This document shows, one piece after another, positions 1 to 35,940 of a DNA stretch of 35,940 nucleotides. The position numbers and the translations under genes were made by a program. This DNA comes from Magnetococcales bacterium (GTDB taxonomy: Bacteria; Pseudomonadota; Magnetococcia; Magnetococcales; DC0425bin3). Under the pieces are notes generated by a model. The model did no database searches. It saw nothing but the letters and a program-made list of their open reading frames with translations, and was not told where the DNA came from. Numbering within the stretch: position 1 is the first letter of the stretch; each line of letters starts with the position of its first letter. Location of the stretch: the NCBI GenBank assembly GCA_015231175.1, contig JADGBZ010000033.1, forward strand, positions 1 to 35,940. Direction: 5' to 3'.

Positions 1-66
1 GTTCGGGGCGAAGCCCTGACAAAGGCTTTCATATCCAGGCTTTTTTTGAAAGGGTACTGAATAGTT
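1..66 (+). repeat. Dispersed multi-hairpin repeat, copy A (cut by window edge)
   Basis: This is the 3' half of a repeat seen five times in the window, all in the same orientation. It starts inside the conserved GTTCGGGGCGAAGCCCTGAC core and runs through the 'CTTTCATATCCAGGC' segment to 'GGGTACTGAATAGTTAC'. It lies just beyond the 3' end of the membrane acyltransferase gene. The 5' half is presumably outside the window. Confidence 0.8.
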
Positions 67-93
67 ACGATAAAAAAAGGGAGTGGGCAGCTT

Positions 94-1296
94 CTAAATC
101 TTCAAAAGCCATCCCTGGCGGTGCAGCATGCGGGCGACCAGGTACATGAACAGGGCAAAGGCAGCGGCATGGAGAAAAGAGGCCAGCCACGGATCAAAAT
201 AGGGCAGAAAGAGGTGGCGGTAATAGAATGTTTTGCAGGAGACCACCTGGCCGTTCGTGTCTGTCACCTTGACCAGTGCGAGCAGACGCCCCGTCAGGCC
301 TGCCAGGAAAAACAGGGCCAGGGGATTGGTGCCATACATCACGAAGGGTTTGGCCCAGCGTTGCCATCCCAGTCCATCGGTCAATCCATGGCAAACGGCG
401 AACATGGTCAGGGCCATGCCCGCCATGAAAATGGCATAAGAACCGGTCCAGAGGCCCTTGTTGATGGGCAGCCAGTGGCTCAGGGCGGACCCCAGGGCGA
501 TCAGCAGGATACCGGCAGCGGTCAAACCCAAAAAGGTTGCCATGGCTGAACGCCCGGATCGCAAAAAGTGGCCGGTGAGGATACCCAACAAGGTGGTGGC
601 CAGGGCAGACAGGGTGCCCAGAATGCCTTCCGGGTCAAAGCCGGGTACCGGAGCGGCCAGCCAGGTGTGTTTCCCGAGCAGGGTGAGGTCGATATACCGG
701 GCCATGTTCCCTTCAGGTGTCAGGAGACCGGCGCCATATCCCGGGACGGGAAGATACAGGAGCAGCACGCTATGGAGGAGCAGCAACACCCAAACGAGCA
801 CGTATTGAGTACGCATGCGGGTGTGCAGAAGGATCATGCCGGCCAGGAGATAACAAACCGCAATGCGTTGCAAGACACCTGGAATGCGCAGCGTTGCCCA
901 GGAAAAAGGGTGACCGGGGATCAACCCGAAGGGAAATCCGCCCAAAAAGAGCCCCATCCCGAAAAGGATCACTGCGCGACGCACCATATGGTGATGGATG
1001 TCGGTGCGCGGCACACCCCGCTCCTGCCGACCGGTGAGGGAGAAGGCCATGGCCACGCCGACGATCCATAGAAAAAAGGGAAACACCAGATCGGCCAAGG
1101 TCCACCCATGCCAGGGGGCATGTTGCAAGGGGGCGTAAAAGTGGTTCCAATCTCCCGGATAGTTGACAATCATCATGCCGGCAAAGGTGGCGCCCCGGAA
1201 AGCATCCAGGGCCACAACCCGGGGGCTCGCCGGATGGCTTGCCGTTGCCTTTGAGTCACTCTTCATCACCTTGCCATGAGTGTTTGTCTGATGCAT
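94..1296 (-). CDS. Multi-pass membrane protein of the heparan-alpha-glucosaminide N-acetyltransferase-like family (DUF5009/DUF1624)
   Basis: The 400-residue product opens with a short soluble N-terminus and then RVVALDAFRGATFAGMMIV, the signature first membrane segment of the HGSNAT / YeiB-like acyltransferase group. Next come 'DLVFPFFLWIVGVAMAFS' and several more hydrophobic helices, about ten in all. A Trp/His-rich loop (DWNHFYAPLQHAPWHGW) follows the first helix, as in family members that transfer acyl groups across the membrane to sugars. Known members work on glucosamine-type sugars; the substrate here cannot be read from sequence. The annotated start is ATG at 1296. A second ATG at 1266 (MKSDSK...) is equally possible, and neither has a convincing ribosome-binding site. 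The stop is TAG. It is alone on its strand here, divergent from the lipoprotein gene at 1510. Confidence 0.8.
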   Translation of the reverse strand: MHQTNTHGKVMKSDSKATASHPASPRVVALDAFRGATFAGMMIVNYPGDWNHFYAPLQHAPWHGWTLADLVFPFFLWIVGVAMAFSLTGRQERGVPRTDIHHHMVRRAVILFGMGLFLGGFPFGLIPGHPFSWATLRIPGVLQRIAVCYLLAGMILLHTRMRTQYVLVWVLLLLHSVLLLYLPVPGYGAGLLTPEGNMARYIDLTLLGKHTWLAAPVPGFDPEGILGTLSALATTLLGILTGHFLRSGRSAMATFLGLTAAGILLIALGSALSHWLPINKGLWTGSYAIFMAGMALTMFAVCHGLTDGLGWQRWAKPFVMYGTNPLALFFLAGLTGRLLALVKVTDTNGQVVSCKTFYYRHLFLPYFDPWLASFLHAAAFALFMYLVARMLHRQGWLLKI

Positions 1297-1415
1297 CGGG
1301 ATTCAGGTATCTCACCAAGTGCGTACAAGGTAAAGTCCAGGCGAATCTGTCTGTTTCTGCTCGCCATGATTTGCCCAGGGAGGTTGGTCAGGGCGCGGGG
1401 AGACACCACCAAAGC

Positions 1416-1443
1416 TTGCCAAACTGACGGTGATTTGTTAGAT
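1416..1443 (+). promoter_or_regulatory. Possible sigma70-type promoter for the lipoprotein gene
   Basis: TTGCCA (1416-1421) and TTAGAT (1438-1443) are separated by 16 bases. The predicted transcription start would be near 1450, about 60 bases before the ATG at 1510. This agrees with the start codon chosen from the signal peptide. The -10 box is a poor match, so this is a weak call. Confidence 0.3.
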
Positions 1444-1509
1444 GTGGCAGGGATGGATCGCATGGTGCCAGATACCCGGAACCCTTTTTGCTCCCTTCGG
1501 TGCAAAACA

Positions 1510-2244
1510 ATGAAAAAGATCTCTTGCATTCCCACGGCTGTGATTTTGCTGATCGTTGCGCTCGCCGGGTGTTCGACGGCCTACAAGGCGACGCCGGTCT
1601 CTTTTCGTGCTCCCGAGTCCTATCCCAATAACCAGCGGGTTTTCAACACGGTCGTTGGATCGGAGCCGTTTTTCAATCCGGATATCGCCAGGGACAAGTT
1701 TGGCTTCGATATCATCGGCGCAGGAATCCTGCCTGTCCAGGTTGCGTTTGACAATCAAGGCGAAAATCCCCTCCATATCGTCGATGGTCAAACTTTTCTG
1801 ATTGGTGTTGGCGGATCGATGTGGCCCATTCTGGATAGCAAGTTTGTCCAGGAACGGACGCAAAAATATACCCAGACCAAGGATATCTTTGAAAAGGGCT
1901 CCTATGGTGGTTTTCTGGGTGCCGCTGCGGGTGGCTTGGTCGGTGCGGCCATTGGCATCCTGAGCAACAAGAGTGTGTTGGCTTCGGCTGGCAAGGGGGC
2001 CGCTGCGGGTGGCGTCCTGGGGGCCCTGGGGGGTGGTGTTGATGGCGCCGTCCATGCGGAAGGCATCGAACGCATCCAGGACGATGTGGCCCAAAAATCC
2101 ATGCTACACCGGGCCATTCCTCCCGGAACGATCAGTTTCGGGATGCTGTTCTTTCCGGCGGAGGCTACCCAGGCGTTTGCGCTCAGGCTGCAAATCGAAG
2201 ACACCAAGGCCAAAAGCAAAAAGACCGTGACCTTGAATTTTTAA
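1510..2244 (+). CDS. Lipoprotein with glycine-zipper segments, function unknown
   Basis: The frame is open from 1276, but the start at 1510 is chosen because it yields a clean lipoprotein signal: MKKIS, a hydrophobic core (VILLIVALAG) and a lipobox LAGC with Cys at about residue 20. The mature protein (244 residues with signal) has a soluble first half. A Gly/Ala-rich centre follows (FLGAAAGGLVGAAIGIL and AAAGGVLGALGGGVDGA), typical of glycine-zipper segments that insert into or pack against membranes. The C-terminal part (PPGTISFGMLFFP ... LRLQIED) looks like a beta-sandwich. It probably sits in the outer membrane or its periplasmic face. No specific function is recognised. Its 3' end faces mutL, with repeat copy B between them. 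Confidence 0.75.
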   Translation: MKKISCIPTAVILLIVALAGCSTAYKATPVSFRAPESYPNNQRVFNTVVGSEPFFNPDIARDKFGFDIIGAGILPVQVAFDNQGENPLHIVDGQTFLIGVGGSMWPILDSKFVQERTQKYTQTKDIFEKGSYGGFLGAAAGGLVGAAIGILSNKSVLASAGKGAAAGGVLGALGGGVDGAVHAEGIERIQDDVAQKSMLHRAIPPGTISFGMLFFPAEATQAFALRLQIEDTKAKSKKTVTLNF

Positions 2245-2250
2245 CGCATC

Positions 2251-2369
2251 GGGGTCCAGGGGGCTGGCTCCCTGGCAGGTCCAGGACGGAGTCCTGGCGG
2301 GGTTCGGGGCGAAGCCCTGACAAAGGCCTTTATGTGTAGACCTTTCCTGAAAGGGTGCTGGATGGTTGT
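2251..2369 (+). repeat. Dispersed multi-hairpin repeat, copy B
   Basis: This full-length copy of about 120 bases lies between the convergent lipoprotein and mutL genes. It contains three consecutive self-complementary blocks: CCAGGGGGCTGGCTCCCTGG, CCAGGACGGAGTCCTGG (a perfect 7-base stem) and GGGTTCGGGGCGAAGCCC. A 'CTTT...GAAAGGGTGCTGGAT' tail follows. The same order is found in copies C, D and E. It is transcribed from either side and may act as a transcript end structure. It resembles REP/MITE-type elements, but no transposase or target duplication is visible. Confidence 0.85.
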
Positions 2370-2381
2370 CGGTCTTTTGAG

Positions 2382-4418
2382 TCAGCGGCGCCCGAAGAGT
2401 TTGGCCAGATCGGCAAGAGTCAATTTGACGTGGGTCGGGCGACCGTGGCCGCACTGGCCGGAGAAGGGGGTCGTCTCGATCTGCCGCAGGAGGGCGTTCA
2501 TCTCCTCCAGGGAGAGTCTCCGGTTGGCCCGTACCGAGCCATGGCAGGCCATGGAGGTGAGGATGGTCTCCTGGCGTCGTTCCACAGCGGTGCTGCTGCC
2601 GAAACGCTCCAGGTCATGGATCACGTCCATGATCAATTTTCCGGGTTGATTTTTGGCCAGGAAGGCTGGCAACTCGCGCACCAGGAAAGCGTTTTCGCCA
2701 AAAGGTTCCACGATCACCCCCATGTGTGCCAGTTCTGGCAGCGCATCGCGCAGTCGCTCCGCATCGGCGGGTGAAAGCTCCAGCACGTCGGGAATCAGGA
2801 GCATTTGCCGTTCGGATGGCATGGCGGCATGGGACTGTTTCAGGGTTTCATAAACCACCCTCTCGTGGGCGGCGTGCTGGTCGACCAGGATGATGCCATC
2901 TTCGGTCTGCGCAAGGATATAAGTGCCGTGAATTTGGGCCAGGGGGGTACCCAGGCTGACACCCCGCAGCGGTGGGTGCGCCGGCCCTTTTTCCGGAGGA
3001 GACAGGGTTGGGGCTGCATCTGGATGCTGACCACCCTGTGGCTGTGAAAGGGAGTCCGGGAATGGGGGGCCAGGGGGCTGGCTTCCTGGCAGGTCCAGGC
3101 CAGAGTCCTGGTGGGGTTCGGGACGAAGCCCTGACAAGGTCTTTTGTGTCAAATCGTTATCGAACAGGCCAGAGTCCTGGTGGGGTTCGGAGCGAAGCCC
3201 TGACAAAGCCTTTCGTGTCAGATCGTTATCGAAAGGGCGCTGAAGGGCGGCTGCCGAGGGAGAGGAGTGCGTTCTGGAAGGGGATGTCTCCTCCCAATGC
3301 ACCGGGCGACTCGCCGCTGCGGGTAGACGGGCCACCACCTGCTCACCTTGGGATGGGCCCATGGCGGGTTGCCAGGGGGCTGGCGTCGGGTTGCTATGAG
3401 CGTGTGTGGTGGAGAGGGCTTCCGCCAGGCTGCGCCGCACCGCTGCATGAATGAAATGGCCCTGGTGAAAGCGCACCTCCTGTTTGGTGGGATGGACGTT
3501 GACATCCACGGCGTCTGGGGGCATGTCCAGAAAAAGGGCCAGGATTGGATGGCGATCCCTGGGCAGGGTGTCGCCATAGGCCTCTCGGGCGGCATGCTGG
3601 ATGGAACGATCACGGACCCAGCGCCCGTTGACGTAGAGATAGATGCCGGAGGTGTTGGCCCGGTTCAGGGTGGGCAGGCCCAGCCAGCCAAAAAGGCTTA
3701 AATGATCGCTGCTGCCTGCAAACTCAAGACAGTTGTCGGGAAACTCTCTGCCAAACACGGTAGCCAGGCGGATACGGGTTTGTTGCGCGTCGCTGCCGCC
3801 ACGCATCTCCACCACGGGTTTGGCGTCGATCTGCAAACGAAACCCGACCTGGGGATGGCCCAGGGCGTGCCGCAGGATCAGATCGGTGACATGCGTGGCT
3901 TCGGTGCGATCTGAACGTAAAAATTTGAGACGCGCCGGGGTGTTGAAAAACAGGTTGCGGACCGTGACGCATGTACCCGGCACCATGGCCGTGCGCCGGG
4001 TCTCCTCAATGTGGCCTCCCCTGACCGGAATGGCGACCCCGTCGGTCTCTTCCCGGACGCGGCTGGCCAGCTCCATGAAGGAGACGGAGCCGATGGAAGG
4101 GATCGCCTCACCCCGAAAACCCAGCGTGCGAATCTGGAACAGATCCTCCACATGGCTGATTTTGGATGTCGCGTGACGCTCCAGCGCCAAACGGGCCTGG
4201 TCGGCGGTCATGCCGCAGCCATCGTCGGTCACCTGGATCAGTTTGCGGCCACCCTGCTCAATGCGTACATCGATATGGGTCGCACCGGCATCCAGGCTGT
4301 TTTCCACCAGCTCCTTGACCACCGAGGCGGGCCGTTCCACCACCTCACCGGCGGCAATCTGGTTGGCCAGGGTGGTGGGGAGGATTTTAATTTGGCGGGT
4401 GGATGGGGTATCGGGCAC
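2382..4418 (-). CDS. mutL: DNA mismatch repair protein MutL with endonuclease motif
   Basis: The 678-residue product has the GHKL ATPase N-terminus of MutL: IAAGEVVERPASVVKELVEN (residues 21-40), DAGAT, DDGCGM (65-70), TLGFRGEA (98-105). The DVNVHPTKQEV motif is at 305-315. A Pro/Ser-rich linker spans about 340-490. The C-terminal domain carries DQHAAHERVVYE (513-524), an exact DQHA-x2-E-x4-E metal-binding endonuclease motif, plus SMACHGSVRAN (622-632) and CGHGRP (656-661). It should therefore be a nicking MutL, as in bacteria without MutH, acting with MutS and the sliding clamp. The start codon is GTG (4416-4418); a weak AAGG lies upstream. The linker contains two tandem 23-residue units (396-418 and 419-441) encoded by repeat copy C. 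The gene is divergent from infA. Confidence 0.96.
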   Translation of the reverse strand: MPDTPSTRQIKILPTTLANQIAAGEVVERPASVVKELVENSLDAGATHIDVRIEQGGRKLIQVTDDGCGMTADQARLALERHATSKISHVEDLFQIRTLGFRGEAIPSIGSVSFMELASRVREETDGVAIPVRGGHIEETRRTAMVPGTCVTVRNLFFNTPARLKFLRSDRTEATHVTDLILRHALGHPQVGFRLQIDAKPVVEMRGGSDAQQTRIRLATVFGREFPDNCLEFAGSSDHLSLFGWLGLPTLNRANTSGIYLYVNGRWVRDRSIQHAAREAYGDTLPRDRHPILALFLDMPPDAVDVNVHPTKQEVRFHQGHFIHAAVRRSLAEALSTTHAHSNPTPAPWQPAMGPSQGEQVVARLPAAASRPVHWEETSPSRTHSSPSAAALQRPFDNDLTRKALSGLRSEPHQDSGLFDNDLTQKTLSGLRPEPHQDSGLDLPGSQPPGPPFPDSLSQPQGGQHPDAAPTLSPPEKGPAHPPLRGVSLGTPLAQIHGTYILAQTEDGIILVDQHAAHERVVYETLKQSHAAMPSERQMLLIPDVLELSPADAERLRDALPELAHMGVIVEPFGENAFLVRELPAFLAKNQPGKLIMDVIHDLERFGSSTAVERRQETILTSMACHGSVRANRRLSLEEMNALLRQIETTPFSGQCGHGRPTHVKLTLADLAKLFGRR
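3064..3246 (+). repeat. Dispersed repeat, copy C, inside the mutL coding region with a 69-bp tandem duplication
   Basis: The element found between genes elsewhere in the window lies here inside the mutL linker. It begins GGGGGGCCAGGGGGCTGGC and continues CAGGCCAGAGTCCTGG ... CGAAGCCCTGACAA. The second part is present twice: unit 1 at 3096-3164 and unit 2 at 3165-3233. Both are 69 bases, i.e. exactly 23 codons, so the mutL frame (minus strand) stays open. The two units differ at only a few positions. In the protein they read FDNDLT(R/Q)K(A/T)LSGLR followed by (S/P)EPHQDSGL. Confidence 0.85.
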
Positions 4419-4516
4419 GGAGATCTACCTTCGGATCCTGACCAGAAACGTGACAATCCTGTGAGGGGCGCACCATGGCCACAAATGCCCGTGTCTGCGC
4501 ACTTGGATTGGAAATA

Positions 4517-4545
4517 TTGACCGGAGGATTTATTTTTGTTAAGAT
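4517..4545 (+). promoter_or_regulatory. Sigma70-type promoter upstream of infA
   Basis: TTGACC (4517-4522) and TAAGAT (4540-4545) are separated by 17 bases. This is the best-matching promoter on the plus strand of the mutL-infA divergent region. The predicted start near 4552 leaves a leader of about 80 bases before the TTG start of infA. It could also drive parE and the outer membrane factor, since the gaps after infA are short. Confidence 0.55.
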
Positions 4546-4633
4546 GGCCGGTCAGTTTGAGATTATGGAGGAAGGAGCGCCCGCATGTGCGGTCGTTCGC
4601 GCCAGTCGGATCCGTACCCCTGGAGGGAAAGCT

Positions 4634-4852
4634 TTGAGTAAAGAAGATGTCATCGAAATGGAAGGGACGGTCCTGGAGAACCTTCCCAATGCCATGTTTC
4701 GGGTGGAACTGGAAAACGAACACAAGCTTTTGTGTCATATCTCGGGGCGGATGCGCAAGCACTATATCCGGATTTTGCCCGGAGACAAAGTGACGGTGCA
4801 ATTGACGCCGTATGATCTGACCAAGGGACGTATCTCCTATCGCCACAAGTAG
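4634..4852 (+). CDS. infA: Translation initiation factor IF-1 (TTG start)
   Basis: The S1-like OB-fold protein of 72 residues ([20 protein letters not shown] ... RISYRHK) matches bacterial IF-1 along its whole length. IF-1 binds the ribosomal A site during initiation with IF-2 and IF-3. The frame is open further upstream (from 4475). The family's fixed length and N-terminus place the start at TTG 4634-4636, preceded by TGGAGGG at 4621-4627 with good spacing. A non-ATG start fits a tightly controlled factor. It is followed after 39 bases by parE. Confidence 0.95.
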
Positions 4853-4891
4853 CCTTCTCGGCCCTGGCAGAATGTTTTTGTGACCGGGTCC

Positions 4892-6808
4892 ATGGAATAT
4901 AACGCATCTGACATCGAGGTGTTGGAAGGTCTGGAGGGGGTCCGCCGGCGCCCTGGCATGTACATCGGCGGCACGGATTCCCGCGCCTTGCACCATTTGG
5001 TGGTCGAACTTCTCGATAACGCCATGGATGAGGCCGTGGCCGGCCATGCCGACAGAATCCAACTCAAATTGGGTCTGGATGGCGCCATCACCCTGCGGGA
5101 CAACGGGCGCGGCATCCCGGTGGATCCCCACCCACGCTACCCGGACAAGTCGGCCCTGGAAGTGGTGATGACCACGCTCCACTCCGGCGGCAAATTCAAC
5201 AACAATGTCTATGCCACGGCGGGGGGATTGCACGGGGTAGGCCTCTCGGTGGTCAACGCCCTCTCCCTCTGGACCGAGGTGCGTGTGGAGCGTGACGGCT
5301 TCCTGTGGCGGCAACGCTACGTGCGCGGTCTGGCCGAGGGCCCCCTGGAAAAAATGAACCCTACCCGGCGGCGGGGTACCCAGGTGGCCTTTTTGCCCGA
5401 CCCTGAGGTGTTTCCGGACCCTGTTTTTCATCCGCCCTTGTTGGTGGAGATGTGTCGTTCCCGGGCCTATCTCAACCGGGGGGTGGTCATCCGGGTGCAG
5501 ATCGAGGCCTCCGGAGAGGAGCATGAGTTCCATTTTCCCAACGGGGTGGCGGATTATATTCGCCACCGGGTCACTGGCAAGGATCTGGTGGTGCCCGAGC
5601 CTTTTGCCGGTCGCGTGGAAAAATTTGGTGACCATGAACAAGGGCGCCTGGAGTGGGCCATGGCCTGGACCACCGAGGATGAGGCCCACCTTCTGACCTA
5701 CTGCAATACCGTTCCCACCCCGCAGGGGGGGGCGCACGAGACGGGCCTGCGGGCTGCCCTGGTCAAGGGGTTCCGGGAGTATGCGGAGTCCCGCAGTCTG
5801 CTTCCCCGGGGCATCGCCTTGACGGTGGAGGATGTCCTGGGCGGGGGCATCATGGTCATGTCCCTGTTCATTCCCCATCCCCAGTTTGCCGGCCAAACCA
5901 AGGAGAGGTTGACCAACCCCGGCCTGGACCGTCAGGTCGAGAGCACCATCAAGGACCATCTGGACCAGTGGCTGCACGGCAACCCGGATCAGGCGACCCC
6001 CCTCCTGGAAGCGGTGGTGGAACGGGCCAGGGAGCGCATCAGTCGCAAGGGCAACGATGCTCGCATCAAACGCAAGAGCGCCACATCCCGGTTGACCCTG
6101 CCCGGCAAATTGACCGATTGCATCACCACCAATCCGGCCCTGTCGGAACTGTTCATCGTGGAGGGAGACTCCGCCGGAGGGTCGGCCAAACAGGCCCGCA
6201 ATCGTCATACCCAGGCTGTTCTTCCCTTGCGGGGAAAAATTCTCAATGTCGAGCAGGCCAACCTGGAAAAATTTGAAAAAAATGTTGAAATCCAGAGTCT
6301 TGTCACGGCGATCGGCGCCGGTTACGGGCGCCATTTTGACATGGCCGGGTTGCGCTATGGACGGGTGATCATCATGACCGACGCCGATGTGGACGGCGCC
6401 CATATCGCCAGCCTTCTCCTGACCTTTTTTTACCGCTTCATGCCTGCCCTGATCACCCGGGGGCATCTCTATCTGGCCCAGCCTCCCTTGTATCGGGTCA
6501 CGCGCGGTTCGGAAAGCTTCTATGCCCTGGACGAGGAAGAGAAAGAGGCGATGATTCAGCAATTATCGCGCAAAAAGGGCGCCGCCAAGGTTGAGATTTC
6601 CCGCTTCAAGGGGTTGGGGGAGATGATGCCCGCCCAATTGCGGGAGACGACAATGAATCCGGAGACCCGGCACCTTTTGCAAATCCGTGTGGACGATGAG
6701 GCGTTGACCAGTGGAACCTTTGATCGTCTGATGGGCAAAAGACCCATGGAGAGGTATCTGTTCATATGTGAAAAGGCTCCCTTTGCCCGCAGTTCGTTGG
6801 ATATTTGA
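4892..6808 (+). CDS. parE: DNA topoisomerase IV subunit B (ParE)
   Basis: The 638-residue type IIA topoisomerase ATPase subunit carries GVRRRPGMYIG and the ATP-binding motifs ELLDNAMDEA, DNGRGIP and GGLHGVGLSVVNALS. It then has the transducer, the TOPRIM acidic motif EGDSAGG (about residue 423) and DADVDGAH (about 497). The length fits ParE and lacks the long insertion of proteobacterial GyrB. 'FAGQTKERL' and the end 'LMGKRPMERYLFI' also favour ParE. It pairs with ParC (not in this window) to decatenate daughter chromosomes. An upstream GTG at 4880 would add four residues. ATG 4892 is preferred because family members begin just before 'YNA-x-x-IEVL'. A GyrB identity is less likely but not excluded. 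Confidence 0.9.
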   Translation: MEYNASDIEVLEGLEGVRRRPGMYIGGTDSRALHHLVVELLDNAMDEAVAGHADRIQLKLGLDGAITLRDNGRGIPVDPHPRYPDKSALEVVMTTLHSGGKFNNNVYATAGGLHGVGLSVVNALSLWTEVRVERDGFLWRQRYVRGLAEGPLEKMNPTRRRGTQVAFLPDPEVFPDPVFHPPLLVEMCRSRAYLNRGVVIRVQIEASGEEHEFHFPNGVADYIRHRVTGKDLVVPEPFAGRVEKFGDHEQGRLEWAMAWTTEDEAHLLTYCNTVPTPQGGAHETGLRAALVKGFREYAESRSLLPRGIALTVEDVLGGGIMVMSLFIPHPQFAGQTKERLTNPGLDRQVESTIKDHLDQWLHGNPDQATPLLEAVVERARERISRKGNDARIKRKSATSRLTLPGKLTDCITTNPALSELFIVEGDSAGGSAKQARNRHTQAVLPLRGKILNVEQANLEKFEKNVEIQSLVTAIGAGYGRHFDMAGLRYGRVIIMTDADVDGAHIASLLLTFFYRFMPALITRGHLYLAQPPLYRVTRGSESFYALDEEEKEAMIQQLSRKKGAAKVEISRFKGLGEMMPAQLRETTMNPETRHLLQIRVDDEALTSGTFDRLMGKRPMERYLFICEKAPFARSSLDI

Positions 6809-6830
6809 TGATATGGGAAAGGTTTCTCCG

Positions 6831-8132
6831 ATGAAAAAATCATGGAGGATTTTGCTGGGCGGCATGGTGGTTTTTGCGCCCGGGTGGTGTTGGGCCGATG
6901 ATGGGGGTGTCTTTCGGGCGCTGACCGAACGGACCTTGGCTGACAATCCCCGCGTGCGTTCCGCCCAGTCGGCGTTGGAAGCGGCGCGTGAGCGGCTGAA
7001 TCAGGCTTGGGGCGGTTTGTTGCCGGAGGTGGGTTTGGGACTTTCCCAGGGGCATGCCAGGTCGGATTGGCAGGGTGGCGCCAACGGGTCGGAGCCACGG
7101 CAGGTGGGTTTGAACCTTTCGCAAAATGTGTTCAACCAGAGTGCCATCGTGGCGCTTCGTCAGGCACAGCCCTACGTGGGGGCCTATGAAAAAGCCCTGG
7201 AGGCGGAAAAGCAGGGGGTTTTTCTTCAGGTTGCCCGTGTGGCCCTGAACCATCTCAAGGCCCGGGAGGTGGCCCGTCTGGCCCATGACAACCGGGCGGT
7301 GACGGAACGCAATCTGGAGGCCACCCGGGATCGTTTCCGGGTCGGGGAGATCACCCGGACCGATGTCAGTCAGGCCAGTTCCCGCCTCGCCTCTGCCGAG
7401 GCTGATCTGTTGCGGGCCGAGAATGCCGTGGCTGTGGGCAAAGCCCAATTCGAGGAGGTTGTGGGTCAACCACCCCCCCCGGAGCTGTTGGTTCCAGCCC
7501 TGGAGGTGCCCCTCCTGGGGGAGTCCCTGGAGGCCTTGATCCGGGAAGCGCAGCAGCGCCCCGATCTTCAGGCCGTGCAGTTGCGCTTGCGCGTCTCCGA
7601 ACTGAACGTGGAACAGGAGCGGGCTGGATTTTATCCGGTTCTGGGCCTGACATCCTCCGCCAATCGCTCCTGGCGTCAGGAGACGCCGGGCCGGATGGAT
7701 CCGGTGAATCAGGTGACCATGACCCTGGCTCTGAACGTCCCTCTCTACTCCGGGGGGAAGACCACCTCCCGCGTCGAGCAGGCCCGAGCGGAGCATCGTG
7801 GGCAGGAGGTCGAGCAGGATCGCCTCTTGCGGCAGATCGCCCGGGAAGTGGAACAGGCACAGTTGGATTACAGGAGCGTGCAAGCGGTCGTGCGTGCCTA
7901 CGAAGCGGCGGAGAAGGCTGCCTCGGAGGCCAAGACCGGCATCGAACAGGAGTACCGGGTGGGATCGCGTACCGCCCTGGATCTGCTGGTGGCGCAGAAC
8001 GTCCTGTTTACGTCGCAAACCGATCTGGCCAAGAGTCGCTTCGATCTGATCCTGGCGCAGTTTCAGATGTTGCATGCTGTGGGGCGATTGGAGCTGAAGG
8101 AGTTGAGTTTCACGAAAAAACCCTCTTCCTGA
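6831..8132 (+). CDS. TolC-family outer membrane efflux/secretion channel
   Basis: The 433-residue product begins with a Sec signal peptide (MKKSWRILLGGMVVFAPGWCWA, cleavage after Ala-Asp region about residue 23-25). Two OEP repeats follow with the family's long amphipathic helices: SAQSALEAARERLNQAWGG, then later LRQIAREVEQAQLDYRSVQA. The internal phrases 'LLPEVGLGLSQ', 'SLEALIREAQQRPDLQAVQ' and 'YRVGSRTALDLLVAQNVLF' are typical of TolC homologues. It forms the trimeric outer membrane exit duct of a type I secretion or efflux pump. No inner-membrane or adaptor partner is nearby. ATG 6831 is chosen for the signal peptide and the GGAAAGG at 6815-6821. It starts 22 bases after parE, so it may be co-transcribed. 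Confidence 0.92.
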   Translation: MKKSWRILLGGMVVFAPGWCWADDGGVFRALTERTLADNPRVRSAQSALEAARERLNQAWGGLLPEVGLGLSQGHARSDWQGGANGSEPRQVGLNLSQNVFNQSAIVALRQAQPYVGAYEKALEAEKQGVFLQVARVALNHLKAREVARLAHDNRAVTERNLEATRDRFRVGEITRTDVSQASSRLASAEADLLRAENAVAVGKAQFEEVVGQPPPPELLVPALEVPLLGESLEALIREAQQRPDLQAVQLRLRVSELNVEQERAGFYPVLGLTSSANRSWRQETPGRMDPVNQVTMTLALNVPLYSGGKTTSRVEQARAEHRGQEVEQDRLLRQIAREVEQAQLDYRSVQAVVRAYEAAEKAASEAKTGIEQEYRVGSRTALDLLVAQNVLFTSQTDLAKSRFDLILAQFQMLHAVGRLELKELSFTKKPSS

Positions 8133-8279
8133 CGCAGACGGAGAGGCGTATCCTGCGCCCGGGTGGTCGGTCCGCAGCGGGCGTGAACAATGCGCCAACG
8201 CGGGGCAAGGCCAAGTCCAAGGCGGCCAATCGTGGCAGCTCCGGAAAACCGGGCCAGTCAAACAGAGGGAGTGGTGGTC

Positions 8280-8504
8280 ATGCTCGACAAGGTGCAGGCG
8301 GTTCTGAACGAAGTCCGTCCCATGCTGCAACGCGATGGGGGGGACGTGGAGTTGGTGGAGGTGACGGCAGGCAAGGTGGTCAAGGTGCGCCTGCGCGGGG
8401 CGTGTGGAACCTGTCCCGGTGCCATCATGACCCTCAAGGGCGGGATCGAACGGATCATGAAACAGCGTATTCCGGAGATCGTGTCAGTGGAGAGCGTTCC
8501 CTGA
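8280..8504 (+). CDS. NifU C-terminal-domain (Nfu-type) iron-sulfur cluster carrier
   Basis: The 74-residue single-domain protein has the Nfu fold signature 'LNEVRPMLQRDGGDVELVEV' and the cluster-binding CGTC (Cys42 and Cys45) in RGACGTCPGAIMTLKGGIE. As a dimer it holds a bridging 4Fe-4S cluster and passes it to target enzymes. It lacks the N-terminal A-type domain of NfuA. ATG 8280 follows GAGGGA at 8265-8270; two GTG codons just upstream are alternatives. The intergenic gap from the TolC-type gene is about 147 bases and contains no clear terminator. It could supply clusters to the ferredoxin-linked enzymes further along, but this is only inference. Confidence 0.92.
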   Translation: MLDKVQAVLNEVRPMLQRDGGDVELVEVTAGKVVKVRLRGACGTCPGAIMTLKGGIERIMKQRIPEIVSVESVP

Positions 8505-8734
8505 CCCAAGCCCCCACGCCTCTCCCACCTGACATTGCCGTGGCTCGTCCCCCGGCCAAAAAGAGTTCTCCACCCCCGAGCGGGTTTGGTGATGATCGCC
8601 TTCCGGGTCGGGAAGAGGTGATTGCGGAGAGCGATGCGGGCGGGGAACCGGTCCATTCTGGGCCGGTACCTGTGCCCGGGGTTGGTTCCGGTTCGGGGGT
8701 TCCTGCGCCGGGTGAGGGGGGAGGTGCCCGGTTT

Positions 8735-9313
8735 GTGCCATTCCTGGATGTGCCATGGGCGTTTGGTCGTTATCGTGCGTCGTCGTTTGCCGATGACCGG
8801 CCTCCCGGAACAGAGATTGATTTGCTTGTGGTTCACGCCATCAGTCTGCCACCAGGTCAGTTTGGTGGACCCGACGTGGACAACCTTTTCCTGGGGCGTT
8901 TGGATCCCTTGAAAAATCCGTATTTCGAGGATATTGCGGGTTTGCGTGTGTCGGCCCATTTTTTTGTGGATCGGCAGGGTATCGTGACTCAGTACGTTCC
9001 CATCCATAAACGGGCCTGGCATGCGGGTGTCAGCGCCTGGCGCGATCGCAAGGCCTGCAACAACAACTCCATCGGCGTGGAACTGGAAGGGGCGGAGGGA
9101 GTCGCGTTCGAGCCGTTGCAATATCTGCGTTTGGCTACCATTTTGCGCACCTTGCAGCAACGCCTGCCCTTTTTATGCGATGATCATGTAGTGGGTCACC
9201 AGGAGATCGCCCCTGGGCGGAAGTGGGATCCCGGTACCGGGTTCGAGTGGGATCGTTTTGCTGACGTGTTGTATCGGACCGGACCGCACCCATATTGGCA
9301 GCCGGTCTGGTAG
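8735..9313 (+). CDS. ampD: 1,6-anhydro-N-acetylmuramyl-L-alanine amidase AmpD
   Basis: This is a cytoplasmic zinc amidase that removes the peptide from recycled 1,6-anhydroMurNAc. With the GTG start at 8735 the protein is 192 residues. Its zinc ligands fall at His34 (LLVVHAISLPPG), His155 (VVGHQEIAP) and Asp165 (KWDPG), practically the numbering of characterised AmpD. It has no signal peptide. Other core motifs are 'LRVSAHFFVDRQG', 'YVPIHKRAWHAGVS' and 'NNNSIGVELEG'. GGGAGG (8719-8724) precedes the GTG. The frame is open further upstream through a Pro/Gly-rich stretch, with GTG codons at 8540 and 8618, so an N-terminal extension is possible. Mpl, which uses the released tripeptide, follows after 35 bases. 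Confidence 0.92.
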   Translation: MPFLDVPWAFGRYRASSFADDRPPGTEIDLLVVHAISLPPGQFGGPDVDNLFLGRLDPLKNPYFEDIAGLRVSAHFFVDRQGIVTQYVPIHKRAWHAGVSAWRDRKACNNNSIGVELEGAEGVAFEPLQYLRLATILRTLQQRLPFLCDDHVVGHQEIAPGRKWDPGTGFEWDRFADVLYRTGPHPYWQPVW

Positions 9314-9348
9314 GGGAGGGGAGGCGGCTCGTGCAAGGAAGGATGGGC

Positions 9349-10752
9349 ATGAAACATGTGCATATTGTAGGCATCTGTGGCACAGCCATGGCCGGATTGG
9401 CGGCCCACGCCCAGGAGAGTGGTTGGCGTGTCACCGGTTCGGATGCCGCCGTCTATCCGCCGATGAGTGATTTTCTGGTCGAACGGGGCATTCCCGTTGC
9501 CGATGGTTACCGGGCGGAAAATGTACACCCTGCTCCGGACCTTGTTCTGGTCGGCAATGCCATCTCCCGGGGCAATCCGGAGTTGGAAGCGGTCCTGGAC
9601 CGGGGCATTCCTTTCCGCTCCGGGGCGGAATGGCTGTTCGACCATGTTTTGGAGGGACGCCATCCGATTGTGGTGACCGGAACCCATGGCAAGACCACCA
9701 CGGCCAGTCTGACAGCCTGGCTATGGGAGTGTGCGGGTTGGCAACCCGGTTTTTTGATCGGGGGCATTCCCGCCAACTTTTCCGTCGGCGCTCGCTATCC
9801 TCGGCAAGAGTGGGTGGTTGTGGAGGGAGATGAGTACGATACCGCCTTTTTTGACAAGCGGCCCAAATTTTTGCACTACCATCCGAAGACCTTGATCCTG
9901 CACAATCTGGAGTACGACCATGCCGACATCTACCCCGATCTGGAGGCCATTCGGCGTCAGTTCAGGTTGTTGTTGCGGATCGTGCCGCCATCCGGTCTGA
10001 TCCTGGCCAATGGGGATGATCCAGAGATTGAAGCCTTGACCCGGCATGCCTTTGGCCCTGTCGTGCGGTATGGGCTGCAAGGGGAGTTTCCCTTTACCGC
10101 AAAGCTTGAGCAACCGGATGGACGTGTCTGGTCGGTGTTGGAAGCGGGCAAGCCGTGCTTGACCGTCACCTGGAACCTGCTGGGCAGGCACAATGTCATG
10201 AATGGTCTGGCCGCTGCCGCTGCTGCCTTGATACGTGGCATCGATCGTGATGTCGTCCGACGGGGTCTGGAAACGTTTCAGGGTGTGGCGCGTCGTCTAC
10301 AGTTGCGCCATACAACGGCGGGAGTGTCGGTCTACGATGATTTTGCCCATCATCCCACGGCCATTGCGACCACCCTGCAAGGTTTGCGGGCAGCCGTCGG
10401 CGAAGGGCGCATCTGGGTCATTCTGGAACCCCGTTCCAACACCATGCGCACCCGTGTGCATCAGGATCGGTTGCCGGAGGCGTTACAGGCAGCGGATTAC
10501 GTCATCCTGGCCAGGCCATCAGCCCGGGGGCAGAGCCATGAGACACTCCTGGATGTGGATGCCGTGACCCGGCAACTCAATAATTTTTCTGCCAACAGGT
10601 CTATCGTTGTTGACGGAGCCGGGCAAGCGGTGGAATATTTGACGGGCAGGCTTGCAAGTGGAGATCATGTGGTTGTCATGAGCAATGGTGGTTTCGATGG
10701 CATCCACGATCGGCTCCAGGAGATGTTGGCAAACTCCGACCGCAGGGAGTGA
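9349..10752 (+). CDS. mpl: UDP-N-acetylmuramate:L-alanyl-gamma-D-glutamyl-meso-diaminopimelate ligase
   Basis: The 467-residue Mur-ligase family enzyme joins the recycled murein tripeptide to UDP-MurNAc and so returns it to peptidoglycan synthesis. The N-terminal 'HIVGICGTAMAGLA' is the UDP-binding Rossmann motif, with the CGT form typical of Mpl rather than MurC. The ATP-binding P-loop GTHGKTTTA is at about residue 110. The central segment has 'EGDEYDTAFFDKRPKF' and 'HNLEYDHADIY', and the C-terminal region has 'VYDDFAHHPTAI' and 'LEPRSNTM'. ATG 9349 is chosen for AAGGAAGG just upstream; the ATG at 9343 lies too close to it. The adjacency with ampD makes a compact cell-wall recycling pair. 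The stop overlaps a GTG of the next gene. Confidence 0.95.
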   Translation: MKHVHIVGICGTAMAGLAAHAQESGWRVTGSDAAVYPPMSDFLVERGIPVADGYRAENVHPAPDLVLVGNAISRGNPELEAVLDRGIPFRSGAEWLFDHVLEGRHPIVVTGTHGKTTTASLTAWLWECAGWQPGFLIGGIPANFSVGARYPRQEWVVVEGDEYDTAFFDKRPKFLHYHPKTLILHNLEYDHADIYPDLEAIRRQFRLLLRIVPPSGLILANGDDPEIEALTRHAFGPVVRYGLQGEFPFTAKLEQPDGRVWSVLEAGKPCLTVTWNLLGRHNVMNGLAAAAAALIRGIDRDVVRRGLETFQGVARRLQLRHTTAGVSVYDDFAHHPTAIATTLQGLRAAVGEGRIWVILEPRSNTMRTRVHQDRLPEALQAADYVILARPSARGQSHETLLDVDAVTRQLNNFSANRSIVVDGAGQAVEYLTGRLASGDHVVVMSNGGFDGIHDRLQEMLANSDRRE

Positions 10753-10754
10753 CC

Positions 10755-11318
10755 ATGATTTCTCAGGAATACAATCTTGTCGGGAAATTCCTGATTGCCA
10801 TGCCCGGGTTGCAGGATCCCAATTTTGAACGGGCTGTCATTTTTGTCTGTGCCCACTCTTCGGAGGGGGCGCTGGGGTTGGTGATCAACCAGCCGCACAC
10901 CGCTACCATGGAGGATGTGGTTGCTCAGTTATCCCTCCCCTGGAACCGGACGGGAAAATATATCGTTTACCAGGGCGGGCCTGTCTCTCCAGAGCGAGGT
11001 TTTGTTCTCCATGAGCGCCTGGTAGATATTCCCGGTTCCTTGCGCGTGGCGCCTGACATTTATATGGCGACCAACCCGGAAGTATTGAACTTTCTTGCCC
11101 AGTCGGAGAGTGCCGGGCGCTTTCTGTTTACCCTGGGCTACTCCGGTTGGGGGACCGGCCAGTTGGAGATGGAGTTGCGGCAAAACTCCTGGTTGGTTGG
11201 GCAGATGGATCGGCATATTGTTTTTGAGCTTCCACCTCCCGAGCGTTGGCAGGCTGCCATCCGCCGCATGGGGATCGACCCCGCGCAGCTTGTGGATGCA
11301 GGTCAAACGGCCAATTGA
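10755..11318 (+). CDS. yqgE: YqgE/AlgH family protein (UPF0301)
   Basis: This 187-residue protein has the family's N-terminal 'LVGKFLIAMPGLQDPNFERAV' region and 'EGALGLVINQP'. It also has 'VYQGGPVSPERGFVLH' and the 'LGYSGWGTGQLEMEL' motif. The biochemical role of this family is not settled; one member, AlgH, was named as an alginate regulator. The ATG at 10755 lies 2 bases after the mpl stop, with CAGGGAG just upstream. A GTG at 10749 overlapping the mpl stop (GTGA) is an alternative. Tight spacing implies co-transcription with ampD-mpl. Repeat copy D lies about 30 bases after its stop. Confidence 0.92.
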   Translation: MISQEYNLVGKFLIAMPGLQDPNFERAVIFVCAHSSEGALGLVINQPHTATMEDVVAQLSLPWNRTGKYIVYQGGPVSPERGFVLHERLVDIPGSLRVAPDIYMATNPEVLNFLAQSESAGRFLFTLGYSGWGTGQLEMELRQNSWLVGQMDRHIVFELPPPERWQAAIRRMGIDPAQLVDAGQTAN

Positions 11319-11348
11319 GCCGCAGGATTGATGGGGAGTGTATGAATC

Positions 11349-11467
11349 GGGGTCCAGGGAGCTGGCTCCCTGGCAGGTCTGGGACAGCGTCCTGGTGGGG
11401 TTCGGGGCGAAGCCCTGACAAAAGCTTTCATATCCAGGCTTTCCTTGAAAGGGTGCTGGATAGTCGC
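11349..11467 (+). repeat. Dispersed multi-hairpin repeat, copy D
   Basis: A full copy lies just past the yqgE stop. Its first block, CCAGGGAGC-TG-GCTCCCTGG, is a perfect 9-base stem with a 2-base loop. The GGGGTTCGGGGCGAAGCCCTGAC core and the 'CTTTCATATCCAGGCTTT ... GAAAGGGTGCTGGATAGT' tail follow. It is the left member of a direct-repeat pair with copy E. Confidence 0.85.
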
Positions 11468-11539
11468 ACTTTGGTAGAGGGGCGCCGGGTGGCTGTTGTA
11501 CAACTCATGTAATAAAATAGGGCACGCACTTCCCTGGGC

Positions 11540-11584
11540 CTGCCGATTTTTTCCCGTAGGCACGAGTCGGAAAAAAACCGGCAG
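11540..11584. terminator. Imperfect inverted repeat, possible terminator of the small minus-strand gene
   Basis: CTGCCGATTTTTTCCCG pairs imperfectly with TCGGAAAAAAACCGGCAG across a short loop. It lies 11 bases past the stop of the small minus-strand gene. It has A/T runs inside the stem rather than a clean trailing U-tract, so the terminator role is uncertain. Confidence 0.35.
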
Positions 11585-11594
11585 GAGATCGGCC

Positions 11595-11849
11595 TCATCC
11601 TGGTTTGGGGGCAGCGTAGAAGGTGCCCCTCGACACCTCATCTCTGGAGAGGGTCAAGGTCGCCGCTTCACGGGAAAACCCTTTGGTATGGGAGGACGTC
11701 ACGCCGCTGGCATCATCGGCGACATCCGCCATGGCCTGGATCGTCTTGCGTGACTCGTTGGAAGCGCTGACTTTGGTATTTTGTTCACCTTCCCTGGCGT
11801 ATGCCTTGACCATATTATCCATGCCTAAATTCAAACCGGTTACAGTCAT
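11595..11849 (-). CDS. Small hypothetical protein between two direct repeats
   Basis: The 84-residue frame starts with ATG at 11849, preceded on the minus strand by AGAGGAC at good spacing (about 7 bases). The product is hydrophilic and Thr/Ser/Ala-rich. It begins MTVTGLNLGMDNMVKAYARE and ends TFYAAPKPG, with no signal peptide or membrane helix. I do not recognise a family. Support for a real gene comes from the ribosome-binding site and from codon use similar to its neighbours. It sits between repeat copies D and E in an otherwise gene-free 860-base gap. It may be a small regulatory or mobile-segment protein, or a chance frame. Confidence 0.5.
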   Translation of the reverse strand: MTVTGLNLGMDNMVKAYAREGEQNTKVSASNESRKTIQAMADVADDASGVTSSHTKGFSREAATLTLSRDEVSRGTFYAAPKPG

Positions 11850-11991
11850 TGGATCGTCCTCTTGTCAGGGGGTTCATACTTGACTTCGGGACAAAGCCCA
11901 CCGAAGGCGCATACACACCCCGAGGATACTATTTTGGTATCAGTAATAAAAGCAAAAAATCAGCGAAACGATTCATCTGCCGGCCACGATC

Positions 11992-12117
11992 GGGGACCAG
12001 GGGGCTGGCTCTCTGGCAGGGTATTGGGCAGCGTTCTGGTGGGATTCAGGGCGAAGCCCTGACAAGGGCTTTCATATCCAGGCTTTTGTCAAAAAAAAAG
12101 GGTGCTGAATAGTTACA
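11992..12117 (+). repeat. Dispersed multi-hairpin repeat, copy E
   Basis: This copy is somewhat diverged: GGGGACCAGGGGGCTGGCTC, then CAGCGTTCTGGTGGGATTCA and GGGCGAAGCCCTGACAAGG. The CTTTCATATCCAGGC and GGGTGCTGAATAGTTAC tail is close to copy A, including the 'GAATAGTTAC' ending. It lies downstream of the hppA 3' end and forms a direct-repeat pair with copy D about 640 bases away. Confidence 0.8.
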
Positions 12118-12140
12118 CTTCAGCCACCCATGCAGAAAGC

Positions 12141-12169
12141 TTCCGGGGGATGGACGCCACCCCCCGGAA
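12141..12169 (-). terminator. Hairpin just past hppA, probable terminator
   Basis: TTCCGGGGG (12141-12149) is exactly complementary to CCCCCGGAA (12161-12169), giving a 9-base GC-rich stem with an 11-base loop. It is located 12 bases beyond the hppA stop. The following minus-strand sequence is only moderately T-rich (GCTTTCTG), so termination may be partial. Confidence 0.45.
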
Positions 12170-12181
12170 AAATGTTTTGCA

Positions 12182-14221
<2,040 letters not shown>

Positions 14222-14306
14222 CTGTTCTTCTCCCCACGTACACTGAAATGAAACAACCTGAAACGATCCGATCCGTTTCGGACCGTCCTGCCAACAAAGG
14301 AACCCA

Positions 14307-14948
14307 TCAACCCAGGATGGCGCACAAATCCTTGAGCACCTTGTCCATGTTCTGCATGCCATCCACGGTCTTGAAGCTCCCCTTTTTGCGATAATAGTCG
14401 ATCAAGGGGGAGGTCTGGCTGTGATAGACCGACAGCCGGTTGCGCACGGTTTTTTCGTTGTCATCCGCACGCTGGGTCAACTGACCTCCACACTTATCGC
14501 AGACCCCCTCCTTGGCGGGCTTCTTGAATTGGATATGATATCCCTCTCCACAACTTCCGCAAGTTCGGCGTCCCGTGATCCTGTTGACCAGGGGTTCGTC
14601 CTCGACGGCAATGTCGATGACGTGATCGATGGTTTGGGAGCGGGCCGTGAGCATTTTATCCAGGGCCTCGGCCTGGGGCACAGTGCGCGGAAAACCATCC
14701 AGGAGGAACCCTCTTTGGCAATCCGGTTCCTGGGTACGGTCGGCGATGATGCCTACCACCACATCGTCGGTGACCAATCCGCCGCTTTCCATGGCTGCTT
14801 TGGCCTTTTTCCCGACTTCAGTACCTGCCTTGACCGCTGCCCGCAGCATATCTCCGGTCGACAGCTGGGGTATACCATACTTTTCAGCGATTTGCCGTGC
14901 CTGTGTTCCCTTGCCGGCTCCTGGCGGACCCATGAGTATCACCTTCAT
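14307..14948 (-). CDS. adk: Adenylate kinase with zinc-binding LID
   Basis: The 213-residue nucleotide kinase catalyses AMP + ATP to 2 ADP. It has the P-loop GPPGAGKGT (7-15), the AMP-binding [10 protein letters not shown] and the FLLDGFPRT motif (81-89). The LID has four cysteines, CGSC (130-133) and CDKC (150-153), a structural zinc site like that of Gram-positive and many alphaproteobacterial enzymes. The start at 14948 has GAGGAGAG upstream. The leader contains a 12-base perfect palindrome, AAGGGCGCCCTT, near 14970-14982. Downstream, hppA is likely co-transcribed. Confidence 0.97.
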
Positions 14949-15152
14949 GCACTTCTCTCCTCGTCTGATGAAAGGGCGCCCTTCTCCGCGAAAAGAGTCG
15001 GAGAGACCCAGCCCATGATGATGCCTGTCAACACGAAAAAGACAGGATGATGATGCAACACTTTTCCAAAAAAAACCTTGGTATGCGACTATTCCCCTGA
15101 CTGTCCCGCCACCGAAACTCAACTGCCGGGACTGATGATGGCCCGGTGTACA

Positions 15153-15173
15153 GGAAGGAGGTCATCTCCTTCC
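15153..15173. terminator. Perfect hairpin after sdhE
   Basis: GGAAGGAG and CTCCTTCC form an 8-base perfect stem around a 5-base loop, 13 bases beyond the sdhE stop on the minus strand. No T-tract follows, so it may be a processing or 3'-stabilising hairpin rather than an intrinsic terminator. The 237-base gap from 14949 to 15185 otherwise holds only a TTGACA-like box at 15026-15031 without a good -10. Confidence 0.3.
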
Positions 15174-15185
15174 ACTTTGACCAAG

Positions 15186-15440
15186 TCAGCCTCGCCCGGA
15201 AAGGCGCGACAACACGTCCCGATTGACTTCGGGCGGGGGTACCTGCACGCCAGAAAGCCAATCGAGAATGTCATTGTCCGGAAATTGAAGTATCTTTTCC
15301 AGGGCTAGGCACTCCGTCATATCCAATTGCTCCAGATCCAGGTGGCGTCGCAGCAACTCCTCCACATCCAGCATGGAACGTCTGCTTGCAAGAAAAACCA
15401 AACGCCGACGCAGGTCAGACAAATTTTCCGGGGAGGGCAT
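15186..15440 (-). CDS. sdhE: FAD assembly factor SdhE (Sdh5 family) with altered RGxxE motif
   Basis: The 84-residue protein has the five-helix SdhE pattern: 'LRRRLVFLASRRSML', then 'LEQLDMTECLALEKILQFPDNDILDWLSG'. The family helps attach FAD covalently to the flavoprotein of succinate dehydrogenase or fumarate reductase. The otherwise conserved RGxxE motif reads R21-S22-M23-L24-D25, i.e. RSxxD, which is unusual. The start ATG is 6 bases after the stop of the pentapeptide-repeat gene and uses GGGGAG overlapping that gene's end, so the two are translationally linked. Its position in the sucCD-korAB operon fits a TCA/reductive TCA role. The SDH/FRD genes are not in the window. Confidence 0.8.
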   Translation of the reverse strand: MPSPENLSDLRRRLVFLASRRSMLDVEELLRRHLDLEQLDMTECLALEKILQFPDNDILDWLSGVQVPPPEVNRDVLSRLSGRG

Positions 15441-15446
15441 ATCCGG

Positions 15447-16082
15447 TCACTCCCCATCGAAGCGGGGCAGTTTGCGATCCCAATCTGTATGGACGGTCTC
15501 CCCCTCCCAGGGTGCCTTGCCGTAGAAAAGCGCCCCTTCTGTTTGCACGTCACGAACCACGGCATTCTGCACATCCGCCTTGCGGAAATCAGCATCCCGC
15601 AGGTCGCAACCGATCAGGATGGTTCCCATCAATGTCGCTTCCCGCAGGTTGACTCCCAGCAACGTGGCACCGGTGAAATCAGCCCCTGAGAGGTTTGTAC
15701 CTAAAACCTGCCCGCCAGTCAAATCAACTCGATGCAACAAACCATTTTCCATCTGACAGACGAGAATATTGGCCCCCGTCATGATGGCATCGGAAAAATT
15801 GCAGCGATATAATTCAGAGTGTTGAAAAAAAGCCTCTCCCAGGTGTGCCCGGCAAAATCTTGCCCCGGTCAGATCGGCTTTTTGCACAAAAATAGTGGAA
15901 CAATCGCACCCGTCGAAAATGGTCCCCTGAAACCGACCGCCGGAGAGGAGCGCTCCAGAGAGATTGATTCCAGAAAGATCCAGGCCGGAGAGATCCAGGA
16001 AACTCAGATCCGCATCGACCAGGGCGCCGCCCTTGCCGTGGGTTTCCAGCAACGTGGTCCGATCTGTGAAACGCTGCAACAT
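15447..16082 (-). CDS. Pentapeptide-repeat protein
   Basis: The 211-residue protein is built largely of A(D/N)LXX-type five-residue repeats: 'DLSFLDLSGLDLSGINLSGA', 'ADLTGARF', 'TNLSGADFTGATLLGVNLRE', 'CDLRDADFRKADVQNAVV'. These form a right-handed quadrilateral beta-helix. Most such proteins have no known partner; some (MfpA/Qnr) mimic DNA and bind gyrase. Nothing here points specifically to that, and the protein also has extra cysteines in the helix (CDCSTIF). It begins 38 bases after korB and ends 6 bases before sdhE, so it is probably in the same operon. The upstream ribosome-binding site is weak (AAGGA at long spacing). Confidence 0.88.
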   Translation of the reverse strand: MLQRFTDRTTLLETHGKGGALVDADLSFLDLSGLDLSGINLSGALLSGGRFQGTIFDGCDCSTIFVQKADLTGARFCRAHLGEAFFQHSELYRCNFSDAIMTGANILVCQMENGLLHRVDLTGGQVLGTNLSGADFTGATLLGVNLREATLMGTILIGCDLRDADFRKADVQNAVVRDVQTEGALFYGKAPWEGETVHTDWDRKLPRFDGE

Positions 16083-16120
16083 GGGTGCGATTGTTCCTTG
16101 CTTGGTTCTTCCTATGTGAA

Positions 16121-16996
16121 TCAGGGTCGGGAGATGTCGACGATTTTGGACAGGTCGTAGTCCGGGTGACCGCCGACCTTTTTGACGATCGCTTCGAGCT
16201 GATCGACCAGGGTGGGTTTCTTGACCTGGTAGAGCAGACCCATGGGGGCTTTGCCATGGGGACGCCGCGCCAGCTCCATGGCCGCCCCAAGATCGGCCAC
16301 GTCATGGCCAGCCGGAATCTCTTCCATCAGATCCCGATAGAATTCCACGGTATCGATGTGGTTGAAGGAGGTGCATTGCGAGAAAATGTTGACGTAGGCG
16401 AACCCTTTGTGTTCGATGGCGCCTTTGATCAGGTCAGCGCACACCTTGGGCTTGCCGGCGAAGGCCTGAGCCACATATGTAGCCCCATAGGTCAACATGT
16501 AAAGCATCGGATCCATGGGTTGATCAGGTCCGCCGTAGGGTGTGGTGTAAGCTTTCAGTTCCGGGCGGGAGGTGGGGGAGTATTGTCCCTTGGTCAACCC
16601 GTAGATGCCGTTGTCGTACAACACATAGGTCATGTCCACATTTTTCCGGGCCATGTGCGGCATGTGTCCGCCGCCGATGGAGAATCCATCGCCATCGCCG
16701 CCGGTGACCATTACGGCCAAGTCGGGACGGGCGATCTGGGCTCCCGTGGCAACGGCGCCGGCCCGACCATGCAGGGTGTGCATCTTGTATGATTTGATAA
16801 AGTAAGGCGTCCGCGAAGAGCAGCCGATGCCCGAAATCGACATCATTTTGGTGGGATCGATACCCAACTCGGAGAGGGCACGGTAGATCGAGTTCAAGAT
16901 GCCGAAATGGCCGCAACCGGGACACCACACGACCGGGACTTCCGACTTGTACTCTTTCGGCTTCATCTGGACTTGATGCAATGCGGCTGTAGACAT
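16121..16996 (-). CDS. korB: 2-oxoglutarate:ferredoxin oxidoreductase, beta subunit
   Basis: The 291-residue thiamine-diphosphate and 4Fe-4S subunit has cluster cysteines at WCPGCG (Cys25, Cys28), GIGCSSRTPY (Cys59) and SQC (Cys208). The TPP/Mg motif is GGDGDGFSIGGGH (99-111) with YDNGIYGLTKGQYSPT (127-142). With KorA it interconverts 2-oxoglutarate and succinyl-CoA + CO2 using ferredoxin, reversibly, so it can fix CO2 in the reductive TCA cycle. The start overlaps the korA stop as TGATG (16998-16994), indicating translational coupling. Specificity for 2-oxoglutarate rather than another 2-oxoacid is inferred from the sucCD neighbours. Confidence 0.92.
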   Translation of the reverse strand: MSTAALHQVQMKPKEYKSEVPVVWCPGCGHFGILNSIYRALSELGIDPTKMMSISGIGCSSRTPYFIKSYKMHTLHGRAGAVATGAQIARPDLAVMVTGGDGDGFSIGGGHMPHMARKNVDMTYVLYDNGIYGLTKGQYSPTSRPELKAYTTPYGGPDQPMDPMLYMLTYGATYVAQAFAGKPKVCADLIKGAIEHKGFAYVNIFSQCTSFNHIDTVEFYRDLMEEIPAGHDVADLGAAMELARRPHGKAPMGLLYQVKKPTLVDQLEAIVKKVGGHPDYDLSKIVDISRP

Positions 16997-18711
16997 CAGA
17001 TCAACTCCTTGACTTTGTCAACAATCATGGCCGGATTGAAGGGCAACCCGCCGCAAATGTTGTAGCGAATGGGAGTAATGGAGGTTTCCGAGCGAATGAA
17101 GTGGGCCAGCTGTCCCTGGTAATTGACCTCAGGCACCAGGATTTTTTTGCAGGTCGCCGCGAAGGCTTCATACTGTTTGACCGGCATGGGCCACATGAGC
17201 TTGGGGTAGAACCCTTTGACCTTGAAACCATCAGCTCGCAACCTTTGCACAGCCTCGCGCGCCACCCCGATGGTGCTGCCCCAGGTGATGATACCCACGT
17301 CAGCATCGCCTGTTCCATCGATTTCCACCGGACGGTAGGTATCGACGATCCGGTTGAGCTTGTTGAAACGTTTTTCGTGCATGGCCCAGTGGTTTTCAGG
17401 GCGCCAGTTGGGGGCGCCGGTCTCGCCATGTTCCAGGCCAGTGGCGATGTGCATCCCGTTGGGAGTGCCCGGGTCGGCCATGGGAGAGATGTGGTCGGGG
17501 GTGAACTCGTAGCGTTTGTAGGTTCCCTTGCCGTCCCACCGTTTGCGGTTGACGATCTTGTAGGAAGCCGGATTGGGTGCAGGGATGGTTTGGGTCGAGA
17601 AAGCCAGGGAGCCATCGGACATCAGAATGACCGGGCACTGGTACTCTTCAGCCAGGTTGAGGGCTTCGACAGTCATATCCACGCAGTCGTGAACATCCTC
17701 CACGGAGAGGACGACGCGCGGGGAGTCGCCGTGCGCACCGTGAATGGCCAGAAACAGGTCGGATTGTTCGTGTTTGGTCGGGAGCCCTGTCGCGGGTCCA
17801 CCGCGCTGGACATCCACCACCATCACCGGTGTTTCGCTCATGGAGGACATGCCGAGCATTTCGCTCATCAGGGCCAACCCCGGACCTGAGGTTGCGGTCA
17901 TGGATTTTAGACCGGCGTAGGATGCCCCCAGAACCTGGGAGATCGAGGCGATCTCATCTTCCGCCTGAACCAGGTGTTTGCCGCGCTTGGGCAGGTGCGC
18001 TGCGACGTATTTGGCAATTTCCGTGGCCGGGGTGATGGGATAGGCCGAGAAAAATTCCAGCCCCCCTATGATGGCTCCCAGACCCACGGCGTCATTGCCG
18101 GCGATGACAATGATATCCTTGGGATCCTGGGCATTCGCCAGCGTCCAGGGGTCTGTTTTGGTGATCTTGCCGGCAAGTTCCTTGCCCTTGTTGAATCCCT
18201 GGAGGTTGAGATCCAGGACTTCCTGGCCCTTTTTCTTGAACTTTTTGGTCAGGGCGCCGATCAGAGTCGATTCATGGATGTTGAACAACACCGACAAAGC
18301 GCCAAGAGCCACCATGTTTTTAGACCGGATGGATTTCATCTCCTTGGCAGCCTGGGTCATGGGTATGGGGTACCCAAAGACCCCCGGCGGCAATTCGCCG
18401 GGTTCAAAGTCGCCGCCGGGATAGTCGTAAACGACAGCGGTACCGGGACGCATCAGGCTTTTATTGACTTCGAAAGCTTCACCGTTGAAGACGCAGAGGA
18501 CATCGAAAGTGTCACCCTGGTTGTACACCCGCTCAGAGCTGGCACGCACCTGGTACATGGCGTAGCCGCCCTTGATCTCAGCCGGAAAAGTCTTGAATGT
18601 GTACACATCCAACCCGGCCCGTGCGCACGCGGCTGCAATAAAATCGCCCGAGGAAATGACACCCTCGCCGCCTTCACCCCCAATTCGGATGATGAGGTCT
18701 CTCTTCGCCAT
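16996..18711 (-). CDS. korA: 2-oxoglutarate:ferredoxin oxidoreductase, fused gamma-alpha subunit
   Basis: The 571-residue protein fuses the gamma domain (residues 1 to about 190, beginning RIGGEGGEGVISSGDFIA) to the alpha domain. The alpha domain carries YPITPATEIAK (224-234), the TPP-side motif that contacts the 2-oxoacid, and 'ATSGPGLALMSEMLG' and 'VVDVQRGGPATGLPTK'. This gamma-alpha fusion is the two-subunit KOR/OFOR architecture. ATG 18711 follows GGGGAG on the minus strand. It starts 61 bases after the sucD stop, downstream of a strong terminator hairpin. It may therefore be expressed by partial readthrough or from its own promoter. No ferredoxin gene lies nearby. Confidence 0.93.
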   Translation of the reverse strand: MAKRDLIIRIGGEGGEGVISSGDFIAAACARAGLDVYTFKTFPAEIKGGYAMYQVRASSERVYNQGDTFDVLCVFNGEAFEVNKSLMRPGTAVVYDYPGGDFEPGELPPGVFGYPIPMTQAAKEMKSIRSKNMVALGALSVLFNIHESTLIGALTKKFKKKGQEVLDLNLQGFNKGKELAGKITKTDPWTLANAQDPKDIIVIAGNDAVGLGAIIGGLEFFSAYPITPATEIAKYVAAHLPKRGKHLVQAEDEIASISQVLGASYAGLKSMTATSGPGLALMSEMLGMSSMSETPVMVVDVQRGGPATGLPTKHEQSDLFLAIHGAHGDSPRVVLSVEDVHDCVDMTVEALNLAEEYQCPVILMSDGSLAFSTQTIPAPNPASYKIVNRKRWDGKGTYKRYEFTPDHISPMADPGTPNGMHIATGLEHGETGAPNWRPENHWAMHEKRFNKLNRIVDTYRPVEIDGTGDADVGIITWGSTIGVAREAVQRLRADGFKVKGFYPKLMWPMPVKQYEAFAATCKKILVPEVNYQGQLAHFIRSETSITPIRYNICGGLPFNPAMIVDKVKELI

Positions 18712-18757
18712 TCGATCTCCCCTTTTCGCTCTTCTTGGTTACTACGGGAAAGAAGAC

Positions 18758-18782
18758 AAAAAAAAGGGGGGATTACCCCCCC
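18758..18782 (-). terminator. Intrinsic terminator folded around the sucD stop codon
   Basis: On the plus strand the order is eight A (18758-18765), GGGGGG (18766-18771), ATTA, CCCCCCC (18776-18782). On the minus-strand transcript this is a G6/C6 stem with a UAAU loop followed by eight U. It has all the parts of a rho-independent terminator. The UAA of sucD sits in the loop and the last two Gly codons form the 5' arm. Confidence 0.8.
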
Positions 18783-19645
18783 ATGGCCTTCAGCATGGTC
18801 ACACCCAGATCGGATGGACTCCGGGCTATGTGAACACCTGCCGCTTGCAGTGCGGCAAACTTCTCTTCGGCGGTTCCCTTGCCGCCGGAAATGATGGCGC
18901 CGGCATGGCCCATACGCTTTCCTTTGGGGGCCGTGGCCCCGGCGATGAAGCCAACGACCGGTTTGGTCACATGTTTTTTGATGTACGCAGCGGCCTCCTC
19001 TTCAGCGGTCCCGCCAATCTCACCGATCATGACGATCCCCTCGGTTTGCGGGTCTTTCTGGAACTGTTCCAGGCAGTCGATGAAGTTGGTGCCGTTGACG
19101 GGATCGCCACCCAATCCGACGCAGGTGCTTTGTCCCAGTTTGACCGCTGTGGTCTGGGCCACGGCCTCGTAGGTCAGGGTGCCGGAACGGGAGACGACAC
19201 CAATCTTGCCGGGCATGTGGATATGCCCCGGCATGATGCCGATCTTGCAGGCGCCCGGAGTGATGATACCGGGGCAATTCGGTCCGATCAGGCGGGTTTT
19301 GCGTCCCTGAAGGTAGCGTTTGGCCTTGACCATGTCCAACACCGGGATGCCTTCCGTGATGCAGACCACCAGGTCGATGTCGGTGCTGGCGGCTTCCATG
19401 ATGGCATCGGCGGCAAACGGCGGCGGGACGAAGATGACCGAGGCATTGGCCCCCGTGGCGCGGACAGCCTCAGCGACCGTATCGAACACGGGTAACCCGA
19501 GATGTTTCGTGCCCCCCTTGCCTGGGGAGATGCCACCCACCATGTTGGTGCCGTAGGCAATGGCCTGCTCCGAGTGGAAGGTTCCGTTTTTTCCGGTAAA
19601 ACCCTGGCAGATGACCCGCGTGTTCTTGTCGACGTAGATGCTCAT
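18773..19645 (-). CDS. sucD: Succinyl-CoA synthetase (ADP/GDP-forming), alpha subunit
   Basis: The 290-residue protein has the CoA-binding N-terminus '[19 protein letters not shown]' and '[18 protein letters not shown]'. It carries the phosphorylated histidine in [14 protein letters not shown] (His247) and the '[12 protein letters not shown]' motif. With SucC it interconverts succinate + CoA + NTP and succinyl-CoA. It starts 3 bases after the sucC stop with AGGGAG in the sucC end. The final Gly codons and stop form part of the terminator at 18758-18782. Confidence 0.97.
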
Positions 19646-19648
19646 GAA

Positions 19649-20815
19649 TCAGGCTCCCTTGATAGAGGCGACCGCCTTCTCGGCTGCATCGTTGAGATCA
19701 TTGGCGGCGATGATGGGCAGACCTGATGCGGCCAGGATCTGTTTCCCCTTTTCCACATTGGTTCCTTCCAACCGAACCACCAGAGGTTTGTTCAGGTGGA
19801 CCTGACGCGCCGCCGTCACAATGCCATCCGCGATGACATCGCACTTCATGATGCCGCCGAAAATGTTGACCAGGACCGCTTTCACGTTGCTGTCGGAAAG
19901 GATCAACTTGAAGGCTTCCGTGACGCGCTCCGTGGTTGCCCCACCGCCCACATCCAAAAAGTTGGCCGGGCTGCTCCCCTTGAGCTGGATGATATCCATG
20001 GTCGCCATGGCCAAACCCGCCCCATTGACCATGCAGCCGATGGAGCCATCCAGGGCGATATAGTTCAGTTCATGCTTGGAGGCCTCGATCTCTTTGGGGT
20101 TTTCTTCGTTGAGATCCCGGAGATCCTCGATATCCTTGTGGCGGTACAGGCTGTTGGAGTCAAAATTCATCTTGGCGTCCAGGGCCATGACATCCCCATC
20201 GCCGGTGACGACCAGCGGATTGATCTCGACGAGGGAGGCGTCCGTCTCCATGAAGGCGGTGTACAAGGCGGTCATGAACTTGACGGCCTTGCCAACCTGT
20301 TTATCCTTCAGACCCAGGCCATAGGCCAGATTGCGGGCCTGAAAACCGGCCAGACCCGTGACCGGATCGATGGCTTCCTTCAAAATTTTTTCGGGGTGCT
20401 TGGCGGCCACTTCCTCGATTTCCATGCCCCCCTCGGTGGAGGCCATCATGGTAACCCGACTGGTGCCGCGGTCAATGACCATGCCGAGGTAGAGTTCACG
20501 GGCAATGTTGCACCCTTCTTCGACATAGATGCGTTTGACCTCTTTGCCGGCGGGGCCGGTTTGCTTGGTCACCAGGGTCATGCCCAGCATGCGTTGGGCC
20601 TGCTCCCGGACTTCAGCGATGCTCTTGACCACCTTCACACCACCACCCTTGCCTCGACCACCGGCATGGATCTGGGCCTTGACAACGAACACATGGCCAC
20701 CCAACTCCTTGGCGGCCTGCTCGGCCTCGTCCGGGGTGAAGGCAACCCGGCCACGCGGCACGGCCACCCCGTAGCGGGATATGATCTGCTTCGCTTGATA
20801 TTCATGGATATTCAT
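19649..20815 (-). CDS. sucC: Succinyl-CoA synthetase, beta subunit
   Basis: The 388-residue ATP-grasp subunit has the family N-terminus [20 protein letters not shown] and '[18 protein letters not shown]'. Later motifs are '[12 protein letters not shown]', '[15 protein letters not shown]' and '[10 protein letters not shown]'. In the oxidative cycle it makes ATP; running in reverse with KOR it feeds the reductive TCA cycle. ATG 20815 follows TAGGAG at good spacing. It is first in the operon sucC-sucD-korA-korB-pentapeptide-sdhE, with a promoter candidate about 165 bases upstream. Confidence 0.97.
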
Positions 20816-20986
20816 TGGGGCTCCTACCTCGTCACAAAAAAGTATTCATTCATTCGAACCGCGCACGTCCACCGGTCCAGGGACGACCATCAGGACGACA
20901 CCCACATCGTTACACGTCCCGCTCGCGCAGGGTTGGTTCGCCTCAGACGTAGTCACTATCGCCCGCTCTCCCACCATCAACTGTGG

Positions 20987-21014
20987 AGAATAGGGGCGAA
21001 TCGTCTTTTGTCAA
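20987..21014 (-). promoter_or_regulatory. Sigma70-type promoter for the sucC operon
   Basis: Read on the minus strand, TTGACA (21014-21009) and TATTCT (20992-20987) are separated by 16 bases. The predicted start near 20980 leaves a leader of about 165 bases before sucC. The leader folds weakly, and I see no known riboswitch in it. The promoter lies immediately downstream of the strong terminator at 21035-21073, a sensible boundary between two transcription units. Confidence 0.5.
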
Positions 21015-21034
21015 TGGAACCCGAACCACCCCAC

Positions 21035-21073
21035 AAAATAAAACGGGGCGGAGAGCTGCCTGCTCTTCGCCCC
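21035..21073 (-). terminator. Strong intrinsic terminator of the dgc-sulP unit
   Basis: On the minus strand GGGGCGAAGAGC pairs with GCTCTCCGCCCC (11 of 12 positions, one A-C mismatch) around the loop AGGCA. It is followed by GTTTTATTTTG. It lies about 230 bases past the sulP stop. The stretch 21074-21305 between them carries no gene I can support. Confidence 0.75.
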
Positions 21074-21305
21074 TTCCCTGGTCACTGGCCTTCCCTGTTG
21101 CCAGGGGCTGCCCCGCCTGGCGAAAATTGGCCAAAATATCGCGTAACAACCTGACCCGATGCGTCGCCGGATGGTGAATCGTTACGGGTGTCGGAGGATT
21201 TGGAATGCCGATCCTGTCCAGCACACAATTTCCGAGGCTATCACACCAAAAAATCTGTCTCAAGGAACCAAATGTTGACCTCTGTTCAAAAAAAACGACA
21301 CCCCA

Positions 21306-23069
21306 TCAGGATGGCGATGGTGCGGGTGAAGCTGCGACCTTTTGTTGCGGGCACTCCAGGAAAACCTCCAGGGGGCATTGGGCGCACACATCCTTGTCGA
21401 TCATGGCAACCACTTTGCGTAAGGCCTCGGATTTGGAATTAAAAAGATTTTCCTCGCCGATCCTGGCCAGAAATCCGCCCTTCTTCAGAAAGGAGCGCGG
21501 GGATTTTTTGAGGCGGATGAAGTAGAGGCCGGAGCCTTGCGCCCGGCGTTTTTCGGCTTCACGCGCCAGGAGGTCCGCGCCGGAGATATCGATGAAGTTG
21601 ATCCCTGTGGCGATGATGATGATGCGCTGTTTTTCCTCCTCCGGGGTGGTTGCCGCCAAATGGTCATAAACGTGTTGGGTGGCCGCATAGAAGAGGGAAC
21701 CATCGATGCGGATCAATTTGATTTGTGGACACGCGGCAGAGGAGGGGGGGCGCGTCATGAATTTACGGGAGGGGTGGTTGAAATCCGGAATGCGTTCGAG
21801 GACATTGGGATGCGATGTACGGCTCAGGTAGACACCCAGAGAGAGCATGACCCCCAGCAGAATGGCTATCTCCAGGTTCAACGTGAGGGTTGCCACGAAG
21901 GTTGCGAGCAGGATGGTCAATTCAACCCGGCTGGTGTGAATGATCTGTTCAATGTGGTGAAAGTCGATCAAACCCCAGGCAACCAGAAAAAGCACACCGG
22001 CCATCGCGGCGTGGGGCAGGTAGGCGGAGAGCGGCGCGACCAGCATGACCAATCCGATCAACATGAAACCGGAAAAGGCTGCCGCAAGCGGCGTTTTGGC
22101 TCCTGAGTCGTAATTGAGGCCACTGCGGTTGAAGGAACCCGTGGCGACGTAGGCGGAAAAAAAACCGCCTACCATGTTGGAGAGTCCCTGGCCGATAAAC
22201 TCCTGGTTGCCATCCAGGTTTTGTCCGCTGCGGATGGCCAGGGCGCGAGCGATGGATATGGCTTCCGTCAGGGCAAGAATGGTGATGGCAAGAACCCCGG
22301 GGGCAAGCATTTGCAATGTCTCAGGGGAGAAATCTGGCATGGAAAAGGGGGGCATGGAACCCGGAATGGCTGCCATGGTCGAGACATGGGTCACGCCACG
22401 ATCAAGATGGTTCAGGATGTAAGCCAGGAAACTTCCCACCAACAGGGCAGCGATCATGTAGGGGAAGCGGGGAAAATAACGCCGGATGAAAACACCGGTC
22501 AGCAACGTCGAGGAGCTGACAAGAAGGACGTAAGGGTTGATCGACGCCAGACTCTGAAAGAAGACGACCAGAGTGTGGGTAAAATCACTCCCTTTGGGAA
22601 TGGGAATGCCAAAGAAATATTTCAATTGGTTGGAGGCGATCAAGAGGGCAGCCCCGGAGGTGAAACCCATGACCACCGAATGAGAAATGTAGTTGACGAG
22701 TACACCCATGCGGGCCAATCCCAGACCCAGTTGAAAGACCCCGACCATAAAGGCCATGGTCAAGGCCAATTGGACATATGTGGCGCTGCCCGGCTCGGCA
22801 TGGGCGCTGAGCATGGAGTAGAGGACGATCGAAGCGGCTGTGGTCGGTCCGGAGACCAGATGCCATGACGAACCAAACAGGGCCGCTACGATGGCGGGCA
22901 CCATGCCGGCGTAAAGACCATAAACCGGCGGCATGCCGGCAATGGTTGCGAAAGCCACCCCTTGGGGCAGAACAACGACCGCTCCTGTCAGGCCTGCCAT
23001 GAAGTCGGAACGCAGGGTCGCCGGGGTGACGAGATGCCACCAGGCCAGAAAAGGGAAAATTTTTTTCAT
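21306..23069 (-). CDS. SulP-family anion permease with STAS domain
   Basis: The 587-residue inner-membrane transporter has the SulP core: 'DFMAGLTGAVVVLPQGVAFATIAGMPPVYGLYAG' region, about 12-14 helices, and 'SGPTTAASIVLYS'. It also has the family motif 'NMVGGFFSAYVATGSFNRSGLNYDSGAKTPLAA' region. A cytoplasmic STAS domain follows from about residue 455 (IKLIRIDGSLFYAATQHV ... INFIDISGADLL). Family members move sulfate, bicarbonate or C4-dicarboxylates; the substrate cannot be told here. For a CO2-fixing cell bicarbonate is attractive but unproven. The C-terminal tail has CAQCPLEVFLEC. The ATG overlaps the stop of the upstream diguanylate cyclase as ATGA (23069-23066), so translation is coupled. 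Confidence 0.94.
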   Translation of the reverse strand: MKKIFPFLAWWHLVTPATLRSDFMAGLTGAVVVLPQGVAFATIAGMPPVYGLYAGMVPAIVAALFGSSWHLVSGPTTAASIVLYSMLSAHAEPGSATYVQLALTMAFMVGVFQLGLGLARMGVLVNYISHSVVMGFTSGAALLIASNQLKYFFGIPIPKGSDFTHTLVVFFQSLASINPYVLLVSSSTLLTGVFIRRYFPRFPYMIAALLVGSFLAYILNHLDRGVTHVSTMAAIPGSMPPFSMPDFSPETLQMLAPGVLAITILALTEAISIARALAIRSGQNLDGNQEFIGQGLSNMVGGFFSAYVATGSFNRSGLNYDSGAKTPLAAAFSGFMLIGLVMLVAPLSAYLPHAAMAGVLFLVAWGLIDFHHIEQIIHTSRVELTILLATFVATLTLNLEIAILLGVMLSLGVYLSRTSHPNVLERIPDFNHPSRKFMTRPPSSAACPQIKLIRIDGSLFYAATQHVYDHLAATTPEEEKQRIIIIATGINFIDISGADLLAREAEKRRAQGSGLYFIRLKKSPRSFLKKGGFLARIGEENLFNSKSEALRKVVAMIDKDVCAQCPLEVFLECPQQKVAASPAPSPS

Positions 23070-24820
23070 GCAGTTAGCACCCGATTGCGACCGGAGTTTT
23101 TGGCTCGGTAGAGGGCGGCATCGGCTCTTTCCATGACCGTTTCCAAGCTTTCGTGTGGTGCGCGGGGGGAGATGCCCCCACTGATGGTGAACGAGCGTCC
23201 GGTCAAAACGCCAGGCAATCGCAGGTTTTCCACCATCGACCGGATGCGCTCGGTCACTTCGATGGCCTCTTTCATCTGCGCCCCGACCAGGAGGACGACG
23301 AACTCCTCACCACCCAGGCGCACGGGAATATCCGTCGTGCGGGTTCCTGTCAGCAGAATGTGCCCCAGGGCGCGCAACACTTCGTCACCGGCCCCATGGC
23401 CATAAGTGTCGTTGACACTCTTGAAGTGATCCAGGTCGAAAATGGCCACAGCCAGGGTGGTGTTGGGGTCACGATCCTGGACTTCAAAAAGGCGGATGGC
23501 CGCCTCCCGCAGGTAGAAGCGGGTATAAAGGCCGGTAAGCGCGTCACGAATCGACTTTTCGTAGTAGCGCTGGCGTTCCTCTTCCAATTCGAACTGCATG
23601 ATTTCACGCATGCTGGCCACACTCAGCGCCTCGCCCATGCGTTGCATGATCTGTCCCTCTTCCGGGGAGATGATCACCGCCTTGCTCAAACGAAAGACGG
23701 CCAACCCACGGATGATGCCATTTTCCGCGTCACGCAGATGGAGAACCAGCGCGGGTTTGCCCTCCTGCTCCAGGATGCACAAATAAAAACCGCGCACGGA
23801 CCAATCTGAGGGGTTATTGCTTTCGGAAAACAAAGGTATGATTTCGGAAGGAGGGGGTTCCTGGCGGCGATGGTAGTGGAACTCCGGTGACCATAACAGA
23901 TAGTGGCCCTCCTCCACGAGCCAGTGGATGTCCAACCGCTCCAGGGGGAGCATCTGCCCGGCAAGGTGGGCCAAAGCCTCCAGAATGGCGCGGAACTCCT
24001 TGGTAAAGACGAGATCTTTGAAAAATTGGCGCAAAAGAAGGTTGAGTTTCGAGAGCCTCTGAATATCCGTTGTGCTTTGTGCCAGGGAGAAAAGGCCGCA
24101 ATCCAACTCCTTCAGGTGCTCCACCATGAAGCGCACCAAATGTTCCGGAATGATCGAGCCATGCTGGGGGGCGATCATGCGGATGGGGAGGGGAGAGAGC
24201 TTGGTCAATCCATCGAAGAGGATGGTTTGCGAGGGCATGTAGTGCTCATGGAAGGGACGCATCGCATGGAAATAGGATTCGTCCTTGGCAAACAGTTGCC
24301 ATTCTTCGGTAAATCCGCCGAACAGGTCGCTGGAAAAGAGGATACCGCTGCGCACGTCGAATGTACAAAACGCCCCGGGGAAGTGCAGATAGGGTGTAAA
24401 GACAAAGGTGAGGTGACGCCCGTCGGCGTCCAGATGCCAGCCCAATTTTTCGACACACTGAAAGGGAATCTTGACATCGTAGTGCTTGAGCAGGGCGATG
24501 GCGCGCCAATGGGCGAGGACAGCTGCGTCGGGACGGGTGATCAGGCGGTCCAGTGACGGGAGACTGGCGGTAATGTCGGGATCCTGATGCTGGCAAATCA
24601 CCCAGCGCACATGAGAAAAGGGGATGATCTCCTCGACCTTGCGCACGGTCTCGTTGAAATTGATCATGGACCCAGGGTCGATGAGAATCGAATGCGTGCC
24701 GTTTTCGATCAGGTAAGTGTGGCACTGAAAATCGTCATCACGCAAGGGAGTTCCCACCCACCAGATATTTTCACCAAGCGTGATGGGATGGTTCCAATCA
24801 GGATGTGAGGCATCGGTCAT
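23066..24820 (-). CDS. Diguanylate cyclase with N-terminal flavodiiron-like (ODP) metallo-beta-lactamase-fold domain
   Basis: This is a 584-residue fusion. Residues 1-240 are an ODP/flavodiiron-type MBL fold with likely di-metal ligands His78, Asp80 and Asp82 (QHQDPD), His146 (YLHFPG), Asp165 (SSDLFGG) and His220 (PQHGS). Such domains bind O2 or NO in sensors and reductases, and there is no flavodoxin domain. Residues 250-410 form an unassigned region that may be GAF-like. Residues 425-584 are GGDEF, with active-site GGEEF (503-507), metal residues FDLDHFKSVND and an RTTD inhibitory site (494-497) at the canonical five residues before GGEEF. It should therefore make c-di-GMP with product inhibition, probably under oxygen or redox control. 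Start ATG 24820 follows CAGGAG. It overlaps sulP by four bases. Confidence 0.9.
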   Translation of the reverse strand: MTDASHPDWNHPITLGENIWWVGTPLRDDDFQCHTYLIENGTHSILIDPGSMINFNETVRKVEEIIPFSHVRWVICQHQDPDITASLPSLDRLITRPDAAVLAHWRAIALLKHYDVKIPFQCVEKLGWHLDADGRHLTFVFTPYLHFPGAFCTFDVRSGILFSSDLFGGFTEEWQLFAKDESYFHAMRPFHEHYMPSQTILFDGLTKLSPLPIRMIAPQHGSIIPEHLVRFMVEHLKELDCGLFSLAQSTTDIQRLSKLNLLLRQFFKDLVFTKEFRAILEALAHLAGQMLPLERLDIHWLVEEGHYLLWSPEFHYHRRQEPPPSEIIPLFSESNNPSDWSVRGFYLCILEQEGKPALVLHLRDAENGIIRGLAVFRLSKAVIISPEEGQIMQRMGEALSVASMREIMQFELEEERQRYYEKSIRDALTGLYTRFYLREAAIRLFEVQDRDPNTTLAVAIFDLDHFKSVNDTYGHGAGDEVLRALGHILLTGTRTTDIPVRLGGEEFVVLLVGAQMKEAIEVTERIRSMVENLRLPGVLTGRSFTISGGISPRAPHESLETVMERADAALYRAKNSGRNRVLTA

Positions 24821-24970
24821 GTTCGGCTCCTGGGTCCGGGCTCAATCTTTACGATGGCTCCCTGTCCGTCACAATAATCCAGACTATCCAATCGCTGGCC
24901 AAAATGCACGCCGCCTACAGGAAAAAAAGCCAGCCATGCAATTCTGTGAGCAAAAAGGAAGCCAGTCGGT

Positions 24971-25032
24971 TTACAATGATCGGGTGGAAGAGGATGATCG
25001 TCCTTACAATGGGGTGATCATTCTTACAATGG
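24971..25032 (+). promoter_or_regulatory. Three direct TTACAATG repeats upstream of the MHYT kinase
   Basis: TTACAATG occurs at 24971, 25004 and 25024, the last two within the longer repeats CTTACAATGGGGTGA and CTTACAATGGGTGA. Spacings are 33 and 20 bases, near three and two DNA turns. Each contains TACAAT, one mismatch from a -10 box. They may be operator sites or staggered -10 elements in the 247-base divergent region between the diguanylate cyclase and the hybrid kinase. Confidence 0.4.
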
Positions 25033-25067
25033 GTGAGATTTGAGACATTTTTTTTGGAATAGCATTC

Positions 25068-28000
25068 ATGATGTCGACATTTATCGAAGCAGGGATGAAC
25101 GAGAGTCTGGCCCTGTCGACCGGTTATGATCCTGCATTGGTCGTTCTTTCATTGTTGGCGGCCTATCTGGGCGCGTTCTCCGGGTTGTCGGTCAACCGCT
25201 ATTTGCGGAAGGAAAAGGAGTCAGTCCAGAGGGGGGGGTGGTTGGCCTTTGGCGCATGGACCCTGGGAGGTGGCATCTTTGCCATGCATTTCACAGGTAT
25301 GCTGGCGTACAAACTCCCCATGGCCGTGCAGTTTGACCTGGAAGCAACGCTTTTTTCCGCTATTCCCGCCATTGTCGCCGCCGCCCTGATGCTGCATCTG
25401 ATCGGACAGGAACGCATATCCAACTCGCGACTCTGGCTTGGTGGCCTGGTTGGCGGAGCGGGCATTGGCATCATGCACTACTCTGGCATGATGGCCATGT
25501 GTCTGGATGCGCAAATGTTGTTCGAGCCCCGTCTGTTCGTGGTCTCCATCATCGTGGCTGTTGGCTTGGCCGTTTTGGCCATCCATGTCCAGGATTTGTT
25601 GCGTGGCCTGGGTTTGAGTCCCGACTCCGATCCAGGTCGGCATGTCAGCCCCTTCGTTATGGCCATGGCCATCTCTGGTATGCACTATACCGCCATGGCG
25701 GCGGTAAAATTTTTCCCGGGTGGTTCCTGTCGCTTCCCGGCAGACAGGGTGATGGAACCAGCCGCTGTCGGCATGGGAGTCGCTGTTCTTTTCTCTCTCC
25801 TCATTGCCTCGGCCATTCTGGCGGCAGCTTTGCAAGATGGCAAACAGGCGCTTGAAAATAAAATTTTGCTGTTGCACAGCGTATTTCTTTTAAAAAACAG
25901 GGTGATTTTTTTTAAAGTGCTGACTGTCGCCTTCGGTCTTGTCTTGGGTGCAGGTTGGATTGTTTCTCACATTCACGATGTGACAGAGCAGATCTCCAAT
26001 CGATTTGCCCAGGAGATGGTTCTGAACAGAGTTGTCGAGGATGTTACCCATGAACTCGAATCTGTCATCTTTGATTTGAACCTGCTGGTTGACAGTGGGC
26101 ACATATCCGAATTTTTAAACAAGGAAGGTGCCCAGGCCAAGGAGAGGTTGATCAACCAGTATATTTTTATTGCCCGGGAGCGGTTGATTTATGATGAGGT
26201 TCGTTTCATCGATGATCGTGGTGTGGAAATCGTGCGTGTCCATGCCGGGCATGGAAAGCAGGCTTTTTCACCGTCATCACAATTGAAGGATGTGTCCGGC
26301 ACGGACTTTTTCAAGAATGTCATTTCCATGCCCAAGGGAGGGTTCCATGTTTCCCGTTTTGATTTGAGTGTGAAACAGGGAGAGATCGAAAAACCGGAGA
26401 AGCCTGTTGTACGTTTTGCCGCGCCTGTTTTTGATGATACGGATCGGAGAAGAGGTGTGGTTGTGCTCAATCTGATCGGGTCCGTCATTCTGGATCATAT
26501 TCGCAATATGCCAAAGGATCCTGATCTGAATATTCACCTTGTTGATCAGGAAGGATACTACTTGCTGACACCCCGCCCGGAAGATGCCTGGGGGTTCATG
26601 TATGACAGGCCCATCACTTTCGCGACGCATTTTCCAATGGTCTGGAAATATGTCGAGGGTCGGGAGGTCGGTTTGCACTCCTCCGACCAGGGACAGTTTT
26701 TTTTCCAATCCCTGACCGTCTTGCTGCGCTCGGATGTCAAGCAGGAGTTTGCCAGGAACGGGCAGGAGTGGAAGATCGTCATCCACGTCAAACCATCGGG
26801 CTGGTCCTGGAGCAAGTTACGGCAGCATCCCGTGGCCATGGTGATCTTTTTTTGTTGTTTGCTGCTGAGTGGGCTGGTGGCCTGGATCGTCACTCTGTCA
26901 ATGGTCGTGCGGCGTGATTCCAAGCTGACAGAGGCCGCAGTCCTGCGGGAACTTGAATTCCAAAAATTGGCCCTCGACGAGCATGCTATTGTTTCAGCAA
27001 CTGATGTCAAGGGTGACATCACCTATGTCAACGACAAGTTTGTGGCCATCAGCGGTTACAGTCGGGAGGAGCTGATTGGCAGCAACCATCGCCTGGTCAA
27101 ATCGAAGGAACACTCGTTGGCGTTTTACCAGGAGATGTGGCAGACCATTGCGCGTGGCCGTCCCTGGCATGGCGAAGTCAAAAACCTTGCCCGGAATGGG
27201 GAGGCTTATTGGGTGAGGGCGACCATCGTTCCATTTTTGAACGAGCAGGGAAAACCTTTCAAATATGTCTCTATTCGCACCGATGTGACGGCCATGAAGG
27301 CCATGGAAGCCAGCCTGATCGTGGCCAAGGAGGGGGCTGAGGCGGCTGCCCGGGCCAAGAGCGACTTTCTTGCCAACATGAGCCATGAAATCCGCACTCC
27401 CATGAATGCCATCATTGGTCTGAGCCACCTGTGCCTGCAAACCCTGTTGACGGCTCGCCAGAAGGATTACATCCGCAAGGTGCATCATTCGGCCACCTCC
27501 CTGCTGCGTATCCTCAACGATATTTTGGATTTTTCCAAGATCGAGGCGGGTCGTTTGGATATGGAGTCCATTGATTTCACCTTGGAAGAGGTGTTGGGCA
27601 GCCTTTCGACCATGATTGCCATCAAGGCTCAGGAGAAAAATCTGGAATTTTTGGTGAATACGGCTGTCGATATTCCTCCAAGCTTGCTCGGCGACCCCCT
27701 GCGCCTGGGACAGATTTTGATCAATCTGACCAACAATGCCATCAAATTCACCGACTCTGGAGAGGTGATCGTTATTACAGATGTCATCGAGCGACAAGAA
27801 GATTTTGTGCGATTACGTTTCACCATCCAGGATACCGGCATTGGGATGACGCCGGAGCAGATGGCAGGATTGTTTCAGGCTTTCACCCAGGCCGACACCT
27901 CCATGACCAGGAAATACGGTGGCACAGGACTTGGCCTGACCATCTCGAAACGCCTGATCGAGATGATGGATGGGAGCATTCGGGTCGAAAGCACGCCCAA

Positions 28001-29621
28001 CGTGGGTTCCCGTTTCATCTTCGACGTGCGTTTGGGTATATCCAATCGGACCATGGAAAAATCCTTTATCCCTTCGACCGACCTGCGGGGCATGCGCGTT
28101 TTGGTCGTGGATGACAATCAAAGCGCCCGCAACGTGCTTGCGGATTATTTGCACTCGTTTACCTTCAAGGTGGCCACGGCCCAGGATGGCAAGGAGGCCA
28201 TCAACAAGGTGCAGGAGGCGGACATGGCCGGCTCACCTTACGACCTGTTGATCATGGATTACATGATGCCGGAGGTGGATGGTATCACCGCAGCCGCCAA
28301 AATACGCCATGACCTGGGTTTGAGCCGGGTTCCGATCACGATCATGGCCACGGCCTACGGGGATGAAAGTGTCGTCAAACGCGCTGCCCGGGAGGCCCAG
28401 GTGGATGGCTTCCTGGTCAAGCCGGTCAGTCAGAGCCTGTTGTTTGAGTCCATCATGGATGCGTTTGGTCATGCCAAACCGGAAGACAAACGGGCCGGCA
28501 TTGTCTATGGGGCTGAGAAAGAAGTGGCTTCCCGTCTCTCCGGCGCCCGTATTCTCCTCGTCGAAGACAACGAGATCAATCAGCAAGTCGCCCGTGAATT
28601 GCTGGAGCAGGCCCAAATAACGGTGGTCTTGGCCGGGAATGGCAGGCAGGCTCTCGATCTGGTGGCCAGTGAGGCGTTGGATGGCATTCTCATGGATGTC
28701 CACATGCCGGTCATGGATGGTTTGACGGCCACCCGCGAGATACGTAAAAATGCCCGATATGACGAACTTCCCATTCTGGCCATGACCGCCAATGCCATGT
28801 CCGGGGATCGGGATTTGTGCCTGGAGGCGGGTATGCAGGATCACATCGCCAAGCCGGTTGATCCTGATGGCATGTTTGCCACCCTGGCCCGCTGGGTCAA
28901 ACCCACCCATCCCGGTGCGTTTTCGCCACAGTTGGGGCGGAGAGACGCAGGGCATTCCTCCTCTGCGGATTCTTCCTTGCACCCCCTGGAGATTCCGGGC
29001 ATCGACACCCGTGCCGGTTTGCAACGCATCGGAAACAATCTCTCAGGTTACCGCAAGGTGCTTGCCAAATTTCGTACCAACCAGGAGAATGCCGATCAGG
29101 CCTTGCGCAAGGCGTTGGCGGAGGGTGATCTGGCGACAGCCGAAAGGGTTGCCCACACTTTGAAGGGGGTTTCGGTCACCATTGGAGTCCGTGACTTGCC
29201 GGGCATCGCCGGGGATCTGGAATCAGCCATCAGGCGGGGAGATGATCCGCGGTCATGGGGTGTGTTGTTGGATCGGCTTGCCAGCGCGTTGCAAAATACC
29301 TGCGCGGCTCTTGATCAGGCTTTGCCCGATTTGGTGTCGGAACCTCCCGCACGGGCGCCGCGACACGCCATGCCCGATGGAGTCATGGGCAGCGAGGAGG
29401 TGATCCTGTTACGCAAGGCCTCAGAGCAATTGGCTGTCTTCGATGCCGATGTCGAAAATACCCTGGCTTCTCTGCGCCAGATGGCTCGATCCGGCGCGTT
29501 GCTCGACTGGGTGGAGCAGATGGAACGGCAGGTTTCTCAGTACGAATTTGAACATGCCGCACAAACACTGACCCAATGTGCCCGCGAGCTGGCTGTGGAC
29601 CTGGAAGCCAATAATGGTTGA
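25068..29621 (+). CDS. MHYT-domain hybrid sensor histidine kinase with PAS, two receivers and HPt
   Basis: The product has 1517 residues. The MHYT sensor spans about 25-255, with its repeated motifs MHFT (73-76), MHYS (136-139) and MHYT (205-208). MHYT domains are proposed to bind copper and sense O2, CO or NO. A membrane helix (281-300), an extracytoplasmic Cache-like sensor (303-585) and another helix (590-612) follow. PAS is at 632-745. HisKA has SHEIRTP with His773, and HATPase has [15 protein letters not shown] and GGTGLGL. Receivers have phosphorylatable Asp1064 and Asp1210, and HPt has VAHTLKG with His1363. After HPt comes a further helical module (1440-1510). ATG 25068 has only a weak ribosome-binding site; ATG 25071 and 25095 are alternatives. 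Its stop overlaps the next kinase gene. Confidence 0.93.
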
Positions 29622-32600
29622 CCTGACGCCCAAATCATCCATTCTGATCGTGGACGATGTCCCGGAAAATCTTGATGTTCTCAAGAATATCCTGCTGGGT
29701 GAGTACACGGTGCGTCCTGCCACCCACGGCTCGTTGGCCTTGCGTCTGGCGCGGATGGATCCACAGCCGGATTTGATCCTTCTCGACATCGTGATGCCTG
29801 GGATGGATGGATATGAGGTGTGCCGTCAACTGAAGAGTGATACGCACACCCGCGATATCCCGGTGATTTTTATCACCGCCAAATTCAGTGTCGAGGATGA
29901 GCTGGCTGGTTTGCAGATGGGTGCTGCAGACTATATCAGCAAGCCGGTCAGTCCCCCGATCGTTTTGGCCCGGGTACGGACCCAACTGGCTCTGCGCCGT
30001 ATCAACCAGGACATGGAAGAAAAAAATCGCCGACTATACGAGATCAATGAACGTTTGAATGACAGCATGGAACAGCTGTCCGCTTCCGAGGAGCGGTTCC
30101 GAGGTTTGGTGCAGACCATTCCGGATGTTGTCTACAAGATCGATGCCGAGGGGTGCTTCACTTTCTTGAACAAATCCATCGAACGGCTCGGCTACCACCA
30201 GTCCGAGTTGATTGGCAGGCATTTTTCAGAAATCATTCATGGTGCGGATGTCAGAGATGCCAGTCTGGACAAGGTTTTGAAAAAAATAGGCAAAGGCACG
30301 ATCAACCCTGAACAGAAGGTGTTCGATGAGCGACGCACCGGATTGCGCATGACGGTTGGACTGGAAATTCGTCTGCGTACCAAATCAGGCCAGGCTGCGG
30401 AAGTGGTCGAAATCAATAATATTGACGCATCCACGATCCGTGTTGAGGTCAACAGCGCCGGGATCTATGGCGATGTTGGCAACGAATCATCCTACCGCTC
30501 CCGTCGTTATGTGGGTACGGTGGGGGTCATCCGCGATATTACTGATCGGCAGCGGGTCCAGAAAGCTTTCATGGAGGAGCGGAAGTTGCTGCGTCAGCTG
30601 ATCGATGCAGTGCCTTTGCCGGTTTTTTTTGTCGACAGTGCTGGCGCCCTGATTTTTTCCAATCAAGCCTTCCGGGAATTTACCAACGTTCAGGAAGAAG
30701 GGATGGCGGCCATTTTTCTCCAGAATATTTTTGGGGCCGAAGAGGCGCCCAAGCTGGCCACACTGATGACCGGGTTGCTGGTCGATCCGGCGTGTGGGCG
30801 GGTCCATGAGGAGATGGTCCTGCAGTCAGGATCCGGGCAAGATCACCATGTCGATGTCATTCTGTCGAAATTTGTCAGGGAGAGTCAAGAAACTCCAGCC
30901 ATCATTGGGGTTTTGGTGGATGTGACGGAGCAGAAAATTTTTACCGCAGAGCTGCTCCGGGCCAAAGGGCAGGCAGAGGGGTTGGCGATCAAGGCTGCGG
31001 AAGCCAGTCGGGCCAAGGGGGAGTTTTTGGCCAACATGAGCCATGAAATCCGTACCCCGCTGAATGCCGTGATCGGTTTGACGCATTTGTGTCTGCAAAC
31101 GGAACTTTCCGATCAGCAGCGGGATTATTTGAGCAAAATCTCCCTGAGCGCTCATGCTTTGTTGCAGCTTTTGAATGATATTCTCGATTTTTCCAAGATT
31201 GAGGCCGGCAAGCTGGTTGTGGAGAGCGTGCCCTTTTCCCTGGAAAACGTTCTCGGTGAGTTGTTGACCATTCTGGGTGTCCACAGCCAGAAAAAAGGGT
31301 TGGAACTGCTGATGATGGTTGATCAGGGTATTCCCAGCCACATGGTGGGTGATGGGTACCGTCTCGGGCAGGTTTTAACCAACCTGGTTGGCAACGCCAT
31401 CAAGTTTACCGAAAAAGGTTCGGTCACGATAGCCCTTGCGGTGGCGGAAGAGACCCAGAAGCAGGTTTGCCTCAGATTTGCCGTGACCGATACCGGCATC
31501 GGCATGACACAGTCACAAATGGCCAACCTGTTCCAGGAGTTTGCCCAGGGAGACAGCTCCACCACCCGGAAATATGGTGGTACCGGGTTGGGATTGGCCA
31601 TCTGCCAACGTTTGGTGAGGTTGATGCACGGTCAGATCAGCGTGGTGAGTATGCTTGGAGAGGGGAGTTGTTTTACGTTTGTCGTCTGGATTGACAAGGT
31701 GGCCGACGGGTATCCGGTGCATCCGCTCTCCACGGAAAGTATCCAGGATTCGTTGTCCACATGTGGCCACGTCGGGGGAGCCTGGCCGGATAGGCAGGGG
31801 AGCGGGCGGGAACCAGCCGACACCCTGAGGGGTGTTGAGGTTCTCCTGGTGGAAGACAACGACATCAATCTTCAGGTGGCTCGGGAGCTTTTGGAACAAC
31901 GCCAGATGCAGGTTACCGTTGCCCGTCATGGCCGGGAAGCGGTGACGTGGGTCGGCCAACGGGCCTTCGATGTCATCCTCATGGATGTGCAAATGCCGGT
32001 CATGGATGGCCTTGAGGCGACCCGGATGATACGTGGCATGGAAAAATGCAAGGAGCTACCGATTATTGCCATGACGGCCAATGCCATGGTGGGAGATCGG
32101 GAGGAGTGTCTTGCAGCTGGTATGAACGACCATGTCACCAAGCCTATCTCCCCGGGGGAGTTGTATGCCGCTTTGGTCAAGTGGGTTCAAAGGGTTCCGG
32201 GTGAAGTGCGCGGGAGAGCTGCCCCATCCGGGTCGGGGAAGGTGCGATCCCGGGATGTTCCCCTGCCCGTTTTACCAGGAGTTGATACAGCCAGGGGGTT
32301 GCGTAACCTCGGCGGCAATGTTCCCCTTTACTGCAACCTGCTCCGAAAGTTTTCCCAGAACCAGGGGGGGGCGTGTGCGCGGATGGAACGTTTTCTGGAC
32401 AGTGGTGACGTGAGAGGATTGGAGCGTACTGCCCACACCCTGAAGGGGGTTGCGGGCACAATAGGTGCGCTGGCGCTTGCCGATCTGGCAAAAGAGATGG
32501 AAAGATGCGCCCGATTTGCGCCGGAATCGCCCGAATTGCGGGAACATCTGACTGCGGCTGCCGGGGAGTTGGCTCAAGTTGTGACAGCCGTTGCCGCGAC

Positions 32601-32916
32601 GCTTTGCCAGCAGGATCTACCTGGCGACGCAAACGACCATGCCACTCCTGCTGTCGATGCGACACCTGAGGCATTGCAACCCCTCTTCCAGGAGGCGGTT
32701 GACATGTCGCTTGCCTACGATCCTGCCGTGGAGAGTGTCATCGAAAAAATAGCGTCCATGGTCTGCGCTCTCCCCCGCAGGGAGAGGCTGGCATCCATCC
32801 AGGCCACCCTGGAGGTCTACGATTTCGAGGCCTGTCTGACGCTTCTGCATGCCTGGGCCAATGCGGAGGGGATCCGGCTGACGGGAGAGCTGCCACCGGC
32901 ACATTGTGCGACGTGA
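29614..32916 (+). CDS. Soluble hybrid histidine kinase: receiver, PAS, PAS, kinase, receiver, HPt
   Basis: The 1100-residue cytoplasmic protein has no membrane segments. Receiver 1 (7-125) has Asp58 in [13 protein letters not shown], and a coiled coil spans about 130-160. PAS1 (160-312) contains an insertion around 264-298 before '[13 protein letters not shown]'. PAS2 is at 325-440. HisKA has His477 in [10 protein letters not shown], and the HATPase has DTGIGM and GGTGLGLAI. Receiver 2 has Asp791 in [12 protein letters not shown], and HPt has His941 in AHTLKG. A C-terminal helical module (1018-1090) resembles that of the upstream kinase. ATG 29614 is chosen for GGAAG upstream and because it overlaps the previous gene's stop by 8 bases. 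There is no output domain. Receiver 1 could accept phosphate from the upstream kinase, making a coupled relay. Confidence 0.93.
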
Positions 32917-33035
32917 TATGGTTGTGGCATGCAGCACCTTGCCAAAAAAGTCGGTGGTGTCTGGCGTTGCCCCAATAGTATGATATAGCGTAGATTTTCT
33001 TCGATGTGGTGACACGGCCATGGAAGGAGAAAAAT

Positions 33036-33131
33036 ATGCTGCCCTTGGCGATTTTTCTTGACGCCATCTTTCTATCTCTGGCAGCCTTCTCCAGGGAATC
33101 TGGACTATGGAGCCACTCTTTATGGTATTGA
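33036..33131 (+). CDS. Possible 31-residue hydrophobic leader peptide
   Basis: ATG 33036 follows GAAGGAGA (ribosome-binding site at near-ideal spacing) and opens MLPLAIFLDAIFLSLAAFSR, ending at TGA 33129-33131. The first 18 residues are strongly hydrophobic. It sits 17 bases before the start of the unknown gene at 33149 and could be a leader or small membrane peptide. With only 31 codons, chance is a serious alternative. The rest of the 232-base gap 32917-33148 shows nothing I recognise. Confidence 0.25.
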   Translation: MLPLAIFLDAIFLSLAAFSRESGLWSHSLWY

Positions 33132-33148
33132 CTTGAATGGAAGATTTG

Positions 33149-34689
33149 ATGAACAGCAAAACGCCGTGGGAAAATGCTGCGGAATCAGATGGTACAACGG
33201 ATTCTGAGCGATACTTGACACGACTCGCACGCAAGGCATTCTTGAGCCTTTGGAGTTATTCGAACCCGTATACCGACAAAGGTCGGTCGGAGGGCAAAGG
33301 AGACGGTAAGGAGCTGTGCGACCTAATGGTGGTATTTGGAAATAACGTCCTGCTGTTTTCGGATAAGCACTGCTCGTTTTCGTTGTCCCAAGACATCAAG
33401 ATTGCTTGGCCTCGCTGGTACAAGCAAGCTGTTGAGAAGTCTGCCGAGCAACTCTCTGGTGCGGAGAGATTTCTCAAGAAATACCCGACGCGCATTTTTC
33501 TTGATAAAAGTTGTAAATATCGCGTTCCCGTCACCATACTAAATCCGAACGTTGCGCGTTATTTCCTTATCGCAGTGACACGAAATTCCCATGACGCTGC
33601 CAAGAGATTCTGGGGTGGCGGTAGTTCTGGTAGCCTGATGTTAGACACCTCCATTGAGGGGGATGCTCACTATGAGATTCCGTTCCGCATTGGTTTTCCT
33701 TTGCAGAATCAGCGGTTTGTCCATGTATTTGACGAGATGATTCTCGATGTTCTTTTAGAAAAACTTGACACCGTTCCAGATATTGTTGCCTATCTTGCGT
33801 GTAAAGAGGCCTATCTCGGTCGCAAAAATGTGCCGGTTCGTGCAGCCGGCGAAGAACAGCTTCTTGCCAATTATATGCTCACTATGAAGGACGGCAAACA
33901 TATATTGCCTGATATTGCTGATAGAACAACTGGAGTGACCTTTCTCGAAGGGGGCTGGGAATCTTACTCTGCCAGTCCTCAACGATCTGCAAAAAAAGCT
34001 GCTGATGCTCCGAGTTACATGTGGGACAGGTTCATCGATTATCAAAGCTCTTTCATCCGTGCTGGTACCGCAACGTCGTTACCAGGTTGGAATTCAACAA
34101 TATCAGACCACGAACAAGTTGTCCGGGCCTTGGCCGATGAGACGAGGCAGTCCCGCCGAATGCTAGCCGAGTCATTTCGTCACGCTCTTTCCCAAAGCGT
34201 ACCCGGTCGCATGTTTGCGAGGATTTTTTTTGGCGATAGATCAGACAGGGCCTATGTATTTCTCACAGCCCCAAAGCTTGACGAGGGAACATATGAGCAG
34301 TACCGAGACATGCGACATGATGTGTTGCTTGCCTATTGTCTCAAGGCAAAATTAAATTTCCGGCGATCATCGAGGCTATTGGGATTGCTTCAGAACCATT
34401 GTCAGAGTCGTTTTCGTCGCAGGATTTTCTGTATGTTCCATTTGGCAATGAAAAACTTAATGCTGAGGAAACGACTGTGTGGCAGAACATGATGGCAGAA
34501 TGTGACATTCTGCAATCGCCATCAGTGAGTGCGATCAAGGGCGGGAACAATGAATTTCCGATGCCATTCAACCTTCCCAAGGAAGCCGAGTTTTGTTCAG
34601 CAAAGGCAGGAATGCCGATGAACCGGGCTATGCGCAGGGCTATGGCGAAGCAGGCGCGTGGTATACCTGTCTTGCCAACACTAAAATGA
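33149..34689 (+). CDS. Unrecognised protein with nuclease-like E...D...SDK pattern, frame-shifted (-1) near its 3' end
   Basis: The zero frame runs from ATG 33149 (GGAAG upstream; ATG 33137 is an alternative without a ribosome-binding site) to a stop at 34490-34492. Its last 46 residues are Arg-rich nonsense. A -1 shift around 34354-34360 continues instead as PAIIEAIGIASEP ... MNRAMRRAMAKQARG to the stop at 34687-34689. This gives a plausible 513-residue protein. The shift point is AAATTTC (34354-34360), in phase a canonical A AAT TTC slippery heptamer. The N-terminal region has GKELCDLMVVFGNNVLLFSDK, whose E...D...K order resembles PD-(D/E)xK nucleases. No family was recognised. It is visibly more AT-rich than the rest of the window. 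The next gene is a DNA methyltransferase. It could be a programmed frameshift, a pseudogene or a sequencing error. Confidence 0.6.
34354..34360 (+). promoter_or_regulatory. Candidate -1 frameshift slippery site A AAT TTC
   Basis: In the zero frame the codons are TTA AAT TTC, so the heptamer A AAT TTC fits X XXY YYZ exactly. Slippage by one base back puts CCG next and joins the two coherent halves of the gene. The -1 frame is closed by a TGA at 34318-34320, so the switch must happen after that point. The protein text makes sense only up to about this heptamer in one frame and after it in the other. Confidence 0.4.
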
Positions 34690-34692
34690 ACT

Positions 34693-34724
34693 TGTCTGCA
34701 CATAATTATATTTAATTACAGACA
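34693..34724. repeat. Inverted repeat between the unknown gene and the methylase gene
   Basis: TGTCTG (34693-34698) and CAGACA (34719-34724) are perfectly complementary and enclose two copies of the self-complementary TAATTA (34703-34708 and 34713-34718). It lies 4 bases past the upstream stop and about 120 bases before the methylase ATG. It could be a hairpin at the transcript end or an operator for control of the methylase. The remaining intergenic bases to 34840 show no other clear signal. Confidence 0.4.
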
Positions 34725-34840
34725 CATCATGAAAGAAATCCACAGCACTCTCATTGTTTTGTTGCTCTGTTGGAGATTGTTTGACCCATTTCGGAAGCAA
34801 AATTAAGTCCATCGGAATCGAGGGGGATGACACTACGACC

Positions 34841-35940
34841 ATGCGCCACGCTGTAACAGAGCAGGTTACCGGAACAGATCGATGCAAAAAAGCAATCGTT
34901 GACGCCGCTTCTGCCGAGAAAAAATCACAGCTCGGTCAGTTTATGACACCGTTGGGAATTGCCGACTTCATGGCATCAATGTTTTTGAATACTGCGGGGC
35001 GTGACGTAAGTCTGCTGGACGCGGGTGCTGGTGTCGGGTCTCTGACTTCGGCATTTGCCATGAAGACAATAGAGGACGGAGCGGCATCCATCCGGGCCAT
35101 GGCTTGGGAGATTGATGCTGAAATGCTCGGATCCCTGGCGGAAAGGTTTGACGATCTCGCTGGCAAAAGCAGATGTCGTGGAATCCCCTTTGATTACAGA
35201 ATCGATCATGGGGATTTTATCAATGCTGCAAGCCGTGTCATCTTAAGCCGCAAAGTTCCAGGTTTCACGCATGCCATCCTTAATCCGCCGTACAAGAAGA
35301 TCAATTCGGCTTCTTTCCATCGGCAGTTTTTACGGATGGCGGGCATTGAGACCGGAAATCTTTATTCGGCTTTTGTAGCGCTTTCTCTGCTTTTGTTGGA
35401 GGATGGCGGTGAAATGGTTGCCATTACCCCGCGCAGTTTTTGTAATGGTCCTTATTTCAGGCCGTTCCGTCAACTTTTACTAAAGCACGCCGCTCTTCAC
35501 CGCGTTCATGTGTTCGATGCCAGAGACCAGGCGTTTCGGGGTGATGATGTGCTGCAAGAAAATATTATCTTTCACATGATCAAGGGGGGTATCCAACGTT
35601 CGGTGATGATCTCGACCAGTACCGATGCATCGTTTTCCAACATCAGGAAGTGGGAGACGGATTTTTCCGAGGTTGTCATGCCCGGAGACCGCGAAGCGAT
35701 CTTTCATCTCGTGACCGACGAGAGCAACGTTGAAATGGGGCGGCAAATGGCGGCTTTCACGCGTACTCTGGAGGATCTTGGCATTGGCGTGGCCACTGGC
35801 CCAGTTGTCGATTTCAGGCTGAAAGACCATTTGCGAAAATGTGTTGACGTAGGCTGTGTTCCGCTTATCTATCCTCTTCACTTTTCACTCGATGTTCAAG
35901 TTTTTCCCTTCTTGACAGTTTTTTCACCCGTCAAACAGCC
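34841..35940 (+). CDS. Eco57I/BsuBI-type adenine-specific DNA methyltransferase, 3' end beyond the window
   Basis: The frame stays open from ATG 34841 to the window edge (366 codons). It contains 'KKSQLGQFMTPLGIADFMASMF', the N-terminal signature of gamma-type N6-adenine methylases. The SAM-binding motif I is LLDAGAGVGSLTSAF, and catalytic NPPY appears in HAILNPPYKKIN. It then has 'GNLYSAFVALSLLLLEDGGEMV' and ITPRSFCNGPYFRPFRQLL, the region following motif IV in the Eco57I and BsuBI/PstI groups. It would methylate adenine in a specific site, protecting DNA from a partner nuclease. The start is uncertain: the frame is open upstream, with TTG at 34781 preceded by GGAGA. A cognate endonuclease may follow outside the window or be the unknown upstream gene. 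Confidence 0.88.
   Translation, partial: MRHAVTEQVTGTDRCKKAIVDAASAEKKSQLGQFMTPLGIADFMASMFLNTAGRDVSLLDAGAGVGSLTSAFAMKTIEDGAASIRAMAWEIDAEMLGSLAERFDDLAGKSRCRGIPFDYRIDHGDFINAASRVILSRKVPGFTHAILNPPYKKINSASFHRQFLRMAGIETGNLYSAFVALSLLLLEDGGEMVAITPRSFCNGPYFRPFRQLLLKHAALHRVHVFDARDQAFRGDDVLQENIIFHMIKGGIQRSVMISTSTDASFSNIRKWETDFSEVVMPGDREAIFHLVTDESNVEMGRQMAAFTRTLEDLGIGVATGPVVDFRLKDHLRKCVDVGCVPLIYPLHFSLDVQVFPFLTVFSPVKQ

Follow-up and report, generated by a model that had tools for sequence, protein, structure and literature searches.

The DNA analyzed here (the window) is the whole 35,940-nucleotide contig C33 of the draft genome of a Magnetococcales bacterium (G000; 3.8 Mb in 175 contigs). Its features are listed in Table 1 together with two genes located elsewhere. 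The mutL open reading frame (ORF) of the window runs over 678 codons without a stop. A Pfam search placed the ATPase-side domains at residues 28 to 335 and MutL_C at residues 493 to 635, one on each side of an insert that lies in the linker between the ATPase and endonuclease domains of MutL. When the invariant columns were examined, the DQHAAHE, ACHGSVR, and CGHGRP motifs were present.

TABLE 1 Coordinates of mutL, its insert, the MITE copies of the window, and two further genes that carry MITE sequence
Feature	Position	Strand	Description
mutL	2382..4418	minus	678 aa; ATPase-side and endonuclease-type C-terminal domains intact
MITE-derived insert (by nhmmer and alignment)	3060..3250	+ (plus strand of the element as drawn; mutL reads the opposite strand)	MutL residues ~391-453; given as 3064-3246 in the preliminary description
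69-bp unit	3096..3164	+	Encodes MutL residues 419-441 (FDNDLTQKTLSGLRPEPHQDSGL)
69-bp unit	3165..3233	+	Encodes MutL residues 396-418 (FDNDLTRKALSGLRSEPHQDSGL)
Right TIR remnant, inner part	3231..3244	+	GAAAGGGCGCTGAA; consensus GAAAGGGTGCTGAA
Peptide from predicted insert translation			TLSGLRPEPHQDSGL
MITE copy, 3' half	1..68	+	Profile, 67.1 bits; contig begins within the copy
Intergenic MITE copy	2242..2367	+	Profile, 126.5 bits; its end lies 14 bp from the stop codon of mutL
Intergenic MITE copy	11342..11465	+	Profile, 131.3 bits
Intergenic MITE copy, near full length	11967..12115	+	Profile, 118.4 bits
BcrAD/DUF2229 protein, 1508 aa	G000:C23:1476-5999 (L184:476-4999)	minus	Two tandem MITE copies in frame
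Mur ligase	G002:C30:30843-32909 (L078:15843-17909)	minus	~60 extra residues with the repeat core

The insert contains a tandem repeat (3096 to 3164 and 3165 to 3233) with a period of exactly 69 bp and no indels, in which 63 of 69 bases (91%) are identical. A preliminary description of this DNA had called the 69-bp duplication exact; this holds for its length and not for its sequence. The units begin at nucleotides 1185 and 1254 of mutL, both in frame, and the two near-identical 23-residue units that had been described were recovered, with 20 of 23 residues alike between residues 396 to 418 and residues 419 to 441. The 6 nucleotide differences between the units comprise 3 synonymous and 3 nonsynonymous changes.

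A BLAST search with the mutL stretch returned 47 matches in its own genome, and nhmmer aligned the insert to a profile of the repeat at 3060 to 3158 (E = 2.3e-27) and 3165 to 3244 (E = 6.3e-19), spanning model positions 23 to 121 and 59 to 139. Since these E values and genomic matches rule out chance, the mutL stretch is, by homology, a copy of a dispersed repeat, which agrees with the original proposal that an intergenic repeat sits inside the mutL linker. Copies aligned with their flanks define an element of 147 bp with terminal inverted repeats (TIRs; GTAACTATTCASCACCC) and the ends GTAACTATTCASCACCC...GGGTGSTGAATAGTTAC. Perfect 8-bp target-site duplications (8/8) flank 10 copies of the family, for example, CAAGGATT, TACCATGT, and ACTCCATC. 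Genome-wide, 214 TIR sites were found with no more than 1 mismatch, compared with 0 for the reversed control, and a profile search returned 86 matches in the sampled stretches of the draft genome (436 kb). In the consensus, no frame stays free of stops for more than 49 codons, and the element has no transposase gene of its own. On the basis of the matching ends, the 8-bp duplications, and the number of TIR sites relative to the control, these data establish the repeat as a MITE that is short, nonautonomous, dispersed, and high in copy number, with TIRs and a target duplication of constant length. Rfam yielded no family for the repeat, and the literature yielded no paper on such repeats in Magnetococcales.

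Other copies show features of their own. The copy that ends next to the mutL stop codon may affect the transcript at its 3' end. The window contig starts within another copy, the assembly having broken at the repeat. Pairs of copies with a constant spacing of 154 bp (147 + 7) occur at L053:14660-14960, L054:16720-17020, and L165:1847-2084, which suggests insertion beside an existing copy. The hairpin core (model positions ~25 to 98) is present without IS66-type ends in many Magnetococcales (G001, G036, G042, and G020), and hairpins related to it occur in G011 and G026 within longer elements that have the IS66-type ends of the MITE. The core may be an older repeat that these ends acquired.

GTAA-type ends are typical of the IS66 family. 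The MITE has such ends and 8-bp duplications, as an IS66-driven element would, and resembles IS66-family insertion sequences in both respects, although it differs from them in being without a transposase gene. In two relatives, its TIR adjoins an IS66 DDE transposase gene (PF03050; G003, contig C138, and G039, contig C147); for both IS copies, only this one end was located. IS66 elements are also listed with 8-bp duplications (PMC3281130). We infer that an IS66-type transposase mobilizes the MITE. No full or intact IS66 element with MITE ends was found in the assembly that contains the window, where the parent may have been lost or left unassembled. Two PF03050 matches in this genome were rejected as the parent, being without these ends, and a 1,055-bp pair of ends on contig C139 proved to be an N-filled assembly gap between two MITE halves.

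The copy within mutL is less complete. In an alignment that takes in the surrounding sequence, the inner part of the right TIR is retained, whereas the left TIR is degraded and not convincing, and an 8-bp duplication was not seen. As judged from this alignment, the mutL insert is an eroded MITE copy. RNA folding of the insert was not clearly better than that of its shuffles (z = -1.15), whereas the intact MITE gave a z value of -4.1; the hairpins have therefore weakened in mutL.

The preliminary description had proposed an alignment of mutL from relatives. Of 30 Magnetococcales mutL loci, only that of the window contains the repeat, which is missing from the other 29 (one of them, from the congener G001, seen in part). 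The congener G002 has a complete mutL linker without the repeat, and the part of the linker present on the G001 contig is likewise free of it. Across the order, linkers without the repeat measure 115 to 201 residues, compared with 181 for the MutL of the window, and they evolve too fast to be aligned base by base or to yield a base-exact empty site. The shared sequence taken alone would also fit the reverse direction, in which the MITE core began as mutL linker sequence and spread from there, but such an origin is scarcely credible. Many Magnetococcales genomes have the core but no repeat in mutL, the mutL copy is diverged and truncated with a degraded TIR, and no outgroup mutL was found that has this linker sequence and is without the repeat family.

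The preliminary description had further proposed that the minus strand of the repeat has a ready open frame, by which the repeat can serve as a source of coding sequence. This part of the proposal failed, since the frame used by mutL through the core is open in 0 of 29 scorable intergenic copies (1 to 4 stops each) and three different frames are used among the coding copies described below. In the element, ~2.0 of 6 frames were open compared with 1.7 of 6 in composition shuffles, a crude comparison of 117-nucleotide pieces that differ in length; open frames are little commoner than composition predicts. Of the two units, one has CGA and the other CAA in place of the TGA of the mutL frame. By alignment, 1 nucleotide is deleted beside the right TIR, so that the ORF, which is in frame 0 across the TIR part, enters the core in frame 1. 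Because 155 bp of newly inserted DNA would break the frame and the mutL frame is closed in 29 of 29 intergenic copies, the coding state of the mutL copy is secondary, with small mutations having opened the frame.

The exact 69-bp period is unremarkable as well, since partial tandem duplications of any period are common in the other MITE copies. Their periods range from ~22 to 119, and of the 22 counted, ~3 are divisible by 3. Both duplications in coding copies have periods divisible by 3 (69 and 108). With n = 2, it is suggestive only that the element tends to duplicate in part and that a frame filter retains multiples of three.

Within this genus, insertion of the MITE in frame is not confined to mutL. 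In the BcrAD/DUF2229 protein, residues 948 to 1027 (~80 residues) correspond to two tandem MITE copies with a spacing of 108 bp. G002 matches residues 2 to 941 and 1055 to 1499 of this protein with only 30 bp between the two matches, and G001 is also without the MITE stretch. In the Mur ligase of G002, residues 564 to 623 (~60 residues), in the C-terminal domain, include the repeat core with 97% identity and are absent in G000, G003, G004, G006, and G008. By these comparisons, relatives have clear empty sites for both the BcrAD/DUF2229 and the Mur ligase insertion. The consensus frames used are minus 1 in mutL, minus 2 in the BcrAD protein, and plus 1 in the Mur ligase. Three independent coding copies thus involve three frames on both strands, and therefore no particular peptide is delivered. 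The alignments indicate in-frame insertion, absent from relatives, in the unrelated genes for MutL, the BcrAD/DUF2229 protein, and the Mur ligase. Approximately 40 other long ORFs across repeat copies were scanned with Pfam and set aside: the majority matched no family, and in the rest the repeat lies ahead of the domains and may be upstream sequence.

These results bear on whether an assembly error joined the repeat, or just the second unit, into mutL. The draft consists of 175 contigs and the window contig itself begins within a MITE copy, but an artefact of this kind is highly improbable. The two units differ at 6 of 69 bases, no other genomic copy with more than 83% identity to the insert over a comparable length was found by BLAST, the ORF is intact through the insert and its flanks with the in-frame TGA removed, and the same kind of event is seen in two other genes.

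The insert was also considered in the context of the protein. In an AlphaFold prediction with 40 MutL sequences, pLDDT was below 50 at residues 340 to 470 and 472 to 481, and the N- and C-terminal domains were confident. The MITE-derived insert falls wholly within the low-pLDDT part. The suggestion that a tolerant linker served as the landing site was supported. Downstream of the insert, mutL codons differ from those of the sister species G002 at 37, 12, and 88 first, second, and third positions, respectively; this distribution indicates purifying selection on the downstream codons, part of which is older than the insertion. With its catalytic motifs and domains preserved, MutL with the insert still looks functional. 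When its linker is shortened by 40%, Escherichia coli MutL loses roadblock bypass but has no mutator phenotype (PMC6902014), which makes tolerance of a change in linker length plausible.

The term "domesticated" had been applied to the repeat, and in the sense of a selected function it was not supported. Selection of the insert peptide, or of the duplicated 23-residue unit, for a MutL function such as linker length or partner binding is unlikely. The conservation of 20 of 23 residues between the units and the importance of linker length for the passage of E. coli MutL past roadblocks (PMC6902014) speak for it. However, the 3 synonymous and 3 nonsynonymous differences do not separate selection from drift, linkers vary widely in length across the order without the repeat, the shortened E. 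coli linker causes no mutator phenotype, and nothing of the insert is conserved across species. It is very unlikely that the 69-bp repeat lets linker length vary by recombination in the population, so that a transposon-derived coding minisatellite tunes mismatch repair.

We assign a probability of approximately 0.86 to the reading that a 147-bp MITE moved by IS66 inserted in the mutL linker, that the frame was regained, and that a 69-bp part was duplicated, with a roughly neutral outcome. The nonautonomous MITE, moved by an IS66-type transposase, would have inserted in the disordered-linker part of mutL in the species of the window, after its split from its two sequenced congeners. The fresh insertion (147 + 8 = 155 bp) would have shifted the frame, which would have been kept or regained via small indels, and the TGA of the now-used frame would have been changed to CGA and CAA. 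A 69-bp part would then have been duplicated in tandem, and this duplication would have persisted owing to a length divisible by three and to a linker that accommodates changes in length. The outcome would be ~60 extra disordered residues in a functional-looking MutL. We infer both this order of events and their neutrality.

A Magnetococcales lineage joins the few bacterial groups in which small mobile repeats demonstrably become protein sequence, here in at least three genes, and mutL and the Mur ligase gene (cell-wall synthesis) are genes that are costly to lose. Because frames and strands differ between the genes, the data argue for passive accommodation filtered by frame and against an element that evolved to be coding. 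Passive accommodation bears on whether Rickettsia-type elements are special.

In-frame insertion of small mobile repeats is a known phenomenon, and the Magnetococcales case adds to it. The RPEs of Rickettsia (Ogata et al. 2000, 2002) are mobile elements of ~150 bp found in frame in unrelated genes, to which they add tens of residues (PMC10969869). A conserved peptide is reportedly encoded by RPEs, almost half of which are in ORFs (PMC10969869). The Magnetococcales MITE is likewise ~150 bp, lies in frame in unrelated genes, and adds tens of residues, but its copies are almost all intergenic, its coding copies use three frames on both strands without a common peptide, and it has clear IS66-type ends and 8-bp duplications. 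The enterobacterial RU-1, RU-2, and RU-3 elements (Delihas 2007) are also intergenic MITE-like repeats, some of them fused into ORFs. Their fusions are reported at C-terminal regions, outside the conserved domains of superfamily proteins (PMC2759123), whereas the Magnetococcales insertions are internal (the MutL linker, the BcrAD protein, and the C-terminal domain of the Mur ligase). Compared by description, QMITE1 and QMITE2 of Coxiella (PMC5896051) are similar as bacterial MITEs with ~50 copies, and QMITE1 overlaps annotated ORFs, yet the lengths of their target duplications are unlike the 8 bp seen here. BrickBuilt of Porphyromonas is, like the present element, a MITE with internal tandem repetition, but it is always intergenic and its unit is 23 nucleotides (PMC4596501).

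Follow-up and report, generated by a model that had tools for sequence, protein, structure and literature searches.

An apparently decayed BsuBI/PstI-type restriction–modification unit beside a frameshifted nuclease-like gene of a mobile family

The AT-richer block at the end of a contig from a Magnetococcales bacterium is best explained as acquired DNA that holds two unrelated units, the decayed remains of a PstI-type restriction–modification (R–M) system and a frameshifted, solo, mobile nuclease-like gene (hereafter ORF A); we assign this explanation as a whole a probability of about 0.6. The window, that is, the entire stretch of DNA analysed, is a complete contig (C33; 35940 bases, with position 35940 as the contig end) of a genome of 3.81 Mb. 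A sequence-only reading had proposed an unusual R–M or defence locus; the R–M locus is real, but it is of the standard BsuBI/PstI kind and has a standard endonuclease past the contig end. That proposal was thus partly right and concerned mostly ordinary genes, and the part of interest is the ORF A family, which is widespread yet lacks a functional name in the libraries searched.

Base composition and coding content of the block

G+C content begins to fall near position 33000 and is 48.2% at 33100–35600 versus 57.6% at 1–32916, with a minimum of 51.6% among 304 segments of 2.5 kb before position 32900, which bears out the AT-richer block (approximately 33000–35940) first recognized from the sequence. 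The methylase region has 51% G+C and its continuation on contig C23 has 52–54%, followed by a rise to as much as 61%. The + strand of the block carries two coding units: ORF A (33137–34689, in two frames) and the methylase (from 34841). A hydrophobic frame of 31 residues (33036–33131, + strand), previously described as leader-like, was dropped, given that the window contains 127 ATG frames of 25–50 residues (0.7 per 200 bp) and small frames this common are expected by chance.

An ordinary type II operon split by an insertion sequence

At 34841–35886 (+ strand), the window encodes the first 348 residues of a BsuBI/PstI-type adenine methyltransferase with an NPPY motif, as indicated by homologue comparison, Pfam (PF07669 (Eco57I); E = 1.2e-9) and PADLOC (MTase_II; E = 4.3e-111) and in agreement with the Eco57I/BsuBI-type methylase identified earlier by eye. 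The protein is 47–50% identical to plasmid methylases of systems with annotated BsuBI/PstI endonucleases, and in all four plasmid BsuBI/PstI loci inspected the endonuclease immediately follows the methylase. With an intact methylase homologue as the query against the same genome, residues 6–341 matched C33 and residues 342–480 matched C23 (C23:83–499); at E ≤ 1, the query hit no further methylase in this genome. A search for an endonuclease beyond position 35940, as had been advised, succeeded on C23, where an intact frame (C23:516–1466; homology at 525–1451, 59% identical to a plasmid relative) contains both BsuBI_PstI_RE domains near full length (PF06616, E = 1.3e-59; PF17728, E = 8e-48) and starts (C23:516) in overlap with the methylase stop (C23:535). 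Given this intact enzyme, the missing nuclease of the locus is the standard one. As judged from sequence, the unit is an ordinary BsuBI/PstI-type type II operon, methylase then endonuclease, like the plasmid systems in gene order but unlike them in its interrupted methylase and in the foreign gene, ORF A, that lies upstream. The recognition sequence predicted by family is CTGCAG; a report on Escherichia coli O145, in the portion available, links a BsuBI/PstI-type system to CTGCAG methylation (PMC3893438). On C23, the endonuclease is followed by a CoA-activase-like gene on the opposite strand.

The methylase reading is broken at 35886/35887, after 348 codons, by the left end of an insertion sequence (IS), 54 bases of which (35887–35940, + strand) run to the contig end. 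The same 54 bases recur on four further contigs (C29, C143, C86 and C16) with differing flanks, and therefore represent the end of a mobile element, which the earlier reading of the block had overlooked. C23 opens with the opposite IS end, directly followed by the methylase remainder, and a longer stretch of the IS, on C4, codes for part of a transposase that, by eye, we take to be like IS1-family InsB. The same IS also splits a gene for an HmaA-like defence helicase (residues 1–475 on C4 and 461–1172 on C143, both contig-end pieces). The bases shared at the junctions (four for the methylase and three for the HmaA-like gene) are too short to rely on as a target-site duplication. Because both the methylase and the HmaA-like gene are separated by it, acquired defence genes appear to be disappearing from this genome through the action of a single IS.

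With its methylase split at 35886/35887 and the remainder on C23, the R–M unit is the remains of a BsuBI/PstI system and not a working member. The endonuclease would then be silent, because its expression would expose the cell's own unprotected DNA to cleavage, or the population may be mixed; the unit is otherwise ordinary, and the combination of an intact endonuclease frame with a split methylase bears on how R–M systems die without killing their hosts. The frameshift in ORF A and the IS break could alternatively be assembly artefacts or minority states, with both the R–M system and ORF A intact in living cells, as might be suspected of a draft assembly (175 contigs) in which the contig ends at the IS. 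We consider this improbable, given that the two methylase pieces, which correspond to homologue residues 6–341 and 342–480, each abut an IS end and that the same element also divides the HmaA-like gene into two contig-end pieces.

ORF A is a frameshifted member of a widespread family

The single protein of approximately 513 residues previously read upstream of the methylase does not exist as such. A main frame of 451 residues (33137–34492, + strand) is overlapped by a frame of 117 residues (34336–34689, + strand), and near 34340 the homology switches to the shorter frame, leaving the last approximately 50 residues of the main frame out of the family frame. Translation and tail comparison place the C-terminal part in the shorter frame, with a basic tail as in close homologues. 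Comparison with homologues also indicates the ATG at 33149 as the likely start, and the interval 33149–34689 (1541 nt) is not divisible by three; intact homologues are mostly about 460–540 residues long. The window copy is thus frameshifted and probably inactive, and in this genome ORF A and the R–M unit both look decayed.

Residues 18–417 of ORF A match positions 9–404 (of 489) of the profile phrog_18195 (E = 6.9e-77), a family of phage proteins with unannotated function; searches of Pfam, NCBIfam and PADLOC with ORF A returned no match. Matches were present in 141 plasmid records; 91 of these are typed as conjugative, and plasmids of clinical Klebsiella and E. coli are among the 141. The copy first found on an IncN plasmid occurs in 21 of 5426 complete E. 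coli genomes, always plasmid-borne. Five viral contigs carry a homologue; a first viral scan with the single ORF A protein as the query gave no relative, and the phage records searched contained no match. Homologues also lie on chromosomal contigs from many phyla (search patterns matched 152 stretches of genome contigs, the best 80 of which were kept).

ORF A was absent from all 60 relatives of the genome that were searched. Across 398 genomes of the phylum, the phrog_18195 profile had a match in 144; among the matches listed, those extending beyond the tail were in five genomes (this one, G162, G172, G277 and G373), and the others reach the tail only (positions at or above 393) and look like the SEC-C region of SecA-sized ORFs. 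In a tree of 79 sequences, the ORF A of the window nests among betaproteobacterial and gammaproteobacterial sequences, a position consistent with horizontal acquisition, of which a tree alone is no proof.

The tails of the family vary: among 97 members, 19 have a SEC-C tail, 36 a basic tail and 40 neither, and two are cut by contig ends. Plasmid genes annotated as 'SEC-C metal-binding' or 'YecA family' belong to the ORF A family over approximately 400 residues. Two of these annotated genes (L010 and L011) have tails that end in the SEC-C zinc motif, whereas the ORF A of the window is frameshifted, has a basic tail and lacks the C-terminal CxC...C(C/H) motif. In the open-licence PMC literature, SEC-C proteins of this kind were not linked to a nuclease or anti-phage function.

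Predicted fold and active site

An AlphaFold2 model of 402 ORF A residues, based on 65 aligned sequences, has a pLDDT of 93.6 and a pTM of 0.92, and its N-terminal domain follows a helix–strands–long helix–strand order that corresponds to an alpha-beta-beta-beta-alpha-beta core; an intact homologue of 516 residues was modelled with a pLDDT of 90.7. VIA comparison of residues ~13–232 gave as the top match the nicking enzyme Nt.BspD6I (Z = 9.3; 181 residues, r.m.s.d. 4.3), then the small subunit of R.BspD6I (Z = 8.3; 147 residues, r.m.s.d. 3.6) and, lower, Can2/Cdn1 (Z of approximately 7), McrBC (Z = 6.1) and SduA (Z = 6.3; 158 residues, r.m.s.d. 4.7), the last within the ambiguous range of the tool and the ORF A values in general being only slightly above that level. 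The intact homologue, L081 from Pseudomonas sp., recovered the same leading matches (Z = 8.5 and 7.7). Foldseek searches with the ORF A models returned no PDB or BFVD match at E ≤ 0.001, and comparison with PDB chain sequences gave nothing convincing. These models predict with high confidence a PD-(D/E)XK nuclease-like fold for the N-terminal ~230 residues, in line with the resemblance guessed at in the sequence-only reading.

The closest structural neighbours of this domain, the AlwI-like enzymes Nt.BspD6I and R.BspD6I, differ from ORF A in their second domain, ORF A itself has a serine in the (D/E)xK position, and no sequence relation to them was detected. Similarity to PD-(D/E)XK nucleases that serve in defence, either by themselves or as ancillary components (Shedu SduA, Can2, McrC and Upx), is weak and concerns the structure of the nuclease-like domain (Z of approximately 6–7). 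ORF A differs from them in its C-terminal domain and tails and in the lack of recurrent partner genes. Shedu and Upx each consist of one protein. Among the 65 members, SduA_C (PF14082) had no match, RE_AlwI (PF09491) was not among the Pfam matches and NERD (PF08378) matched two members weakly (best E = 0.034). An ORF A profile compared with SduA, AlwI and NERD profiles found nothing, in a comparison in which these families missed one another too and AlwI was represented by three sequences.

The E...D...SDK pattern noted from the sequence is present and conserved (E24, E59, D62 and S75-D76-K77 of the 33137 frame). All 65 sequences share E24, E59, D62, F74, S75 and K77, although for E59 and D62 this invariance is partly selected, because both residues were part of the seed pattern that gathered most of the rows; S75 and K77 lie outside the patterns used on genome contigs. 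A second conserved domain contains D297, R337, R340 and R393. On sequence grounds, the site is PD-(D/E)XK-like, with a serine (S75) at the position of the (D/E)xK acid. The domain might therefore retain the fold of a nuclease around a degenerate site that binds nucleic acid or another ligand. The replacement of E/D by S75 throughout the 65 sequences speaks for such a role, as do two divergent members of a broader 16-sequence alignment that have F and R at the positions of S75 and K77 and suggest that some members may be inactive. We nevertheless regard loss of nuclease activity across the family as unlikely, given that the invariance of E24, E59, D62 and K77 in the same 65 sequences would be unusual in a dead site, and that activity is retained in Cfr10I-type enzymes, in which S-x-K is combined with a relocated glutamate.

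Neighbourhood and possible function of ORF A

The sequence-only reading had suggested that the protein upstream of the methylase might be a new effector or an accessory component of the R–M system, for instance a methylation-aware nuclease coupled to the methylase. ORF A does adjoin the methylase, on the same strand and at a similarly low G+C content, and a small number of homologues have other methylases nearby (on an E. coli plasmid, a cytosine R–M pair is approximately 2 kb away). However, the 97 homologue loci (flanks of up to 6–8 kb, less at contig ends and approximately 1.5 kb for L013) comprise 1236 ORFs, none of which encodes a BsuBI/PstI methylase or endonuclease, and the earlier reading had itself held that homologues consistently found apart from methylases would speak against its proposal. 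The four BsuBI/PstI loci inspected are flanked by annotated plasmid, mobile-element or hypothetical genes, with ORF A not named among them, and the system of the window already has a complete methylase–endonuclease pair. ORF A is thus not a partner of the R–M system as far as the 97 loci indicate, and an accessory role is highly improbable. The more specific candidate, ORF A as the restriction subunit of a BsuBI/PstI system, was rejected on the basis of the endonuclease on C23 and the lack of pairing in all 97 loci.

The only recurrent neighbour family found at more than four of the 97 loci consists of transposase-like ORFs (six loci). Neighbours on record include integrases, a minor tail protein, an Rz-like spanin, a late transcription activator and subunits of type I R–M systems. 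PADLOC scanning of adjacent ORFs (156 listed, 148 past a distance and length filter and 142 scanned, with six long ones left out) gave matches to 275 families for 142 ORFs, versus 151 for 136 control ORFs from 17 arbitrary loci, a modest excess over a control that includes a type I R–M locus, which we do not take as enrichment in defence islands.

We infer that intact members of the family would be metal-dependent nucleases, each directed without partners against phage or plasmid DNA that enters the cell, with the middle domain perhaps sensing a trigger and the tail anchoring nucleic acid. Its members occur as single genes in phages, plasmids and islands of many phyla, by which the family would be spread; its target, trigger and beneficiary are all part of what we propose. 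In its widest form, this proposal is a tentative one to which we give somewhat less than even odds: ORF A would stand for a family, not yet described and distributed across phyla, of nucleases encoded by one gene each, with a non-canonical E...ExxD...SxK active site and tails that can be exchanged (a SEC-C zinc knuckle, a basic peptide or no tail), carried on prophages, conjugative plasmids and islands and acting alone against competing mobile DNA, in a genome in which one IS split a PstI-type methylase and an HmaA-like helicase. If the members are solo nucleases, ORF A would be a simple plasmid-borne system against mobile elements whose active site deviates from the classical motif.

The gene might instead serve the phage or plasmid that carries it, as a moron nuclease for superinfection exclusion or competition between elements. 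Its proximity to phage genes for tail, lysis and late control and its carriage on conjugative plasmids suit this alternative, against which stand the homologues on chromosomal contigs of many phyla without an established phage context; we see it as possible, if on the unlikely side. Defence of the host and benefit to the phage or plasmid differ in the beneficiary and not in the mechanism. The ORF A homologue of a Xanthomonas plasmid is immediately preceded by a PD-Lambda-4_A gene.

Copies of the mobile element end elsewhere in the genome

The IS that breaks the methylase also splits an HmaA-like defence helicase, residues 1–475 of which are encoded on one contig (G000:C4:491-1900; inspected stretches L210 and L215) and residues 461–1172 on another (G000:C143:1-2164; L003 and L209), with each piece adjoining an IS end and the C143 piece containing one stop. 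On contig G000:C16 (L005; 250–617 and 1048–1500), a tmRNA gene (tag ANDEIYGEALAAA) is followed by a fragment that, by eye, reads like a putative TIR-domain piece and then by a further copy of the IS end.

Relatives of ORF A

Alignment showed that S75 and K77, conserved in the family of ORF A (the frameshifted phrog_18195 gene), are replaced by F and R, respectively, in two divergent members found in stretches L014 and L015; these are possibly an inactive or altered branch of the family. The L014 member is flanked on both sides by ORFs that resemble phage tail genes by eye. A Xanthomonas campestris plasmid (L009, 4234–9482) encodes PD-Lambda-4_A (PADLOC, E = 1.3e-280), with an ORF A homologue directly downstream.

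A high-copy short repeat

The genome also contains a short repeat (~80–110 bp) at high copy number: a 237-base query matched 51 places, including 1–51, 2242–2352, 3062–3214, 11346–11450 and 11989–12085 of the window and 2874–3110 of contig G000:C23 (L049), and many matches were likewise obtained in two same-genus genomes. Copies sit in-frame within coding genes, and the repeat resembles the coding-sequence palindromic elements of Rickettsia. The repeat lies inside window ORF 2382–4418 (minus strand), which reads as MutL by eye. In the CoA-activase-like ORF that follows the endonuclease gene on C23, the in-frame repeat is present as a tandem pair, which the equivalent region of two same-genus genomes appears to lack.
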